The translations under genes and the position numbers were made by a program. From NCBI RefSeq assembly GCF_000166355.1, contig NC_014652.1, positions 1,834,928 to 1,898,927 of the forward strand: a DNA stretch of 64,000 nucleotides, written 5' to 3'. Under the pieces are notes generated by a model that was given only the letters and a program-made list of their open reading frames with translations, was not told where the DNA came from and made no database searches. This document shows positions 1 to 64,000 of this stretch, in pieces. The DNA comes from Caldicellulosiruptor hydrothermalis 108 (GTDB lineage Bacteria > Bacillota > Thermoanaerobacteria > Caldicellulosiruptorales > Caldicellulosiruptoraceae). Every line of letters begins with the position of its first letter. Position 1 is the stretch's first letter.

Positions 1-147
1 AATGGCAAGCAGAACAATCAGTGAAAGACAAATCAAGCCAATCTTGATATCAAAATATAGAATTATAAAATCAAAAAGTAAAGAAAGTATAAAACCTGCT
101 TGCGACACAGAAAAATCAAATCTAAAGTGAGACTTTTTATCTTTCAC
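1..147 (-). CDS. GdpP/YybT-like protein, N-terminal fragment (runs off the window)
   Basis: Only the first ~49 codons are inside the window. The GTG start at 147 overlaps the yybS stop (GTGA overlap) and has a GAGGGTGG ribosome site upstream. The visible peptide begins with a short charged segment (KDKKSHFRF) followed by two closely spaced hydrophobic stretches, as in the N-terminus of GdpP/YybT proteins (membrane-bound DHH-DHHA1 cyclic-di-AMP phosphodiesterases). In Firmicutes a yybS-like gene is commonly followed by yybT/gdpP, rplI and dnaB, and that order is the main support. The catalytic domains cannot be seen, so the identity is inferred from position and the membrane start. Confidence 0.55.
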   Translation of the reverse strand, partial: MKDKKSHFRFDFSVSQAGFILSLLFDFIILYFDIKIGLICLSLIVLLAI

Positions 148-1052
148 AATTCCACCCTCTTTGGTTTGCGTTTTTTAAAATCAAATATAAGGTCCAGAAA
201 ACCTATAAATATCATTAAAATTAAAAATTGCATACTGAATATGATCAAAACTGCAAAAAGCCAGCCTCTAATAAAAGGCGAAAAAATCTTCTCGGCTATC
301 ACTGCATATATCAAAGAAAGTGCTTGAATAAATAAAAGCCACGAAAGAATTATTGTCATGTTGCTCACAACAACATAAAGTGCATTTATGCTTGTCAAAA
401 ATAGAGAAAGAATAAAGAATACCACAACTCCAACCGTCACTTCTTTGGGCATAAATAGCTTTGAAAAAGGTAAAAATTCCTTTTGAATTCCAACTTTGTT
501 TGCTACAAATTTAGTAATATAATATCCCACAAGTGCTAATGTGATTGCCTCAACAATTACAAATCCAGGCATCAAAAGTTTCAAAAATTCGACCAGCTTG
601 TCTGAGAGCTTGTCATCACCAACCATTTTAAAATAACCTTCAAACATGTCTTTTAAAATAGAGAGAAGCTGAGCAATTATATCTATCTTATAAAGAATCT
701 TTATAGCTTTTATAACAAGCACCTGGTAGAGCAAAAATCCAGCGGTGAACGTTGCAAAATCCATAACAATAGTTCTTGAAACGCGCAAAAGCAAAAATAC
801 GCATATGGGCAAGATAAATGTAATCAAGAGAAAAAGCAAATTAATTGGAGATTTACCAATAATCATAATAATCAGAGCAGAAATGGCATATGATATAGCC
901 ATCCTTTTTACAAAATTCTCTTTTACTGCTACAACATAAAGAGGAAAACCTACCAAAGCCAAAATGGGATTAAACTGAAGTAAAAACAAAACCATCTGAA
1001 AAACTCCAGTAACTATTGATATAAGCCCTTCTTTTAGCAATTTATTGTTCAT
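144..1052 (-). CDS. YybS/DUF2232 family multi-pass membrane protein
   Basis: A protein of about 302 residues, almost entirely hydrophobic, with roughly eight predicted membrane segments and a basic C-terminal tail (KKRKPKRVEL). Size, topology and position before a GdpP-like gene fit the YybS/DUF2232 family, whose biochemical function is not established; some members resemble ECF substrate-binding components. I place the start at the ATG at 1052. An in-frame GTG at 1073 sits on the pheA stop and would add seven residues (DGCGWS) that look unlike a real N-terminus. It is probably cotranscribed with pheA upstream. Confidence 0.65.
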   Translation of the reverse strand: MNNKLLKEGLISIVTGVFQMVLFLLQFNPILALVGFPLYVVAVKENFVKRMAISYAISALIIMIIGKSPINLLFLLITFILPICVFLLLRVSRTIVMDFATFTAGFLLYQVLVIKAIKILYKIDIIAQLLSILKDMFEGYFKMVGDDKLSDKLVEFLKLLMPGFVIVEAITLALVGYYITKFVANKVGIQKEFLPFSKLFMPKEVTVGVVVFFILSLFLTSINALYVVVSNMTIILSWLLFIQALSLIYAVIAEKIFSPFIRGWLFAVLIIFSMQFLILMIFIGFLDLIFDFKKRKPKRVEL

Positions 1053-1072
1053 ACTCCATCCACATCCATCCA

Positions 1073-1906
1073 CTAATTTTTATTATCCGAATCTGGACAA
1101 ACAACAGAATAAGAGCCTAAAAGCTTAAAAAATGTAGATTTTCGTTGAACCACCTTTAGCGCATCACTCACATCTTCATCATCCACAAACCCTTCTATAT
1201 CAACAAAAAACACATACTCACCAAGATTAGTCTTTGCCGGTCGTGATTCTATCTTTGTCAAATTCAAATCATAAAGATTAAAAATAGCTAAAATTTTATA
1301 AAGACTTCCTGGCTTGTCATAGGTTGAAAAGATAATTGAAGTCTTGTTTTTCTCTCCCTTTTCAAAGTTAGGATTCTTGCTTATAACAAAAAATCTGGTG
1401 TAATTATTGTCGTGGTTTATTGGTCCAGCCAAAACTTTGAGGTTATTCTGCTGTGCTGCAAATAAAGAACAGATTGCAGCGTCCACCTCACCGCCTGCGC
1501 ACATCCTTGCAGCATATGAGGTACTGCTAACCTGTATCAATTTTGCTTCTTTGAAATTCTTTCTCAAATAGTCATGGCACTGAGAAAACGCCTGCGGGTG
1601 TGAGGCAATTGTTAAAATTTGTTTTGTCTCTTCTCTTGCGCAAAGATAATGTTCTACCTTCAAAACTATTTCTTTTACTATATAAACCTTAGATTTTAAA
1701 AGATAATCAAGGGTTGTTGAGACACTTCCTTCAATGGAGTTTTCAACAGGAACAACTCCAAAATCAGCCCTCTCTTCTTCAATGGTCTCAAACACATCAT
1801 CTATTGTGTCGCATGCTACAAGATTTTTCTCTTGTTCTTCTGCGAAAAACCTATTTGCAGCTTCATATGAATATGAGCCAATGGGACCTAAATATGCAAT
1901 CTTCAC
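1073..1906 (-). CDS. pheA: prephenate dehydratase
   Basis: Converts prephenate to phenylpyruvate in phenylalanine synthesis; cytosolic. The 277 residues are the usual length of a monofunctional enzyme. The N-terminal two-thirds carry family signatures (MKIAYLGPIGSYSYEAA, then VPVENSIEGSV near residue 55 and a TSSTSYAARM-like motif). The last ~85 residues are an ACT regulatory domain with the ESRP motif that binds phenylalanine, so feedback inhibition is expected. It lies 36 kb from the hisC-aroF-tyrA-aroA operon rather than within it. The ATG follows a GAGGTG ribosome site. Confidence 0.95.
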   Translation of the reverse strand: MKIAYLGPIGSYSYEAANRFFAEEQEKNLVACDTIDDVFETIEEERADFGVVPVENSIEGSVSTTLDYLLKSKVYIVKEIVLKVEHYLCAREETKQILTIASHPQAFSQCHDYLRKNFKEAKLIQVSSTSYAARMCAGGEVDAAICSLFAAQQNNLKVLAGPINHDNNYTRFFVISKNPNFEKGEKNKTSIIFSTYDKPGSLYKILAIFNLYDLNLTKIESRPAKTNLGEYVFFVDIEGFVDDEDVSDALKVVQRKSTFFKLLGSYSVVCPDSDNKN

Positions 1907-1976
1907 CTTTTCACCTCATAACCTGCTTTTTATATATTTTAACATTGATTGAGAAAGTATAAAAGACAAATATATC

Positions 1977-2029
1977 AAAAAGGCTCCCCGCCTAAAACCT
2001 ATATAAACCTTTCAGGCAGAGAGCCTTTT
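1977..2029 (-). terminator. terminator after porB
   Basis: Arms AAAAAGGCTC and GAGCCTTTT, with an inner CCGCCT/AGGC pairing, enclose an AT-rich loop. Read on the minus strand the stem ends in a T-rich tract. It lies between the porB stop (2054) and the pheA start (1906) and so closes the por operon. Confidence 0.75.
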
Positions 2030-2053
2030 GTTTTTGCTATATATTAATACCGC

Positions 2054-2992
2054 TTATTTTTCACCACAAAGCTCTAAAAGTCTTTCCCATCTTCTGTCAA
2101 CTTCCTGCTGAATCTGCTCAATCAAATGTTCATTTCCTTTTTTGAACAGGTGTCTGAACCTTCCTTGAGTCTTTAAAAACTCAACAACAGGAAGCTTTTC
2201 TTTTGGCTTGTATGTGAGTCTGTACTGACCATTTACAACCTCATAAAGCGGCCAGAAACATGTATCAACCGCAAGCTTTGAAATTTCAATGAGCTTAGAA
2301 GTCTCATATCTCCAACCTCTTGGACACGGAGCCAAAACATTTAAAAATGCTGGTCCATCTGTGTAAAGAGCCTTTTCAGCCTTTTCAATTAAGTCTTTGA
2401 GGTTTGGTGTGATGAAAGCTGTCTGTGCAACATACGGAATTCCATGCGCAACCATGACTTCTGTTAAATCCTTTCTCCACTGCATCTTACCTGGAAGCAC
2501 TTTTCCCTGTGGAGATGTTGTTGTATCAGCGTAAAGTGGTGTAGCAGAAGATCTCTGGATACCTGTGTTCATATAAGCACCGTTGTCATAGCAGACATAT
2601 ACCATGTTGTGTCCTCTTTCCATTGCACCAGAGAGAGACTGAAGACCAATATCGTATGTTCCACCGTCGCCGCCAAACGCGATAAACTTAAACTCACCCT
2701 GGATTTTTCCTTTTTTCTTTAAAACCCTGTATGCAGCCTCAGCACCAGCAACTGTTGCAGCAGCGTTCTCAAACGCACTGTGGATGAATGAGTCTTTCCA
2801 TGCTGTGTATGGGTAAATACAGCTTGAAACCTCCAAACATCCTGTTGCAACACCAACAACAGCCCTATCTTCTGGTTTGAGTGCTCTGAGCACTGCTCTT
2901 ACAGCAACAGGTGCACCGCACCCTGCACACATTCTGTGCCCGCCTGTAAACCTTTCAGGTCTTGCAGCAAGCTCTTTTATATTGTATGCCAT
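2054..2992 (-). CDS. porB: pyruvate:ferredoxin oxidoreductase, beta subunit
   Basis: The TPP-binding subunit of a four-subunit 2-oxoacid:ferredoxin oxidoreductase, 312 residues. CAGCGAP near residue 22 and further cysteines (GCLEVSSC) supply the subunit's 4Fe-4S cluster. GGDGGTYDIG near residue 110 followed by DNGAYMNTGIQRS is the TPP/Mg-binding motif and the pyruvate-type QRSSATP segment. It is the last gene of porC-porD-porA-porB and starts 17 bases after porA. Pyruvate is the most likely substrate because of the QRS(S/G)xTP signature, but specificity is not proved by sequence. The complex oxidises pyruvate to acetyl-CoA and reduces ferredoxin. Confidence 0.93.
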   Translation of the reverse strand: MAYNIKELAARPERFTGGHRMCAGCGAPVAVRAVLRALKPEDRAVVGVATGCLEVSSCIYPYTAWKDSFIHSAFENAAATVAGAEAAYRVLKKKGKIQGEFKFIAFGGDGGTYDIGLQSLSGAMERGHNMVYVCYDNGAYMNTGIQRSSATPLYADTTTSPQGKVLPGKMQWRKDLTEVMVAHGIPYVAQTAFITPNLKDLIEKAEKALYTDGPAFLNVLAPCPRGWRYETSKLIEISKLAVDTCFWPLYEVVNGQYRLTYKPKEKLPVVEFLKTQGRFRHLFKKGNEHLIEQIQQEVDRRWERLLELCGEK

Positions 2993-3009
2993 CTTTATTT
3001 TGCACCTCC

Positions 3010-4191
3010 TTATTCTCTCACACCAATGTAGTTGTAAACTTCTCCAACATTTCCTGTCTTGACAATGTCAAGAAGTCTGTCATAAACCTTTGCGATGTCA
3101 TCTGTCTTGACATCTCTTCCGCCAAGACCATAGATGTAGTTGATAGCCTTTATGCCCTCTGCTCTTCCATAAAGAGCACTTGTAATCTCAGTGAAAAGTG
3201 GACCGCCAGCTGCGTTAAATCCATCTGATTTGTCCATTATAGCAACTGCTTTTAAGTGCTTGAGTGCCCCTACAATCTCATCAACAGGGAATGGTCTGAA
3301 AAGTCTTGGCTTTAAAAGACCTACCTTGTACCCTTTGCTTCTGTACTCGTCAACAACAGCTTTAGCTGTTCCTGCTGTTGAGTTCATAACAACAATTGCA
3401 ACCTCTGCATCGTCAAGCTTGTATGCCTCAAAAAGACCATACTTTCTGCCTGTCAAGGCAGCAAACTCTTCTGCAACCTCAAGTACTACCTTTTTAGCGT
3501 TTTTCATAGCTTCAGCCTGCTGCCTTTTGTGCTCAAAGTAGTATGGTGGCAAGTCTAACGGACCCATTGAAATTGGGTTTTGCTCGTTCAAAAGATAAAA
3601 CTCTGGATTGTATTCACCTACAAACTTCTTTACAAGTTCATCTTCCAAAAGCTCTATATTTTCAACAGCATGGCTTGTAATAAATCCGTCATAGCAAACC
3701 ATCACAGGAAGTCTTACATCCTTGTGTTCAGCAATCCTTATTGCCTGAATCAAAGAGTCGTAAGCTTCCTGGTTGTTTTCGCAGTAAATCTGAATCCAGC
3801 CACTATCTCTTGCACCCATTGAGTCTGAATGGTCGTTGTGAATATTAATAGGACCAGAAAGAGCTCTGTTTATAACTGCCATAACAATTGGAAGTCTCAT
3901 TGACGCTGCAATGTAGAGCATCTCCCACATGAGTGCAAGACCTTGTGAGGATGTTGCTGTCATTGTTCGGGCTCCAGCAGCTGACGCACCAATACATGCG
4001 CTCATTGCGCTGTGCTCAGACTCAACAGCAACAAACTCAGTGTCTACCTCACCGTTTGCAACATATTGAGAAAAATATTGTGGTACCTCAGTTGAAGGTG
4101 TAATTGGAAAAGCGGCAACAACATCAGGGTTTATCTGTTTCATTGCAAAAGCTACCGCTTCGTTACCAGAAAGTCTATCACGAATAGCCAT
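3010..4191 (-). CDS. porA: pyruvate:ferredoxin oxidoreductase, alpha subunit
   Basis: The alpha subunit (393 residues) carries the pyrimidine-binding domain of the TPP site. The N-terminus (LSGNEAVAFAMKQ followed by AAFPITPSTEVPQ) and AVESEHSAMSACIGA with TATSSQGLALMWE are hallmark POR alpha motifs. A transketolase C-terminal-type domain (VGLLKPRLFRPFP) follows around residue 290. The gene sits between porD (35 bases upstream) and porB, and the stoichiometry of the operon implies a PorABCD heterotetramer in the cytosol. Confidence 0.93.
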   Translation of the reverse strand: MAIRDRLSGNEAVAFAMKQINPDVVAAFPITPSTEVPQYFSQYVANGEVDTEFVAVESEHSAMSACIGASAAGARTMTATSSQGLALMWEMLYIAASMRLPIVMAVINRALSGPINIHNDHSDSMGARDSGWIQIYCENNQEAYDSLIQAIRIAEHKDVRLPVMVCYDGFITSHAVENIELLEDELVKKFVGEYNPEFYLLNEQNPISMGPLDLPPYYFEHKRQQAEAMKNAKKVVLEVAEEFAALTGRKYGLFEAYKLDDAEVAIVVMNSTAGTAKAVVDEYRSKGYKVGLLKPRLFRPFPVDEIVGALKHLKAVAIMDKSDGFNAAGGPLFTEITSALYGRAEGIKAINYIYGLGGRDVKTDDIAKVYDRLLDIVKTGNVGEVYNYIGVRE

Positions 4192-4226
4192 CTTGTGTAT
4201 TCCCTCCTCAAATTCAAAATTCTTTC

Positions 4227-4526
4227 TTATTTCTTCTCCTCTACAAAATCAAAAGCTTTAAATGGACAAACCTCTGTGCAAACTCCGCAACCTTTGCAGT
4301 GGTCATAGTCAACTCCGACCATCTTCCCATTTTCAACCTTTATAGATGAATCTGGACATACATAGAAGCAGAACAGACACTGCTTGCACTTATCTTCATG
4401 CCATACAGGTCTCATTGTTCTCCAGTCGCCTGTTTTAAAGTCCTCTGCATTACCTGGGTCGATAATTACACCTGCCGGTGTTATTTCCTTCCATGTAACA
4501 TCTTCTGTTATTTTCATCTTTCTCAT
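4227..4526 (-). CDS. porD: pyruvate:ferredoxin oxidoreductase, delta subunit (2x[4Fe-4S])
   Basis: A small ferredoxin-like subunit of 99 residues with two CxxCxxCxxxCP clusters, at about residues 46-57 (CKQCLFCFYVCP) and 77-88 (CKGCGVCTEVCP). It passes electrons from the PorAB catalytic site to external ferredoxin. The ATG shares one base with the porC stop codon, and the ribosome site GGAGG lies just inside porC, so the two are translationally coupled. Confidence 0.93.
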   Translation of the reverse strand: MRKMKITEDVTWKEITPAGVIIDPGNAEDFKTGDWRTMRPVWHEDKCKQCLFCFYVCPDSSIKVENGKMVGVDYDHCKGCGVCTEVCPFKAFDFVEEKK

Positions 4527-5101
4527 TATCCTTGCACCTCCTGCATTCCTCTAACAAACGCTTTGAGGTTACCCTCAATCACATCTGGCTTTGTTGCAAA
4601 CTTGTGCTTGAGCGACCCTTCCATGTCCTTTATTGCTTCTTCTTCGGGAATAATGCCTGTTACCTTTATAACCGCTCCAAGAACAGGGATGTTCGGGAAA
4701 TACTTGCCCAAACACTCCATTGAAATCTTTCTTGCGTCAATTGTGTAAACCTTTCCATCAAAGTTCCCAAGCATCTTCTTTACTTCTTCAGGAGACTTTG
4801 AAGTGTTGACAATTATCGCACCATCTTTTTTGAGCCCTTTTGTTACATCAACACTTCCGATTAATGTCTCATCAACAACAACTACGTAGTCAGGTTCATA
4901 AATGTTGCTGTGAATTGTAATCTTCTCATCGCTTATTCTGTTGTAAGCTGTTATAGGAGCACCCATTCGCTCTGGACCATACTCAGGAAAACCTTGAACG
5001 AACTTACCTGTGTTGAAAGCAGCTTCAGCTAAAAGAAGAGAAGCTGTCTTTGCACCTTGTCCACCTCTTCCGTGCCATCTTATCTCAATCATCTTGCCCA
5101 T
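4526..5101 (-). CDS. porC: pyruvate:ferredoxin oxidoreductase, gamma subunit
   Basis: The gamma subunit, 191 residues, first gene of the operon. The N-terminal IRWHGRGGQGAKTA is the diagnostic gamma-subunit motif, and the FPEYGPERMGAP segment near residue 38 is equally typical. A strong AAGGAGG site precedes the ATG. In four-subunit enzymes this chain is thought to contribute to the CoA-binding face. A consensus promoter lies 80-110 bases upstream. Confidence 0.93.
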   Translation of the reverse strand: MGKMIEIRWHGRGGQGAKTASLLLAEAAFNTGKFVQGFPEYGPERMGAPITAYNRISDEKITIHSNIYEPDYVVVVDETLIGSVDVTKGLKKDGAIIVNTSKSPEEVKKMLGNFDGKVYTIDARKISMECLGKYFPNIPVLGAVIKVTGIIPEEEAIKDMEGSLKHKFATKPDVIEGNLKAFVRGMQEVQG

Positions 5102-5181
5102 GTTCGTACCTCCTTTTTCAAAAACGTTACAGTCTTTTATTTGAACTATTAAAGAGAATCAATATTTAACACTACCTTTTT

Positions 5182-5210
5182 ATTATATATTTTGAATGTT
5201 AAAAAATCAA
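5182..5210 (-). promoter_or_regulatory. por operon promoter
   Basis: On the minus strand, TTGATT (-35, 5205-5210) and a perfect TATAAT (-10, 5182-5187) are separated by exactly 17 bases. This gives a leader of roughly 75 bases to the porC ATG. It is one of the best sigma-A-type promoters in the window, consistent with a highly expressed central enzyme. Confidence 0.75.
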
Positions 5211-5339
5211 CATATTTTTGAATACACCATAATTGCATATATTTGGATCAGGGATTGCAAAGAATTCATCAGTAGGTTATAGTAATATGATGAGAACTAA
5301 ATTATAAAACATCTTAAAGTATGACATTGGAGGGCAAAA

Positions 5340-6050
5340 GTGAAGAGGAAAAATCTTTCAATTGTCTTAAATATCATTGCAATTGCAGGATTTATTTTAC
5401 TGGCAACGGCAGTAGCCATACGATATTCTCATTTTCTTGTAAATATTGTCTCAAATCCGCAGAAATTTAAAAGCTGGGTTTTGTCTTTTGGTCAACTTGG
5501 TGTACTTGTCTTCATCCTCACTCAAATTCTTCAGGTTATTATTTCTGCTATTCCAGGTGAAGCTGTACAAATCTCTGGCGGATATCTTTATGGTACGCTG
5601 CTGGGCACAGTATATTCACTAATTGGAATCATGATAGGCTCTGTGTGTGTATTTTATATAACAAGGCTTTTGGGATATAGTCTTGTGAGGAAAATTGTCT
5701 CAGAGGAAAAGCTCAGAAAATTTTATTCACTTATCAATTCTCCAAAAGGAGAAATAGCCATATTCTTGCTCTTTTTGATACCAGGACTTCCAAAAGACAT
5801 TCTGACATACATTGCTGGACTTTCGCCAATAAAACCGCTAAGATTTTTTGCGATTGTTGCCATTGCAAGACTGCCAGGAATATTTTTTTCATCATACATT
5901 GGAAGCAGCCTTGAAGAGAAAAACTACACAATGGCAATTGTAGTTTCTGCTGCAGCTGCTATTTTGTTTGTCTTGGGTGTTGTATACAGAGACAATATCA
6001 TAAAAACCATTCATAATTGGGTGCACAAAAAAGGTAGCAGCAATCTTTAA
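5340..6050 (+). CDS. TVP38/TMEM64 (VTT/DedA-like) family membrane protein
   Basis: A protein of 236 residues with about six membrane segments. The centre (PGEAVQISGGYLYG, then SLIGIMIGSVCVFYITRLLG) matches the conserved VTT domain pattern, and LFLIPGLPKDILTYIAGLS later is also typical. Bacterial members are implicated in lipid scrambling or membrane homeostasis; the exact role here is unknown. The start is a GTG preceded by GGAGGG (5329-5334). It is a single-gene plus-strand unit between two minus-strand operons, and its terminator overlaps its last codons. Confidence 0.85.
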   Translation: MKRKNLSIVLNIIAIAGFILLATAVAIRYSHFLVNIVSNPQKFKSWVLSFGQLGVLVFILTQILQVIISAIPGEAVQISGGYLYGTLLGTVYSLIGIMIGSVCVFYITRLLGYSLVRKIVSEEKLRKFYSLINSPKGEIAIFLLFLIPGLPKDILTYIAGLSPIKPLRFFAIVAIARLPGIFFSSYIGSSLEEKNYTMAIVVSAAAAILFVLGVVYRDNIIKTIHNWVHKKGSSNL

Positions 6051-6072
6051 ATGATGTCCTGCTGCTACCTTT
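6030..6072. terminator. bidirectional terminator, VTT gene / serS
   Basis: A perfect 13-bp inverted repeat, AAAGGTAGCAGCA (6030-6042) and TGCTGCTACCTTT (6060-6072), lies between two convergent genes. T-rich tracts flank it on both strands. The left arm lies inside the last codons of the upstream gene. Confidence 0.85.
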
Positions 6073-6087
6073 GTTCTTTCCTAATTT

Positions 6088-7413
<1,326 letters not shown>

Positions 7414-7415
7414 TT

Positions 7416-7444
7416 ATCTTATCAGTATTTTCAGAGGTTGTAAA
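7416..7444 (-). promoter_or_regulatory. serS promoter
   Basis: On the minus strand, TTTACA (7439-7444) and TAAGAT (7416-7421) are 17 bases apart, about 65 bases before the serS ATG. The hexamers are good but not perfect. Confidence 0.6.
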
Positions 7445-7494
7445 TATTTTTTGCGCCTTTTTCTCAAGCTGCTTTGATTTTTGTCTCAAGGCTC

Positions 7495-7523
7495 TTTACA
7501 ATAGCCTCAAAATGTTGTATTAT
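7495..7523 (+). promoter_or_regulatory. tRNA-Arg promoter
   Basis: TTTACA (7495-7500) and TATTAT (7518-7523) with a 17-base spacer end 20 bases before the mature tRNA 5' end. This fits a short 5' leader removed by RNase P. Confidence 0.7.
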
Positions 7524-7543
7524 ATTGTTTGCAAAAACGTTGT

Positions 7544-7620
7544 GCGCCCGTAGCTCAGCAGGATAGAGCAATGGTTTCCTAAACCATGTGCCGGAGGTTC
7601 GAGTCCTCTCGGGCGCACCA
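7544..7620 (+). tRNA. tRNA-Arg, anticodon CCU
   Basis: 77 bases fold into a full cloverleaf: acceptor GCGCCCG/CGGGCGC, D stem GCTC/GAGC, anticodon stem ATGGT/ACCAT with loop TTCCTAA (anticodon CCT, reads AGG), T stem GGAGG/CCTCT with TTCGAGT loop, discriminator A, and an encoded CCA. The anticodon is inferred from loop positions 34-36. A type I restriction-modification island begins about 110 bases downstream. Confidence 0.96.
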
Positions 7621-7647
7621 GTGAAAAGTAAATATCTTTAAGTAAGC

Positions 7648-7703
7648 AAAAAACCTGTGCTACGAAGAAAGCTAAGTCTAAAAAATGGTCAGCACAGGTT
7701 TTT
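7648..7703. terminator. terminator after tRNA-Arg, shared with the metallopeptidase gene
   Basis: Arms AAAACCTGTGCT and AGCACAGGTTTT are followed by a T tract on both strands. The structure ends the plus-strand tRNA transcript and lies just past the minus-strand gene ending at 7732. Confidence 0.8.
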
Positions 7704-7731
7704 GTTTTATGTAAAGTAGTGAGCTTAGTCC

Positions 7732-8406
7732 CTATAAAGTTAGCAAATACCCATTTTTCTTCAGCCAATCCTCATGTTTTTTATAATCAGGCATGAGAAG
7801 TTTTACCTTTGTCCAAAAACTTTTTCCATGATTTTTCTCTTCAAGATGGACAAGCTCATGAACAACCACATAGTCTATTACAGACAGCGGTGCCATAATA
7901 AGCCGCCAAGAAAAGTTCAAGTTACCCTTTGCAGAACAAGAACCCCATCTTCTCTGTGCATTTGTTATATTTACCTTGTTGTATTTAAAACCTCTTTTTT
8001 GAGCCCACCAGTCTACTCTCTCAAGAATCTTCTCATAGGCAGCTTTTTTATACCAATCTATGAATACATTCTTTGCTTCTGGCAAAGCACTTCTTGAGAG
8101 ATAAAACCCATTTTCGAATTTGAGCGGGACATCTTGGTTTTCAACTATGTGCAGTTTATAATACCTGCCAAGGTATAAAAATCCCTCTCCGCTGACAAAT
8201 TCTTTTGGCAAGGTTTTGGGATCTCTTGCTTCTATCTCTTTCTTTCTCTTGTCAATCCACTTTCTATGTTTTTGAATAACATCCCATATTGTTTTTTCAT
8301 CCACATTGATCGGAGCTTTGACTATAAGTGTGCTATTTTCTGTCATTTGCAAAGCTATGTTTTTTCTATTTGAGCGTATGATTTTTTCAATTTTAATGTC
8401 TACCAT
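7732..8406 (-). CDS. YgjP-like zinc metallopeptidase domain protein (M48-type, DUF45)
   Basis: A protein of about 224 residues. The C-terminal part has the HExxH zinc motif (VVHELVHLEEKNHG) with a third ligand candidate in the following His-Gly-Lys-Ser-Phe-Trp segment, plus the NAQRRWGSCSAKGNLNFSW signature of the YgjP/DUF45 family. These proteins often accompany type I restriction systems, as here, but their substrate is not known. I choose the ATG at 8406 because AGGAAG lies directly upstream; the longer reading from 8436 runs into hsdR. The gene starts four bases past the hsdR stop and is the last gene of the hsd transcript. Confidence 0.85.
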   Translation of the reverse strand: MVDIKIEKIIRSNRKNIALQMTENSTLIVKAPINVDEKTIWDVIQKHRKWIDKRKKEIEARDPKTLPKEFVSGEGFLYLGRYYKLHIVENQDVPLKFENGFYLSRSALPEAKNVFIDWYKKAAYEKILERVDWWAQKRGFKYNKVNITNAQRRWGSCSAKGNLNFSWRLIMAPLSVIDYVVVHELVHLEEKNHGKSFWTKVKLLMPDYKKHEDWLKKNGYLLTL

Positions 8407-8410
8407 AATA

Positions 8411-11400
8411 TCACTTCCTAAAATGATGATAAGCAAGCTCTAAAAGTCTTTGAGCTATTTCATTTCTCTTGTTGAATATATTTTGACCGGAAGAATTAGA
8501 GATATATACTGCAGTTTCAGTTTTAACTCCATCATGGTTGTTTTCATACATAGCAGGTGATATTTTTTCAAGCAAATGTGAAATTATAAAGAATTTCAAC
8601 TTTCTTTGTTTTGTTGCACTTTCCCAAAAATCAACAGCTTGAACCTCTCTGCTTATTAATTCTACCAAATCTCTTGTTGTGCTAACAAGAAAATCTATTT
8701 CGCTCTCAGAAAGTTCACTTACAGGTTTTTTCCCAAATATTCGGTCTTTTAGCAACCCAAAAAACGGCATTTCTTTCTTAGGGTCAAGCCCATAAGTCTG
8801 TTCTGCTTCTCTCCCTTTTTTCAACTCTTCTCTTAATTTTTCTAATTCAATACATTGAGCATCCCAATTTTCTTTGTATTCTTGAAGTAACCTCTTTAGT
8901 CTATCTGAAAACCTCTCATAAAGTTCTGGGTCTTCTTCCCAATGCTCATCAATATACTCAATTATCGCATGCTGAAGCTCTTGAGCTTTTGCCTTGCTTG
9001 ATTTTTTGTGAAGTTTTTCAAGGAATTTGTCTTCAAAAAGTGGAGTAGGTGGTACTTTGGGATCTATTCCCTGAGAAATCAGGTATTCTTCCACAATTTC
9101 TCTTATTTTATTGCTTGCATCTTTTATACTCAGCTTATCATCTCTGTATCTATTTCGCGCGGATTCTTTTATGAAGGCAAGAATTTTCAAGTCAGTAAGG
9201 TATCTTAGTGCTGCAGGGTCAGGAAGAACCTCGTCCATACAACGGTTAAACCATCTCACAAGAGCTATAAATTCATTTCTGACCTGCTCATCAACAAGAA
9301 TGTCAATACATTCATCTACATTCTGGCGCCAGTTTCTAATGCCATATTTTTCAAAAAACTCTTCAATAAGATTGTGAACATACTTTAGCTCATCAATGCT
9401 TTTTGCTTTGTTCTTTACAACCTGTGAAATTTCATCAATATCTTCATCTGCGTAAATAGCCAGCGCCTCTTTTAAATGTTTCAAAACTCCTACATAATCT
9501 ACAACAAAACCACAAGACTTATTTTTATATACTCTATTCACCCTTGCAATAGCTTGCAGCAAGTTATGTCCTTTAATCACATTATCAAGATACATAACCT
9601 GCTCCACAGGTGCATCAAAACCAGTTATCAGCATATTTTGAACAACCAAAATACCAACATTGCCACTGATACCATTTTCATCCACTTTGTCAAATGGAAG
9701 TTTAAAACTTTTGATTATCCTTTCGTGCTCATTTGGATCAGTATAAGGACGATACTCAGGTGGGTCATTCTGAGCTCCTGAAATAACCACACCAACCTCT
9801 AACTTTTTCAATGTTTCTAAATCTATTTTTGAATTATTTTCTTTTTCCAATTCAGAAATCTTTTCTTTGAGAGCCTCTTCAAGTGCTTTTTTATATCTTA
9901 TTGCAGCAAGACGTGACACTGTAACAACTTGAGCTTTAAATCCATTTGGGAATATATGAGTTATATAGTGCTCTATCATATCTCTGGCTTTGTCGCGGAT
10001 TACCTCTTCAGCTTCAAGATATGCTCTCCATGTGAATCTTCCCATTATCATTCTTTTTGTATCTTTATCAGCGTCTTTGAAAACATCTTCAAACTTTGCA
10101 TTTGCTGCCTCTTCATCGGTAAGCTCTGCGCTATGGACTCTTCCTTCATATACAATCTCAACAGTCACACCATCTTCAACTGCCTGCTTTATGCTGTACT
10201 TGTCTATGTAATCGCCAAATGTCATCTCGGTCTTTTCTATAGGTGTACCTGTAAATGCTATTTTTGTTGCATTTGGAAGAGCTTTTCTTAAATTTGCACC
10301 CAGCAGCTTGTATTGGGTTCTGTGTGCTTCATCTATCATTATTAGAATATTAGGTGATGTATTGAGGACAGGAAATTCTCCTTTTAATTCCCTCTCTTGA
10401 AATTTATGAACCATAGCCATGACAAGTTCGGGTGTGTCAGTTTTTAAAAGTTCTTTAAGCTCCTGAATGCTTCTTGCTAAATTAACAGTAAATCCAACAC
10501 TTCTTGATGTTTCATTTAACTGCTTTTCAAGATCTCTTCTATCTGTGACAAAAACAACTTTGTAGTTTCCAAACTCAGGATTGTGATAAAGCTCTCGAAC
10601 CATAAACATCATTGTCAAAGATTTACCGGAGCCTTGTGTATGCCAAACAATTCCTCCTCTTTCGGTTGGTGTTTTGCCCTCTTTTAACCTTTTTATCATC
10701 TTCTTTACTGCTCTAAATTGCTGATATCTTGCAACAACCTTTATCATTTTGCTCTTTGGATCTTCTTTAAAGATGGTGAATGTGTGAAGCAGATCAAGAA
10801 GGTTTTCTTTTGAAAGCATCCCATGAATTAAAACCTGCTGGCTTGTCACATTTCCATGTGGATTTACGCTTGACAGCGAAAAAGGATAAGGGTCTTTCCA
10901 CTCAACAAAGTGCTCATACTCTGAGGTTATTGTGCCATACTTTGCAACCTGATTCGAGGTAGCAACCATAAAGAGGTTATACCAGAAAAGCTTTTCATTT
11001 CCCTCAATTGTGCCACGTCTGTTACAATAGCGCATAAGCTGAGTAATTGCTTCAGAAATTGGGTCAGCAACTGCTGGAGATTTGCACTCAACCACTACAA
11101 GAGGCAAACCATTTACAAAAAGAACTATATCGGGAACAATATGTTTTTCAGTCCCCGTTATATTCACTTTAAACTGTGATATAGCAATGAATGAATTATT
11201 GTCCGGATTTTTAAAATCAATAAACTTAACAGTTGGGCTTTTTTCTCCTGTTTTTCTATTTTCAGAAACTGAGGTGTTCTCTAAAAGCAAGTCGTGGATT
11301 TCTTTATTTGCCTCTAAAAGAGAGTTTGACTGTGGTGTTGTAATTCTTCGAACAACTTCACTTATTTGGTCATCTTCTATCCATGGGTTTATTCTCTTTA

Positions 11401-11620
11401 AAGACTCCCTTAAAACTCCCTCAAGGATTACTTCTTTAAAGCTTTCTCTAAATTTTTGGCTTTCACCATATTCAGCTTCTAATGAAGAAGTGAACGATAT
11501 TATTTCTTTTGTATCCTCAGGGTTATCTTTGTTTTGTCTATAAATCTTCCATCCAAGCCTTTGAAGCTGAAAGAGGAATGGATTTTCAACATAATGTTCT
11601 TCATCCAATTTAGTTACCAT
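8411..11620 (-). CDS. hsdR: type I restriction enzyme R subunit (HsdR)
   Basis: The ATP-dependent DNA translocase/endonuclease subunit, about 1069 residues. The N-terminal PD-(D/E)xK nuclease domain has PDIVLFVNGLPLVVVECKSP around residues 165-185. SF2 motor motifs follow: Walker A HTQGSGKS near 335, IDEAHRTQ (DEAH box) near 415, AFTGTP near 440, and motif VI-type QAIARVNRVYKNK near 690. No frameshift is visible. The ATG at 11620 has an excellent GAGGAGG site and lies inside the 3' end of hsdS. Restriction by type I enzymes needs HsdM and HsdS, and hsdM is broken here, so this intact gene may have no working complex unless HsdM is supplied from elsewhere. Confidence 0.93.
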   Translation of the reverse strand: MVTKLDEEHYVENPFLFQLQRLGWKIYRQNKDNPEDTKEIISFTSSLEAEYGESQKFRESFKEVILEGVLRESLKRINPWIEDDQISEVVRRITTPQSNSLLEANKEIHDLLLENTSVSENRKTGEKSPTVKFIDFKNPDNNSFIAISQFKVNITGTEKHIVPDIVLFVNGLPLVVVECKSPAVADPISEAITQLMRYCNRRGTIEGNEKLFWYNLFMVATSNQVAKYGTITSEYEHFVEWKDPYPFSLSSVNPHGNVTSQQVLIHGMLSKENLLDLLHTFTIFKEDPKSKMIKVVARYQQFRAVKKMIKRLKEGKTPTERGGIVWHTQGSGKSLTMMFMVRELYHNPEFGNYKVVFVTDRRDLEKQLNETSRSVGFTVNLARSIQELKELLKTDTPELVMAMVHKFQERELKGEFPVLNTSPNILIMIDEAHRTQYKLLGANLRKALPNATKIAFTGTPIEKTEMTFGDYIDKYSIKQAVEDGVTVEIVYEGRVHSAELTDEEAANAKFEDVFKDADKDTKRMIMGRFTWRAYLEAEEVIRDKARDMIEHYITHIFPNGFKAQVVTVSRLAAIRYKKALEEALKEKISELEKENNSKIDLETLKKLEVGVVISGAQNDPPEYRPYTDPNEHERIIKSFKLPFDKVDENGISGNVGILVVQNMLITGFDAPVEQVMYLDNVIKGHNLLQAIARVNRVYKNKSCGFVVDYVGVLKHLKEALAIYADEDIDEISQVVKNKAKSIDELKYVHNLIEEFFEKYGIRNWRQNVDECIDILVDEQVRNEFIALVRWFNRCMDEVLPDPAALRYLTDLKILAFIKESARNRYRDDKLSIKDASNKIREIVEEYLISQGIDPKVPPTPLFEDKFLEKLHKKSSKAKAQELQHAIIEYIDEHWEEDPELYERFSDRLKRLLQEYKENWDAQCIELEKLREELKKGREAEQTYGLDPKKEMPFFGLLKDRIFGKKPVSELSESEIDFLVSTTRDLVELISREVQAVDFWESATKQRKLKFFIISHLLEKISPAMYENNHDGVKTETAVYISNSSGQNIFNKRNEIAQRLLELAYHHFRK

Positions 11621-12911
11621 CTTTATTTTCCTCCTCAATAAGATGGTTTACTCTAACTTTGCCTGTTAGCAAATCTTCCATTAAGCCTTTTTTGATTCTT
11701 TCAAGTTTTTCCTTATAGGCTCGCTCTTTTTCTATGGCTTCATCTATTTGAGATAAAATTGAAGCTATGCGTTGTTGTTCGGGGATGGGGGGAATAAAGA
11801 TTACTAAACTTTTAATATCTTTTAATACAATTCTCTTTAATACACTTCCACCTATTAAGATATCAATTTGTTTTTTAATCTGTTCTGTCTCCAAAGAATA
11901 TTTGAGATAATATGAATCTAAACAATTTGAAGGACGTATAATAGCAATAGAAGACAATAACACCACATTTCTTTCCCCACTGAAAACAAGAGTAATTCCA
12001 ACTGTCCCATCTTTTGTAAATAATACATCTCCGTATTTTGGATTGCATTTATTAGAAACTAATTTCTTGTAATCTTTTGGTGAGATTTTTTTACATGTTT
12101 CAAACTCAATTTTCCCATTAATTATGTTCTCAATATTTACTATATAATATTCACTATTTTCAACCGGTTGTGGTGAATAGTGAGAACCATCTGTTATCAT
12201 AATAGTTATCTCACGGTGATCTAATTTACAAATTTTCCACTCTTCAGGAATCCTACCAAGCGGTGAATCCTTGAATTTATCAATATTCTCATCTCTCAAC
12301 CTCCACCTCTCACTTTCACCTTCACCCTCACTCACCACTCCTTTAGTAAGCAAATCTTGCATCAAACCTTGCTTTATGCGTTTGTACTTTTCTATAATAG
12401 CGTCAGTTTTTTCAATTGCATTATCAATTGTCTCAAGTATTTCAGCGATTTTGCGTTGTTCGGGGAGAGGGGGGAGAAGTAATAAGAGATTTTCAAACAT
12501 GGGGAGTCTTAAAGATTTTACTGTCGTACCAACTGCCCAGTTAGCTAAAATTCTGTTGAACTTATGCATTGCATAAAACAGGTATTCCCCACTTAATACA
12601 CTTGAAAAATCAAAAATGGCATAAGCTCTTTGATGCAGGTCAAACTTCCCACAATAATATTTAGGCAAAAATTCCGTCCCTTCTCCCGGAACAATTACGG
12701 CTTCTTTATCAAATAAATACCTGTTGCTTCTTTTTATCTCTCCAGACCGATCAAAAAATAAATAATCGCCTGTCTCTGCGGCATCCTGCACATTACTGTT
12801 TCCTGTCTTAATTTTTGCAATATCCCCCAATCTTACCACTTCCCACTCTTCTGGAATCCTTCCAAGCGGTGAGTCTTTGAATTTATAATTTTTTCTACTC
12901 ATGCCATCCAT
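11610..12911 (-). CDS. hsdS: type I restriction enzyme specificity subunit (HsdS)
   Basis: The DNA-recognition subunit, 433 residues, built from two tandem half-subunits. Each opens with KFKDSPLGRIPEEW (residues ~10 and ~212), continues with a variable target-recognition domain, and ends with a conserved helix (LPEQRKIAEIL / IPEQQRIASIL, then KRIKQGLMQDLL / ERIKKGLMEDLL). The two target domains differ, so the predicted site is bipartite and asymmetric; the sequence recognised cannot be read from the protein. It overlaps the hsdR start. There are 114 bases between it and the hsdM fragment upstream, including three short ATCGCC repeats. Confidence 0.93.
   Translation of the reverse strand: MDGMSRKNYKFKDSPLGRIPEEWEVVRLGDIAKIKTGNSNVQDAAETGDYLFFDRSGEIKRSNRYLFDKEAVIVPGEGTEFLPKYYCGKFDLHQRAYAIFDFSSVLSGEYLFYAMHKFNRILANWAVGTTVKSLRLPMFENLLLLLPPLPEQRKIAEILETIDNAIEKTDAIIEKYKRIKQGLMQDLLTKGVVSEGEGESERWRLRDENIDKFKDSPLGRIPEEWKICKLDHREITIMITDGSHYSPQPVENSEYYIVNIENIINGKIEFETCKKISPKDYKKLVSNKCNPKYGDVLFTKDGTVGITLVFSGERNVVLLSSIAIIRPSNCLDSYYLKYSLETEQIKKQIDILIGGSVLKRIVLKDIKSLVIFIPPIPEQQRIASILSQIDEAIEKERAYKEKLERIKKGLMEDLLTGKVRVNHLIEEENKDGN
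12236..12886 (-). repeat. direct repeat inside hsdS (two 45-base copies)
   Basis: Copies at 12236-12280 and 12842-12886 are about 90% identical at the DNA level and encode the KFKDSPLGRIPEEW segment that opens each half of HsdS. Recombination between such repeats is a known way for hsdS genes to lose or exchange a target-recognition domain. Confidence 0.85.
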
Positions 12912-13025
12912 TTCTCATCAATCCCCTTGTTGAATAATCTTTCCTACAAATATACTTATTGTAATCGCCCTAATCGCCAACTAAATTCCAACAAATCGCC
13001 AACTTATAAGCAATATGTTTGGTGT

Positions 13026-14276
13026 TTAGACTCTCTCATAGTATCCAAGTTCCTCCAAAAATTTATTTAACCTACTGACTTCCTGCTCTCGTTCCTTTAA
13101 AAGATGTTCAAGAGACACATGATATTTATCCCAAAGCTTTTCAAAAATCTTTATCAGTTCTTTCTTCTCTGCATTTAAATACTTGTCAAGTTGATTGCTA
13201 ATTAATTCAAAGAACTTTTCGAGTAATAGCTCTTTTGCTTCTTCTTCAGTAATAGATTCAATCTTTTCATCTATCTTATTTTCAATTTCCTTTTGCTTTC
13301 TGCTTATCTCACTTCTCACCTTTTTAATTTCCTTTTCTTTTTGAACAATATTTTCTAACAAATCTTCCCATTTTTTTGCTTCTCTTCTTGCAGCCTCGCT
13401 GTCTTTTGATCTTAAATCTTTAACCAAGTCCTTCAAAAACTCTTTGACTTTGCTTGCAGTCTTATCTCCCTGCTGCTCTTCATCCCAATCTTCAACTTCT
13501 TCTAAAAGCTCACTTAAATCTGCTTCGAGTTCTGCAAGCGCACTTTCAAGTTCTTCCATTTCTTCTACATCTTCTTTAAAATACCTTTCCTTAATCCTTT
13601 CTCTTTCAACCAAATTCCTATTCCAACCAGCAGAAACTATACTTTTGAAATCATAAACAAGCTCTTCCCACCAATTTGCAAATATGCCCGCTATTTTGAA
13701 CTCATCAAATGTTCCAATTGGCAATAAGCTATCTTTCAATTTTTCCAAAGCTTCATTTCTAAACTTCCAAAGATTGTTTTTGCCGTAAAACTGTTCAATT
13801 TCAGTCCTTACAAACTGCCACCACTCCAAAAGTTTTTCTTTGTGTTTTTCTATTGTAACTTTCACTTCAGTGCAATTATCAATCAGTTCCCTAATTTGAT
13901 TTCTGTCAGTAATGTCCTTTTTAAACTCCAAATAATTTTCACTCTTCTCTGCCAGCAAAATATCATAGCTCAAGTTAAATTTCCTCAACTGTTTTTCATA
14001 CAGCAATACTTCTTTCTTTGGTACACCACCAAAAAGATGTGCACGAACATCTTCGATTTCAGGATCTGGAGAATTGTCCACATAACGCCTAATATTCAGA
14101 TTAAAATCGTTTTCTTCTATCTCCTTTATATCAACCAACCTGGAGTATTTAGGTATCTCTTTCTTTTCATCAAACACTGTGACTATTTTTTCTATGTCCT
14201 CTGGTCTCAAGAAATTCCGATTTCTACTTTCTCTATACTCTCTATCAGCGTTAATAAACAAGATCTTATTCATCAT
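13026..14276 (-). pseudogene. hsdM: type I methyltransferase HsdM, C-terminal fragment
   Basis: This 416-codon reading frame begins ([14 protein letters not shown]) at what is normally the interior of HsdM, just after the catalytic domain, and continues with the FLRPEDIEKIV segment and a long acidic and lysine-rich coiled coil (residues ~220-370) typical of the large class of HsdM C-termini that bind HsdS. Its 'start' overlaps the end of the N-terminal fragment by 11 bases in another frame. It has no SAM-binding or NPPF motif of its own. Compared with the family, about 160-170 residues are missing at the junction. Confidence 0.85.
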
Positions 14277-15063
14277 TAATGCCGTGCAAAATCATATTCA
14301 TTTTGCATATAGACCATGTCAATCCATTAAGTTCTTGACCATAAAGTGCTAAGTTTCTTGGGTTTTGTCCTTGTTCCTCAACGTAGTGGAATGCCTCAAT
14401 CAAGAAACCACCAGAGCCCACAGTTGGGTCATAAATCGACATACCCTCACGGGGCTTAACCAACCTTACCATCAATTTTTTAACATGTGATGGTGTATAA
14501 AATTCTCCTCCTTTTTTACCAGCTGAATCGGCAAATTCCTTTAGCAAATACTCATAAGCAGCACCAAGTAGATCAGGAAATTCAAAGTTTGAAGGTGTTA
14601 GTTTATACTTGTTGAAATGGTTAATAAGGTCAATAAGTTGCTGATCTTTGAGTCGGGTTTTTCCCTTTACTGCATTAAAATCTATATGTTTCAAAACACC
14701 ATCAAGCTCTGGATTTGCTTCCTCTAAAGCGCTCAGAGCTTTATTTAGCTGATTTCCAACATCTTCTTTTAACTTTAAAATATTTTCCCATCTTGCCTTT
14801 TCAGGGACAAAAAAGGCATCACCATAAGAGCTTGGATCTTCTAATAGTTCATGTATTTGTTTTTCAGAAAATCCCATAGCTTTAAATCTATCTTTTAACT
14901 CCTGTCTTTTTTCTTCTAAAACATCCGAGGTATATTTTAGAAAAAACATACCAAAAATATATTCTTTATACTCAGAGGCATCCATCTTACCTCTGAGTAT
15001 ATCAGCTGCTTTGAAAAGATGTGTTTCTAACTGTCTTAAGGTTATTCTGTCGCCAGCTAAATC
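14266..15063 (-). pseudogene. hsdM: type I methyltransferase HsdM, N-terminal fragment
   Basis: Encodes the HsdM N-terminal helical domain ([29 protein letters not shown]) and the first part of the N6-adenine methyltransferase fold with SAM motif I ([11 protein letters not shown]). It stops at [10 protein letters not shown] just before the region that should hold the NPPF motif. Homology extends upstream of the first ATG (14985) to about 15063, but no ATG, GTG or TTG occurs in frame between there and an in-frame TAA. A GGAGGGG site followed by TTG is present one frame off, as if one base had been lost. Both lesions suggest a decayed gene. Confidence 0.85.
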
Positions 15064-15103
15064 AACCCCTCCGATTAAACTTTATTGACACAACAAATTT
15101 TTC

Positions 15104-15132
15104 ATTATAATCATTTTATTCTTTGTTATCCA
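15104..15132 (-). promoter_or_regulatory. probable hsd operon promoter
   Basis: On the minus strand a perfect TATAAT (15104-15109) lies 17 bases from a weak TGGATA (15127-15132), about 40 bases before the hsdM homology begins. Confidence 0.45.
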
Positions 15133-15219
15133 TTTTACCAATTACCAAATTATTTTTCAATCAATTCAATCTGTGAGAATTCCCAATTTATATAACTTTG
15201 AATTTGGTATACATAGAAA

Positions 15220-16251
15220 TCACTTCACCCTCTTTAGCCTCTTATTTTCTATAACTCCAGGAATTCTTCCTCTTTTTGCAATAGGTTTGCCGTCAACCTC
15301 TTTTACATCCATCGTCATATCAATCGGTGATGCAGAAGAGATATAGCTTCCAACACCAAAAGCATCTGCTCCCGCTTCTGAAAGTATTTTTATTTTTTCA
15401 GGATCAAGTCCGCCGGACACAAAAATTTTGACATGCTCAAATCCTTCTAAATCAAGCCTTTTTCTTACCTCATAGACAAGCTCAGGTGTAACCCCGCCTC
15501 TTTCACTTGGCGTGTCAAGTCTTATGCCATACAACTTTTCTTTTAGCACTTTTGCAACATCTAAAGCTTCTTGAGCTTCGTCCTTAAAAGTATCAACAAG
15601 AATGATACGTGGTGAATCTTCAGGTATTACCTTATCGTACGCAATCGCAACCTCCTCTGTAGAACCTACAATCAATATTGCGGCATGAGGAATTGTGCCA
15701 GATGCTGAAATTCCCAATATCTTTGCTGCCAATATGCAGCTTACCCCATCAGCGCCGCCCACTTTCGCCGCCCTTTCCATTACAGGCGCAACAGATGGGT
15801 GTATATGCCTTGCACCAAAACATAAAATGGGCTTTTGTCCCGCTGCCTCTTTGCATCTTCTGGCTGCTGTTGCCCATGCTGATGAACTTGCAAGTATACC
15901 AAGAATAGGTGTTTCATAAATTCCAAAGTCTACATATCTTCCTTCAATTCTCATTACAACCTCTTTTGCAGAAAAGTTTTCCCCTTCTTCAAGAGAATAC
16001 ACCTTGCAATCAACATCTTTTAAAAGATTTAAAACTTCTGGAAGACCACAAAATATCCCTTCTCTTCTTGCAAAAATTTCAGCTTTAACATAGGCATCCT
16101 CTCTTTTAAGGTACCTCAAAACCTCAAGTGTTTTTATGAAGTATATATCTGTAGTCAAACCCATTTTAATCTCTTCATGTTGGGCAGAAAAAAATAATCT
16201 TTCATTTTCGATTTTGAATTTTTCCACATCATCAAGTCTACTAATCCTCAT
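15220..16251 (-). CDS. pncB: nicotinate phosphoribosyltransferase
   Basis: Joins nicotinate to PRPP to make nicotinate mononucleotide for NAD salvage. The 343 residues match the shorter Firmicutes/Thermotoga type. The AFGVGSYISS phosphate-binding segment near residue 305, FVSGGLDPEKI near 275, and the FGARHIHPSVAP and SERGGVTPELV stretches are characteristic of the family. The next gene on this strand upstream is the ECF transporter ATPase, 50 bases away, and it may share that transcript. There is no sequence link to the restriction island that follows. Confidence 0.85.
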   Translation of the reverse strand: MRISRLDDVEKFKIENERLFFSAQHEEIKMGLTTDIYFIKTLEVLRYLKREDAYVKAEIFARREGIFCGLPEVLNLLKDVDCKVYSLEEGENFSAKEVVMRIEGRYVDFGIYETPILGILASSSAWATAARRCKEAAGQKPILCFGARHIHPSVAPVMERAAKVGGADGVSCILAAKILGISASGTIPHAAILIVGSTEEVAIAYDKVIPEDSPRIILVDTFKDEAQEALDVAKVLKEKLYGIRLDTPSERGGVTPELVYEVRKRLDLEGFEHVKIFVSGGLDPEKIKILSEAGADAFGVGSYISSASPIDMTMDVKEVDGKPIAKRGRIPGVIENKRLKRVK

Positions 16252-16301
16252 ATGGTCTGCTCACTTCCTTTAAAAATTTTTGTTTTAGTAGCCCTAACAT
16301 C

Positions 16302-17051
16302 TCAAACCTCAAATTCTTCATCTATGACCTCAGCTTCAATCAAAAGATTTTTATCCTCTAAAATCTCTTTTGTAGTGCCAATCTTCAGTATTCTGTGGTC
16401 TGGTGAAAGCAAAATTGTATAGTCAGCCAAGCGAAAAAGCAAGTCAAAGTGGTGCGTAGAAACAATTAGAGTTTTTCCAACATCTTTGAGCTGTTTTAAA
16501 ATCCTTGCAAAAAACCTTATGCTTTTGGGGTCAAGGTCGTTTGTTGGCTCATCAAGTATTAAAACCTCCGGGTTATTTGCAAGTATTGAAGCAAGCGATA
16601 CTCTTTTTTTCTCCCCACCGCTTAAAGTTAGTATATCACTTTCAAGTAAATTATCAATACCTATAAACTTTGCTACCTCCAAAACTCTTTTTTGGATTTT
16701 GCTTTCATCATTCATAAACTGCCTTGGGCCAAAAGCAATCTCATCAAACACAGTAAGATTAAAAAGCTGAAGTTCTGTCTCCTGAAACATATAACCTACC
16801 TTTTTGTAAAATCCGTTTTTGAAAAGCTCATCAAAAGAAGTTTTATCAACTTTTTTATCATAAAAGTAAAGCTCTCCTTCAAAATCAAGTATGATTCCAG
16901 AAAGTATTTTCATTAGCGTAGTTTTTCCACTTCCGTTGCAACCTACAAGCGCATAAGCCTTTCCTTTCTCAATCTCAAAGCTTGCACTATCAAGAATGGT
17001 TTTGTTGTTTACCCTGTATGTTATATCTTTTCCCCTGAACACTGCGCTCAT
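16302..17051 (-). CDS. cbiO: ECF-type cobalt/nickel transporter ATPase (CbiO-like)
   Basis: An ABC ATPase of 249 residues: Walker A GCNGSGKTT (~37), Q-loop with MFQETELQLF (~88), signature LSGGEKKR (~142), Walker B VLILDEPT, and switch histidine in VSTHH. The QETELQLF segment is typical of ECF-transporter ATPases. Its ATG overlaps the end of cbiQ by four bases. It would energise the CbiMNQ membrane complex. Confidence 0.9.
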   Translation of the reverse strand: MSAVFRGKDITYRVNNKTILDSASFEIEKGKAYALVGCNGSGKTTLMKILSGIILDFEGELYFYDKKVDKTSFDELFKNGFYKKVGYMFQETELQLFNLTVFDEIAFGPRQFMNDESKIQKRVLEVAKFIGIDNLLESDILTLSGGEKKRVSLASILANNPEVLILDEPTNDLDPKSIRFFARILKQLKDVGKTLIVSTHHFDLLFRLADYTILLSPDHRILKIGTTKEILEDKNLLIEAEVIDEEFEV

Positions 17052-17839
17052 CTTAAAATCCTCTCCAAAATACTCATAATAATTAATGAAAATACCACCA
17101 AAAGTTCTGAGATAGTGACATCAAATCTATACACAGATTTAATATTCTCAGATGAAAAGCCGCGCGTTTTCATGGAGATATAAGTAACCTCTGAAATATA
17201 CATGGTCTTTTGAGCAAAGGCCTTTATCATAGATTTTACAAAATCTAATCTATTCCTTGATACACCCACCGTCCTTATCTTCTTTGCGAACAAAATATCT
17301 GTAATTGTGTGCAAAAGTACAAAGATATTCCTTATCGTGAGCTCAACAAGCCATATGAATTCTTTCAATCCCCCAAAAAAAGAAAAAGGCTTAAAAAGCC
17401 TGTCAATTCTTGAGTTATATATTACAACCTCACCTGTCATTATAATGATACCTGTCTTTAAAACCTGCAAAATAGCTGGCATAATATTCTTTGTTATTAG
17501 CATATAAGGAATGCTTATGATAAATGTAACAAGCGGCACAAACCCCCAAGATGAAACAATCAATGCCTTGATATCAGCTTTTGATATTGTTGCAGCTACC
17601 AATACAAAAGTAAAAGCAACTGCTAAAAACAAAATACTATCAGAGATACTCACCAGTAAACTAAACCATATTAAAAACAAAAGTTTTGCCCATTCGTCAA
17701 TCCTTGTAAATAAACTTTTGTTTCTTTTGAAAAACCACTGAGAAACTTTCAAGTAACCAGAAAGACTCTTTTCCACATATCCTTCTTTTGCAACTTTGAT
17801 TTCAACGTTATCTTCTTCTCTCAAAAAATCTGGCAGCAC
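17048..17839 (-). CDS. cbiQ: ECF-type cobalt/nickel transporter transmembrane protein (CbiQ-like)
   Basis: The T component, 263 residues, with about five membrane segments and two cytoplasmic coupling motifs (here VSRNRLDFV and MKTRGFSSENI) that contact the ATPase. The reading starts at a GTG with AGGAAG upstream, six bases after the preceding gene. It lies between the PDGLE-domain protein and the ATPase in the standard M-N-Q-O order. Confidence 0.85.
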   Translation of the reverse strand: MLPDFLREEDNVEIKVAKEGYVEKSLSGYLKVSQWFFKRNKSLFTRIDEWAKLLFLIWFSLLVSISDSILFLAVAFTFVLVAATISKADIKALIVSSWGFVPLVTFIISIPYMLITKNIMPAILQVLKTGIIIMTGEVVIYNSRIDRLFKPFSFFGGLKEFIWLVELTIRNIFVLLHTITDILFAKKIRTVGVSRNRLDFVKSMIKAFAQKTMYISEVTYISMKTRGFSSENIKSVYRFDVTISELLVVFSLIIMSILERILR

Positions 17840-17845
17840 TTTATC

Positions 17846-18166
17846 TTACTTCCTTTCAGTCATCAAATGTTTTAATAAGAAAAATATGGCGAATATAACC
17901 CCTATTCCTATAAGTGCTGATAAAATATAGCCAATATACTGGTTGTGAATAAACTTAACTGAATAGCCATCAAAAAGGTCAAATTTATAAACCTCAGCAT
18001 ACTTTTTTAATCCCTCAGGCACAAACCCCAGCATCTTCTTTATTTCTTCCTGAGTCCACTCACCAAACGCCGGGTTTTGCGTCAAAAGCCCAAGCGGGGT
18101 CAAAATAGCAAGGGCAAACAGAATTATTAATATCGTTTTAAAGTTTTTACCAACGCCCTTTTTCAT
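17846..18166 (-). CDS. PDGLE-domain accessory protein of the ECF cobalt/nickel transporter
   Basis: About 106 residues: one membrane segment near the N-terminus, an extracytoplasmic domain of ~50 residues (the QNPAFGEWTQEE stretch, FVPEGLKKYAE), and a second membrane segment near the C-terminus. This topology and its place between cbiM and cbiQ correspond to CbiN/NikN or the PDGLE-domain variant that replaces it. I prefer the ATG at 18166; a GTG at 18178 is also possible. Metal (cobalt or nickel) cannot be told from sequence. Confidence 0.75.
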   Translation of the reverse strand: MKKGVGKNFKTILIILFALAILTPLGLLTQNPAFGEWTQEEIKKMLGFVPEGLKKYAEVYKFDLFDGYSVKFIHNQYIGYILSALIGIGVIFAIFFLLKHLMTERK

Positions 18167-18187
18167 AACATAAACCACCCCTTTAAA

Positions 18188-18841
18188 TTACTTTTTTATT
18201 TTAGCAAAATTTTTTAAAGGTGAATACAGCAAAACTGTCAAAACTGCTTCAACCACCCCAACAATCAAAAGGTATGGAACCATCATAGCAGGAATGGTTG
18301 TTTTTAAGTCGTACATAAAATATAACGGTTTTCCTGCTTTTGTAAATAAAATTGGTTGAAGTCCAAGCTCAACTGCCGTCAAAAGTGCAGCCACATTTGT
18401 TGAAATGTATGTGCTTATAAACATTCTCACCTTTTCATTCTTGAGGTTAGCTATTTTTAAAAGGCTGTCGACAAAAATGGTAACCAGCGGAATAGCAATG
18501 GCCATATTAAACACATTTGTTCCAAGTGCTAAAATTCCTCCATCTCTGAACAAAAGAGCTTGAATTATCAAGACCACTGTAGATGCTATGATTGAAGCAA
18601 ACGGCCCGAACAGATAAGTTATAAGCGGTATTCCAGTAATATGAGCAGAACTGCCACCAACTACCGGAAAGTTGAACATCATAACAATAAATGTAAATGC
18701 TGATGCCACTGAAAGATGAACAAAGGTCTTTTCATCAACTGATTTTTTAAACTTTGCAAATGCAAAGCCAACTGCTGCTGTAGATGCAGCATAAAATGTA
18801 GCACAAGTTTGCGGACTTAAATAACCATCAGGAATGTGCAT
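18188..18841 (-). CDS. cbiM: ECF-type cobalt/nickel transporter substrate-binding component (CbiM)
   Basis: The S component, 217 residues with about six or seven membrane helices. The N-terminal MHIPDGYLSP is diagnostic: the amino group, His2 and a further His in SSAHITGIP coordinate the metal ion. It is the first gene of a cbiM-PDGLE-cbiQ-cbiO operon. A structured leader with an intrinsic terminator lies directly upstream, which suggests attenuation control. Confidence 0.93.
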   Translation of the reverse strand: MHIPDGYLSPQTCATFYAASTAAVGFAFAKFKKSVDEKTFVHLSVASAFTFIVMMFNFPVVGGSSAHITGIPLITYLFGPFASIIASTVVLIIQALLFRDGGILALGTNVFNMAIAIPLVTIFVDSLLKIANLKNEKVRMFISTYISTNVAALLTAVELGLQPILFTKAGKPLYFMYDLKTTIPAMMVPYLLIVGVVEAVLTVLLYSPLKNFAKIKK

Positions 18842-18888
18842 TTGTACCTTTCCTCCTTTTTTTAAAGTATTTGTGAAAAAATAAAAAA

Positions 18889-19034
18889 GCCCACGAAAAG
18901 CTGCTTACTTCAGCCCTTCGTGGGCTTTGATTCAGATATTTTGTTCTTTTAGTAATCCCTATTTACTCTGTCGTTTTTAATTTTATCATATAACTCGATT
19001 ACTGAGCAATACTTTTTGTTGAAAGGCAATTATA
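18889..19034 (-). promoter_or_regulatory. cbiM leader: promoter, closing stem and intrinsic terminator
   Basis: On the minus strand a TATAAT (19029-19034) is followed by a stem closing at AGTAATC/GATTACT (18997-19003 with 18951-18957). A strong hairpin, AAGCCCACGAA/TTCGTGGGCTT (18889-18930), then runs into a T-rich tract. The cbiM ribosome site AGGAGG lies after it. I recognise no known cobalamin or NiCo riboswitch consensus. The hairpin could simply terminate the GH2 transcript that ends at 19085, but the promoter between the two argues for a regulated leader. Confidence 0.5.
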
Positions 19035-19084
19035 CCCAAAATATACATTTAACTAAATTAGAAAAAATTGATAATTAAATCTCC

Positions 19085-21517
19085 TTAGATGCACTTTACA
19101 AAAACTTGTGCACCATCCAATCCTTCTGCCCAAGCTTTCAATTTAAATTCTCCTTCTTTGCCAATGCTCTTTACTATTGCCAGTGCTCGTCCTTTATAAA
19201 GTTTTCTCTTTCGGCTAACAAATGGTTCTCCCGATAAAGGGTCAGCAGTTCCCAAAGCAACAAGTTCGCCAACACCTTCAACTTCTACAACTATTGTGTT
19301 ATCTGCGAAAACAACCTCTCTTCCCTTTCTATCTACTGCCATTATTTTTATATAGCACAAATCGCCATAAGAAGAGGATATAACTTCTCTATCAGGCACC
19401 AATTTCAAGGCTATGGGCTCACCTGTTGTTTCTATTCTGTCCCTGCCAATCTCTCTACCATCTTTAAACGCTATTGCTTCTATCACTCCAGGTTCATAAA
19501 TTGTGTCATAAACCGTTTTAAACTGAGTATTAATCCCGGCTTCTTTTCTTCCCAAACTTCTGCCATTTACAAACAGCTCAACCTCATCTGCATCTGCATA
19601 GACATGTATAGCCACCTTCATTCCTTCATATCCAGGAAAAGTGTAGTTTCTTTCGACCGGTTCCCATGCCCAGGGTTTAAAGTATAGTTTTTTGCCATAA
19701 ACTTGCGGTGGAAGTATTACAATATAAGGGTCTTTTCTATTTCCCCAAACAACATCTCTATAATACGATTGAGGACGTTTTTCACCACAGATATCAATAT
19801 CACCACAATTTGCTAAAAACCATGGATAAGACCCGCAAAAAGATTTGAGATCATCTACTTCAATACTTACCCTGCCAAGACCTGCTTCGCCCAAATAATC
19901 AATAGCCGTCCACACAAAATCACCTATAACATTTGAATTTTCTATTGTTTGTTTCCAGTTTTTAAAAAGAGTATATGGATAAGTTTCTGTGCCACAGATT
20001 ACTCGGTCAGGATATTTATACCTATCGTATCCATATCTATCTACTTTATAGTTATAACCAACTACATCCAGAAATCTTGAAAACTTCTCTGAAAACTCGC
20101 CCCATTTATCTTCAATAACATCTGCTTCTTGTTTAAGCATTCTAATTACATAGTTACCTTCTTCAATTATAGCAAAAAGCCTTTTATAATCATCCGGAAT
20201 TGCGCACAGTGCCGCTGTTACTAGCCTTGATGAATCCAAACTTTTTACCTTTTTAGCTAATCGCTCGCACCAGGTGTATATTGAGTAGCTGCTATCGTCA
20301 TCAACATCAACTCCAACTCCCCATGTAATCTCGTTTCCTATTGACCACATTATTATCGAAGGATGATTATAGTCCCTCATTATGGTGGACTCCAAATCTT
20401 CTTCCCAGTACTTGTCAAAAAATAGATGGTAGTCAAAGCTAACCTTGCCAGCATGCCACACATCAAAAAATTCTTCTATCACAAGCATCCCTAATCTATC
20501 ACATGCATCCAAAAAAGCTGGAGCAAAAGGATTATGTGCAAGTCTTACCGCATTGAATCCAGAAGCTTTTAAAAGTTCTACTTTTCTCTCTTCTGCTCTG
20601 TCATAACTCGCACTTCCAAGTGGTCCGTTGTCATGATGAATACAGCCACCTTTTAATTTTAATGGCTTACCATTTAATTTAAATCCTTCCTTTGGATCAA
20701 CTGAAATTGTCCGAATACCAAACAATGTAGAAGCACTATCTTCAATACTCTCATCACAAATAATAGTTGCTTGAATTTTATAAAGATATGGGTCTTCTAT
20801 ATCCCAATATTTAAATGGTTTTAGTTCTAAGGTTTTGGCAATTACCTTTTCTTCATTTTTACCAATCAAAAACTTCTCTTCACTGCTGAGAATTAGTTTC
20901 TCATCTTTTGAAAATACATCAAATTTTATTACTCCTTGAACTTTTTCATTAACACTGTTGACAACAACAGCTCTTACTTCTAATTTTGCAGTTTCATTTT
21001 CAATTGCTCTGGTTTGAACATGCAAATGCCATGGTTTTATATACACCTTGCCACCAATGTGTAGCCACACGTGTCTGTATATGCCACAACCTGCGTACCA
21101 TCTTGAGCTTGGCTTATGAGTATTTTCTACACGCACAATAATAATGTTCTTATCATCAAACTTGACATGCTTTGTTATATCAATTAGAAAACTTGTGTAT
21201 CCATTGAAGTGTTTAGCAACTAACCTACCATTTACAAAAACCTCAGCTATACCCATGATTCCTTCAAACTCAAGTATTAAGTTTTTGCCTTGCCACTCTT
21301 CATCTAAAATCAATTCTTTTTTGTAATACAAACTGCATCCCGCAGTATACCCTTCACCGGCACCTGAGGGATTGGCCTCACTTCTTTCTTTTTCAATTAC
21401 AGCATCATGTGGCAGATCCACCTTTTTCCACTCATATTCTGAACTTGTTAAGTTTAATACATTTGCAAAACCAAGCTCAAGATATTCCCATGACCTGTCC
21501 AAATTTATCTTCTGCAT
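19085..21517 (-). CDS. glycoside hydrolase family 2 protein (beta-galactosidase/beta-glucuronidase-like)
   Basis: 810 residues with the GH2 order: sugar-binding jelly roll (~1-170), immunoglobulin-like domain (~180-270), TIM barrel (~275-590), and two further beta domains including a C-terminal DUF4982-type region. The predicted acid/base is Glu396 in WSIGNEITWG and the nucleophile Glu511 in VICGTETYPY. No signal peptide is seen, so it is cytosolic and acts on imported oligosaccharides. It is the last gene of the glucuronate cluster, 138 bases after uxuA. The substrate could be a beta-galactoside, beta-glucuronide or other decorated xylan fragment. No convincing ribosome site precedes the ATG, and a hairpin lies just upstream. 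Confidence 0.85.
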   Translation of the reverse strand: MQKINLDRSWEYLELGFANVLNLTSSEYEWKKVDLPHDAVIEKERSEANPSGAGEGYTAGCSLYYKKELILDEEWQGKNLILEFEGIMGIAEVFVNGRLVAKHFNGYTSFLIDITKHVKFDDKNIIIVRVENTHKPSSRWYAGCGIYRHVWLHIGGKVYIKPWHLHVQTRAIENETAKLEVRAVVVNSVNEKVQGVIKFDVFSKDEKLILSSEEKFLIGKNEEKVIAKTLELKPFKYWDIEDPYLYKIQATIICDESIEDSASTLFGIRTISVDPKEGFKLNGKPLKLKGGCIHHDNGPLGSASYDRAEERKVELLKASGFNAVRLAHNPFAPAFLDACDRLGMLVIEEFFDVWHAGKVSFDYHLFFDKYWEEDLESTIMRDYNHPSIIMWSIGNEITWGVGVDVDDDSSYSIYTWCERLAKKVKSLDSSRLVTAALCAIPDDYKRLFAIIEEGNYVIRMLKQEADVIEDKWGEFSEKFSRFLDVVGYNYKVDRYGYDRYKYPDRVICGTETYPYTLFKNWKQTIENSNVIGDFVWTAIDYLGEAGLGRVSIEVDDLKSFCGSYPWFLANCGDIDICGEKRPQSYYRDVVWGNRKDPYIVILPPQVYGKKLYFKPWAWEPVERNYTFPGYEGMKVAIHVYADADEVELFVNGRSLGRKEAGINTQFKTVYDTIYEPGVIEAIAFKDGREIGRDRIETTGEPIALKLVPDREVISSSYGDLCYIKIMAVDRKGREVVFADNTIVVEVEGVGELVALGTADPLSGEPFVSRKRKLYKGRALAIVKSIGKEGEFKLKAWAEGLDGAQVFVKCI

Positions 21518-21536
21518 TTTTGAAACTCAAGAACAT

Positions 21537-21612
21537 CTTGAGCCGCTTCAGAAAAGCAGAGGCTCAAGATGGCTGGGGTATTTATAGTCCGCCATATAAA
21601 AGCCTCCCAGCC
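21537..21612 (-). other. two GC-rich hairpins between uxuA and the GH2 gene
   Basis: Hairpin 1 has arms GGCTGGG/CCCAGCC (21571-21577, 21606-21612) with an inner TTTATA/TATAAA pairing. Hairpin 2 has arms CTTGAGCC/GGCTCAAG (21537-21544, 21561-21568). Neither is followed by a T tract on the minus strand, so they do not look like terminators. They fill most of the intergenic gap and end about 20 bases before the GH2 ATG. Confidence 0.7.
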
Positions 21613-21655
21613 CCAGCAGGCGGTTTTCGGGAGAAACCTTTCTCTTTTCTTCTTA

Positions 21656-22747
21656 CTACTTCTTCTCGTTTCTTGATATCTTGTCAATTGCCTCCCACAA
21701 CCCGTTCAAATACGCAATGCCAAGGGCTCTGTCATAAAGCCCATAACCAGGTCTTCCCTTTTCGCCCCAAATCATCCTCCCATGGTCAGGTCGCATATAC
21801 CCGTCAAAACCTATGTCATATATAGCTTTCATAATCTCAAACATGTCAAATGAGCCATCTGTCGACAGGTGCGATGTTTCATAAAAAGACCTCTCACCTG
21901 TAAATTTTATATTTCTCACATGCAAAAAATGTATTCTTCCCATCTTACCAAAATACCTTATAAGCTCCGGAATATTGTTTTCCCTGTTTGCTCCAAGCGA
22001 CCCTGTGCACAAAGTCAACCCATTGTACGGACTGTCAACCGCTTTTAAAAACTTTTCTATATTTTTCTTGTTCGTTACAACTCTTGGAAGACCAAAAAGT
22101 GACCAAGGTGGATCATCTGGATGTATTGCCATTTTAACATCGCACTGCTCACACACAGGAATTATATTCTCCAAAAAGTAGATAAGATTTTGCAAAAGTT
22201 TATTCTCATCAACATCCCTGTACATCTCAAATAAGCTTTGCAGCTGTTTTAGCCTGTAGCTCTCCCACCCAGGAAGAGAAAATCCTTGTGAGCCCTTTTC
22301 CATGCTTTTTACAAGTTCATCTGGTGTAAGGTTTTTGAGCATCTCATGGTTGTATTCCATTACCTCAGAACCATCTTCAAGCTTTTTTGCAAGGTCTGTC
22401 CTCAGCCAGTCAAATACAGGCATAAAGTTATAGCATATTACCTTTACTCCCGCTTTTGCTAAGTTCCTTATGGTCTGCTTATAGTTTTCTATATACCTAT
22501 CTCGACTTGGAAGACCAAGTTTTATGTCTTCATGGACATTTACACTCTCTATTACCTCAAATTTAAGCCCTGCATCTTCTACCATTCTTTTTAGCTCAAA
22601 AATCCTATCTTCCGGCCATACCTCTCCAACTGGAATATCAAAAAGAGCTGTCACAACACCATATATACCTGGAATCTGCCGTATATACTCAAGTGGAATA
22701 TTATCATCATTTGGGCCAAACCACCTAAATGTCATCTTAAAACCCAT
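21656..22747 (-). CDS. uxuA: D-mannonate dehydratase
   Basis: Converts D-mannonate to 2-keto-3-deoxygluconate in the Ashwell (hexuronate) pathway. 363 residues, the normal length. The N-terminal TFRWFGPNDD, AIHPDDPPWSLFGLPR near residue 205, HVRNIKF near 290 and MRPDHGRMIWGE near 330 are family motifs; the His, Asp and Cys residues in these bind the catalytic Mn/Fe. It follows uxuB directly. Glucuronate isomerase (uxaC) and the KDG kinase and aldolase needed to complete the pathway are not in this window. Confidence 0.95.
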   Translation of the reverse strand: MGFKMTFRWFGPNDDNIPLEYIRQIPGIYGVVTALFDIPVGEVWPEDRIFELKRMVEDAGLKFEVIESVNVHEDIKLGLPSRDRYIENYKQTIRNLAKAGVKVICYNFMPVFDWLRTDLAKKLEDGSEVMEYNHEMLKNLTPDELVKSMEKGSQGFSLPGWESYRLKQLQSLFEMYRDVDENKLLQNLIYFLENIIPVCEQCDVKMAIHPDDPPWSLFGLPRVVTNKKNIEKFLKAVDSPYNGLTLCTGSLGANRENNIPELIRYFGKMGRIHFLHVRNIKFTGERSFYETSHLSTDGSFDMFEIMKAIYDIGFDGYMRPDHGRMIWGEKGRPGYGLYDRALGIAYLNGLWEAIDKISRNEKK

Positions 22748-22777
22748 TTTTCAAGCCCCTTTCTTTTTTAAAATCTT

Positions 22778-24397
22778 TTAATTTACATACTTTTGCAAGG
22801 TCTTTTTAACAGCTCCAATGCCTTGTATCATCTCTTTGAAATACTCAACCACCCTCTGAGACAATCCCACTTCAAATAAGTCAACCCTGAAAATAACCTC
22901 ATTAGTTAGAATTGGCCTTAGCTTTTCTTCTAAATTTTCATACTCTCTGCCAAGTTCTATGCCATCAAGATGTTTTTTAAGTTCAGGTAAAAGTGGGTCC
23001 GGGCTTGGGTCAAAAGTTTTCCCTTCATCGTCAATGCACATCAAATATCTCAGCCACCCTGCTATTACAAGAGGAATGTACTTAAGGCCTTTTACATCTA
23101 AATCCGGGCTTTCTGCATATGCTTTTATAGTCTCTCCAAATCTAATTGGCATCTTTTGTGACGTGTCTGTTGCAATCCTCTGTGGTGTATCAGGTATATA
23201 AGGATTGGGGAACCTTTCTTCTATCACTTCCCTTATATACTCCCTCGGATTTATTATCTTCGGGTCAACAACAACCTTCAATCCCTCATCATATCCTATC
23301 TTCTCGATAAGCCTTTTTAAATGCTCATCTTTTACCTCTTCATAAATTGTCTTGTACCCAAGCAAACAGCCAAATATAGCTAAAGCCGTGTGAAGAGGAT
23401 TCAAACATGTCTGAACTTTCATCCGCTCAGAGTCCTCTACTGTCTTTCTATCTGTCATAAACACTCCTGCTTTCTCCAGTGGCGGTCTTCCATTTGGAAA
23501 ACTATCTTCTATTACAAGGTACTGAGCTTTCTCTGTATTGACAAACGGCGCAATGTATGTATTTTTCGATGTGCAAATGATATTCATATTCTTCAGTCCA
23601 TCTTTCTCTAAAAGTTCCTTTATTCTCTCCGACGGCCTTGGGACAATCTTGTCTATCATGCTCCATGGGAAACTAACCACAGATGAATCGTTCAAGTATT
23701 CAACAAAATCCTCTTCAACAAAACCTCTTTTTGCCCACTCTTTAGCTATTTGAAGTATTGAACTTTGCAGCTTTTCACCATTTTTAGAACAGTTGTCAAG
23801 GCTTACATACGCAACTGGTTTTCTGCCGCTTTTGTATCGAACATATGCCAAGGCTGCAACCTTGCCCATCGAACTTTTTGGACTTTGCGGCCCATTTTCT
23901 ATATCTTCTTTTACTGCAGGCAGATAGTCTCCTTTGAGACCAAATAAATTGTATCCCTTTTCTGTTATTGTGAATGTCACCAGCTCAAGAGTGGAACTTT
24001 CAAAAATTTTACAAAGTCTTTGCCAGTCTGCTTCAAAGCTTTTATCACACTTTAGCTCTTCTGTAATGCTCGCAATTACTCTTTTCTCTAAATTGCCTTT
24101 TGCATCAGATGTCACAACCAAACAAAGATTGTCATAAGGTTTGTATATCCTGTCTATTATCTCATAGTCAAAAAGCTCTACTGCGATTACTCCCCTGTTA
24201 AGTTCTCCTCTTTCAATTAAATTCTGGGCTATTGCTGCAATGTATCCTCTAAAGATGTTGCCTGCTCCAAAATGCACCCATACAGGATTTTGGTAAGTAG
24301 CATTTTCTATTTTTTCAACGTCAAATTGAGGCAACACAATATTGGCTTTTTGCCATAAATCTTGTTTCGATATATCTTTTTTCTTCAGCTCAAACAT
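22778..24397 (-). CDS. uxuB: fructuronate reductase / mannitol dehydrogenase family protein
   Basis: A polyol-type long-chain dehydrogenase of 539 residues. The N-terminal Rossmann fold begins at VWVHFGAGNIFRGY (~41), and the catalytic region has the CLNPLHTALAIFG motif (~330) conserved in mannitol dehydrogenase and UxuB. Between alpha-glucuronidase and mannonate dehydratase, its likely reaction is D-fructuronate to D-mannonate with NADH. Tagaturonate reductase is an alternative family function but fits the neighbours less well. Confidence 0.88.
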   Translation of the reverse strand: MFELKKKDISKQDLWQKANIVLPQFDVEKIENATYQNPVWVHFGAGNIFRGYIAAIAQNLIERGELNRGVIAVELFDYEIIDRIYKPYDNLCLVVTSDAKGNLEKRVIASITEELKCDKSFEADWQRLCKIFESSTLELVTFTITEKGYNLFGLKGDYLPAVKEDIENGPQSPKSSMGKVAALAYVRYKSGRKPVAYVSLDNCSKNGEKLQSSILQIAKEWAKRGFVEEDFVEYLNDSSVVSFPWSMIDKIVPRPSERIKELLEKDGLKNMNIICTSKNTYIAPFVNTEKAQYLVIEDSFPNGRPPLEKAGVFMTDRKTVEDSERMKVQTCLNPLHTALAIFGCLLGYKTIYEEVKDEHLKRLIEKIGYDEGLKVVVDPKIINPREYIREVIEERFPNPYIPDTPQRIATDTSQKMPIRFGETIKAYAESPDLDVKGLKYIPLVIAGWLRYLMCIDDEGKTFDPSPDPLLPELKKHLDGIELGREYENLEEKLRPILTNEVIFRVDLFEVGLSQRVVEYFKEMIQGIGAVKKTLQKYVN

Positions 24398-24444
24398 CTC
24401 AACTTCTCAACCTCGCTTTCTTTCAAAAAATATTCTATTTTGTC

Positions 24445-26526
24445 TTATGGATATATTACTCTTCCCTTTTCATCAGGTATTCCTGTCTTTCTATAAAAAT
24501 ATGTGTTGATAACATCTCTCCATTCTATTGCATGCTCTTTTTGCATCTTTAATCTCTCATATACTCTGTTGAAAATTTCATCATCAATCTTTCCTCTCAG
24601 GTCCTCCCATTTTTTTATAAGTTCATCTACCATCTCAGCTCCTTCAAAGTGAGAGTCATACATAAACTGTATTAGTGTCTTTCCATTTTTCAGCCTAAAA
24701 TCATACGGCACTCTGTGGAAAAATAGAAGAAGTTCTTCAGGACATTTATTTATATCATCGAATATTTCCTGCCAGGGCTTATGATACTGCAATGTATAAC
24801 CTGTTCCTCTTGAAGTTCTGTCAACCCCAATTGCTTTTGTGTCTGCCCGGTGATACGTTCCCCACTTTGAATACTCATACCCTTCTGGGTTTGGACCATA
24901 GTGATGACCTGGATTTACCATCCAGCCAAGCCCAAGCGGCGTTGTATATTTTTCGTAGATTGCGTGAGAATTAAGAAGCATCCATAAAATGTTGTCAACC
25001 ACTTTTTTGTCGTCTCCAAATGTTAAAATGGTCCACTCTCTTGCTATATCTTCAATCTTTCTGTCCGGGTCCCACGCAAGTTTTCCAAACGTCCACAGAT
25101 TCGCCTGCGCAAGGTCATGACCTGTCCAGTTGATGCTATCCCCGATATTCGAAACACCTGCAAATCCTGCATATTTCATTCCAAATAGACTTCCATCCAC
25201 TATTCTCTTTACGTACGAACCTTTTCCTTTGCAATATGTGTCAAACTCTAAAATCTCTTTCCATAGCGTTCCTAAGTAGCAAAGATGAATTTGCTGCCCC
25301 GTATATTCTTGTGTTATTTGAAACTCCATCATCTGGTTTGTCTTTTCCATAGCGCCAAAAAGAGGTGAGACAGGTTCCCTTACCTGAAAATCCATCGGAC
25401 CATACTTTATTTGTAAAATGACATTTTCAGAAAACTTCCCATCAAGAGGCTTAAAGTTGTCATATGCGGCCTTTGCCCTGTCTGTCTTTGTATCTCTCCA
25501 ATCCTGCAGGCAGTTGTAAACAAATGCACGCCAGATGACAATTCCACCATAAGGTAAAAGTTCTTCTGCAAGCATGTTTGCCCCATCTGCGTGCGTTCTA
25601 CCGTATACATAAGGTCCTGGATTGAACTCAGAATCGGCTTTTACCAAAAATCCACCAAAGTCTGGTATGTAGCTGTAAATAGTTTTTACAGTGTCCTTCC
25701 ACCACTTTTGAACGTTTTTGTCAAGTGGGTCTGCAGTGTCAAGACCTCCTATGTAGATAGGGCTTGCAAAGTTTATGCTAAGGTAAAGTTTTATTCCATA
25801 GAGTCTGAAAACTTCTGCTATTTTTGAAAGGTCATTTAGATATTTGGGCGTAATTAACCATATGGCCTTATCTCTTACATTCACATTATTTATTACAACA
25901 CCGTTTATTCCAATTGAGGCAAGAAGCCTTGCATAATCCCATATACGTTTATAATTGCGTTTTATTCTACCATTTGTAAAAAATATTGATTTGCCCGCGT
26001 ATCCTCTTTCAATACTTCCATCCATATTATCCCAATGGTTAATAATTCGTAACGAGGCCTTTGGATTTTCTATACAATTGAGTTCTTTTAATCCTGTTTT
26101 AAGTCTAAATTTGTTTATCAAATGAAATGTCCCATATATTATCCCTTTTTCACTTTTTGATGCAACAATAATGTATTTTCTCTTATTTTCATCTATAACT
26201 TTTATTAAAAATCCTTCCTCTCCCACTGCTTCCTTTTCAACCTCGGTTATAAAAATGTTAAGTTTTTCATTTGTCACTTTGCCTAAAATAATTCCACTGT
26301 CCATATAAAGATTCACAGAATTGCTGAGTCTCGGTTCAGTTCCAAACAGTGCACCTAAAGCTTTTTTTAGCTCATTTCCTGCATTTTGAAAATATATATT
26401 CTTCTCCAACAACACTATCTGTTCCAAAAATTTTTCGACTTCCTGGACATATTCTTTCTTCTCTATAGGTTTATAAGAGAGCCAACACATAGAGTATTTT
26501 GGGTTACTGCTACTTAATAAAATCAT
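24445..26526 (-). CDS. aguA: GH67 alpha-glucuronidase
   Basis: Removes (4-O-methyl-)glucuronic acid from the non-reducing end of aldouronic acids made from xylan. 693 residues, the usual size, no signal peptide, so it acts on imported oligomers. The N-terminal domain (~1-140) precedes the TIM barrel that begins at [15 protein letters not shown]. Glu300 ([10 protein letters not shown]), Asp379 (KYGPMDFQV) and Glu407 (ITQEYTGQ) have the spacing of the acid and paired bases known for GH67 enzymes. The AGGAGG site is 12 bases from the ATG, somewhat long. A palindromic operator-like site lies 25-45 bases upstream. Confidence 0.95.
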
Positions 26527-26550
26527 AGCAAATCACAACCTCCTGCAGAT

Positions 26551-26572
26551 TTTTAGAAAACGATTTCTAAAA
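26551..26572 (-). promoter_or_regulatory. palindromic operator-like site (cre / LacI-family type) before aguA
   Basis: A 22-base near-perfect palindrome centred on CG (TTTTAGAAAACGATTTCTAAA plus a final A) matches the catabolite-responsive element consensus TGWAARCGYTWNCW at 12 of 14 positions. It sits between yesN and aguA, overlapping the 5' region of aguA. No T tract follows, which argues against a terminator. It suggests an internal, carbon-source-regulated promoter for the enzyme genes. Confidence 0.5.
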
Positions 26573-26585
26573 ATAACATAGAAAA

Positions 26586-28115
26586 TTAGTCTTCATTGAC
26601 AGATACAGAATTCCTAAATTTGGAAGGGCTTTTCCCTACATACTCTTCAAATTTTAATGCAAAATAGTCAGGGTCACTATAACCCACTTCTTTTGCTATT
26701 TCATAAATCTTCTTATCAGTCATCAAGAGCAATCTTTTTGCATTTTCAATACGTACAAAATGTAAATATTTATTAAACGGCATATTAAAATGTTTTTTGA
26801 ACATCCTTCCTAAATATATAGGATTAATATAAAACTGTTGGGCTATGCTTTTTATTGTTAAGTCTCTGTTGTAGTTTTCTTTTATAAACAACTCTATTTT
26901 CTTCATAAAGCTCGAGCCATTAAATTTTGAGTTCTGGTCAATGCAATTTATCACCTGGTCTAAAATTTCCATGACTTTGGAAATGAATTTGCTTTTCTGT
27001 ATGTCTGTCCTAAATATAAACTTTATACTATCAGTTTCGAATAACTGGTATACTTCAAAGTAATCTATTATTTCAAGCACAGCAAAGAGAATATAACCTT
27101 TTATTACTTCTGGTGATACTTTATTGTTCTGGCACTCATCGAAAAACCTTGAAAGTTTTACATTTATATCTTTAAATCGCTTTTCTTCAATTAGTCTTAT
27201 CAGCTCTTTTGAAAGTTTTTTATCCTCAAGGTAATGTTCAAATTCCCCTATCTCTGATGCCTCAATGACACCACTCTTTTCGTAAAATTGGGCAAAGTTG
27301 AATTTTCTAAGAAGTTGTTTATACAATGTATGTATCTTCTGGCTAGATACATACTCCTGCACAATTATTGCCTGCAAATTTAATAGACTTCTTATCTCGT
27401 CAAAAATCTGTTTAACTAAACTATTTTTCTTATCCCCTTGAATGGTGTTTACTACAAAAAGTAAGTTAAAGTAACTATCCCAATAACATTTAATCTCCAT
27501 ACCTTTGTCCGAATACTTAGTATTTACACTTTTTTCTGTTTCCATTAATTTTTCATAAATGGCCAAATCATCTTCATATTGAAAAGCTTCCTGTTTTGAA
27601 ATTCCAAGATATTTTTTCACTCCATCTTCACTACTACTTACAAGATAATCATCATTTTGTATCTCAAGAGCTTTTATAAAAGCTGAGTTCCTTCTCACAT
27701 ATTCAAATAATTCTTTCTTTTTATAGTCTTCCTTTTCGCTTGATATCCTCGTTTTTATCCTCTCTAATGTTTGCATAAGCTCATTCTCATCTATAGGTTT
27801 TAATAGATAATCATTTACACCATACTTTATAGCTGCCTTTGCAAATTCAAACTCATTGTACCCACTGATAATTATTATTGCCGGTTTGTTTTCAAACTCC
27901 TCTGAAACTCTTTTTATCAGCTCAATTCCATCCATTACTGGCATTTTTATATCCGTTATTATCACATCTACTTTCTCACTTTTGAGGATATCAAGGGCTT
28001 CCTGACCATTTCCCGCTTCATATGCAATTTCAAATCCAAGCCTTTCCCAATCAATAAGTTTAATTATACCCTTTCTCATGAATATCTCATCTTCAACCAA
28101 AAGAATCTTTATCAT
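26586..28115 (-). CDS. YesN/AraC-type response regulator
   Basis: 509 residues. The N-terminal receiver domain (~1-120) has the acidic pair VEDE, phospho-acceptor Asp in VIITDIKMPVMDG (~54) and the conserved Lys in NDYLLKPIDE. A middle linker of ~270 residues follows, then a C-terminal AraC-type double helix-turn-helix (~405-505, TIKSIAQQFYINPIYLGRMF and EIAKEVGYSDPDYFALKFEE). It is paired with the histidine kinase 15 bases upstream. YesM/YesN pairs next to LplABC-type transporters usually respond to an oligosaccharide and activate the transporter genes, here probably aldouronates. Confidence 0.93.
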   Translation of the reverse strand: MIKILLVEDEIFMRKGIIKLIDWERLGFEIAYEAGNGQEALDILKSEKVDVIITDIKMPVMDGIELIKRVSEEFENKPAIIIISGYNEFEFAKAAIKYGVNDYLLKPIDENELMQTLERIKTRISSEKEDYKKKELFEYVRRNSAFIKALEIQNDDYLVSSSEDGVKKYLGISKQEAFQYEDDLAIYEKLMETEKSVNTKYSDKGMEIKCYWDSYFNLLFVVNTIQGDKKNSLVKQIFDEIRSLLNLQAIIVQEYVSSQKIHTLYKQLLRKFNFAQFYEKSGVIEASEIGEFEHYLEDKKLSKELIRLIEEKRFKDINVKLSRFFDECQNNKVSPEVIKGYILFAVLEIIDYFEVYQLFETDSIKFIFRTDIQKSKFISKVMEILDQVINCIDQNSKFNGSSFMKKIELFIKENYNRDLTIKSIAQQFYINPIYLGRMFKKHFNMPFNKYLHFVRIENAKRLLLMTDKKIYEIAKEVGYSDPDYFALKFEEYVGKSPSKFRNSVSVNED

Positions 28116-28130
28116 AGTTACACACCCTCA

Positions 28131-29969
28131 CTATATTTTATGAACAAATGCTGGCAATTCTAAAGGAAGTTTAATAACAACCTTTGTACCTTTCTTGATA
28201 GAACTTTCAATATAAAACTCAGCATTGTCGTTGTAGTACAGCATTAATCTTCTGTAAACATTTTTAAGTCCAATACTTTTATCATATAATGGATTGTTAA
28301 GATTAGCATAAAGCTCTTCAAGCTTTTTCTCGTCCATCCCTATCCCGTTGTCAGCAACTTCTATCATTAACTTTATACCCTCTTTTTTTACTCTAACCAT
28401 TACTCTACCACTGTCTTCTTTTTCCTCTATACCATGTATACATGCATTTTCAACAAGCGGCTGAATTGTCATCTTAGGAATTAAACAGTTTTTAGCATCT
28501 TCTTCTACAAAAATTTCATATGTTAACTTTTCACCAAATCTGTATTGTTGTATTTTTAGAAAATCTTCTACAAAATTGATTTCTTCCTGAACTGTGGTTA
28601 TATCATTTCCCCAATAAATAAGCCTCCTTAAGGTCCTTGTTAAATACTTTATTATCTCAGCCGTCTCCAGTTCGTTCTTTAAAACAGAACGCATTCTTAT
28701 AGAATCCAGTGTGTTGAAAAGGAAATGTGGATTTATCTGACTCTGAAGCGCATTTATCTCTGCCTGCTTTTTTTCAACTTCAAGTGTCTTCTTTTGAATC
28801 TCAGAAAGCATTTCCTTCTCTATTAGTTCCTTAAGTCTTATCGTCATATTGTTAAACTCTCTTATCAGGCTACCAATCTCATCGTTCCCTTCCTTACATG
28901 TCAGAATCTCGAAGCGCTGCTTTTTAACCTTTCTTATATGTCTTTCCAAAAGCTCTAATCTATTTGATAAGGAAGAAGTTATAAGCCTTATCAAAAAGGT
29001 TGCAAATATCAAGCTCAAAAGCGAAATAAGTAATATAAACTCGATAGCCCTGTATATTTCTCCCATCATATACGAGCGCGAAAATACTCCTACCAGTTTC
29101 CATCCACTTAAAAGAGTTATATCCAGATTATTTACAAATACATACGACCCTTTTGTCACAAATTTACTCGCTTCAAACTTTACAAATGGCTTGGTAAAGA
29201 TTAGATTATTGTATGTATGGGCTGCAATTATTCTGTTGCTGCTGTCCAGCAAGTAAATCTCTCCGCCAAACACCTCAAAATTTATGGAATTGAAAAAGCT
29301 TGAAAGATAAATGTCAATTTTGGCTATTTTGGTATATTTACTATTGTTCCCTGTTGACGTGCTTCTTTGCTCGTATTGATTGAGATTCCTTATCAATGAT
29401 ACATATCCTTCTTCTCCACTTACAGTGTTTTCGGTGGTAGGTATTACAATTATTCCCTGTTGATTATTAATTACTTTTTCATACCAATCCTTTACTTCCT
29501 GATAGTTTAATTTTCTATAACCATCACTATTCAAAATTGTGGGATTGTTTGTATATATTGTAACGCGAGCAATATTTGAATACACATTTCTCCCCTGATA
29601 TATCCTATTTCTTAAGTACTGAACATAATTTGAGTAAAAATCTTCCATTCCCTGATAATCAATATCAAGCATATCATTAAGCAAATCATCTGTATACAAT
29701 GTATTTGAATATAATATAGCCTCATCAATTACCTTTTTTACATTAGTATTTAAGATACTGAAGGCACTTTTTATCTGATTTATTTTCTGCTGTTGAAGAT
29801 TCTTTACAATGAAAATGGTAAAAATAAAATGGCTCACTATTGTGGGGATTAAAACACAGAGGATATATACAAGTAGCAGCTTTTTTCTGACAGAAAGATT
29901 ATCTAATTTATCAAGCAGCCTTTCTTTTGAGAATTCAAAAAATTTTTTTAGCACTTTGTTCCACCACAA
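28131..29969 (-). CDS. YesM-type sensor histidine kinase
   Basis: 612 residues. A membrane segment at ~31-52, a large extracellular sensor region (~55-300, Cache-like), a second membrane segment at ~308-330, HAMP (~330-385), then a His_kinase region with QSQINPHFLFNTLDSIR (phospho-His) and an ATPase domain with VENACIHGIE (N box) and VADNGIGMD (G1). The start is a TTG with GGAG eight bases upstream. The ligand is expected to be an extracellular sugar or a loaded solute-binding protein from the same operon. Confidence 0.92.
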   Translation of the reverse strand: MWWNKVLKKFFEFSKERLLDKLDNLSVRKKLLLVYILCVLIPTIVSHFIFTIFIVKNLQQQKINQIKSAFSILNTNVKKVIDEAILYSNTLYTDDLLNDMLDIDYQGMEDFYSNYVQYLRNRIYQGRNVYSNIARVTIYTNNPTILNSDGYRKLNYQEVKDWYEKVINNQQGIIVIPTTENTVSGEEGYVSLIRNLNQYEQRSTSTGNNSKYTKIAKIDIYLSSFFNSINFEVFGGEIYLLDSSNRIIAAHTYNNLIFTKPFVKFEASKFVTKGSYVFVNNLDITLLSGWKLVGVFSRSYMMGEIYRAIEFILLISLLSLIFATFLIRLITSSLSNRLELLERHIRKVKKQRFEILTCKEGNDEIGSLIREFNNMTIRLKELIEKEMLSEIQKKTLEVEKKQAEINALQSQINPHFLFNTLDSIRMRSVLKNELETAEIIKYLTRTLRRLIYWGNDITTVQEEINFVEDFLKIQQYRFGEKLTYEIFVEEDAKNCLIPKMTIQPLVENACIHGIEEKEDSGRVMVRVKKEGIKLMIEVADNGIGMDEKKLEELYANLNNPLYDKSIGLKNVYRRLMLYYNDNAEFYIESSIKKGTKVVIKLPLELPAFVHKI

Positions 29970-30048
29970 GCTTTATATCTCCTAAGTTTAATTATATCAT
30001 AATACACAAGAATATTAACTGTATTTATTTACCCATAAAAAATAAATC

Positions 30049-30073
30049 AAAGTGGGCGAATTTCACCCACTTT
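30049..30073 (-). terminator. terminator or attenuator after the permease genes
   Basis: AAAGTGGG/CCCACTTT with further inner pairing forms an ~11-bp stem. On the minus strand it is followed by a T-rich tract. It lies between the LplC-type permease and the YesM kinase, so it probably lowers expression of the regulatory genes relative to the transporter. Confidence 0.7.
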
Positions 30074-30085
30074 ACGCAACCTCAA

Positions 30086-30994
30086 TTATTCTCCTTTCAC
30101 ACTTCCAAGAGTAAGACCCTTTACAAAATATCTCTGCAAGAATGGATATACCATAATAATCGGAGCTGTTGCAACAATTGTCATACTTGCTCTTACTGAG
30201 TTTGGAGTAACCTGTTGAGTTTCAGCCATTGCTCCCATTTGATAGTCAGGATTTCTTCCAACCTGCATACTTACAGATGCCAGAATTTTTTGAAGCTCAT
30301 ACTGAAGGGTACTCAGGTCAGGTCTTTGTGAGTTAAAGATATATACATCAAACCACGAATTCCAATGTCCAACTCCAATAAAGAGTGCTATTGTCGCAAC
30401 TGCTGGCAGAGTAAGTGGAAAGATTATCTGCCACAAAATTCTAAATTCACTTGCTCCATCAATCTTAGCAGATTCAATCAAACTTGAAGGAAGTGACTCT
30501 ATATAGCTTCTGACTACAACAACATTGAACATTCCCAGAAGGGCCGGTACAATATAAACCCAAAATGTGTTTAAAAGTCCCAATGATCTATACAATAAGT
30601 AGGTTGGAATTAGACCAGCACCGAAATACATGGTTAGAACCATTATTGCAGAAAACGGACGTCTTAATACAAAATCTTTTCTTGAAAGAGGATAAGCAAC
30701 AAACATTGTACAAATAATACCCAGCACTGTACCAAGAACTGTTCTTGCAACAGATACTAAAGCTGCATTATAAATCTGTGGATTACTAACAATAATTTCA
30801 TAGTTCTTCAAAGTCCACTTTCTTGGCCAGATATAAATTCCTCCTCGAACTGTGTCAAGAGCATCGTTAAACGAAATTGCAAGAACGTTTAAAAAAGGAT
30901 ATAAAGTAACAATACCCACAAAAATCAGACTTATATAAACAACCAAGTCAACAATAATATCCTCGGCTGTTTTTTTCTTAAACATCTCAAACAT
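30086..30994 (-). CDS. ABC transporter permease, LplC/YtcP type
   Basis: A carbohydrate-uptake permease (CUT1 family) of 302 residues with about six membrane segments and the EAA-loop motif here read as IESAKIDGASEFRILWQIIFPLTLP (~185-210), which contacts the ATPase. A 20-residue charged N-terminus precedes the first helix. It pairs with the LplB-type permease 42 bases upstream. No ATPase is encoded in this operon; CUT1 systems of this type usually share one MsmK-type ATPase encoded elsewhere. Confidence 0.92.
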   Translation of the reverse strand: MFEMFKKKTAEDIIVDLVVYISLIFVGIVTLYPFLNVLAISFNDALDTVRGGIYIWPRKWTLKNYEIIVSNPQIYNAALVSVARTVLGTVLGIICTMFVAYPLSRKDFVLRRPFSAIMVLTMYFGAGLIPTYLLYRSLGLLNTFWVYIVPALLGMFNVVVVRSYIESLPSSLIESAKIDGASEFRILWQIIFPLTLPAVATIALFIGVGHWNSWFDVYIFNSQRPDLSTLQYELQKILASVSMQVGRNPDYQMGAMAETQQVTPNSVRASMTIVATAPIIMVYPFLQRYFVKGLTLGSVKGE

Positions 30995-31036
30995 TCCCTC
31001 CTGTTTATATTGTTGAAAAACCTTGCCAAGATTTTT

Positions 31037-31975
31037 CTATACCACAGTGGATGCATTCAATTTTGCAGCAACCTTATTTGCAAACAACACAAGCAAAATA
31101 CTTACAACGCTCTTAAACATACCAGCAGCTGTAGCATATGAATATCTGTACATTGTAATACCATAGTCAAGAACGTATGTGTCAAGAATTTGAGAGTAAT
31201 CCTGAACAAGCGGGTTTCTGAGCAAAAGAACCTGTTCAAAACCAGCATTCAAAAGCCAACCAACGTTGAGAATAAGAAGCATACTAATTGTTGGTGCAAT
31301 CCCCGGCAGTGTTACATATCTTATCTTTTGCAGTCTTCCACAACCATCCACACTTGCAGCATCATAAAGTTCCGGGTCAATACTTGTCATTGCAGCCAAA
31401 TACACTATAGCATTCCATCCTGTTTCCTTCCAAACATTCGAGAGAGCCAATATCCACCAGAAATAATGCCCTTCGCCCATCCAAACAATTGGTTGTTTTA
31501 TTATCTTAAGTGACATTAAAATTTGATTGAGTATACCTGACTCAGGTGAAAGCACACTTATAACTATACTCGCCGCCACAACCCAAGAAACAAAGTGGGG
31601 AAGATATGAAATTGTTTGAATAGTCCTTTTAAATAACATATTCTTTACTTCGTTTAGCATCAACGCAAGTAAGATAGCTGCTGCAAAGGACGTAACAAGC
31701 TTTAAAAAGCTTATAACAATTGTATTTCTCATAGCAAGCCAAAAACCAGAGTCACTAAACAAATCTTTAAATTGTTGCAAGCCTACCCACTCTGAACCCC
31801 AAACACCCTGGAAAGGCCTGTATTCTTTAAATGCAATGACCCACCACCAAAGAGGTACGTAGTGAAACAGGATAACATACAGTACAAAAGGGAATATCAT
31901 TAAAACTAATTCTTTTTGCTCCTTTACCTTCTGCCAAAAAGTTTTTTTCGACTCGGTGTAATATACTGCGTCCAA
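31037..31975 (-). CDS. ABC transporter permease, LplB type
   Basis: The partner permease, 312 residues and about six membrane segments. Its EAA-type loop reads LYDAASVDGCGRLQKIRYVTLPGI (~205-228). The N-terminal segment (QKELVLMIFPFVLYVILFHYVPLW) is typical of LplB proteins in aldouronate operons. It follows the first solute-binding protein after a hairpin that probably reduces read-through. Confidence 0.92.
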   Translation of the reverse strand: MDAVYYTESKKTFWQKVKEQKELVLMIFPFVLYVILFHYVPLWWWVIAFKEYRPFQGVWGSEWVGLQQFKDLFSDSGFWLAMRNTIVISFLKLVTSFAAAILLALMLNEVKNMLFKRTIQTISYLPHFVSWVVAASIVISVLSPESGILNQILMSLKIIKQPIVWMGEGHYFWWILALSNVWKETGWNAIVYLAAMTSIDPELYDAASVDGCGRLQKIRYVTLPGIAPTISMLLILNVGWLLNAGFEQVLLLRNPLVQDYSQILDTYVLDYGITMYRYSYATAAGMFKSVVSILLVLFANKVAAKLNASTVV

Positions 31976-32060
31976 AGCAATTACCTCCTTTGAAAACTTT
32001 TATACCTCTATATTGTAAGTACCCAGGAAAGCAAATGCTAAACAATTAAAAATTTTATAT

Positions 32061-32092
32061 AAGGGAAGAGGCAACTATCTACCTCTCCCCTT
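32061..32092 (-). terminator. leaky terminator between solute-binding protein and permeases
   Basis: Arms AAGGGAAGAGG (32061-32071) and CCTCTCCCCTT (32082-32092) pair with one bulge. On the minus strand the stem is followed by ATATAAAATTTTTAA. Such hairpins after solute-binding protein genes commonly give high binding-protein and low permease expression. Confidence 0.65.
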
Positions 32093-32110
32093 ATCCATTT
32101 TTACACAATA

Positions 32111-33787
32111 TTACTTAACCTTGATTCCGTACCAATCAGCCATTCTCTGCCTCATTTCCTGTGTGTAGAACTCTTCAATTGGTTTTGGATTTATCTTTGC
32201 TCTAACTTCTGCCTTGTACTTGTTCCATATCTCATCATATTTGCCTTTTGGAGCCATTATAAGCATTGGTATATACTTTCTTGCAAGATCGTTAGCAATA
32301 TTGAGTGGAACCTGAATCTCTTTTTGCTTTTCTGGTGGAATGTTAATTTCCCAAGCATATCCCCAAGGTGGAGATTCAGGTTCATCTGCAAATGGCGGCT
32401 CAACAAAGGTCTTTGCTTTATAAGCATCAAGGACTTTCTTCTGTGCAGGTGCCCATTGCATATATGCAATATCCGGATCAAGCTCAGGTTTTACATAGTT
32501 TCCATCTGGAAGTTTCAGCTGCCATCTTGGCCAAATGTTCCAGTAGCCAAGCCCTTCCTGTTTCTGATAAACAGGGTCTCTTGCTTTGTCAATCATAGCC
32601 TGAGTTCTGTACATCTTGCCTTTCTTATCAACAAGATAGTCCCTTCCTTTAATACCCCAGAACATGAGCTTTTGCACTTCTGGGTTCAAAAGTTGGTCTA
32701 AGAACTGAAATGCTCTTACAGGGTCTTTGCATTTTTTAGTAATACTTACTCCATCTCGAGTCCCGATTGACTGAAGCATGACATATCTTGACTTTTTAAC
32801 TCCTTTGAATACAATACCAAACGGAACAAGGATTCTGTCATCCTCCCCGTTCTTTCTTAAGGTGTTGAATGCTGTGTTGAAATGCCATGACCTTCCCCAG
32901 CTTGTTACAACTCTACCTTGAGCAACTTTCGCTGCCCATTGGTCATATGTTTGAACAAAAGCTTCTTTATCGAACAAACCTTCATTCCACAGAGCATTTA
33001 GCGCCTTGTATGCTTTATACATTCCTATTCCCGCAGGGTCATAGCTTGCTTTATATGTTTTTGGATCAACTTGTACAGTATCTGCAATCAAACCATTCAA
33101 ACCTGTTGCCGGATCCTGAATTACATAAAATCTTGCACCTTCTGTAATTGCTGACATGCCTATTACAGGCATGCCTTTATACTTTGGATATTTCTTGACA
33201 TAGTTTCTTATCATTGGCACCAAATCTTCCCAGTACTTTAACCTTGGCCAATTATTCTTTTGTAACATATCAATCATTACATATAAACCTTCGCCCATTG
33301 AGCTCGGTGAAACTTCTCCTCTTGTGTAGCTCAAGAAGTAAATGTGTCCGTCTGCCTGGCGCAATTTTTTCAAATCAGCAGATGAATAAGCCTTCTTTGT
33401 CCACTGACCATATTTCTGAATGTAATTTTCAAGCGGAACTAAAGCTTTGTTCTGAATAAATTGTTTGTGTTCACCGCTACCGTAAACAAGGTCTGGCAAG
33501 TCGCCAGATGCAAGCATAAGCGATATTTTTGTTGCCTGGTCCATTCCTACAAAGTGTTCGATTTTTAGTCTCACACCAGTCTTTTTAGTAATTTCCTGAC
33601 CAATAGCAGTGCTAAAGATATCTGGGTGATATTGTACTGTTGCATCTGCACTAAACATTGTAAATGTTACAACCTTTTTTGATGCACCTTCAACCTTCTG
33701 GGAAGATACAGGTACAATCCCACCCAGCACCGCGGAAATAATGAAAACAAGCGCTACCACAATCGAGATTTTTCTTATAAATTTCAA
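32111..33787 (-). CDS. extracellular solute-binding protein, LplA type (first copy)
   Basis: 558 residues: a signal peptide (basic KFIRK then a hydrophobic core to about residue 28), followed by a large family-1-type solute-binding fold (ISLMLASGDLPDLVYG near 90, QFLDQLLNPEVQKLMFWG near 380). The expected lipobox cysteine is absent, unlike most Gram-positive binding proteins. It is similar throughout to the second copy at 35129-36799. It probably binds aldouronic acids or xylo-oligosaccharides, inferred from the operon. Confidence 0.9.
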   Translation of the reverse strand: MKFIRKISIVVALVFIISAVLGGIVPVSSQKVEGASKKVVTFTMFSADATVQYHPDIFSTAIGQEITKKTGVRLKIEHFVGMDQATKISLMLASGDLPDLVYGSGEHKQFIQNKALVPLENYIQKYGQWTKKAYSSADLKKLRQADGHIYFLSYTRGEVSPSSMGEGLYVMIDMLQKNNWPRLKYWEDLVPMIRNYVKKYPKYKGMPVIGMSAITEGARFYVIQDPATGLNGLIADTVQVDPKTYKASYDPAGIGMYKAYKALNALWNEGLFDKEAFVQTYDQWAAKVAQGRVVTSWGRSWHFNTAFNTLRKNGEDDRILVPFGIVFKGVKKSRYVMLQSIGTRDGVSITKKCKDPVRAFQFLDQLLNPEVQKLMFWGIKGRDYLVDKKGKMYRTQAMIDKARDPVYQKQEGLGYWNIWPRWQLKLPDGNYVKPELDPDIAYMQWAPAQKKVLDAYKAKTFVEPPFADEPESPPWGYAWEINIPPEKQKEIQVPLNIANDLARKYIPMLIMAPKGKYDEIWNKYKAEVRAKINPKPIEEFYTQEMRQRMADWYGIKVK

Positions 33788-33820
33788 ATTTACACGCCTC
33801 CTCTCCTTGAATTTTTATTT

Positions 33821-33841
33821 AGGATGAACAATTATCATCCT
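33821..33841 (-). other. hairpin between the UroD-like and first solute-binding genes
   Basis: AGGATGA/TCATCCT with a 7-base loop lies 34 bases before the solute-binding protein ATG. No T tract follows on the minus strand, so a processing or mRNA-stabilising role is more likely than termination. The rest of 33788-33926 is AT-rich and I see nothing else in it. Confidence 0.45.
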
Positions 33842-33926
33842 CTACTGTTCATTTTACATAGTATTTAGATAAAAACAACCCTCAAAATCTAACATATTTC
33901 CCCCATAAAATTGATATGTCAAAAAA

Positions 33927-35012
33927 CTATATTCTCCCAAATTCTTGAACAGCCCACATGTATATTTTGATATTCTCAAGAGGAGTACCTGAAGCAACAG
34001 AACCTGCAGGTGTCTCGATAAAGTTTCCATCCTCTTTTAAAACTTGCATATCCCTCTTTACATATTCAATAATTTCCTCTGCGCTTCCGTTTCTCAATAC
34101 AAATGGTGGCATCTGTCCATAAATCAACGCATGTGGCATGAGCTTTCTTATCGTGGCAGGGTGAATTTCAGGTCCAAAATTAACGCTGTTTACTCCAAGT
34201 TCATTTAAAATAGGAATTAGGTGCTGCATATTGCTATCTGAATGTTGATAGCGCGTATCTTCTTTTCTTGGTGCGAAGTTTTTAAACAAACTCTCCAAAA
34301 TAGGTGCACAGTATCTTTCATAAAGCTTGGGCGAAAACAAAAAGCAGTTATCATCATTAATTGCAATTCCGTTATATTCAACTTCACAATAACCTCTTAA
34401 ATTTTTTATATATTCCACAAGTTTTTCTTTTAATATCTCAAAAAACTCATCCATTAGCTCTGGTTCATCCATCAGTAACGTACAAAGATTTGTTGTCCCT
34501 AATAAACTTGTTGCAATTGTAGCAGGTCCTCTTGTCATATGTCCCCATCTTAGTTTCTTGCCAGTTAGATTCTCGTAATCTTCTTTTGCTTTTAAAAGTT
34601 CAGGTGTAACCACTTTTTTTACATCAATCTTCTCCATCTTTTCTATAAAACTTTTTACCTCATCTAAACTTTCAATTGCTTGCTCAAGCCAAGGCGTTCC
34701 CCCTTCTGATATCACAACCTTTGAACCCATTACAACCTCAAATCTTGTTGGCTCTGGAGGGTCAAGCTCTTCTTCTGAATAAAATCTTCTCCCAAGCTCT
34801 TCTTCCAAAATATCATTAGCTTTTTTATGAATTTGAAGCCTGTATGATTTGTCAGAGTAATAATCAACTGTTGAAAAAGGACCAACCAGCTCAAATAAAA
34901 AATGGTCGTCAAGCCAAAAGTGTATAGGAATCCTTGTTTTTTTGTCAAAATTAAACCAACAAAAATCATTTTCTTCCCAGAATTTTTTTACATCAAATTT
35001 AGATAAGTCCAC
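33927..35012 (-). CDS. uroporphyrinogen decarboxylase (URO-D) superfamily protein, unknown function
   Basis: 361 residues resembling the URO-D/MtaA superfamily of TIM-barrel proteins, clearest in the C-terminal half (YQHSDSNMQHLIPILNELGVNSVNFGPEIHP, LIYGQMPPFVLRNGSAEEI). It lacks the porphyrin-enzyme N-terminus and is not next to haem genes, so true uroporphyrinogen decarboxylation is unlikely. Relatives include corrinoid-dependent methyltransferases, though the Cys zinc ligands of MtaA are not obvious here. Its place between two aldouronate-binding proteins suggests a role on methylated glucuronate; this is inference only. Confidence 0.7.
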   Translation of the reverse strand: MDLSKFDVKKFWEENDFCWFNFDKKTRIPIHFWLDDHFLFELVGPFSTVDYYSDKSYRLQIHKKANDILEEELGRRFYSEEELDPPEPTRFEVVMGSKVVISEGGTPWLEQAIESLDEVKSFIEKMEKIDVKKVVTPELLKAKEDYENLTGKKLRWGHMTRGPATIATSLLGTTNLCTLLMDEPELMDEFFEILKEKLVEYIKNLRGYCEVEYNGIAINDDNCFLFSPKLYERYCAPILESLFKNFAPRKEDTRYQHSDSNMQHLIPILNELGVNSVNFGPEIHPATIRKLMPHALIYGQMPPFVLRNGSAEEIIEYVKRDMQVLKEDGNFIETPAGSVASGTPLENIKIYMWAVQEFGRI

Positions 35013-35060
35013 AAGAACCCTCCTCCTTTGTTGGTATTATTTTTTAGACTACAAAAATTT

Positions 35061-35102
35061 ATAGGGAAGACCTCTAAAACTAAAACAGGAGGCCTTCCCT
35101 AT
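35061..35102 (-). terminator. leaky terminator after the second solute-binding protein gene
   Basis: ATAGGGAAG.CCTC and GAGG.CTTCCCTAT form a 13-bp stem with one mismatch. On the minus strand it is followed by ATAAATTTTTG. It is placed directly after the first gene of the operon, as expected for boosting binding-protein expression. Confidence 0.7.
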
Positions 35103-35128
35103 AAAATATACCACAATTTACTCCAAGT

Positions 35129-36799
35129 TTAGTTCCAATTCTTTACTCTCCAGCGAATCATCTCTGTCTTGAACTGCTCGTATACTTTGTAATTTGTCTT
35201 TTCAAATGCTTGCAAATATTCTTTCCATATTCTCTCAAAGTCAGCATCTGTTTTAGCCATTACAAGCTGTGGCAGATATTTTCTTCTTACTTCACTCATC
35301 TTCTGTGTTGCAATAGTTACTTGTGTCTTGTCAGCAGGAATATTGATTTCCCATGCAAATCCATAAGGTGTTTCAAGCGGTGGGTCTGTAAATGGAGGTT
35401 GCATGAAATATTTAGCTTTATATGCATCGAGAACTTTCTTTTCAGCTGGTGAGAAGTTCTTGTATACATACTCTGGGTCAAATCCTGGCTCTCTGTAATT
35501 TCCATCCTGCAGCTTCAAATATGCATGCGGGAATACCCACCAGTATCCAAGCCCTTGTTTCTTCCTGTAAACAGGATCTTCTCTCTGTTTTTTCTGTTTG
35601 TCTGTTAGGTACATCTTTCCGTTTTTGTCTACACTGTAATCAACACCTTTTATTCCCCAGTACATAAGTTTTTGAGCTTCTAAAGAGCACAGAGTATCAA
35701 GGAACTTAAATGCTGTGACAGGGTCTTTACACTTCTTTGTTATGCTAATACCATCTCTTGCGCCAATTGGCTGAATCATAAGATATCTTGCTCTTTGAAC
35801 ACCTTTGTAGACAACCGGGAAGGATACATGCATTCTATTGTATTTCTTTGCATTTTTCAAAGAAGCTTCTGCATCATATCCAAATTGCCACCACTGGTCG
35901 TAGAATCCTACAACTCTACCCTGAGCAATCTTGGAAAGATATGTGTCATAGTTTTGAACGAACACTTCTTTGTCAATAAGCCCTTCTTTCCACATCTTAT
36001 TCAAATCCTTGTAGTATCTCTTTGAACCTTCCATTGTTGCATAAACTTTTGCTTCATATGTCTTCGGGTCAACGATTACATCACCATCATTTTGATACCC
36101 CATAAGATATGAAGGTGGATTTTCTAAAGTGAAGAATCTCCAATTTTCCGTAATAAATGTAAATCCGATAGTTGGTTTTCCCTCAATAGTAGGATTTTTC
36201 TTTACATAATCTCTAATGAGCTGCTGATAGTCCTCCCAATACCTTACCTTTGGCCACTTTGCCTTTTCAAGAAGATCAATTGGTAGCCAGAACCCATCTG
36301 GCTTTAAGTCTGGTGTTATTTCGTTTCTGTATGGTGATAAGAAATAAATTTTGCCATCTTTTTGTCTTAGTCGCTTCAAATCTTTTGCACTATAAATTTG
36401 TTTGCAATATTTTCCGTATTTTTGGATATAGTTATCCAGCGGTACCAAAACACCTGCTTCAATCAATTTTCCATGCTCCTGATGTCCATGAATCAAATCT
36501 GGTAAATCACCAGATGCCAACATAAGACCAATCTTTGTCGCCTCATCTTGTCCTGCTAAGTATTCGATTTTGAGTTTTACACCTGTGAGCTTTGTAATTT
36601 CTTTACCAATAGGAGTGCTAAATAGGTCTGGATGAGGGTCTGCATTTGAATCTCCATAGAAAAATGTCAATGTCTTTACGGGTTGATTGCTTGAAGCCGC
36701 TTTCACAGAATTAGACTTTAAACTTGGCAGGGTAACAAGGCTTGAAAAAATGAACACAAAACAGACAAACCACGCAAATGATTTTAATTTTTTTGACAT
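35129..36799 (-). CDS. extracellular solute-binding protein, LplA type (second copy)
   Basis: 556 residues, paralogous along its full length to the protein at 32111-33787 (shared blocks such as LMLASGDLPDL, NYIQKYG, KKCKDPV and MYWGIKG). Signal peptide at ~1-35; a Cys at residue 13 lies inside the hydrophobic core and does not form a normal lipobox. It is the first gene of the operon, with the promoter at 36874-36902, and is followed by a leaky terminator, so it is likely the most abundant product. The two copies may bind different oligosaccharides and share the same permeases. Confidence 0.9.
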   Translation of the reverse strand: MSKKLKSFAWFVCFVFIFSSLVTLPSLKSNSVKAASSNQPVKTLTFFYGDSNADPHPDLFSTPIGKEITKLTGVKLKIEYLAGQDEATKIGLMLASGDLPDLIHGHQEHGKLIEAGVLVPLDNYIQKYGKYCKQIYSAKDLKRLRQKDGKIYFLSPYRNEITPDLKPDGFWLPIDLLEKAKWPKVRYWEDYQQLIRDYVKKNPTIEGKPTIGFTFITENWRFFTLENPPSYLMGYQNDGDVIVDPKTYEAKVYATMEGSKRYYKDLNKMWKEGLIDKEVFVQNYDTYLSKIAQGRVVGFYDQWWQFGYDAEASLKNAKKYNRMHVSFPVVYKGVQRARYLMIQPIGARDGISITKKCKDPVTAFKFLDTLCSLEAQKLMYWGIKGVDYSVDKNGKMYLTDKQKKQREDPVYRKKQGLGYWWVFPHAYLKLQDGNYREPGFDPEYVYKNFSPAEKKVLDAYKAKYFMQPPFTDPPLETPYGFAWEINIPADKTQVTIATQKMSEVRRKYLPQLVMAKTDADFERIWKEYLQAFEKTNYKVYEQFKTEMIRWRVKNWN

Positions 36800-36873
36800 C
36801 TCAAACCCTCCTCACTGTATATTTTGACATTTCTACGAGCAAAAAGACTTTAAAAATTGTGAATCTGAAATAA

Positions 36874-36902
36874 ATTATAACTATAAATTGTAGAAATGTA
36901 AC
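36874..36902 (-). promoter_or_regulatory. glucuronoxylan operon promoter
   Basis: On the minus strand GTTACA (36897-36902) and a perfect TATAAT (36874-36879) are 17 bases apart, about 75 bases before the second solute-binding protein ATG. The poor -35 is compatible with activation by the YesN regulator. The remainder of the 297-base divergent gap (36800-37096) is AT-rich. Confidence 0.6.
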
Positions 36903-37034
36903 CCTGAAAAATTTTATATTTTTCCCCCGCAAAATTGACTTTTTTAATCCCTGATGAATCTAAAAATTTATAACTAATCTACAAACATTTTTGCTAAGCT
37001 AACTCAATATTGTTTTTTATTCATCACTTTTTTC

Positions 37035-37063
37035 TTGACAAATCCTAAGAGTTGATAATAAAA
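37035..37063 (+). promoter_or_regulatory. hisC-aroF-tyrA-aroA operon promoter
   Basis: A perfect -35 TTGACA at 37035-37040 is followed by an AT-rich -10 region (ATAAAA at 37058-37063, or GATAAT at 37054-37059). The -10 is imprecise, so only the -35 is well supported. Confidence 0.5.
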
Positions 37064-37096
37064 TTATTGAAAATCGCAAGTTAGGGGTGTGCTAAT

Positions 37097-38173
37097 TTGT
37101 TCAGAGAAGTAATAAATACAATTTCACCCTATATCCCTGGCAAACCTATTTCTGAGGTGAAAAGAGAGCTTGGCCTTGAAAAGGTAATAAAACTTGCTTC
37201 AAATGAAAATCCTTTAGGACCATCACAAAATGTGAAAAAAGCTTTGATGCAAAACTTGGATGAACTTGGTATTTACCCGGATGGAAACTGTACAGAACTA
37301 AAACTCAAGCTTTCAAAAAAGTTGGGTGTAAAACCATCGCAGATACTTCTGGGAGCAGGTTCTGATGAAATCACTCAATTCATCGCTGCTGTATTTATCA
37401 ATCCAGGGGACAACGCAATAATGGCAAAACCTTCTTTCCCACGATACGAAACAGTTACAAAAGTGATGGGCGGCGTTCCTGTAGAACTTCCATTAAAAGA
37501 TTTTACACATGACTTAGAGTCTTTCTACAACAATATAAATGAAAGAACAAAGGTAATTTGGATTTGCAATCCAAACAACCCTACAGGTACAATTGTCAAG
37601 AAAAAAGAACTGTATGACTTTATAAAGTCAGTACCCTCACACATTGCGGTTGTTGTTGACCAGGCTTATAAAGAATATATAGATGACCCTGAATACCCAG
37701 ATGCCACAGAGTGGCTCAATGAATTTGAAAATCTTATTGTTCTTCAGACATTTTCAAAGATCTATGGTCTTGCATCTTTAAGAATTGGATATGCAATAGC
37801 ATCAGAGGAGATTATTGAAAAATTAAACAGAATAAGACCACCTTTTAATGTAAATCACTTGGCACAGATTGCAGCTTCTGCTGCCCTTGACGATGAAGAT
37901 CATGTAAAAAAGGCGAAAGATCTCAACAAAAAGTCTCTTGAATTTTTCTATAAAAGCTTTGAAGAAATGGGGCTTCCTTATATAAAGTCATATGGAAATT
38001 TTGTCATGGTAGATGTAAAGAAGGATGCTGTTGAAGTGTTTAAAAAACTACTTTTAAAAGGCATAATTGTAAGACCAGGTGATATATTCGGTATGCCAAC
38101 ATATCTGAGAGTTACAACTGGCCAGGAAGGTGATAACATGGGATTCATAAAGGCTTTGAAAGAAATTCTATAG
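37097..38173 (+). CDS. hisC: histidinol-phosphate / aromatic aminotransferase
   Basis: A PLP-dependent class I/II aminotransferase of 358 residues. It has KLASNENPLGPS near the N-terminus, ICNPNNPTGT (~160), and the PLP-lysine segment TFSKIYGLASLRIGY (~220). The sequence is HisC-like, but its position in an aromatic amino acid operon suggests it transaminates phenylpyruvate or hydroxyphenylpyruvate, possibly in addition to histidinol phosphate. Translation starts at a TTG, with AGGGGTG eight bases upstream. Confidence 0.92.
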   Translation: MFREVINTISPYIPGKPISEVKRELGLEKVIKLASNENPLGPSQNVKKALMQNLDELGIYPDGNCTELKLKLSKKLGVKPSQILLGAGSDEITQFIAAVFINPGDNAIMAKPSFPRYETVTKVMGGVPVELPLKDFTHDLESFYNNINERTKVIWICNPNNPTGTIVKKKELYDFIKSVPSHIAVVVDQAYKEYIDDPEYPDATEWLNEFENLIVLQTFSKIYGLASLRIGYAIASEEIIEKLNRIRPPFNVNHLAQIAASAALDDEDHVKKAKDLNKKSLEFFYKSFEEMGLPYIKSYGNFVMVDVKKDAVEVFKKLLLKGIIVRPGDIFGMPTYLRVTTGQEGDNMGFIKALKEIL

Positions 38174-38250
38174 AAAAAGAAAATTTGAAGAATGGTAGAA
38201 CGGATGCAAACTGTAGTAAAATAAAAAATGGTAGTATGGAGGCGATGAAT

Positions 38251-39264
38251 ATGATTATTGTAATGAAAAAGGACTGTAAAGAGTCAGATATTGAAGAGGT
38301 TGTAAAGCTAATCACATCACTGGGCCTGCGGCCCCACATTTCACAGGGCGTTGAAAGAACTGTGATTGGTGTCATTGGCGATGAGAGAATTCTGTCTGAT
38401 GTCCCTGTTGAACTTTTACCAGGTGTTGACAGAATAATACCAATCCTTGAGAGCTACAAACTCGCAAGCAGAACCTTCAAACCAGAACCTACAGTTATAA
38501 AAATTAAAGATGTAGAGATTGGCGGAGACTCAGTCACGCTTATTGGTGGTCCTTGTGCAATTGAAAGTTATCAGCAGATGTTTGAAGTTGCAGAAAAGAT
38601 TAAAAGAAGCGGTGCAAAGATCCTACGTGGCGGAGCTTATAAGCCAAGAACATCTCCATATTCTTTCCAGGGTCTTGAGGAAGAAGGATTGAAAATATTA
38701 AAAGAAGCTGCACAAAAGTATGACCTTTTAGTTATAACAGAGGTAATAAGCGAAAGTGCTGTTGACAGAGCGTATGACTATGTAGATATTTTTCAAATTG
38801 GTGCAAGAAATATGCAAAATTTTAATTTGCTAAAATATGTGGGAAGACAAGACAAGCCAGTTCTTCTCAAGAGAGGGCTTGCAGCAACAATTGAAGAGTG
38901 GCTGAATGCTGCTGAATACATCTTGAGCGAAGGAAATCCAAATGTTATTCTGTGTGAAAGAGGAATAAGGACATTTGAGACAGCAACAAGAAACACTTTG
39001 GACATTTCAGCAATCCCTGTTGTGAAGGAAAAAAGCCATCTTCCAATAATAGTTGACCCGAGCCATGCAGCAGGGAAAGCAAAGTATGTTCCAGCACTTT
39101 CAAAAGCGGCAATTGCAGCAGGAGCTGATGGGCTTATGATTGAGGTCCATCCAAACCCGCAAAAGGCTCTCTCTGACGGTCCTCAGTCAATCACGCCCGA
39201 TGAGTTTGACAAGCTTGTAAAAGAAATAACTTTAATAGCAAAATCAATTGGAAAGAGTGTATAG
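38251..39264 (+). CDS. aroF: 3-deoxy-7-phosphoheptulonate (DAHP) synthase
   Basis: The first step of the shikimate pathway: phosphoenolpyruvate plus erythrose 4-phosphate. About 337 residues; the first ~70 form a ferredoxin-like regulatory domain, followed by the KDO8P/DAHP synthase barrel with LIGGPCAIES (~92), GGAYKPRTSPYSFQG (~122) and PVLLKRG (~208). I choose the ATG at 38251, eight bases after GGAGG, rather than 38185, which would add 22 residues without family similarity. The N-terminal domain suggests feedback inhibition by tyrosine and/or phenylalanine. Confidence 0.94.
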   Translation: MIIVMKKDCKESDIEEVVKLITSLGLRPHISQGVERTVIGVIGDERILSDVPVELLPGVDRIIPILESYKLASRTFKPEPTVIKIKDVEIGGDSVTLIGGPCAIESYQQMFEVAEKIKRSGAKILRGGAYKPRTSPYSFQGLEEEGLKILKEAAQKYDLLVITEVISESAVDRAYDYVDIFQIGARNMQNFNLLKYVGRQDKPVLLKRGLAATIEEWLNAAEYILSEGNPNVILCERGIRTFETATRNTLDISAIPVVKEKSHLPIIVDPSHAAGKAKYVPALSKAAIAAGADGLMIEVHPNPQKALSDGPQSITPDEFDKLVKEITLIAKSIGKSV

Positions 39265-39269
39265 AGGAA

Positions 39270-40112
39270 ATGGTGAGAGAAAGGATACTCATAGCAGGGC
39301 TTGGCCTTATTGGTGGTTCACTTGCAAAAGCTTTTAAAAAATGCGGGTATGAAATTCACGCTTATGATATAAACAAAAGTGCAGTTGAAAAAGCTATTTG
39401 TGAAGGTATTGTAAAAGAGAAGATTGAAAGTTTAGATGAGGCAGAAGATGAGTATGCCTTTAGTTTTATATGTGTCCCTGTATTAGAAAGCATACCTATT
39501 CTTAGCAAATTATCATCAAAAATCAAAAATGGAATCATAACAGATGTTGGAAGTACAAAAACTCAGATTTGCAAGTATTCCATCGAACATAAAATTACCA
39601 ATTTCATCGGTGGACATCCCATGGCAGGCACTGAAAAGATAGGTTATGAATATTCATTTGATACACTCTTTAATGGTGCATACTACTTCATAACCCCAAC
39701 AGGGATGAATAGAAAAGATGATATTGAAAAGCTTAAGAATCTTTTGCAATCAATAGGATGCAAGGTTGAGGAGATTGACTTTGAACTTCATGACAAAATA
39801 ACAGCTGTTATTTCACACCTTCCGCATGTTGTGTCTGCAGGGCTTGTGAATATGTTAAGTAGTAGTGAGATATATTGCAAATTTGCTGGAGGAGGGTTTA
39901 AAGATATAACCCGTATCTCCTCCTCCAGTCCAAAAATGTGGGCAGATATATCAGTCTCAAACAAGAACGTGTTGCTTGAACTTATTGAGGCTTATATTGA
40001 ACTTCTGAAAAACTTTAAATTAAGTTTGCAAAGTGAAAACTATAATGAAATTTACTCTTATTTTGAAAAAGCAAAATTAATTAGAGATAAGATTGTGAGT
40101 GATGAAAAGTGA
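39270..40112 (+). CDS. tyrA: prephenate dehydrogenase
   Basis: Converts prephenate to 4-hydroxyphenylpyruvate using NAD(P). 280 residues: N-terminal Rossmann fold with IAGLGLIGGSLAKAFK, then GGHPMAGTEKIGYEYS (~108) and the helical dimerisation domain with AVISHLPHVVSAGL (~178). No ACT domain is present, so it is the short form. It begins five bases after aroF and overlaps aroA by four. Confidence 0.94.
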   Translation: MVRERILIAGLGLIGGSLAKAFKKCGYEIHAYDINKSAVEKAICEGIVKEKIESLDEAEDEYAFSFICVPVLESIPILSKLSSKIKNGIITDVGSTKTQICKYSIEHKITNFIGGHPMAGTEKIGYEYSFDTLFNGAYYFITPTGMNRKDDIEKLKNLLQSIGCKVEEIDFELHDKITAVISHLPHVVSAGLVNMLSSSEIYCKFAGGGFKDITRISSSSPKMWADISVSNKNVLLELIEAYIELLKNFKLSLQSENYNEIYSYFEKAKLIRDKIVSDEK

Positions 40113-41410
40113 ATGTTAAGATAGACGGAAGAAGAAAAATAAACTCAAATGTAATTGTTCCGCCTGACAAGTCAATATCCCACAGAAGTATCATGATTGG
40201 AAGCTTGGCAAAAGGTGTGACAGAGATAGAAAACTTTCTCTTTTCGGATGATTGCTTGGCGACCATCAATTGTTTCAAAAATCTTGGCACTGACATAGAA
40301 ATTCGAAATGACAAAATAATTGTTAAAGGAAATGGCTTTGCTCTTAGTGCTCCAAAACAGATACTGGACTGCCAAAATTCAGGAACAACCACAAGACTTC
40401 TTCTTGGGATTTTGTCAACCCAGGAATTTGAATCTATTTTGACAGGTGACAGCTCCCTTCAAAAAAGACCAATGAAAAGGGTCACAGTGCCTCTTTCCCA
40501 AATGGGAGCTGAGTTTGAGTTTTTAGAAAAAGAAGATTTTCTACCTATTAAGGTAAAAGGCAGCAAAGTCTTGAAACCGATTGAATATACCTTACCTATT
40601 CCAAGTGCGCAGGTAAAATCTGCATTGATTTTTGCGTCTTTAAGAGCTGAAGGCAAAAGTATTTTAAAAGAGAGTCCTAAGTCAAGAGACCACACAGAAC
40701 TGATGTTAAAACATGCGGGAGCAAATATAAAAAGTTGGGAAGAAGATGGGGTATATACAGTAGAGATACTGCCAAGTCAACTTTCCAGCATAAAGATAAA
40801 AATTCCATCAGATATATCATCTGCAGCATTTTTTATTGTTCTTGCACTAATATGCGAAGGTAGCTCAGTGGTAATTGAAAACTGTATTTTAAACCCAACA
40901 AGAACAGGTATAATTGATGTTCTAAAACAGATGGGTGCTGATATTAGCATTGAAGATGTGGAAAATAGAAATGGAGAGCTTGTGGGAAAAATAGTTGCAA
41001 GAAGCAGCAACCTAAAAGGAGTAACGGTGAACAAAGACGATATTCCCCGCATCATAGACGAAATACCTATTTTGGCAGTTGCAGCGGCATTTGCCGAAGG
41101 TAAAACCACAATCGATAACGCTTCAGAACTGAGAGTAAAAGAAAGTGACAGGATAAAGACAACAGCTCAGATGCTGAAAAGTTTTGGAGCTGATTGCTAT
41201 GAACTTGAAGACGGACTTAAGATAATAGGCTCAAGGGAAAGACTCAAAAGTGCAATTGTAAACTCGTATAAAGACCACAGAATAGCAATGGCAGCATCTA
41301 TCATGGCGTGTGCAGTCGAGGGCGAGAGTACCATTTTGGATGCAGAGTGTGCATCAATCTCTTTTCCAAACTTTTACGACATTCTTTTTTCGTCAACAAA
41401 AAAGATATAA
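40109..41410 (+). CDS. aroA: 3-phosphoshikimate 1-carboxyvinyltransferase (EPSP synthase)
   Basis: Joins shikimate 3-phosphate with phosphoenolpyruvate. 433 residues with the two-domain inside-out barrel. Motifs include PPDKSISHRSIMIGSLA (~17), LDCQNSGTTTRLLLGIL (~85) and the C-terminal SYKDHRIAMAASI (~390). Residues following the NSGTT segment indicate a class II-like enzyme, but herbicide sensitivity cannot be judged. The start is a GTG overlapping the tyrA stop. It is the last gene of the operon. Confidence 0.95.
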   Translation: MNVKIDGRRKINSNVIVPPDKSISHRSIMIGSLAKGVTEIENFLFSDDCLATINCFKNLGTDIEIRNDKIIVKGNGFALSAPKQILDCQNSGTTTRLLLGILSTQEFESILTGDSSLQKRPMKRVTVPLSQMGAEFEFLEKEDFLPIKVKGSKVLKPIEYTLPIPSAQVKSALIFASLRAEGKSILKESPKSRDHTELMLKHAGANIKSWEEDGVYTVEILPSQLSSIKIKIPSDISSAAFFIVLALICEGSSVVIENCILNPTRTGIIDVLKQMGADISIEDVENRNGELVGKIVARSSNLKGVTVNKDDIPRIIDEIPILAVAAAFAEGKTTIDNASELRVKESDRIKTTAQMLKSFGADCYELEDGLKIIGSRERLKSAIVNSYKDHRIAMAASIMACAVEGESTILDAECASISFPNFYDILFSSTKKI

Positions 41411-41435
41411 AAAAGGGGCTGTTGGCCCCTTTTTT
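41409..41435. terminator. bidirectional terminator, aroA / deoR-type regulator
   Basis: AAAAAGGGGC/GCCCCTTTTT hairpin with a TGTTG loop followed by T6 on the plus strand and T-rich sequence on the minus strand. It lies between convergent genes and touches the regulator's stop codon. Confidence 0.9.
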
Positions 41436-42198
41436 AGCAATATACAATCTCTACATTTTTCTCTCTGATTGCATTTTCCTGGCTTGGCGGCAGTATCTTG
41501 TCTGTAAAGATGAAATCGACATCGTCAAGTGTTGCAATGTTAACTAAAGCTGTCTTGTTTATCTTCGTGTGGTCTGCTATCATGTAAACCTTGTCTGCTA
41601 TCTCAATCATGAGCTTTTTGACCTGAGCTTCAAGCTCGTTTGACTCTGTAAATCCTTTCTCAATGTCAAAACCTTTACAGGATATTATTGCTTTGTTTGC
41701 ATTTAAGCTCCTTAAAGTCTGCTCAGCTATTGGTCCAACAAGCGATAAAGATTTGTTTCGCAGTGTTCCTCCAGTTGAAATAACCTTTATTGTGTCTTCA
41801 AAAACTTTTAGCTCATTGATTATCTGCTCTGAGTTTGTAATGACAGTAATTTTCTTTTTTGTTTTCAAAAGCTTTGCAACCTGAAGTGCAGATGTGCTCG
41901 AGTCCATAACAAGAGTATCGCCATCCTCGATGTACTTTATCAAGCTCAGTGCTATCTGCTTTTTACCCTCTATGTTTGTAACATTTCTAAACTCGAAAGG
42001 AATATCAACATTGTAATTCTCGACCAATACCGCCCCGCCATACGTTCTTTTCAAAAGGCCTTCTTTTTCAAGCTTTTCAAGGTCACGCCTTATTGTCTCT
42101 TCTGTAACATTGAAAAGCTTTGCAAGCTCAGGAACAAGAACGCTCTTGTTTTCGTTGAGCATTGCCATAATCTTTTGTCTTCGTTCAATCGCAAGCAC
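41434..42198 (-). CDS. DeoR-family transcriptional regulator
   Basis: 254 residues. An N-terminal winged helix (~1-60, VPELAKLFNVTEETIRRDLEKLEKEG, YGGAV) is followed by the DeoRC sugar-phosphate sensor domain with DSSTSALQVAKLL and STGGTLRNKSLSLVG. It is downstream of the rhamnulokinase-like gene with an 8-base gap, so it probably represses this sugar operon and is released by a phosphorylated intermediate. Confidence 0.9.
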   Translation of the reverse strand: MLAIERRQKIMAMLNENKSVLVPELAKLFNVTEETIRRDLEKLEKEGLLKRTYGGAVLVENYNVDIPFEFRNVTNIEGKKQIALSLIKYIEDGDTLVMDSSTSALQVAKLLKTKKKITVITNSEQIINELKVFEDTIKVISTGGTLRNKSLSLVGPIAEQTLRSLNANKAIISCKGFDIEKGFTESNELEAQVKKLMIEIADKVYMIADHTKINKTALVNIATLDDVDFIFTDKILPPSQENAIREKNVEIVYC

Positions 42199-42206
42199 TT
42201 TTCCTC

Positions 42207-43628
42207 TTACCTCCCTTTGTAGTATTCAAATTGGACGCTCTTTTTGAGAAGCTCTCTTCCTTCCTGCAAATTCTTAATCTCACCTAAGGCGATGAGCTGC
42301 ATGAGAATATTACCAAACACTGTTGCCTCGACAGGCCCTGCCACAACATCTCTTTGTGTAAACTTTGCTGTAAGCTCGCAAAGATACCTATCTCTAATGC
42401 CTCCGCCAACCATATTTATTGTAGAAATCTTAAGCCCTGTTAAGTTTTCTATCTCCTCAACTGTATTTTGGTATTTTTTAACAATTCCATTGTAAGCTAC
42501 TCTTGCAATGTCGCCAAGTGTTTCTGGTTCTTTTCCAAAGTGGATTCTGCAGAAGTTCTTTATCTCCGAAATGATATCAACAGGTGCTAAAAACTGTTCA
42601 CTATCAGGGTCAATTGCATAATCAACATTGGATTTTTGTGCAAGTTCACTTATGAGATTGTAATTTACTTCTTCAAACTTTTTGCTCCACGCGCTTTTTA
42701 GCTGCTGGATAATCCAAAGTCCTGTGATGTTTTTCAAAAACCTTATTTTGTTCTCAACCCCGCCTTCATTTGTAAAGTTTTTCTCAAATGTTTTCTCGTT
42801 TATTAGAGGGCTTTCAAGTTCAACACCCATCAACGACCACGTACCGCAGCTAAGATAAACTGTTTGTTTTCCGTCAGAAAATGGTGCTGCTGCCACAGCT
42901 GAAGCTGTGTCATGGCTTCCCACTGCTATAACAGGTATGCTTTCCACCTCAAGCTCTTCTTGAACATCCTTTGAAAGCTTTCCTAAAATGTTTCCTGGAT
43001 AAATTATATCATTAAATAAATCTTTTTCAAACCCAAGTTTTTCAATGATATCAAAACTCCATGTTCTCTTGTGGGCATCTAAAAGCTGAGAAGTTGAAGC
43101 AATAGTGTATTCGTTTACCTTCTCACCTGTTAAAAAATAAGCAAAAAGGTCTGGCATAAACAAAAGAGAAGACACATTTTTCATTATCTCAGGTCTTGTC
43201 TTGTAGTCTATATATAGCTGGAAAATTGTATTGAAATTCATAAATTGAATACCAGTGGTGTTATACAGCTGTTTGAGAGGTACTATATTTCCTACTTCCT
43301 CGATAGCTGTTCTTGTTCTCATATCTCGATAATGATAGGGATTGGAAATAAGGTTTCCATATTTGTCTATCAAACCATAATCCACACCCCATGTGTCAAC
43401 CCCTATGCTTGTTATACTTTCAAATTGCTTTTTTGCTTTATAGATTCCAATCTTAAGATTGTTAAAAAGGTAAAGGAAATCCCAAAAAAGACTTTTACCA
43501 AGGCGCACAGGATTGTTTTCGAACCTGTGAACCTCACAAAGTTCTAAAACAGACCCATCAAACCTGCCAACAAAAACCCTGCCATTTGACGCACCAAAAT
43601 CAGCACCGATGCAATTTATACTCTTCAT
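42207..43628 (-). CDS. rhaB: rhamnulokinase-type sugar kinase (FGGY family)
   Basis: 473 residues of the FGGY kinase fold. ADFGASNGRVFVGRFDG is the N-terminal phosphate-binding motif, GVDTWGVDYGLID (~78) is typical of rhamnulokinase, followed by AVGSHDTASAVAAAP (~237), YLSCGTWSLMG (~260) and NMVGGGIRDRYLCELTA (~390). The likely reaction is L-rhamnulose to L-rhamnulose 1-phosphate. The isomerase and aldolase of that pathway are not in the window. A TATAAT box lies at 43673-43678, overlapping the end of the acetyltransferase gene. Confidence 0.85.
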   Translation of the reverse strand: MKSINCIGADFGASNGRVFVGRFDGSVLELCEVHRFENNPVRLGKSLFWDFLYLFNNLKIGIYKAKKQFESITSIGVDTWGVDYGLIDKYGNLISNPYHYRDMRTRTAIEEVGNIVPLKQLYNTTGIQFMNFNTIFQLYIDYKTRPEIMKNVSSLLFMPDLFAYFLTGEKVNEYTIASTSQLLDAHKRTWSFDIIEKLGFEKDLFNDIIYPGNILGKLSKDVQEELEVESIPVIAVGSHDTASAVAAAPFSDGKQTVYLSCGTWSLMGVELESPLINEKTFEKNFTNEGGVENKIRFLKNITGLWIIQQLKSAWSKKFEEVNYNLISELAQKSNVDYAIDPDSEQFLAPVDIISEIKNFCRIHFGKEPETLGDIARVAYNGIVKKYQNTVEEIENLTGLKISTINMVGGGIRDRYLCELTAKFTQRDVVAGPVEATVFGNILMQLIALGEIKNLQEGRELLKKSVQFEYYKGR

Positions 43629-43678
43629 TTTTGTCCTCCTTATTCTGTTTTAGTTATTTTATGTTTGTTTTTATTATA

Positions 43679-44236
43679 TCATATTTGAGTCTTGTTTGCT
43701 ATTTTTAAATAATCTTTTCTTGTTATTCCCATAATAATTACATCATGAAACTTTCCTTCAATAAGCCTTGCCTCTCTTAAAACCCCCTCAATCTTAAACC
43801 CGCACTTTTGATATGCTTTAATAGCCCTTATATTCTCATCGAAAGTATCAAGTTCTATCCTATTGATATCAAGGGTATCAAAAAAATATTTCACAAACGC
43901 TTTAATTGCATCGGTGCCAAATCCTTTTCCCCAGTAGTTCTTTTCTCCAATATGTATGCCAAGAACTACCACTTTGTTGATAGAATCATAATCTCTATAG
44001 GAAATAGAACCAATAGGTTTTTTTGTTTCCTTGGTTTCTATAATAAATCTTTTAACAGAAGAGGAGGAACGCCTGTAATACCATCTTCTAAACTCTCCTA
44101 TTGTAACACTTGAAATATTTGTCTCTGCCCTTGCCCAGTAGGCAACTTCTGGGTCATTTGCCCATTTTTGAAGATATTTTAAGTCCCCCCACCTAACCTC
44201 TCTTATATTCACAAGTTCACCTTGTGCTATTATCAA
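43679..44236 (-). CDS. GNAT-family N-acetyltransferase (RimJ/RimL type)
   Basis: 185 residues. The RimJ/RimL-type fold is shown by VNIREVRWGDLKYLQKW at the start, the acetyl-CoA-binding GEKNYWGKGFGTDAIKAF (~98) and NIRAIKAYQKCGFKIEGVLREA (~135). The substrate is unknown; it may acetylate a protein N-terminus or an antibiotic-like amine. It is the last gene of the gerMN-rph-rdgB-phosphoesterase transcript, seven bases after the phosphoesterase. Confidence 0.88.
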   Translation of the reverse strand: MIIAQGELVNIREVRWGDLKYLQKWANDPEVAYWARAETNISSVTIGEFRRWYYRRSSSSVKRFIIETKETKKPIGSISYRDYDSINKVVVLGIHIGEKNYWGKGFGTDAIKAFVKYFFDTLDINRIELDTFDENIRAIKAYQKCGFKIEGVLREARLIEGKFHDVIIMGITRKDYLKIANKTQI

Positions 44237-44242
44237 TTTCTT

Positions 44243-44719
44243 TCACACCTTTTCCAAATATGCTACAACTCCGTAAGGAGTAACTTCTGCTATTGCAAAC
44301 GACCTTGAACCATCCCTTGAAAAAGCTAAACTTCCCGGATTTAAAAAGAGAATGCTATCTGAATAAAACTCCTCCTGCTGATGAGTATGACCAAAAAAAC
44401 ATGCATCCACTCTAAACGCTTTTGCATGATTTACAATAATGTCATATGTAGACTTCACAGAGTACATATGACCATGGGTAATGAGTATTTTTTTGCCGCC
44501 AAGCTCAATTATCTTCTCTGATGGAAAGTCCTTTGTAAAGTCATTGTTACCCCTTACAATCTCAAATTTGAGATTGGGAAATCTGCTTTGTAGATAAATT
44601 GCATCTTTTACCAAATCTCCAAGGTGAATACACATTTCTATGTTCTTCTCGTATTTTTTAATAATCCTCTCTGCATCATATACAATCCCGTGTGTATCGC
44701 TAATTACAAGTACCTTCAT
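44243..44719 (-). CDS. YfcE/MJ0936-type metallophosphoesterase
   Basis: About 158 residues with the calcineurin-like core: ISDTHG at the N-terminus, HLGDLV (~40), VRGNNDF (~65), THGH (~90) and FGHTHQ (~118), which supply the two metal ions. This is the YsnB/YfcE type of phosphodiesterase; the natural substrate is not established. I use the ATG at 44719 (MKVLVIS), which lies inside the end of rdgB. B. subtilis has the same gerM-rph-ysnA-ysnB order. Confidence 0.9.
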   Translation of the reverse strand: MKVLVISDTHGIVYDAERIIKKYEKNIEMCIHLGDLVKDAIYLQSRFPNLKFEIVRGNNDFTKDFPSEKIIELGGKKILITHGHMYSVKSTYDIIVNHAKAFRVDACFFGHTHQQEEFYSDSILFLNPGSLAFSRDGSRSFAIAEVTPYGVVAYLEKV

Positions 44720-45311
44720 TGTAAATCTCACCCAGAATCTTTTTTAAGTTTTCAAAAGCCTTTGCTCTGTGAGATATTTGGTTCTTGATTTGGCTATCCA
44801 GCTCTGCAAATGTCCTGTCAAATCCATCAGGTACAAACACAGGGTCATAACCAAAACCATTTTCACCTCTTGGCTCAAAGGCAATTTTGCCACGGCAAAT
44901 GCCTTTTGTCTGATATATCCTACCTTGCTGGTCTATAAAGATAAGAACGCATACAAACTGTGCACATCTTTTTTCTTCTGGCACATCTTTTAGCTCATCC
45001 AAAAGCTTTTTTATTCTATCCTCATCTGTGGCATTTTCGCCTGCATATCTTGCAGACATTACACCCGGTCTTCCACCCAAAGCGTCAACCTCAAGCCCAG
45101 AATCATCAGCAAGCGTGGGCTGCCTGAAAAGGGTATATATCATCTTTGCCTTTTTCAAAGCATTCTCTTCAAACGTTCTGCCATCTTCTATAATGTTTAT
45201 ACTGCTGTCAAAATCGTTTAGTGTAACCACGTCGTCAAAATAACTTCCAATGAGCTGCTTTATTTCCTTTGCTTTTCCCTCATTCTTGGTCGCAACAAGA
45301 AGTTTTCTCAT
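44700..45311 (-). CDS. rdgB: XTP/dITP diphosphatase (RdgB/HAM1/YsnA)
   Basis: Hydrolyses non-canonical purine triphosphates (ITP, dITP, XTP) and so keeps them out of DNA and RNA. About 203 residues. The N-terminal [37 protein letters not shown] (~66), and the C-terminal GFGYDPVF and SHRAKA motifs are all present. The ATG at 45311 has a GGAGTG site; the longer reading from 45347 is spurious. It overlaps rph by 32 bases. Confidence 0.94.
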
Positions 45312-46056
45312 CTTTTGGCACACTCCCAACAAGCTCGCAATCCTCACCCAAAACTTCTTTCTGGACTTCTATTATCCTTTGTATTCCCCGCTTGCCAAGC
45401 TCCAAGAGTTTCTGGAATTGATCCCATGAAAAAGGAGCTCCTTCAGCAGTTCCCTGTATCTCAATAAATTCACCTTTATCATTCATAACAAGGTTCATGT
45501 CAACTGCAGCTTTTGAATCCTCTTCAAAGCAAAGGTCAAGCATTTCAACGCCGTCGCAAATTCCCACAGATACAGCCGCAACAAAGTCTGTTATAGGAAA
45601 GTTTTCAATTATCTTTTCATCGTAAAGTTTTTTGCACGCATCAAACATGGCAATAAACCCGCCAGTAATAGAAGCTGTGCGTGTTCCACCGTCTGCCTGG
45701 ATTACATCGCAGTCTATGATTATTACTCTTTCTCCAAGCGCTTTAAAGTTTATACCTGCTCTGAGTGCCCTGCCAATGAGTCTTTGAATTTCGTGACTTC
45801 TTCCACTGAGCCTCAGTTTATTTATATCTCTTACATTTCTCTGCTGGGTTGCACGGGGTAGCATTGAGTATTCAGCTGTTATCCACCCTTCCCCACTTCC
45901 CTTTTTAAACGGTGGTACCTTGTCATCAATTGTTGCTGTGACAATTACCTTTGTGTTGCCCATTTCGATAAGGCACGAACCTTCTGCATATTTGATGAAG
46001 TTTCGTGTTATTTTTATTGGTCGAAGTTCATCATAAGCTCTCTGGTCTTGTCTCAT
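45280..46056 (-). CDS. rph: ribonuclease PH
   Basis: A 3'-5' phosphorolytic exoribonuclease that trims the 3' ends of tRNA precursors. About 258 residues. [16 protein letters not shown] opens the protein; [18 protein letters not shown] (~85) contains the phosphate-binding arginine, and [18 protein letters not shown] (~115) the catalytic region. The ATG at 46056 follows GGAAGGGAG. It lies in the conserved gerMN-rph-rdgB-phosphoesterase order. Confidence 0.95.
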
Positions 46057-46076
46057 TATTTTTTGCTCCCTTCCTT

Positions 46077-47060
46077 TCACAGTCTTATTTTTAAACTGTT
46101 AAGCTTGAACTGGTCCATATCTATTTTTTCTCTCAAATCATATTGGTCAAGATAAGGTTCTTTCCCATCTATTGAGATTTTTAAATACTTAAGATTTTTG
46201 TCTATTTCCCTTGCAGTAAAACATATTGAAGAAAGAATAATATCTACCTGGCTACTACCTTTCAGGTTTAATAGCTCTTTCGACAGGTCCATATACAAAG
46301 TATTTTCTTTTAACTTTACATTATTCAATTTTAACCCATTTAACTTAGAAAATCTATAGCTAAGACTATTGATTAAACTTTTTTGTGCAAATGTCATGGG
46401 AATACTTTTGAATTTCTCTGGAATATCTATCCACTTAGGAACAAGAAAAATCTCTGACAAAACTTTCTGAGGAACAAAAATTATAACCTGCCCCGCTTTT
46501 TTTCGTTCAAATGCTTTGTTTGTATAACTTTTCCCTTCATTGTAAAAGTATACTCTATCTATATTTTCAAACGATGTCAAGTAAAAAGTTATTGCTTTGA
46601 TGTAAAAATCCAAATACTTTTGTTTGTAAAACTCGCTATTCAAGTCAACAGCTGCAGCGCCATTTTCAATTTTCAAGAAGTTTATCTTCACACTGTCAGG
46701 AAAGATACAAAAAAGCCCAAAACTTCTGAGATTGCGCTGTCGCGAAGCAGAAAAAATGGAAAGTTCAAGCCCTCTTTTTGCAACATCAAGCGTCTTAGTT
46801 GAGAAAATTTCTGTCAACACCAAATTGTGATTTTTATCGCAAAAAATAGTTTTAATACTTGCAAGATTCTCACTTTGTCCAGTTTGTTGAGAAAAATAAG
46901 CATCACTTTCCACAATCTCAAATTTGATGCTATCGTCTGTTTGACTGCTCTCGTTATTGTAATTACTTTCCTGTGAGGTGGAAGATAGACTTTCCCAGCT
47001 GCAGCCTGCCAGGAAGATTAAAAAAGAAAGCATAGCAAAAAAAATAATTCTTTTTCTCAT
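46077..47060 (-). CDS. GerMN-domain lipoprotein
   Basis: About 327 residues. A lipoprotein signal ([19 protein letters not shown]) ends in a proper lipobox, with Cys near position 20. The rest carries two GerMN-like repeats, one with [13 protein letters not shown] and one with [13 protein letters not shown], the 'xVDLSxEF' pattern of the family. In B. subtilis GerM has a role in sporulation and germination. Members of this genus are not known to form spores, so this may be a retained envelope protein. The ATG at 47060 follows AAGGGTGG. Confidence 0.8.
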
Positions 47061-47168
47061 TCTAAACCACCCTTTCAAAAAGTTATGTTAATCTTTCATA
47101 TTAAGAAGAATATTTAATCTTTGGGCGGCTTAGAACAAGAAAAAGAACTTAAAAAAATCTTTGATATC

Positions 47169-48149
47169 TTATCTTCTGGCAAGAAGCATGATAATCAGGG
47201 ATGTCAATGAAAAACAAATACTTACAAGGTATAAAAACAAGACTGTCTGTTTCTGATTCAAACCTGCCTCCAAAAGCCTAAAATGCACCTGGCTTCTGTC
47301 AGCTTGATAAATTGGCTTACCTTCTTTGATTCTCTTGAATATGACAAAAAGGTTATCAAAAATAGGAAGACCCAACGTCAAAATGGGTACTATCAACGAC
47401 ACTACCGTTGCCACCTTAAATGTTCCTTCCACAGCAATTGTCCCAAGCACAAACCCTAAAAAAGTGGCACCACTGTCGCCCATAAAGATTTTAGCGGGAT
47501 GACGGTTGAATATCAAAAACGCAGAAGACACACCCACTAAAGCTGCTGCCATATATGTTGAAACCCTTGCGGTTGATATTATGCTCAGGTTCATCAGAGC
47601 AACAAAAAACAGGGTTGTCCCGGAAATTGTGGTAATACCAGCTGCAAGTCCGTCTATCCCATCAATAAAGTTTATAACAGTTGTTACTCCAAAAAGCCAA
47701 ATAACTGTTGCTATATACTGGAACCAAACAGGAAAGCTTATGAATTTATGAGTAAAGGGATTTGTGATCCCTTCAATCTGTATTCCCATAAAGAATACTA
47801 TTGAACATGCTAAAATCTGAACAATGAATTTTGGCAGGGCACTCAGTTCTTTCCCTTGTGATTTATACCAGTCATCTAAAAGACCTATTGCTAAAATCAA
47901 ACATGAAGCAATAAAAAATCCTAAGAACTCCTTGCTAAAACCTCTTATCAAAAACTGGGATATGAAAAAAGCTAAAAAGAGAGCTATACCACCTGTCACC
48001 GGTATAGGTGTTGAATGAATTTTTCGGGGATTGGGTCTGTCTACAAACCCCAGCTCAATAGATTTTTTCTGCACATACGGTGTGATGATGGTTACAAGGA
48101 CAAATGCTACCAAAAACGAAAGCGCGTCTTTTATCACAAGTTCAGCCAT
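47169..48149 (-). CDS. tagO: undecaprenyl-phosphate GlcNAc-1-phosphate transferase (WecA/TagO type)
   Basis: An integral membrane enzyme of the MraY/WecA family, about 326 residues and ten or eleven helices. It has HSTPIPVTGGIALF (~30), the Asp-rich GLLDDWYKS (~78), NFIDGIDGLAAG (~155) and FMGDSGATFLGF (~215), all in cytoplasmic loops. It starts a cell-wall glycopolymer on undecaprenyl phosphate. The ATG at 48149 follows GGAGGG in the end of the upstream gene. Symbol given by family, the polymer made is unknown. Confidence 0.88.
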   Translation of the reverse strand: MAELVIKDALSFLVAFVLVTIITPYVQKKSIELGFVDRPNPRKIHSTPIPVTGGIALFLAFFISQFLIRGFSKEFLGFFIASCLILAIGLLDDWYKSQGKELSALPKFIVQILACSIVFFMGIQIEGITNPFTHKFISFPVWFQYIATVIWLFGVTTVINFIDGIDGLAAGITTISGTTLFFVALMNLSIISTARVSTYMAAALVGVSSAFLIFNRHPAKIFMGDSGATFLGFVLGTIAVEGTFKVATVVSLIVPILTLGLPIFDNLFVIFKRIKEGKPIYQADRSQVHFRLLEAGLNQKQTVLFLYLVSICFSLTSLIIMLLARR

Positions 48150-48654
48150 GGTTAGTCCCTCCAAAGATTTTGAGGCTTTTTAGTTTTTGTAAAATCAGCG
48201 TAAGAAGATAATCATACAGAATAAATATAACTTCTGAAGAAACAATTGTCAGAGCCAGTCCAAATTTGAAATGTGGAATTTCTTTTATAATTAGTTTGAA
48301 CATAAAATATAAAATAATTAATGCAAGGTTGTAATACAAAAGCTTTAAAAAAAATTCTACATAAATGGGAAAACCCTTTTCACATAAAGCCTTAATTATA
48401 GGATATAGACCAAAAATGAAAATATAAACCATCGACACAAGTTTGTTGGGAATCAAGAACATCCCTAATAAAGAACATGCAATATATACAAAAAACCCCT
48501 CTTTTGTTCCAAATAACCAAACTATTACCATAATGCATACAGACGAAAGAATGTAAAATATGCTATTTGCCCGTGGCAAGATTGAAGCAAATATCAAAAA
48601 GATTATTGTCAGTGCCACCATCATGCCTGCGTATGTAATTTTCCTCGTACTCAA
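48142..48654 (-). CDS. small multi-pass membrane protein, unknown function
   Basis: 170 residues with about five membrane helices and a short basic N-terminus (MSTRKITYAGMMVAL). The spacing of helices and the N-terminal pattern recall ECF-transporter substrate-binding components or YybS-like proteins, but I do not recognise a family. It overlaps cheR by four bases and the tagO-type gene by eight, so the three are translationally coupled. Confidence 0.7.
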   Translation of the reverse strand: MSTRKITYAGMMVALTIIFLIFASILPRANSIFYILSSVCIMVIVWLFGTKEGFFVYIACSLLGMFLIPNKLVSMVYIFIFGLYPIIKALCEKGFPIYVEFFLKLLYYNLALIILYFMFKLIIKEIPHFKFGLALTIVSSEVIFILYDYLLTLILQKLKSLKIFGGTNHG

Positions 48655-49433
48655 ATATTCATCACCTTTTCGTAAAAGAAGGTTTTTATGGGTTTTAACC
48701 CATATTTTTGTGGCATTATTATCTGTTCGGTTGAACCTACAAATAAGATACCGTTCATGACAAGTGACTTGTTAAAATTTCTGTAGACCATATCCTTTGC
48801 TTCTTCAGTAAAATATATTAAAACATTGCGGCATACAATCAGGTCCATATCCTTTGGATATGGATCTTTCAAAAGGTCATGGTGTTTGAACTCAACACAT
48901 CTTTTTATTTCATCACTTATGTAATATAATTCTCCATTTTCTTTAAAAAACCTTCTTACAAATTCTTGAGGTAGCCCTTCTAAGCTCTTTTTCATATATA
49001 CTCCTTCTTTGGCTTTTCTTATAGCATCATCGTCAATGTCAGTTGCTAAAATTTTTATTTCGCTCAAAGGGAAAAATCTTGTCAAAAGCATTACAATTGA
49101 ATATGGCTCTTCACCTGTGGAACAGGCAGCAGACCATATCTTGGGTCTCTTCGTCCTCTTTAGTATATACGGCATGATTTCTTTTTCGAGTATCTCCCAC
49201 TGTTGAGGGTTTCTGTAAAACTCTGAGACATTGATTGTTAAATAATTTATAAATTCGTTGAAAAGTTTCTGGTCCTTTGTCAACGCATTATAATAATCTG
49301 AAAAAGTTTCAAACCCGTTTTTTTTCATGAGCGACTCAATTCTTCTTTTCATCTGTTTTTCTTTATAATACGAAAGATTTATTCCTACAAACTCCCAGAT
49401 CTTTTTCTTGAACCACTCATAATCAAGCTGCAT
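48651..49433 (-). CDS. cheR: CheR-type chemoreceptor glutamate methyltransferase
   Basis: 260 residues. An N-terminal helical CheR_N domain (~1-70) precedes the SAM-dependent methyltransferase domain, with IWSAACSTGEEPYSIVMLL (~98, SAM motif I), ILATDIDDDAIRKAKEGVY (~127) and DLIVCRNVLIYFTEEAK (~195). Normal CheR function is methylation of chemoreceptors. No other chemotaxis gene is in this window. Confidence 0.92.
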   Translation of the reverse strand: MQLDYEWFKKKIWEFVGINLSYYKEKQMKRRIESLMKKNGFETFSDYYNALTKDQKLFNEFINYLTINVSEFYRNPQQWEILEKEIMPYILKRTKRPKIWSAACSTGEEPYSIVMLLTRFFPLSEIKILATDIDDDAIRKAKEGVYMKKSLEGLPQEFVRRFFKENGELYYISDEIKRCVEFKHHDLLKDPYPKDMDLIVCRNVLIYFTEEAKDMVYRNFNKSLVMNGILFVGSTEQIIMPQKYGLKPIKTFFYEKVMNI

Positions 49434-49456
49434 CTCTTACCCTCTTTCTACAAATT

Positions 49457-49843
49457 TTATTGCTGACATTTAAGATTCGCATAAAACGCCTGAACATCTA
49501 AAACAAGATATTCTCCCTCTTCTACAAACCCAACTCTTTTGAAAAAGTTGTCATTGAGGCCCTTTTTTACTTTAATAAAACTTATTGAATTTCTATAACA
49601 GTAATTAATCTGCATTTTTAAAAGCCCATCTCCAAATCCCATGTTCCTAAATTCTTCCTTCACAAAAATGGTCATGATCTCAGCTATGCCATTTTCAACC
49701 TTGAGCTGAGAAACCCCTAATATATTGCTGCCATCTAACACAACATGTGAAATTGCGCTTCCATCAAAAGGTATATTGTTGACATCACAAAAATTTTTGA
49801 TCTTTTCTTGGTTTTCCTGTGGTACTTCTTTGAGCTCAATCAT
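49457..49843 (-). CDS. GNAT-family N-acetyltransferase
   Basis: 128 residues. A compact GNAT domain with IMTIFVKEEFRNMGFGDGLLKMQ (~65-88, the acetyl-CoA motif A) and YCYRNSISFIKVK. The substrate is unknown. It starts about 110 bases from mogA in the divergent direction, with a TATAAT-containing AT-rich region between them, and cheR begins 23 bases downstream. Confidence 0.85.
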   Translation of the reverse strand: MIELKEVPQENQEKIKNFCDVNNIPFDGSAISHVVLDGSNILGVSQLKVENGIAEIMTIFVKEEFRNMGFGDGLLKMQINYCYRNSISFIKVKKGLNDNFFKRVGFVEEGEYLVLDVQAFYANLKCQQ

Positions 49844-49964
49844 TAAATTTTCCCTCTTTCAATACAAGAAAATATCTTATATAATTATAACAAATTCCTG
49901 TTGACTTTGAAATGCTAACTAAAAAATATTTAAGCAGAAGCCTTGCAGGAAGGAGATGAAACAA

Positions 49965-50459
49965 ATGGATTTTACATTCGCAGTAATCACATGCTCGGAC
50001 AAAGCTTCAAGAGGAGAAAGAGAGGATTTGAGCGCAAAAGTAATAATCAATATACTGTCATCCCAAGGTTTTATAAATGTATTTTATAAGATTGTACCAG
50101 ATGAGAAGGAAATGATAAAAGAAGCCATAATTCAGGCACAAAAAAGCGGAGCAAATCTGATACTGACAACTGGTGGAACAGGATTTTATAAAAGAGATGT
50201 GACACCCGAGGCAACACTTGAAATTGTAGAAAAACAAACACCAGGCATTTCAGAGCTTATAAGATATGAAACGGGAAAGATAAACAAGAAAAGCTACCTT
50301 TCCCGTGCAGTGTCAGGAATATACAAAAACAGTTTAATAATAAATCTTCCAGGTTCACCTAAGGCAGTAAAAGAGTGCCTTGAAGCAGTTTTGCCAATCT
50401 TAGAGCATGGTCTTAATATTCTTTTAGAAAATGAAAAAGAGTGCGGAAGCGAATGCTAA
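49965..50459 (+). CDS. mogA: molybdopterin adenylyltransferase (MogA/MoaB type)
   Basis: Adenylates molybdopterin to prepare it for Mo or W insertion by MoeA. About 164 residues with ITCSDKASRGEREDLS at the N-terminus, LTTGGTGFYKRDVTPEAT (~65) and NLPGSPKAVKECLE (~130), the standard MoaB/MogA motifs. The ATG at 49965 has GGAAGGAG at good spacing; the ATG at 49956 touches the ribosome site. It is convergent with the moaC-MOSC gene and has its own promoter region (TTGACT at 49901-49906). Confidence 0.93.
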   Translation: MDFTFAVITCSDKASRGEREDLSAKVIINILSSQGFINVFYKIVPDEKEMIKEAIIQAQKSGANLILTTGGTGFYKRDVTPEATLEIVEKQTPGISELIRYETGKINKKSYLSRAVSGIYKNSLIINLPGSPKAVKECLEAVLPILEHGLNILLENEKECGSEC

Positions 50460-50471
50460 TTAAAAATTTCC

Positions 50472-51398
50472 TTACTCATTTAGAATCTCAATAATATCTC
50501 CTGCTTTAATCTTGCCACCTTTTAATACTTTTGCAAAAAGCCCCTCTTTTGGCATTATGCAAACCCCAACAGACCGTGCAATTTCGCAGCCGCTACCGTG
50601 GCACTTTTTCCCTATCTGGCTTATCTCAAGCAAGACATTATTCCCTATTTTCAGTTTTGTTCCAAGCGAAATTTTCTGCAGATCCAAGTTTTCTGTTGTA
50701 ATGTTCTCTGCAAACTTGCCAAAACAAAGGCCTTTGAGCCCGTACTGTTCCATCTTCTTTATGCTGGATATATCAAGAAGACTCACCTGACGATGAGAAG
50801 ACCCGGCGTGTGCATCACCTTCAATCCCATAGTTTTCAATCAAAACCGCTTCGCTTACTGGTTCTTTCGGCGTTCCTTTTTGTCTGCTGATGTTGATTGA
50901 CACAACCTTTGCAGTTTTATTTTCATTTTCAAAAATATAATGTCCAGATTTTCCCCCAGATTTTTCTATAAGCCTGACATCAGTAATTACCATATCTTTT
51001 TTTACCGCTTTGCACATGTCATATACTGTCTCTAAAAAAATAACCACTGCTGTGATTGCTTCCATCTCAGCACCTGTTTTTGCCTCAGTTTTTATTTCTG
51101 ATACCGCTTCAATGTACCCTTCTTCCCTGTCTATTCTATACGAAACATCAACAAAAGACAAAAATATGTTGTGGCAAAGAGGTATGAGCTCAAACGTCTT
51201 TTTGGCAGCATTTATAGCTGCAATCTTTGCAGTTGCAAACACATCCCCTTTTGGTAAAAGCCCATTTTCAATTGCTTCAATAACATCCTTTCCTACAAAG
51301 ATCTTCCCGCTTGCTCTTGCAACCCTAAAACTTGGTTCTTTTGACGTAACATCTACCATCTTGGGAAGGCCATCTTTATCAAAATGTGTAAATTCCAT
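50472..51398 (-). CDS. moaC: MoaC-MOSC fusion protein
   Basis: 308 residues with two domains. Residues ~1-155 are MoaC (cyclic pyranopterin monophosphate synthase), with MVDVTSKEPSFRVARA, LIPLCHNIF (~75) and the EAKTGAEMEAITAV stretch (~104). Residues ~165-308 are a MOSC domain (VVSINISRQKGTPK, GIEGDAHAGSSHRQVSLL, GKCHG-type SQIGKKCHGSGCEI), a molybdopterin or Mo/W-sulfur handling domain. A fused MoaC-MOSC gene joins an early and a late cofactor step. It is the last gene of the tup-moe-moa operon. Confidence 0.92.
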   Translation of the reverse strand: MEFTHFDKDGLPKMVDVTSKEPSFRVARASGKIFVGKDVIEAIENGLLPKGDVFATAKIAAINAAKKTFELIPLCHNIFLSFVDVSYRIDREEGYIEAVSEIKTEAKTGAEMEAITAVVIFLETVYDMCKAVKKDMVITDVRLIEKSGGKSGHYIFENENKTAKVVSINISRQKGTPKEPVSEAVLIENYGIEGDAHAGSSHRQVSLLDISSIKKMEQYGLKGLCFGKFAENITTENLDLQKISLGTKLKIGNNVLLEISQIGKKCHGSGCEIARSVGVCIMPKEGLFAKVLKGGKIKAGDIIEILNE

Positions 51399-51405
51399 AT
51401 TTACA

Positions 51406-52332
51406 CTACCCTCCTATCTTAAACATCGGCATATCCGATTTTAGGCTTCTTATCAGCTTTTTCTTTTTGACAAAATCTTCTATCTTTTTGAGCAGGAGAT
51501 CTTCATCATCCAGAAACTCTCTTAGCTCTAAACCATTTTTATCAAACAGACAGTTGTAAAGCACGCCAGTTGATGAGACTCTGACTTTATTGCATGTTTT
51601 GCAAAAATGGTCTGATACAGAGCTTATAAATCCTACCGTGTAGTCAAAATCTTCAACATAGTAATATTTAGCAGCGGAAACTTCCTTTGTGCTCACTTCT
51701 TTTATTCCTTTGAACCTTTTGATAACCTCATCTTTGCTTACAAATTCATCTTCAAAGATTTGGTTGGCAATACCAATTGGCATAAGTTCAATAAAGCGAA
51801 TAATAATATTACTCTTTTTTGCAAAGGAAATCAAATCTTCTATCTCATCAAGGTTAACAGAGCGAATGAGCACAGTGTTTATTTTCACTCTCTTGTGCTC
51901 TCTCAACTCATCTATCGCTGTCAAAACCTTATCTAAACCATCAATTCCTGTTACAGACCTGTATTTTTCTTTATCCAATGTATCAAGAGAAATATTTACT
52001 GATTTGAGCGGACTTTTAATAACCTTTTTAATCTTTTCGGTATCTAACCAACCATTTGTTGTTATATTTATATTTTCTATACCAATACTGTGTGCAAACT
52101 CAATTATCTCAAAAATGTCATCTCTCAAAAAAGGCTCTCCACCAGTAATCCGAAGCTTTTGTATTCCAAGCTTTTTAAATGCAGAGATTATCCTAAATAT
52201 TTCTTCTTTTGAAAGCTGGTCTATCCTTTCATAATACAAATCCTTTGTTCGGCAATACATGCAAAAAAAGTTGCATCTATCAGTCACAGAAAGCCTTAAA
52301 TAGTCTATTTTTCTTGAAAAACCATCAAACAT
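51406..52332 (-). CDS. moaA: GTP 3',8-cyclase (MoaA)
   Basis: A radical-SAM enzyme that makes 3',8-cyclo-GTP, the first step of molybdopterin synthesis. About 308 residues. The radical-SAM cluster CNFFCMYC (CxxxCxxC) follows RLSVTDR near the N-terminus, and the C-terminal cluster has CKTCNKVRVSSTGVLYNC (~255-272). The last two residues are Gly-Gly, the C-terminal motif needed in MoaA. I choose the ATG at 52332 (MFDGFSRK) with AAGGTGATG upstream; the earlier start at 52350 is a TTG. Confidence 0.93.
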   Translation of the reverse strand: MFDGFSRKIDYLRLSVTDRCNFFCMYCRTKDLYYERIDQLSKEEIFRIISAFKKLGIQKLRITGGEPFLRDDIFEIIEFAHSIGIENINITTNGWLDTEKIKKVIKSPLKSVNISLDTLDKEKYRSVTGIDGLDKVLTAIDELREHKRVKINTVLIRSVNLDEIEDLISFAKKSNIIIRFIELMPIGIANQIFEDEFVSKDEVIKRFKGIKEVSTKEVSAAKYYYVEDFDYTVGFISSVSDHFCKTCNKVRVSSTGVLYNCLFDKNGLELREFLDDEDLLLKKIEDFVKKKKLIRSLKSDMPMFKIGG

Positions 52333-52346
52333 TTTCATCACCTTTT

Positions 52347-53510
52347 TCAAATCATCTTGACCTTAACCAAACTTCCCTCTTCCACCACATCCACATTTAT
52401 TGGCACAACTATATACCCATCTGCCCGTATCAAACTTGAAATCACGCTTGCTCCTCTTTTTAAAACTCTTGCATGGTTTTTGCCATCCTTGTTTTCAACC
52501 TGTACTCTTATATACTCCTCAGCTCCAACGTCTGACCCAACTCTTCTTTCCAGTACAGCCATAACCGTCTTTTCTTTCGGATTTAACAAATATGCGTCAA
52601 AGAAAGCCTTTAAAAAAATCTCTTTGAGAACAAAAAACATAGAAACAGGAAAACCAGGAAGTCCCATTACGAGCTTCCCATTTATCTCACCTATGACTGT
52701 TGGTTTGCCAGGCTTTATAGCTATACCGTGGACAATTACCTTGCCAAGACTTTGGATAGCTTCAGATGTTAAATCTTTGTCACCTTTAGATGACCCAGCA
52801 TTTACAAACACAATATCAAATTCATCTAAAAGTTTTTTCAAAGTTTCTTTAAGAACATTTAAATCGTTGGCTACTGGTTTGAAAATACTAATTTCAAAAC
52901 CATACTGATAAAGAAGTTCACTAAAAATCACCGAATTGAACTCAACAAGCTGTCCAGCTTTTTCAATTCTATCCACAAGCTCATCTCCAGTTGGCAGAAA
53001 AGCAACTTTTGGCATTTTGTAAACCTTGACATTAAGCCATCCACCAGCTTTTAGATATACCTTGTCAAAAAATGTCAAAAACTCACCTTTCTTTATTATC
53101 ATCTCACCTTCTTTTATATCCTCGCCCTGTGAACGAACGTTTTGACGCGGATAGTAGCTTTGAAAAATTTTTATTTTACCGCCTTCAACTTGGACATCTT
53201 CAAAAGGAATAACCGCATTGAAATTATCTATACTTTCCCCTGTTTGGACAGTTTTGAAATTTTCAAGGTATTTTGGATTTGTATCATAAGCGTCGAATGT
53301 CTCTTCAGCCATCACGGCATATCCATCCATTGCAGCAACATCTGTAGGTGGGGATGTGTGAATAGCTTTGTAATCCTCTGCAACAAATCTATTTTTTGCA
53401 TCATACAATGAAATCTCCTCTTCTTCTAATACCAGATATTTCTTTAGAATTTCCTGGATAGAAACTCTTGCATGCTGGGGAAGCACAGTTGAAAAATGAT
53501 AATCTTTCAT
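52347..53510 (-). CDS. moeA: molybdopterin molybdenum/tungsten transferase MoeA, second copy
   Basis: 387 residues with MoeA domain order: MoeA_N (~15-165, TDVAAMDGYAV and NVRSQGEDIKEG), the MoCF_biosynth domain (~175-310, VAFLPTGDELV, VNAGSSKGDKD, KPGKPTVIG, GLPGFPVS), and a C-terminal beta domain (~320-387). MoeA inserts molybdate or tungstate into adenylated molybdopterin. It overlaps the first moeA by four bases. Two tandem moeA genes often coincide with use of both metals or with tungsten alone. Confidence 0.92.
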   Translation of the reverse strand: MKDYHFSTVLPQHARVSIQEILKKYLVLEEEEISLYDAKNRFVAEDYKAIHTSPPTDVAAMDGYAVMAEETFDAYDTNPKYLENFKTVQTGESIDNFNAVIPFEDVQVEGGKIKIFQSYYPRQNVRSQGEDIKEGEMIIKKGEFLTFFDKVYLKAGGWLNVKVYKMPKVAFLPTGDELVDRIEKAGQLVEFNSVIFSELLYQYGFEISIFKPVANDLNVLKETLKKLLDEFDIVFVNAGSSKGDKDLTSEAIQSLGKVIVHGIAIKPGKPTVIGEINGKLVMGLPGFPVSMFFVLKEIFLKAFFDAYLLNPKEKTVMAVLERRVGSDVGAEEYIRVQVENKDGKNHARVLKRGASVISSLIRADGYIVVPINVDVVEEGSLVKVKMI

Positions 53511-54721
53511 ATCAATATCACCTCAACAATATCTCCCGCCCTGATACCAGTTTTTGTTGCATCAACCCTTATATATCCACTTGCATTATTCAAAAGATTT
53601 ATCGAACCTGATTTTCCATAAAGAGGCTCAGCTAAAATCTCATCACCAAAATGAAGCTTTACAAACACAAACTCAGTTCTGCCGGATGAAGTTGCGATGC
53701 TTGTCTTCATCTTTGCAACCACTTTTCTGAAAGTGTCCTGCTGATGTAATATTATGTCCATAAGTTTTTTTACAAAAAAGTTGAATATAAAAAGGCAAGA
53801 CACAGGATGGCCAGGAAGTCCAAAAACTGCCTTTATTCCAACCTTTGCTATTATTGTTGGTTTGCCCGGTTTTATTGAAACACCGTCAACAAGCACCTTA
53901 GAATCTTTTAGACTCTCAATAGCCTTTAAAGTGTTGTCGTATGTGCCAACAGAACTTCCACCTGAAATAAGAACAATGTCATTTTCCTGCAAAGCTTTAA
54001 ATAGGATATCTTTTAAAACTTCAAAATCATCTTTTACAATCCCATACATTTTTGGCAGAGCATATTCCTTGTAGCATGATGTAAACAAGGTAAATGAGTT
54101 AACATCATAAATCTTTGCGCTATCGAGCTTTTCATCCTGTGATATTATCTCATCTCCGGTTGAGACGATACCCACCCTTATTTTTTTAAAAACTTCCACT
54201 TCCTTTTTCCCTATTGCAGCCAGCACGCCAATTTGAGCAGGCTCAAGTTTTTGATATTTCTTTATAACAATGTCACCTCTTTTTATATCCTCACCCTTTT
54301 TGAGTATATTCTCGCCAGGTTTTGCTGGCTTGAAAACATAGAGCTTGCCATCTTCTTCAATGGTATTCTCAAGCATCACAATACTATTTGCATTTTGGGG
54401 TACATACCCCCCTGTGAATATCCTTGCAGCCTGTCCTTTTTGTATTTGAAAGTCTGGTACTTTACCCGTTTTCACCTCGCCTACTATTTCAAACACGGCC
54501 GGGTTTTCATCATTTGCTTCAAACGTCTCTTCACATCTTAGTGCATATCCATCAACAGTGGACTTGTCAAAGTGAGGAACATCTATATCTGCTATAATAT
54601 CTTGAGCACAGATTCTAAAAACTGCTTCTTGGATAGATACCTTTTCTGATTGAAGATTAAAATTACAAAACTCATCTTTAAGTATCTCAAAGACCTCAAA
54701 ATATGTTTTTAATACCTTCAT
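53507..54721 (-). CDS. moeA: molybdopterin molybdenum/tungsten transferase MoeA, first copy
   Basis: 404 residues with the same MoeA order: HFDKSTVDGYALR (~50), KGEDIKRGD (~142), VGIVSTGDEII (~195), SGGSSVGTYD (~265), KPGKPTII and FGLPGHPVSCLF (~300). The GHP variant of the GLPGxP loop and longer C-terminal region separate it from the next paralog. It overlaps tupC by four bases (ATGA), so its translation is coupled to the tungstate transporter. Confidence 0.92.
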   Translation of the reverse strand: MKVLKTYFEVFEILKDEFCNFNLQSEKVSIQEAVFRICAQDIIADIDVPHFDKSTVDGYALRCEETFEANDENPAVFEIVGEVKTGKVPDFQIQKGQAARIFTGGYVPQNANSIVMLENTIEEDGKLYVFKPAKPGENILKKGEDIKRGDIVIKKYQKLEPAQIGVLAAIGKKEVEVFKKIRVGIVSTGDEIISQDEKLDSAKIYDVNSFTLFTSCYKEYALPKMYGIVKDDFEVLKDILFKALQENDIVLISGGSSVGTYDNTLKAIESLKDSKVLVDGVSIKPGKPTIIAKVGIKAVFGLPGHPVSCLFIFNFFVKKLMDIILHQQDTFRKVVAKMKTSIATSSGRTEFVFVKLHFGDEILAEPLYGKSGSINLLNNASGYIRVDATKTGIRAGDIVEVILI

Positions 54722-55311
54722 CTGGTAACATCACCCTCTTGAATAATCTGACCATTTTCAAAATATATCACATTGCCCATCAAAGCTGCACTTTGATGGT
54801 GTGTTACAACTATTATACACCTTTTTTGTGCTTCATCTTCTATAAGTCTGTACACAAACTCTTTTACATCTTTGTCGAGAAAGGAATCGGGCTCATCCAA
54901 AAAAAGCACATCAGAAGGTATATAAAACGCTCTTAAGAAACTTACTAGCTGTCTCTGCCCAGCCGAGAGCTGATTTATGTTGGTTTTAAGAGGAACACCA
55001 AACATCTTTAAAACCTCCTGGGCAGACTTTAGCCTCTCATGCGAAAGAGCAAGTGCAAGATTATATTCAACCGACCCTCTAAAAAAATATGGTTGCTGTG
55101 GAAGCATAATGTTTTTCTTGAACAGATTATGTATTCTACCTGAATATTCTTTGTCTCTTCCAAAAAGCATTCTTAAAAATGTGGTCTTCCCACAACCGTT
55201 TGGTCCTTTTATGATATAAAGCCCTTTCTTTCCAAATGTGAGACTTTTGCACTCAAACAATATCTTCTGTCCAAAACTCTTTTTCACATCTTTTACCTCA
55301 ATCAACAACAT
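54718..55311 (-). CDS. tupC: tungstate ABC transporter ATPase
   Basis: An ABC ATPase of about 197 residues, short for the family, with Walker A GPNGCGKTT (~35), a Q-loop at MLPQQPYFF, signature LSAGQRQLVSF (~115), and Walker B DVLFLDEPDSF. I start it at 55311 (MLLIEVKDVKKSFG); the longer reading from 55413 runs through tupB. It lies 13 bases inside the end of tupB and is coupled to it. Confidence 0.9.
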   Translation of the reverse strand: MLLIEVKDVKKSFGQKILFECKSLTFGKKGLYIIKGPNGCGKTTFLRMLFGRDKEYSGRIHNLFKKNIMLPQQPYFFRGSVEYNLALALSHERLKSAQEVLKMFGVPLKTNINQLSAGQRQLVSFLRAFYIPSDVLFLDEPDSFLDKDVKEFVYRLIEDEAQKRCIIVVTHHQSAALMGNVIYFENGQIIQEGDVTR

Positions 55312-55930
55312 CACCCTGCAATATTTGCAAAAGTGTATTAAAAGTAAATGAGATGGCAAGTAGCACCGCACCCAGCAAAAGAGCGTTTGAAAACTCACCC
55401 TTGGTAATTTCAAAAATTATGGCTGTTGTTAAAATCCGTGTGCTTCCTTCTATGTTACCTCCAACAATCAAAACTCCACCAACCTCAGAAATTGATCTTG
55501 ATAGTCCCAAAACAATAGCATACATTATTTCTTTTGAATATTCCTTCATAATGGCTGTATACCTTTTGCGTCCTTTCACGTTCAAATAATCCAAGTTTTC
55601 AAGAACCCTATCTATATTTTTAAGTCCAGACAGGGTATACAGTGTGACTATAGGAACAATGAGTATTACCTGGGCAATAACCATGGCCCATTTGGTAAAA
55701 AGTATGTTCAAAAAACCAAGAGGCCCTTTTCTGGAAAGAAGTATATATACCAGTAGCCCTGCGAGTACAGGTGGCAAACCAGATAGAGTATAAACTATTC
55801 TAATTAGCATCTTTCTATATTTGAACCTTTTGACTTTGAGAAAATACCCTGCAGGAACACCTATCAAAACAGCCAAGAATGTCGAAGGAATACAAACAAC
55901 CAAAGTTGAAATAATTACATTTGCCAGCAT
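55298..55930 (-). CDS. tupB: tungstate ABC transporter permease
   Basis: 210 residues with five or six membrane helices and an EAA-like loop (MKEYSKEIMYAIVLGLSRSISEVGGVLIVGGNIEGSTR at ~128-165). The SRSISEVGGVLIVGGN block is typical of the TupB family, which differs from ModB and CysT. It starts 19 bases after tupA. Confidence 0.9.
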   Translation of the reverse strand: MLANVIISTLVVCIPSTFLAVLIGVPAGYFLKVKRFKYRKMLIRIVYTLSGLPPVLAGLLVYILLSRKGPLGFLNILFTKWAMVIAQVILIVPIVTLYTLSGLKNIDRVLENLDYLNVKGRKRYTAIMKEYSKEIMYAIVLGLSRSISEVGGVLIVGGNIEGSTRILTTAIIFEITKGEFSNALLLGAVLLAISFTFNTLLQILQGDVVD

Positions 55931-55949
55931 CTTGCTACCTCTTGACCAC

Positions 55950-56765
55950 TTATTTTACAACTCTGTAGATTTCTTTTTTGAAGAATTTTCGGTTAAAAGA
56001 ACTTACAAGATTTTTAAATTCCTTGCTTTTCAAGTAGGCAGCAAATTTGGAAAGCTGTGCTTTTTTAGGTGAGTAAGCAAAGTAATAAATATTTGTAAGT
56101 ACTTGCTCCTTTGGATTTTGGTAAACTACATCCAAGCTATCTAATTTATCTTTCATTTTATAAAATGTTGCTTCATCAGTGAGAATAAAAGCTCCCTTTT
56201 CATTTGCAAGATTTAGACTCATTCCCATACCCTGCCCTGACTTTATATATCCTCCAAAATTTGGCTGGACCTTTGCTAACTTCCATATCTCAAGTTCTCT
56301 AATATAAGTTGCTGAGTTGTCTGCACGTGACACAAATTTAAAGTTATTTTTTCTTATCAGTGCAAAAGCTTCTTGGACACTTTTTACCTTTTTAAATAAA
56401 TCCTTTTTATCTTTTGGCCCAACAAGTATAAAATAGTTCGAAACAAATGCTGTATAACCATTTATCAGTTTCTCTTTTTTAAGTTCATCCAGAAATGACT
56501 TTTCATGTATTATTATTCCATCAGCATCACCATTTCTGAAAATCTTTACAGCTTGACCACTCCCTACTGAAATGAAATTGAACTTTACATTATTTTTCTT
56601 TTCAAAGGCAGGTGTAACAAAGTCCAAAAAACCACTGTCATATATACTTGTAGTTGTAGCTATCTTGTAAGTTTTAGAATAAGAAAATGAAAGAAAGCTA
56701 AAAGTAGCAACCAAAATAAAAGCAAGTAACGCTGCCAAATTTTTAAGATACTTTCCTTTTTTCAT
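55950..56765 (-). CDS. tupA: tungstate-binding protein
   Basis: 271 residues with a signal peptide (~1-29) and the TupA motif ATTTSIYDSGFLDFVTPAF (~33-52), where the TTTS residues bind the oxyanion. FRNGDADGIIIHEKSF (~76-91) and VSRADNSATYIRELEIW (~142) are also typical. The signal peptide has no lipobox Cys. It is the first gene of tupABC-moeA-moeA-moaA-moaC; its upstream region has been invaded by an insertion sequence. TupABC generally favours tungstate over molybdate. Confidence 0.9.
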   Translation of the reverse strand: MKKGKYLKNLAALLAFILVATFSFLSFSYSKTYKIATTTSIYDSGFLDFVTPAFEKKNNVKFNFISVGSGQAVKIFRNGDADGIIIHEKSFLDELKKEKLINGYTAFVSNYFILVGPKDKKDLFKKVKSVQEAFALIRKNNFKFVSRADNSATYIRELEIWKLAKVQPNFGGYIKSGQGMGMSLNLANEKGAFILTDEATFYKMKDKLDSLDVVYQNPKEQVLTNIYYFAYSPKKAQLSKFAAYLKSKEFKNLVSSFNRKFFKKEIYRVVK

Positions 56766-56809
56766 TTTTATCCCCTCGCATTTATATTTTCAAAATAGCC
56801 TTTTGCAAA

Positions 56810-56828
56810 AACGCTCAAGATGAGCGTT
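56810..56828 (-). terminator. terminator-like hairpin just before tupA
   Basis: AACGCTC/GAGCGTT with a 5-base loop, followed on the minus strand by TTTTTG. It lies 45 bases before the tupA ATG, so any transcript arriving from the upstream side must pass it. It may be part of the insertion sequence end or of an original attenuator. Confidence 0.55.
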
Positions 56829-56862
56829 ATCAAGCTTTACATAGAATCAAAAAAGACTGGTC

Positions 56863-56925
56863 ACCCTCCTCATAATTGTAGTAAAATATGATTATATAAA
56901 ACAAATTTTCTACTATGAGGAGGGT
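56863..56925 (+). promoter_or_regulatory. inverted repeat enclosing a promoter and hiding the transposase ribosome site
   Basis: Perfect 12-base arms ACCCTCCTCATA (56863-56874) and TATGAGGAGGGT (56914-56925). The right arm holds the GAGGAGGG ribosome site for the ATG at 56932. Between the arms is a promoter-like TTGTAG and TATAAA region. Transcripts starting inside would lack the left arm and be translated; transcripts reading in from outside would fold and block translation. Confidence 0.6.
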
Positions 56926-56931
56926 TCCAAA

Positions 56932-58362
56932 ATGTTCAACACCAAACCTAAACAACTTTCTTTCATAGACCTATTCTCCCACCTAAAGGCTTCGGCTCTC
57001 TACAAGCCTGAAAGCCTCTTGGGCTTGTTCAATAAATTCATTGACTTGTCACATTATATACCTTCTTCTTTCTACAATGCCTACTACAAATATTTCGGTA
57101 AGCATAGATACTTCTCTTTAGAATCTATGCTTTGTTGCTTCCTCGTCCAAAAATTGCTCAAACTCAATACTTTAACTCAGCTTCGTGCTGTCTTACTCAA
57201 CTCATTCGAACTTCGCTCATTTTGTAATCTTCATGGCAATGTCCCTTCTATCTCTACTCTCTCTCGCTTTAGAAAAATATTTGCAAGTGAAATCCATAAA
57301 CTTTTTCAAAATATCTCTATCCATGCACATAATATTTCCATCCAACAATGCCCTCAAGATTCTTCAATCTTAATCTTCGACACAACAGGTATTGTCCCAA
57401 AGGTTCGTGAAAACAATCCTAAATTCATTCATCTACTGCTGAAAAATACCTCAAAAGCTAACCCTGAACTTCCCTCTGAAAAAGTCTACTCTCTTGTTTA
57501 TTCTTCTCTGCCTAAAACTGCTGCTGCCAATTCCAATATCCGTCTTATGTTCACAAATGGCCATTTCTGCTGGGCTTTAAAATTTGCAGTCATTACCAAC
57601 GCTCTCGGTATCCCTTTAGCTTTAGTACCTCTGTTTAACTATGATTCCCCTTCCTCTGACCCACAAGAAGCAAAAGCTATCTCCGACTCTAAAGGTTTAA
57701 TTCCTTCGCTCGAAACTTTATTCTCTTATATCCCCAAAAATTTCTCCACTTTCATCGCCGACAGTGCTTTGGATTCCCACAACATATACTCCACTTTAAA
57801 AAATACCTTTAACTTCTCCAAAATCGTTATTCCACTAAATACAAGAGCTTCTAAAAATACTACACCTACATCAGACCCCAATATCGTTATTTCTGAAGAT
57901 GGTATCCCTATCTGCAAAAAGTTCAACAAACCTTTTAAACCCGAAGGCAAATGTCAGGGTAAAAATCGCTCTTTGCGCCTTAAATGGACTTGCCCTATGT
58001 CACAATACAAAGATGGCAAACGCATCTGCTCTTGCCCTCAGCCTTGTACTACCTCTAAATCGGGTAGAATGTTCTATACATACCCAGATAACTTTCGCTC
58101 TTTCCCAGGTATCAACAGAAATTCACAAGAGTTTTTTGACCTCTACAAAAAACGTGTCGCTGTAGAGCAGACTATTTACCACCTGAAATCCTACATGGGC
58201 TCTGATACTATCTCTACTTATGACCATATTTCTATTTTCTCTGATTTCTTGCTATCTGCCATTACTTTCTCGCTCTTGTTTATTCTCGCTCACAATATCA
58301 AACTCTATTGCTCTAAATTGACTATCAAAAAACTTAACAAGCTCAAAAAACTTATCGCTTAA
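56932..58362 (+). CDS. IS transposase (DDE, DUF772/InsH-like N-terminus)
   Basis: 476 residues. The N-terminal helical domain (~55-130, YFSLESMLCCFLVQKLLKLN, LHGNVPSISTLSRFRKIF) resembles the DUF772/InsH-type transposase N-terminus. The DDE catalytic residues probably are Asp in LIFDTTGIV (~152), Asp in FIADSALDSHN (~277), and Glu in KKRVAVEQTIYHLKSY (~418). A Cys-rich insert (CPMSQYKDGKRICSCPQPC, ~358-376) precedes the last acidic residue. The reading frame is intact, so the element may still move. Confidence 0.85.
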   Translation: MFNTKPKQLSFIDLFSHLKASALYKPESLLGLFNKFIDLSHYIPSSFYNAYYKYFGKHRYFSLESMLCCFLVQKLLKLNTLTQLRAVLLNSFELRSFCNLHGNVPSISTLSRFRKIFASEIHKLFQNISIHAHNISIQQCPQDSSILIFDTTGIVPKVRENNPKFIHLLLKNTSKANPELPSEKVYSLVYSSLPKTAAANSNIRLMFTNGHFCWALKFAVITNALGIPLALVPLFNYDSPSSDPQEAKAISDSKGLIPSLETLFSYIPKNFSTFIADSALDSHNIYSTLKNTFNFSKIVIPLNTRASKNTTPTSDPNIVISEDGIPICKKFNKPFKPEGKCQGKNRSLRLKWTCPMSQYKDGKRICSCPQPCTTSKSGRMFYTYPDNFRSFPGINRNSQEFFDLYKKRVAVEQTIYHLKSYMGSDTISTYDHISIFSDFLLSAITFSLLFILAHNIKLYCSKLTIKKLNKLKKLIA

Positions 58363-58646
58363 TACTACTATTTTTTAAATCTATTTCTTACAAAAAATTT
58401 CTGGTTTTGTTTTTACTTAACCTTCTAAAACAAGGAGTTAAGAAGGCTTAGGATATTATTGTCTTTTTTGAAGTTGTTAATTTTTGTCATATGTTTGTTG
58501 CTGATTATTTTTGTTGGTATTGATAATATTTGGTTTTCACTTCTCTTTTCTTTTTGTATCTTGATTGTATTTCATGTTAGTATTGGTGCCTTTTACCTTC
58601 AATCACCACCTATTTTGCAAACGCCTAATATTTTCAAAAACAAAAA
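58363..58646. other. intergenic stretch between the transposase and the riboswitch terminator
   Basis: AT-rich, with one small hairpin (CCTTCT/AGAAGG, 58421-58446) that may end the transposase transcript. It must contain the right end of the insertion sequence and the remnant of the original riboswitch-tupA spacer. A TTG-initiated plus-strand reading frame of 82 codons starting at 58459 overlaps the riboswitch terminator and is not called. Nothing else is recognised. Confidence 0.5.
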
Positions 58647-58826
58647 AGGATACTCTCCCGCTTTGAAACTTGAAGCAAAAGAGTATCCTTCTAAAACCAA
58701 GTTTTAGAAGAATCTTTCCTTTCCAAAGCGGGAGGCGTAGGGGTTTCCCAACCTACACCCTATCGGCCACAGCACCATGAAGAGGAAACACCCTCTTTTT
58801 AGGCTGCTGTGGCTCGGAAAGATTCT
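58647..58826 (-). promoter_or_regulatory. Moco/Tuco-type riboswitch with terminator
   Basis: On the minus strand: P1 AGAATCTTTCC/GGAAAGATTCT (58816-58826 with 58709-58719), enclosing a long hairpin (GCCACAGCA/TGCTGTGGC, then AAGAGG/CCTCTT), the linker CGATAGGGT, a hairpin GTAGG..GGGAAACC..CCTAC capped by a GNRA loop, and CGCCTCCCG followed by TGGAAAGG. The last blocks match the conserved 3' core remembered from the E. coli moaA leader. A hairpin CTTCTAAAAC/GTTTTAGAAG and a strong terminator stem GGATACTC/GAGTATCC with TTTTTT follow. Only two hairpins are inside P1, which fits the tungsten (Tuco) variant lacking P3. The 5' strand overlaps the moeB stop. Confidence 0.85.
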
Positions 58827-59511
58827 AAAATTCAAAAACTCTGTATTCATTTGTCAGAAGATTTACAACCATACACTTTCCGATTAAGTTCTCACCTTGA
58901 ACTGATATCAGCTTACAAAACTCAGAAAGTTCCAAAGCTGCTGTCAGCATTGGTGCAAAAATGGGATTGCCAAGGTCTTTTTCAGCACCTTCAACATTTG
59001 TCTCTCCCAAAAGTTTTTCTATTCCATGTGTGTCTTTTGTGATGATGGCAATCTGGGCATACCAGCCAGCACACCCGCCGTGAATTAAAACCTTGCCCAT
59101 CTTTTGTGCAAACTTTGAAAGACTCTTTCTTATTTCTATATTGTCAGTTGCATCGAATATATAACTTGCTTCCATCAAAAATATATCAAGGTTTTCTAAA
59201 TAAGCCTTTTCCTTTATTGGCTCAAAATAAACTGCAGGGTTTATCTCTTTTACCCTTTTTTCAGCCTCAAACACTTTGAATTTTCCAAGGTTGTTTACGT
59301 TAGAAATTATCTGCCTATTGAGGTTAGTCTCATCAAAAGAGTCCATATCAACTGCAATAATCTTTTTCACACCAAGCCGCGCAAGTCCTTCTATCAAAAA
59401 ACCACCTATTCCGCCCACTCCAACAACCGCAACTGTTGTTGAAAGAAGTTTTTTTTGAGCATCTATACTCAAAGCACCCAGATTTTTTAGATATCTTTTT
59501 TGCACAGCCAT
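58825..59511 (-). CDS. MoeB/ThiF/HesA-family adenylyltransferase
   Basis: 228 residues, an E1-like activating enzyme. The N-terminal VAVVGVGGIGGFLIEGLARLG (~28-48) binds ATP, followed by DSFDETNLNRQI (~62, the DxxNxxRQ motif) and DATDNIEIRKSL (~118). It would adenylate the C-terminal Gly-Gly of the small MoaD-like protein three bases upstream. The zinc-binding CxxC pairs found in many MoeB proteins are absent. It is the last gene of the AOR operon and its stop codon lies within the riboswitch P1 stem. Confidence 0.9.
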   Translation of the reverse strand: MAVQKRYLKNLGALSIDAQKKLLSTTVAVVGVGGIGGFLIEGLARLGVKKIIAVDMDSFDETNLNRQIISNVNNLGKFKVFEAEKRVKEINPAVYFEPIKEKAYLENLDIFLMEASYIFDATDNIEIRKSLSKFAQKMGKVLIHGGCAGWYAQIAIITKDTHGIEKLLGETNVEGAEKDLGNPIFAPMLTAALELSEFCKLISVQGENLIGKCMVVNLLTNEYRVFEF

Positions 59512-59514
59512 ATA

Positions 59515-59745
59515 TTAGCCTCCAGTTGCATATGGAGTTATATACACACTATCATTTTCCGACAATACATAGTCAAAGTCAACTCTTTTTTGATTGACAA
59601 TCACAAACCCAACCTTGTCTTTTGGAATGTTTAAGTTTTCAAGAAGCTTTTCTACATTTGTGTTCGGGTCAATCTCAACTTCCATTTTCCCAATTTTGCT
59701 GCCGTACCTTCCAAAAAAACTATTTACCTCTACTCCAATCTTCAT
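59515..59745 (-). CDS. MoaD/ThiS-family sulfur carrier protein
   Basis: 76 residues of the beta-grasp fold ending in the essential Gly-Gly (PYATGG), where activation and thiocarboxylate formation occur. It lies between the tungsten oxidoreductase and the MoeB-like enzyme, so it probably carries sulfur for the dithiolene of the tungsten cofactor. Its partner MoaE, the large subunit of molybdopterin synthase, is not in this window. The start lies inside the end of the oxidoreductase gene. Confidence 0.9.
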   Translation of the reverse strand: MKIGVEVNSFFGRYGSKIGKMEVEIDPNTNVEKLLENLNIPKDKVGFVIVNQKRVDFDYVLSENDSVYITPYATGG

Positions 59746-61489
59746 ATTCCTTCTCCACCCTCTCGATATACATCTTCAAAAGCCTATTTAACCTCTCTTC
59801 ATCCATCTTACCCCACATTGTCGGTGTTTCAAATATTCTCTTTGGAAACTTATAATTTTCAAGGGAATATCCAAGCTCTTTTTTGATTTTCAGTTTTGTG
59901 AAAAATACGTCATTCGCAAGTCTTGTTAGGTCATCGTCTGTCCAGTTTATACCAACGGCATTTAACGCTTTCAAAATGGTTGGCCTGTCATACACCTTTC
60001 GGGCAAACAGGCATATGCAAAGTGATGTGAGCACTGCCCTTTCTTTTTCTTCATTAATTACATAATCTATTATTTCCTCATCTTTTAATTCTTTTGCACT
60101 CTGGTCATAAGAGTAACCTGCATTGTCTAAATGAGAATGCCTTGCACCAACTGTTTGACCAAGCGCAAATGCATAGCCTGTATGATATCCTGCCATTTCA
60201 TTTCCACCATACAAAAGCGCAAACTCTTCTCCTCCATATTTTTTAACAGCTTCTTTCAAACCTTTGCCTATTGTGTAGTAAAACTCGTTTATTCTATCTG
60301 CAATATTGTCAATTGCTTTAACATACTCCATGGTGTTGCCAAAATCAAGGTCAGCAAGGGTATCTTCTCTTGAGATAAGCCCTTTTTTGAGCGCTTCTGT
60401 TGCCCATGCCAATACAACACCTGTTGTTATAGCATCAAGTCCTGCAAGTTCAACCTCTTCTATAATTTGTAAAACTTCGTCTGTTGTCTTTATTCCCAAT
60501 AGGCTTCCAAGTGCATATATAAGTTCATGGTCATATGAAACAGAAATGGATTCATACTCATATCCCTTGTCAAACTCGCGTCTGAACTGTCCTATATGGA
60601 TGCATCCAATGGGACAGCCTACACACGAAACCTTTCTGACCAAGTTCTTTTCGGCAAATGTCTCACCTGAGATATCATCTGCATATTCGAATGTAGACTG
60701 AAGCAAATTTTTAGTAGGAAGAGAACTTATGCTATTTAGCACTTTGATGTTCATAGGTGTTCCAAGCTCGTGATACTTCGCCATAGCATCTGTCTGTGTA
60801 ACTTTTTTGTATATCTCCTGATAAGTCTTAAAGTACTCTTTAAGGTTGGCAATTGGCAAGTCCTCTTCTCCCATTATCATCATAGCTTTGAGGTTCTTAC
60901 TTCCAAAAACTGCTCCTATGCCAAGCCTTCCAAAATGCCTGTAGGTATCAACGTTGACACAAGAGTATGTTACAAGGTTTTCCCCTGCCTTGCCAATTCT
61001 GATTATGCTTCTTTTCCCTGGACCTGGCTCTCTTTCTCTTATAACTCTTCCTGTCTCCTCTATGTCAAGTCCCCACATAGCCCTTGCATCTTTAAATTCA
61101 ATATTCTTATCTGTAATGACAAGGTATGTGGGTTTTTGAGCTTTTCCTGTTATAACTATTGCATCATATCCTGCATTTCTTATTGCCATTGCAAGTCTTC
61201 CACCTGCATGGCTTTCACCATATTCCCCTGTGTGAGGTGAAATAAAGGTTGCTACAGCTTTTGTCACAACAGGAAAGATGGTTGAAAGAGGCCCGATTGA
61301 AATGATGATCGGCTGGCTTTCGTGCAAAGGGTCAACACCTTTTTTCATATTTTCCTCTAAAAGCTTTGCTGCAACACCTGCTCCGCCCAAGTATTTATAA
61401 AGATCCTTCCTTTCTTGAATGTCTGCTTTTTTGTTTGTAAGGTCTATATAAAGCACTCTTATAAAGTCTTTGCCTATCATCTTACTCAC
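59720..61489 (-). CDS. tungsten-containing aldehyde:ferredoxin oxidoreductase family protein
   Basis: 589 residues, slightly short of the ~600 typical of AOR. The N-terminal domain (~1-210; YLGGAGVAAKLLEE, SPHTGEYGESHAGGRLA, YDAIVITGKA) forms one pterin-binding face. The 4Fe-4S cysteines lie in VSCVGCPIGCIHIG (~288-300) and a later Cys in SLCICLFAR (~490). It oxidises an aldehyde or glyceraldehyde 3-phosphate and reduces ferredoxin; the substrate is not readable. Two classes (GOR-like and a novel XOR) are known in this genus; I cannot tell which this is. It follows the polyferredoxin with a coupled overlap. Confidence 0.93.
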   Translation of the reverse strand: MSKMIGKDFIRVLYIDLTNKKADIQERKDLYKYLGGAGVAAKLLEENMKKGVDPLHESQPIIISIGPLSTIFPVVTKAVATFISPHTGEYGESHAGGRLAMAIRNAGYDAIVITGKAQKPTYLVITDKNIEFKDARAMWGLDIEETGRVIREREPGPGKRSIIRIGKAGENLVTYSCVNVDTYRHFGRLGIGAVFGSKNLKAMMIMGEEDLPIANLKEYFKTYQEIYKKVTQTDAMAKYHELGTPMNIKVLNSISSLPTKNLLQSTFEYADDISGETFAEKNLVRKVSCVGCPIGCIHIGQFRREFDKGYEYESISVSYDHELIYALGSLLGIKTTDEVLQIIEEVELAGLDAITTGVVLAWATEALKKGLISREDTLADLDFGNTMEYVKAIDNIADRINEFYYTIGKGLKEAVKKYGGEEFALLYGGNEMAGYHTGYAFALGQTVGARHSHLDNAGYSYDQSAKELKDEEIIDYVINEEKERAVLTSLCICLFARKVYDRPTILKALNAVGINWTDDDLTRLANDVFFTKLKIKKELGYSLENYKFPKRIFETPTMWGKMDEERLNRLLKMYIERVEKEYEDWSRGK

Positions 61490-61892
61490 TCACCTCTTCC
61501 ATGCTAAGACAATTGTGTGGGCACATTCTCACACATGCCCCACAGTGTTTGCAAACAATTGGGATTTTTCTATCATAGTCCATGTGAATTGAGCCAACTA
61601 TGCACGCGCTAACACATTTTTCGCATGCAATGCATTTTTCTTCGATTAGCTTAACACCTCCACCTGGCCTTTTAACAAGCGCATTTGTAGGACAAGCCTC
61701 TGCACACGCTGGTTCTTTGCACGCAACACAAATTGTTGCTGCAAACTTGCTCTGAAGCCCCCCTCTTGTCTTCACCTTAATAGAACTTTTTGCAAGGTTG
61801 TGATTGTTATGGTTCACCGCTGCGCATGTAAGCATGCATGTGAAACATCCAAGGCACTTGTTCATGTTATCAGCTCGAAGAACCTTTGGCAA
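61482..61892 (-). CDS. polyferredoxin subunit of the tungsten oxidoreductase (4x[4Fe-4S])
   Basis: 136 residues with sixteen Cys in four cluster motifs: CLGCFTCMLTC (~14), CVACKEPACAEACP (~55), CIACEKCVSAC (~88) and CKHCGACVRMCP (~115). This HycB/CooF-like electron-transfer protein would carry electrons from the tungsten site. The start is a TTG with AGGTGGTGA eight bases upstream. The promoter is at 62030-62058, giving a leader of about 130 bases with no recognised riboswitch. Confidence 0.88.
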   Translation of the reverse strand: MPKVLRADNMNKCLGCFTCMLTCAAVNHNNHNLAKSSIKVKTRGGLQSKFAATICVACKEPACAEACPTNALVKRPGGGVKLIEEKCIACEKCVSACIVGSIHMDYDRKIPIVCKHCGACVRMCPHNCLSMEEVSE

Positions 61893-62029
61893 TTAAATCA
61901 CCACCTGTAAAATCATATTTAAAACTTTCCAAAATTATTATCCTCCAAAAATACTATTTTAATTAATACCCAAAATATTAGACCTTTAATCACCCAAAAT
62001 CCAAATTTCGTTTAAAATTTAACAATCTT

Positions 62030-62058
62030 ATTATATCACCTAAAATGAAAGTTTACAA
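62030..62058 (-). promoter_or_regulatory. tungsten oxidoreductase operon promoter
   Basis: On the minus strand TTGTAA (62053-62058) and a perfect TATAAT (62030-62035) are exactly 17 bases apart. The remainder of 61893-62154 is AT-rich; a TATAAT at 62105-62110 on the plus strand may serve the FAH-family gene. Confidence 0.75.
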
Positions 62059-62154
62059 GAGGCTACTTGCAATTTATTATTTGTGTTTTTGGGCAGGATA
62101 TTATATAATTCTAACTAAGTTATATTTCACACTATTGAGAGGTGCTAAAGAAAT

Positions 62155-62904
62155 ATGAAACTCGGAAGATTTTTTTATGCAAACAAAACATTTTTCGGGC
62201 TTGTTGAAGGCAGCTCAGTGAAGGTTTTGAAAAGTCTTGACCCACTTAAAATAAGTGACCAATCTTATCCCATAGAGGAGTTGAAAATTTTGCCGCCTGT
62301 CAAGCCTTCAAAGATTGTATGTGTGGGTCTTAACTACAAAGACCATGCAAAAGAACTTGGACTTGAACTTCCAGAAAGTCCCGTGTTATTTTTAAAACCT
62401 CCGACATGTGTGATTGGTCACAACGACAGTATAATTTATCCGCAGCACATGAGTAGCCAGGTGGACTATGAAGGAGAGCTTGCGGTGGTTATAAAAAAAG
62501 AGTGTCGCAATGTAAAACCCCAAGAGGCAGATGAGTACATACTTGGCTATACATGCGCAAATGATGTGACGGCAAGGGATTTACAACCAAAAAACGGTCA
62601 GTGGACTGTAGCAAAATCATTTGACACTTTTCTACCACTTGGTCCTATTATAACAGATGAAATTGACCCAAACAACAGTCCAATTAAAACTTATCTTAAT
62701 GGCAAACTTGTTCAAAATTCTAATACAAGCAATTTCATCTTTACAGTGCAGGAACTCGTAAGTTATATAAGCTCTATAATGACTTTAAAATCTTTTGATG
62801 TGATAATAACAGGAACACCTTCTGGCATTGGGAGTATGAAAAAAGGAGATGTTGTTGAAGTTGAAATTGAGGGGATTGGAAAACTCACAAATTATGTAAA
62901 GTAA
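62155..62904 (+). CDS. fumarylacetoacetate hydrolase (FAH) family protein
   Basis: 249 residues. The C-terminal FAH fold has KIVCVGLNYKDHAKELG (~58), VDYEGELAVVIKKECRN (~103, metal-binding Glu), GYTCANDVTARDLQP (~133) and DVIITGTPSGIGSMKKGDVVEVEIEG (~214). Known members hydrolyse or decarboxylate acyl-pyruvates and dioxo acids such as oxaloacetate; the true substrate is unknown. Monocistronic, convergent with the next gene. Confidence 0.88.
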   Translation: MKLGRFFYANKTFFGLVEGSSVKVLKSLDPLKISDQSYPIEELKILPPVKPSKIVCVGLNYKDHAKELGLELPESPVLFLKPPTCVIGHNDSIIYPQHMSSQVDYEGELAVVIKKECRNVKPQEADEYILGYTCANDVTARDLQPKNGQWTVAKSFDTFLPLGPIITDEIDPNNSPIKTYLNGKLVQNSNTSNFIFTVQELVSYISSIMTLKSFDVIITGTPSGIGSMKKGDVVEVEIEGIGKLTNYVK

Positions 62905-62905
62905 A

Positions 62906-62931
62906 GGCTGGCAGTTTTAATTGTGCCAGCC
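62906..62931. terminator. bidirectional terminator after the FAH-family gene
   Basis: GGCTGGCA (62906-62913) and TGCCAGCC (62924-62931) with a 10-base loop, lying between convergent genes. On the plus strand a T7 tract starts nine bases after the stem; on the minus strand TTTACTTT follows directly. Confidence 0.7.
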
Positions 62932-62945
62932 TCTCAAGACTTTTT

Positions 62946-63308
62946 TTATACAGCATTGTGAACAAAGGCAACTATCTTTCTACATGGAATGTCAACTATT
63001 GAACCAAGGCCGCAAAATCTTCTGTGTGGCGGGCAGCATCTTTCTCTTCGATGATGTTCGCCAAACTCTTCTCTTGAGTCATAGCCTCTGTACCAGAAGG
63101 GGTCATCTGGTGGTGTCCCTATTGTTACAATAAGCCTTATAAACCTTGGCGTAACAAGTGCTAAAACTCCTGTAAATCCTTGACCGCTTTCTCCTCCGCT
63201 TTCTGTGAACACTGTAACTGTTTCTCCTAAATATTTTTTCATGTGTTCACAGATGTCGTGGCAGTGATGTTCGTGACCTTCATACCTCAAATCCAGTTCT
63301 TCTGACAT
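62946..63308 (-). CDS. conserved protein of unknown function (spore-coat-like features)
   Basis: 120 residues. It has a His/Cys-rich start (GHEHHCHDICEHM), a central region with a possible beta fold (ETVTVFTESGGESGQGFTGVLALVTPRFIRL), and a His/Arg/Cys cluster (HHRRERCCPPHRRFC). The histidines and cysteines could bind metal. I do not recognise the family; the pattern recalls Clostridial proteins associated with the spore surface. The RBS GGGAGGTAGGAAGG lies between an 18-bp inverted repeat and the ATG. Confidence 0.75.
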   Translation of the reverse strand: MSEELDLRYEGHEHHCHDICEHMKKYLGETVTVFTESGGESGQGFTGVLALVTPRFIRLIVTIGTPPDDPFWYRGYDSREEFGEHHRRERCCPPHRRFCGLGSIVDIPCRKIVAFVHNAV

Positions 63309-63320
63309 ACCTTCCTACCT

Positions 63321-63370
63321 CCCATAATTCATATTATGTCTTCTACCATTAACATAATATGAATTATGGG
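63321..63370. repeat. perfect 18-bp inverted repeat
   Basis: CCCATAATTCATATTATG (63321-63338) and its exact reverse complement at 63353-63370, separated by 14 bases. There is no T tract on either side, and it lies between the BofC-like stop and the ribosome site of the 120-residue protein. Possible operator, processing signal or a mini element. Confidence 0.85.
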
Positions 63371-63393
63371 TAAACTGTGTTACATAAAATTTT

Positions 63394-63966
63394 TTAACTT
63401 CCAAAATCCTCAATTATCTTTATTGCATCTTCAAACGAGTTGACCACGATTCCTTTTTTTAAATCATTGACCTCTTGTTCTGGTAAGTTCTCAATACTAA
63501 TTGGAGTAATGAGCTTTAGAGTATCACCATCTACAGGTTGCGAATAAAATATAGCTACTCTTCCGTCTTTTATAGAAATTATAAAATGATTGGGACAAAA
63601 ACCGTCAAATACACGGCTTATCACCACATACTTAGAGCTAAATGCATCTATTTCCCAGCCGGCAAACATATTTTTAAAGTCCTGCTTTGACATCCCTACA
63701 TACTCTTTTGGTACTAACTTTTTCTCTTCGATGACATGTCCACATCCTTTAAAATATTTTCTTACAACAAACAAAGTGTTATCAGCTATCCTGCCTTCTA
63801 TATCTTTGTTTATATATGCAATCTGTGTTACGTTCTTGCCTTTTATGTCCTTTTCAGATTTCACTTTTCCTCTTTCTAATGTTATAGTAAACCCCACTGC
63901 AAACGACACTATGAACAAGAAAATAATAATAGCAGTGAGCGTGGCAGTTTTAAAATACAGTTTCAT
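63394..63966 (-). CDS. BofC-like protein, possibly a forespore protein relic
   Basis: About 190 residues: an N-terminal membrane anchor or signal (~5-28), a middle domain with FKGCGHVIEEKKL, and a C-terminal domain with VISRVFDGFCPNHFIISIKDGRVAIF like the BofC C-terminal domain. BofC controls SpoIVB-dependent sigma-K activation in Bacillus; members of this genus are not known to sporulate. The ATG at 63966 follows GGGGG at suitable distance. Its upstream partner lies past the end of the window. Confidence 0.7.
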   Translation of the reverse strand: MKLYFKTATLTAIIIFLFIVSFAVGFTITLERGKVKSEKDIKGKNVTQIAYINKDIEGRIADNTLFVVRKYFKGCGHVIEEKKLVPKEYVGMSKQDFKNMFAGWEIDAFSSKYVVISRVFDGFCPNHFIISIKDGRVAIFYSQPVDGDTLKLITPISIENLPEQEVNDLKKGIVVNSFEDAIKIIEDFGS

Positions 63967-64000
63967 TTTCTTGTGGCCCCCATGAGTACTCAAACTTTTT

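Follow-up and report, generated by a model that had tools for sequence, protein, structure and literature searches.

Insertion sequences (IS) are usually thought to choose their targets loosely or to be tied to rare sites; IS1202-type elements lie beside Xer sites, and Tn7 inserts downstream of glmS. IS10 and IS50 are protected from transcripts that enter from outside. A further group of elements, which targets REP sequences, is reported to recognise a motif of the host and to insert at or near it (PMC1525189). For Moco/Tuco riboswitches, the free cofactor is too unstable for simple binding assays. Regulski et al. 2008 (PMC2408646) carried out genetic tests in E. coli and tied the form without P3 to Tuco users. 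The locus described here brings an RNA of this family together with an IS that appears to have an address of its own.

In the window, i.e. the whole 64,000-nt stretch of the Caldicellulosiruptor hydrothermalis 108 genome that was analysed, the initial annotation had placed a Moco/Tuco-type riboswitch on the minus strand after moeB. A covariance-model scan of this strand bore it out, matching RF01055 over the full length of the model (58831-58700; 70.2 bits, E 6.8e-15, against a gathering score of 36 bits). The conserved CGCCTCCCG...TGGAAAGG core, the GNRA-capped hairpin (here GAAA), P1 and the terminator that had been read from the sequence were all located (Table 1), with a P1 of 10 bp (58825-58816/58719-58710). 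The P3 positions of the model are deleted in the alignment of the window RNA, as in the Tuco form. The 12 genomes of the genus that were examined contain one RF01055 copy each, and the terminator was found in 12/12 comparison genomes (11 congeners and one genome of a sister genus, G012). Match, alignment and conservation show that the RNA is a riboswitch of the Moco family, intact and without P3, and that it has a transcription terminator, the binding of cofactor and the regulation being putative.

Compared with the Moco/Tuco RNAs of PMC2408646, the window RNA is alike in its full-length match, core, P1 and lack of P3, and in the relatives of the window species it likewise stands 5′ of tup/moe/moa genes; a putative terminator is noted in that paper after RNAs of S. 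wolfei, as one follows ours. It differs in no longer adjoining its genes and in its place within the gene cluster, since the stop codon of moeB (58827-58825) ends on the base at which P1 begins. This stop codon lies within a few nucleotides of P1 in all 13 aligned genomes.

Table 1. Features of the tup locus and its insertion sequence, in window coordinates
Feature	Position	Strand	Evidence or remark
tupB, tupC, moeA, moeA, moaA, moaC-MOSC, all open	50472..55930	-	
tupA, tungstate-binding protein	55950..56765	-	NF041772, E 2.5e-35, 122 bits
tupA Shine-Dalgarno GCGAGGGG, presumed target motif, intact	56772..56779	-	starts exactly 4 nt after duplication
Target duplication, tupA-side copy, TTTTGAAAATAT	56784..56795	-	
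Insertion sequence, 1832 bp	56796..58627	+	ends, duplication, multiple copies
Predicted hairpin pairing transposase Shine-Dalgarno (GAGGAGGG) with upstream CCCTCCTC	56863..56925	+	
Transposase, 476 aa, DUF772 domain and DDE-like region	56932..58362	+	
Target duplication, riboswitch-side copy, TTTTGAAAATAT	58628..58639	-	
Intrinsic terminator with T-run, intact	58642..58690	-	sequence and folding
UUUCAAAGCGGGAG, predicted antiterminator 3′ half, overlaps terminator 3′ side	58655..58668	-	duplex with 58721-58734
Moco/Tuco riboswitch aptamer, P3-less form	58700..58831	-	RF01055 covariance-model match
Aptamer core CUCCCGCUUUGGAA, predicted antiterminator 5′ half	58721..58734	-	duplex with 58655-58668
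P1 5′ strand	58816..58825	-	sequence
Ferredoxin-like gene, aldehyde ferredoxin oxidoreductase, moeB-type (ThiF) gene	58825..61892	-	5′ of riboswitch

The score of tupA falls below the curated cut-off of NF041772 (400 bits), and tupA is the sole match to this model in the genome at E 0.001. Upstream, the ferredoxin-like gene is so named from its cysteine motifs alone, and the AFOR_C gene occurs once per genome in 12 genomes. The RNA had been described as pointing at tupABC-moeA-moeA-moaA-moaC, and alignment of the locus in relatives agrees with this: in 12/12 comparison genomes the riboswitch stands directly 5′ of these genes with no insertion, and among the genomes compared an IS lies between riboswitch and tupA only in the window genome. 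The comparison supports a position upstream of tup-moe-moa as the ancestral one. Neither outcome named beforehand as refuting the initial annotation was obtained, since the covariance model gave a hit and the relatives free of the insertion do have the RNA 5′ of tupA.

Before the insertion, the riboswitch would have worked as a genetic OFF switch. Without cofactor, the aptamer core would pair with the terminator on its 3′ side, forming an antiterminator that lets transcription go on; with cofactor present, P1 would close and the terminator would form. In folding predictions, the minimum-energy fold of an RNA ending at the 3′ end of the antiterminator is the antiterminator itself, and that of the full leader is P1 plus terminator. 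The duplex measures 14 nt in the window, a length equalled in 0/500 shuffles, and 13-17 nt in 12/12 genomes of the genus, where 0-1 of 500 shuffles each reach as much; the segment CAAAGCG is conserved in all 12 and the adjacent loop bases vary. The sister-genus genome counts against the proposal, with a duplex of only 8 nt that 69 of 500 shuffles reach.

That the RNA had been cut off from the tungstate operon by an IS was found to hold; the exact ends of the element are TAGGCGTTTGCAAAA/TAGCCTTTTGCAAAA, and its target duplication of 12 bp is perfect. The transposase gene does lie between terminator and tupA in the opposite direction, as the initial annotation had it, but the element is larger than this gene, the full IS spanning 1832 bp. 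It carries terminal inverted repeats, a target duplication and a transposase gene and occurs in several near-identical copies, 24 in the window genome including that at the tup locus; an 82-aa ORF (58459-58707, plus strand) consists mostly of IS DNA. The IS sits between the intact terminator and the intact ribosome-binding site of tupA. A stretch resembling the duplication occurs once in the uninterrupted leaders of four congeners (G002, G003, G004 and G009), the leaders of other relatives being too diverged at this stretch for comparison. Being a multicopy repeat, the element might have been placed here through misassembly, but this is extremely improbable: the genome consists of a single contig, this copy is flanked by a perfect duplication not shared with the others, a stretch like which occurs once in four congeners, and it holds a private tract of 60 bp with 11 differences. 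These differences were also considered as a sign of an old insertion, which we rejected, as all fall within the 60 bp and resemble one conversion tract. A complete IS separates riboswitch from tupA, and the physical disconnection is real.

After the insertion, a polymerase reading through at low cofactor would transcribe 1.83 kb antisense to the transposase, none of it translated, before reaching tupA, so that tupA would be mostly uncoupled from the switch. With its ribosome-binding site intact, tupA would rely on residual read-through or on a promoter located within the IS end or close to it. The genome has a single TupA gene and a single AFOR gene, both open, so that a certain level of expression may be required. 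This, together with the intact riboswitch, terminator and tupA ribosome-binding site, favours a reading in which regulation is still in force, polymerases that pass the terminator reading through the IS and tupA following the cofactor, though its level may be reduced. We regard it as unlikely, since long untranslated RNA is expected to suffer Rho-type termination and the 1.83 kb of antisense RNA should be lost in this way.

That the insertion has created a promoter at the IS end, making tungstate uptake constitutive, seems rather unlikely. Two suitable hexamers are present, TTGCAA in the IS and, after 16 nt, TATAAA in the native leader. However, promoter-like sites in a scan of 56600-59000 numbered 7, where shuffles gave 6.3 ± 2.7, so that such sites at the junction are at chance level; the pair, whose second hexamer has a terminal A, is for this reason absent from the scan list. 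In place of the first hexamer, the elements of G010, G006, G002, G001 and other sisters have CTGCAA or ATGCAA, and the bases adjoining the IS end across 64 sites are AT-rich and nothing more. The hybrid promoter, which the hexamers had suggested, was not supported. An outward terminator at the IS end (ACGCTCA-TCT-TGAGCGT-TTTTG) was likewise set aside, being absent from the scan list and having its T-run interrupted in sister elements.

The place of insertion was compared across 86 copies of the IS group from 15 genomes, with transposase identities of about 34-100%; the counts cover the 75 insertions with a recognisable target duplication, 11/86 copies without a usable one being omitted. Exactly 4 nt past the duplication, a hexamer matches AGGAGG at ≥5/6 positions in 63/75 insertions and perfectly in 42, against a background of 0.39% per position for ≥5/6 matches, and GAGG occupies +6 to +9 in 65/75. 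The mirror position at the left end has the motif in 0/75. Over the first 64 sites, other offsets from -8 to +25 have at most 3 such matches each, except +7 with 11, where the motif overlaps itself. The motif stands on the side of the transposase start, and the transposase points away from it. In each of the 15 genomes (1-23 sites per genome) at least half of the sites reach 5/6, four of these genomes (G091, G150, G289 and G302) being from outside the class; confinement of the rule to one genus was rejected, as the motif stands at +4 in genomes elsewhere too. Exceptions exist: GAGG is missing from its fixed place in 10/75 sites, L129 has nothing motif-like there, L107 and L130 have the motif shifted by 2 nt, and L115, a copy without usable duplication, has no clear motif next to its right end. 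At tupA itself the motif is weak, GCGAGG matching at 4/6. Thus, it is shown statistically that most insertions of this transposase group stand a fixed 4 nt ahead of a GGAGG-type motif and that their target duplication varies from 9 to 25 bp.

Surviving sites in genomes are filtered by selection, and insertion 5′ of a ribosome-binding site, which leaves this site and the coding sequence intact, may be better tolerated than insertion in a gene. Tolerance with no target preference at all might even explain why 44/64 sites precede an ORF of ≥60 codons (10% for random positions), as insertions within genes would often be lost; it is nevertheless very improbable. Selection would favour a zone and hardly one exact base, and ≥5/6 matches stand at +4 in 63/75 insertions and almost nowhere else. 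Moreover, sites not in front of coding sequences, such as two inverted-repeat sites and the 5′ end of a tRNA gene that the motif overlaps (L164), also have the motif or a near match at +4. Hence, from the arrangement of its insertions, the Shine-Dalgarno motif appears to serve the element as an address, recognised in its DNA form; the tRNA site speaks for this form, and so does the share of IS sites before an ORF (44/64), which is near that of all AGGAGG in the window (17/29). Because over half of the AGGAGG occurrences in this low-GC DNA are thus ribosome-binding sites, such an element tends to land between leader and start. The place of the tup insertion looks dictated by this choice of target, given the fixed 4 nt to Shine-Dalgarno-like motifs, with no need of selection on tungstate control. 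In the mechanism we propose, strand transfer of the left IS end would occur onto the CCTCC strand, positioned by contact of the protein with the motif DNA, and the second transfer would fall 9-25 nt upstream in AT-rich DNA.

The window group is alike to REP-targeting elements (PMC1525189), IS1202-type elements and Tn7 in recognising a host motif and inserting at or near it. It differs from all three in that the motif is the ribosome-binding consensus, present before many genes, and in having one fixed cut, the other varying over 9-25 nt. Among the literature matches listed on IS target choice, no prior description of an IS addressed to Shine-Dalgarno motifs was found, nor was one of the disconnection among those listed on riboswitches with insertion sequences. 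Taken together, the disconnection of riboswitch and tupA by the IS, the target rule and the switch mechanism form a reading we hold to be highly probable. It is also probable that this is an IS group, with no description among the matches listed, that occurs in two or more classes of a single phylum and takes the Shine-Dalgarno motif as integration address (one cut 4 nt upstream, the other loose, in one orientation) and tends to insert between 5′ regulators and coding sequences, the tup operon being a recent product in which the riboswitch now controls RNA antisense to the transposase.

If the address is true, the element would be a ready-made rewiring agent, for once it has inserted in a leader, the promoter, attenuator or riboswitch is parted from the gene, whose translation start stays intact. 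The 85 other loci with an IS copy, taken with flanks of roughly 0.7-1.5 kb, were scanned against Rfam at gathering scores. Apart from tRNAs, the only hit was an M-box (L162) directed away from the IS; within the IS set, no Rfam riboswitch other than that of tup is split from its genes. The tup locus offers a paired comparison, one species with the disconnection against eleven without, for the worth of riboswitch feedback on tungstate uptake. Were the rule confirmed, insertion at a fixed distance before ribosome-binding sites may serve as a tool.

The transposase exceeds the gathering score of DUF772 (PF05598; 35.2 against 23.1 bits) and falls just short of that of DDE_Tnp_1 (PF01609; 22.4 against 23 bits). 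D150, D277, D281, R408, E412 and K419 are invariant across 12 aligned transposases, including D and E residues of the kind expected for a DDE-like enzyme. The best NCBIfam match for all 8 transposases scanned is the IS1182 family (NF033551), the closest family by this measure; the window protein also has DUF772. Its 59.2 bits and the 57-119 bits of 7 relatives do not reach the curated cut-off of 270 bits, so that by this test the group is not a member of IS1182. Its Shine-Dalgarno target rule and variable duplication may set it further apart from IS1182, which was compared by NF033551 score. A sequence search found no solved structure for the transposase; for its structure model (mean pLDDT 80) the best match, a piggyBac transposase fold (6x67_C, E 9.4e-3, TM 0.37), was discarded as too weak. 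A plasmid search gave 2 records at 33%.

In predicted folds, a GGAGG-like stretch lies in a stem in 10/10 elements folded, in one of them with a single unpaired base. The window IS would in this respect be like IS10 and IS50, as the ribosome-binding site of its transposase is predicted to be masked by a hairpin in transcripts arriving from outside; it differs from them in that the masked sequence resembles the target motif in kind.

The riboswitch call of the initial annotation was borne out by the Rfam model RF01055 (Moco/Tuco riboswitch), whose end-to-end match scores 70.2 bits, above the gathering score of 36. The riboswitch lacks a P3 stem; Regulski et al. (2008; PMC2408646) assign P3-less RNAs to the tungsten cofactor, tungsten metabolism genes being present in 17 of the 19 organisms that have them. 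The neighbouring oxidoreductase, moeB-type and tup/moe/moa genes agree with this assignment. RF01055, AFOR_C and TupA give a single match each in every one of the 12 genus genomes, that of the window included. In 11 other genus genomes and in G012, a member of the sister genus, the ferredoxin-like gene, oxidoreductase and moeB precede the riboswitch and its terminator in this order, and tupA with the rest follows after a few tens of nucleotides; a fah gene is also present upstream in the compared stretches, except in G006 and G012. An insertion sequence (IS) between riboswitch and tupA was found in the window genome alone, and the interruption that had been proposed from the sequence is thus real, as all these relatives have the riboswitch directly before tupA.

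Features of the tungstate locus and its insertion sequence (window positions)
Feature	Position	Strand	Remarks
moaC fused to MOSC domain	50472-51398	minus	
tupB, tupC, two moeA, moaA, moaC-MOSC fusion			downstream of riboswitch, after tupA
tupA			downstream of riboswitch; NF041772 E 2.5e-35, yet under the model's curated cut-off
IS	56796-58627		1832 bp; inverted ends, perfect 12-bp duplication
Predicted hairpin	56863-56925		transposase ribosome-binding site locked with upstream CCTCC-like stretch; same place in nine other elements
Transposase			476 aa, directed away from tupA; DUF772 and DDE-like region just below Pfam cut-off
82-aa reading frame	58459-58707		IS sequence for the most part
Riboswitch (RF01055)	58831-58700	minus	
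moeB stop codon/P1	58816-58827		first base of P1 is final base of stop codon
Aldehyde ferredoxin oxidoreductase gene, moeB-type gene			upstream of riboswitch

The IS was placed 3′ of the T-run of the terminator and 5′ of the tupA ribosome-binding site. A genome search found 24 copies in the window genome (G000), of which 20 have 0-2 differences from the consensus, while L064, L065 and L066 have 12, 9 and 120. The 11 differences of the window copy from the 24-copy consensus all fall in one 60-bp tract (IS positions 1080-1139), a pattern that a single gene conversion by a divergent copy would leave. Since the duplication is exact and the differences are confined to this conversion-like tract, the sequence suggests a recent insertion.

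Ribosome-binding-like sequences were found on the same side of every junction of the 24 window-genome copies. To these were added 34 copies from the genus (G001, G002, G004, G006, G008, G010 and G011; transposase identity ∼59-96%), 17 from G023, G024, G025 and G026 (35-39%) and 11 from outside the class (G091, G150, G289 and G302; 34-41%), picked mostly as the longer matches of the search lists rather than as every match. A recognisable duplication of 9-25 bp was present in 75 of these 86 copies. At the right end of the IS, the hexamer starting exactly 4 nt beyond the duplication agreed with AGGAGG at all six positions in 42 of the 75, at five or more in 63 and at four or more in 71, and GAGG occupied +6 to +9 in 65. 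The background for a match of at least five was 0.39% per position in the same flanks, and the mirror position at the left end gave 0 of 75. The binomial P of ∼1e-139 assumes independent sites and means only that the placement is not chance. Among the first 64 sites, other offsets from -8 to +25 had at most three matches each, save +7 with 11, because the motif overlaps itself; counted from the IS end, motif offsets range over 12-29, plus three matches at 36-38. Thus, with the motif fixed relative to the duplication and loose relative to the IS end, one of the two cuts keeps a set distance from the motif and the other does not.

Matches of at least five positions were shared among genomes (G000 21/23, G001 5/7, G002 2/3, G006 5/7, G010 5/7, G008 and G011 1/1 each; G023 7/8, G026 5/5, G024 and G025 1/1 each; outside the class, G091 3/3, G150 2/4, G289 and G302 2/2 each). 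Transposase matches at E 1e-50 or better occurred in 12 of 398 genomes drawn from the phylum, six of them outside the genus. D150, D277, D281, R408, E412, K419 and cysteines 328, 354, 368 and 372 are invariant in 12 aligned transposases. IS1182 was the top NCBIfam rank for the window transposase and the seven relatives scanned, yet their scores of 57-119 bits stay under the cut-off of 270, so the element was not filed as IS1182. A GGAGG-like stretch before the transposase was predicted to lie in a hairpin stem in all 10 elements folded, in one with one unpaired base, without shuffle control.

An ORF of at least 60 codons lay at ribosome-binding distance at 44 of 64 insertion sites, at 17 of 29 scorable AGGAGG motifs of the window and at 10% of random positions, and by this similar share the insertions look like a draw from the GGAGG motifs at large. 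The 5′ end of a tRNA gene overlaps the motif in L164, and L060 and L131 are insertions at short inverted repeats. These sequences lead us to conclude that recognition of the motif is at the level of DNA and that ribosome-binding sites are hit most often since GGAGG in AT-rich genomes usually belongs to such a site. Selection on surviving sites may add to the placement, but a distance exact to one base would hardly be set by selection. Full-text searches on IS target choice gave, among the matches listed, no description of an IS addressed to Shine-Dalgarno motifs, and a prior description is possible; one match containing GGAGG (PMC4227781) deals with a group I intron and its homing site.

The tupA site itself reads GCGAGG, a 4/6 match with the GAGG core. 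Ten of the 75 sites are without GAGG at the fixed place: L051, L123, L127, L134 and L136 retain GGA at its motif place, L131 has AGGGGC there, in L107 and L130 the motif is shifted 2 nt further, L155 belongs to a tandem pair with the next IS as neighbour, and L129 lacks the motif. Eleven copies without a usable duplication were excluded from the counts; GGAGG lies within ∼25 nt of the right end in L066, L122, L138, L140, L154 and L168, no clear motif was found at that of L115, and the right ends of L113 and L139 were not located. In G006 (∼695-717 kb), L117 and L118 have exchanged flanks with crosswise duplications ATTATCATTCAG and TTTGTATTTTAATAATCCTCTA, each with NNGAGG at +4, and recombination between IS copies appears to have brought in the ∼18.5-kb segment that separates them. 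The right flank of L117 resembles the start of fah, a neighbour of the oxidoreductase cluster in relatives.

For the switch, a predicted pairing joins the aptamer-core segment CUCCCGCUUUGGAA and the 3′-side terminator segment UUUCAAAGCGGGAG. The longest core-terminator duplex is 13-17 nt in all 12 genus genomes, which 0 or 1 of 500 shuffled terminators matched in each (single-base, not dinucleotide, shuffles). Predicted energies of the full leader are -86.9 kcal/mol for P1 plus terminator and -81.1 for the antiterminator form, and the latter is the best fold (-79.9) when the RNA ends at the antiterminator end. These folds fit a predicted OFF switch, in which the cofactor would close P1 and free the terminator. 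In G012 (locus L042) aptamer and terminator are kept and the antiterminator duplex extends over only 8 nt, a weak pairing that 69 of 500 shuffles reached and that is not significant; this platform may work differently. The moeB stop codon lies at P1 or a few bases away in the 13 genomes aligned, which places the switch within the gene cluster; transcription of the switch may begin before or inside moeB, and ribosomes ending moeB translation may compete with P1.

Around the IS, riboswitch, terminator, tupA ribosome-binding site and reading frames are intact, and the distance from terminator to tupA has grown from a few tens of nucleotides to ∼1.9 kb, filled by antisense IS sequence. We infer that tupA is likely uncoupled functionally from the switch; read-through control could possibly persist, and a new promoter driving tupA is an unproven alternative. 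An Rfam scan of the 85 other IS-copy loci found no other riboswitch separated from its gene. In L162 an M-box riboswitch (388-550, minus strand) stands beside an IS copy and is directed away from it.

Tandem insertions into a single site were seen in L125 (G011) and in L153 and L155 (G023), where a second copy has landed between an older one and the ribosome-binding motif of that older copy; in L125 the new duplication contains part of the earlier IS end.
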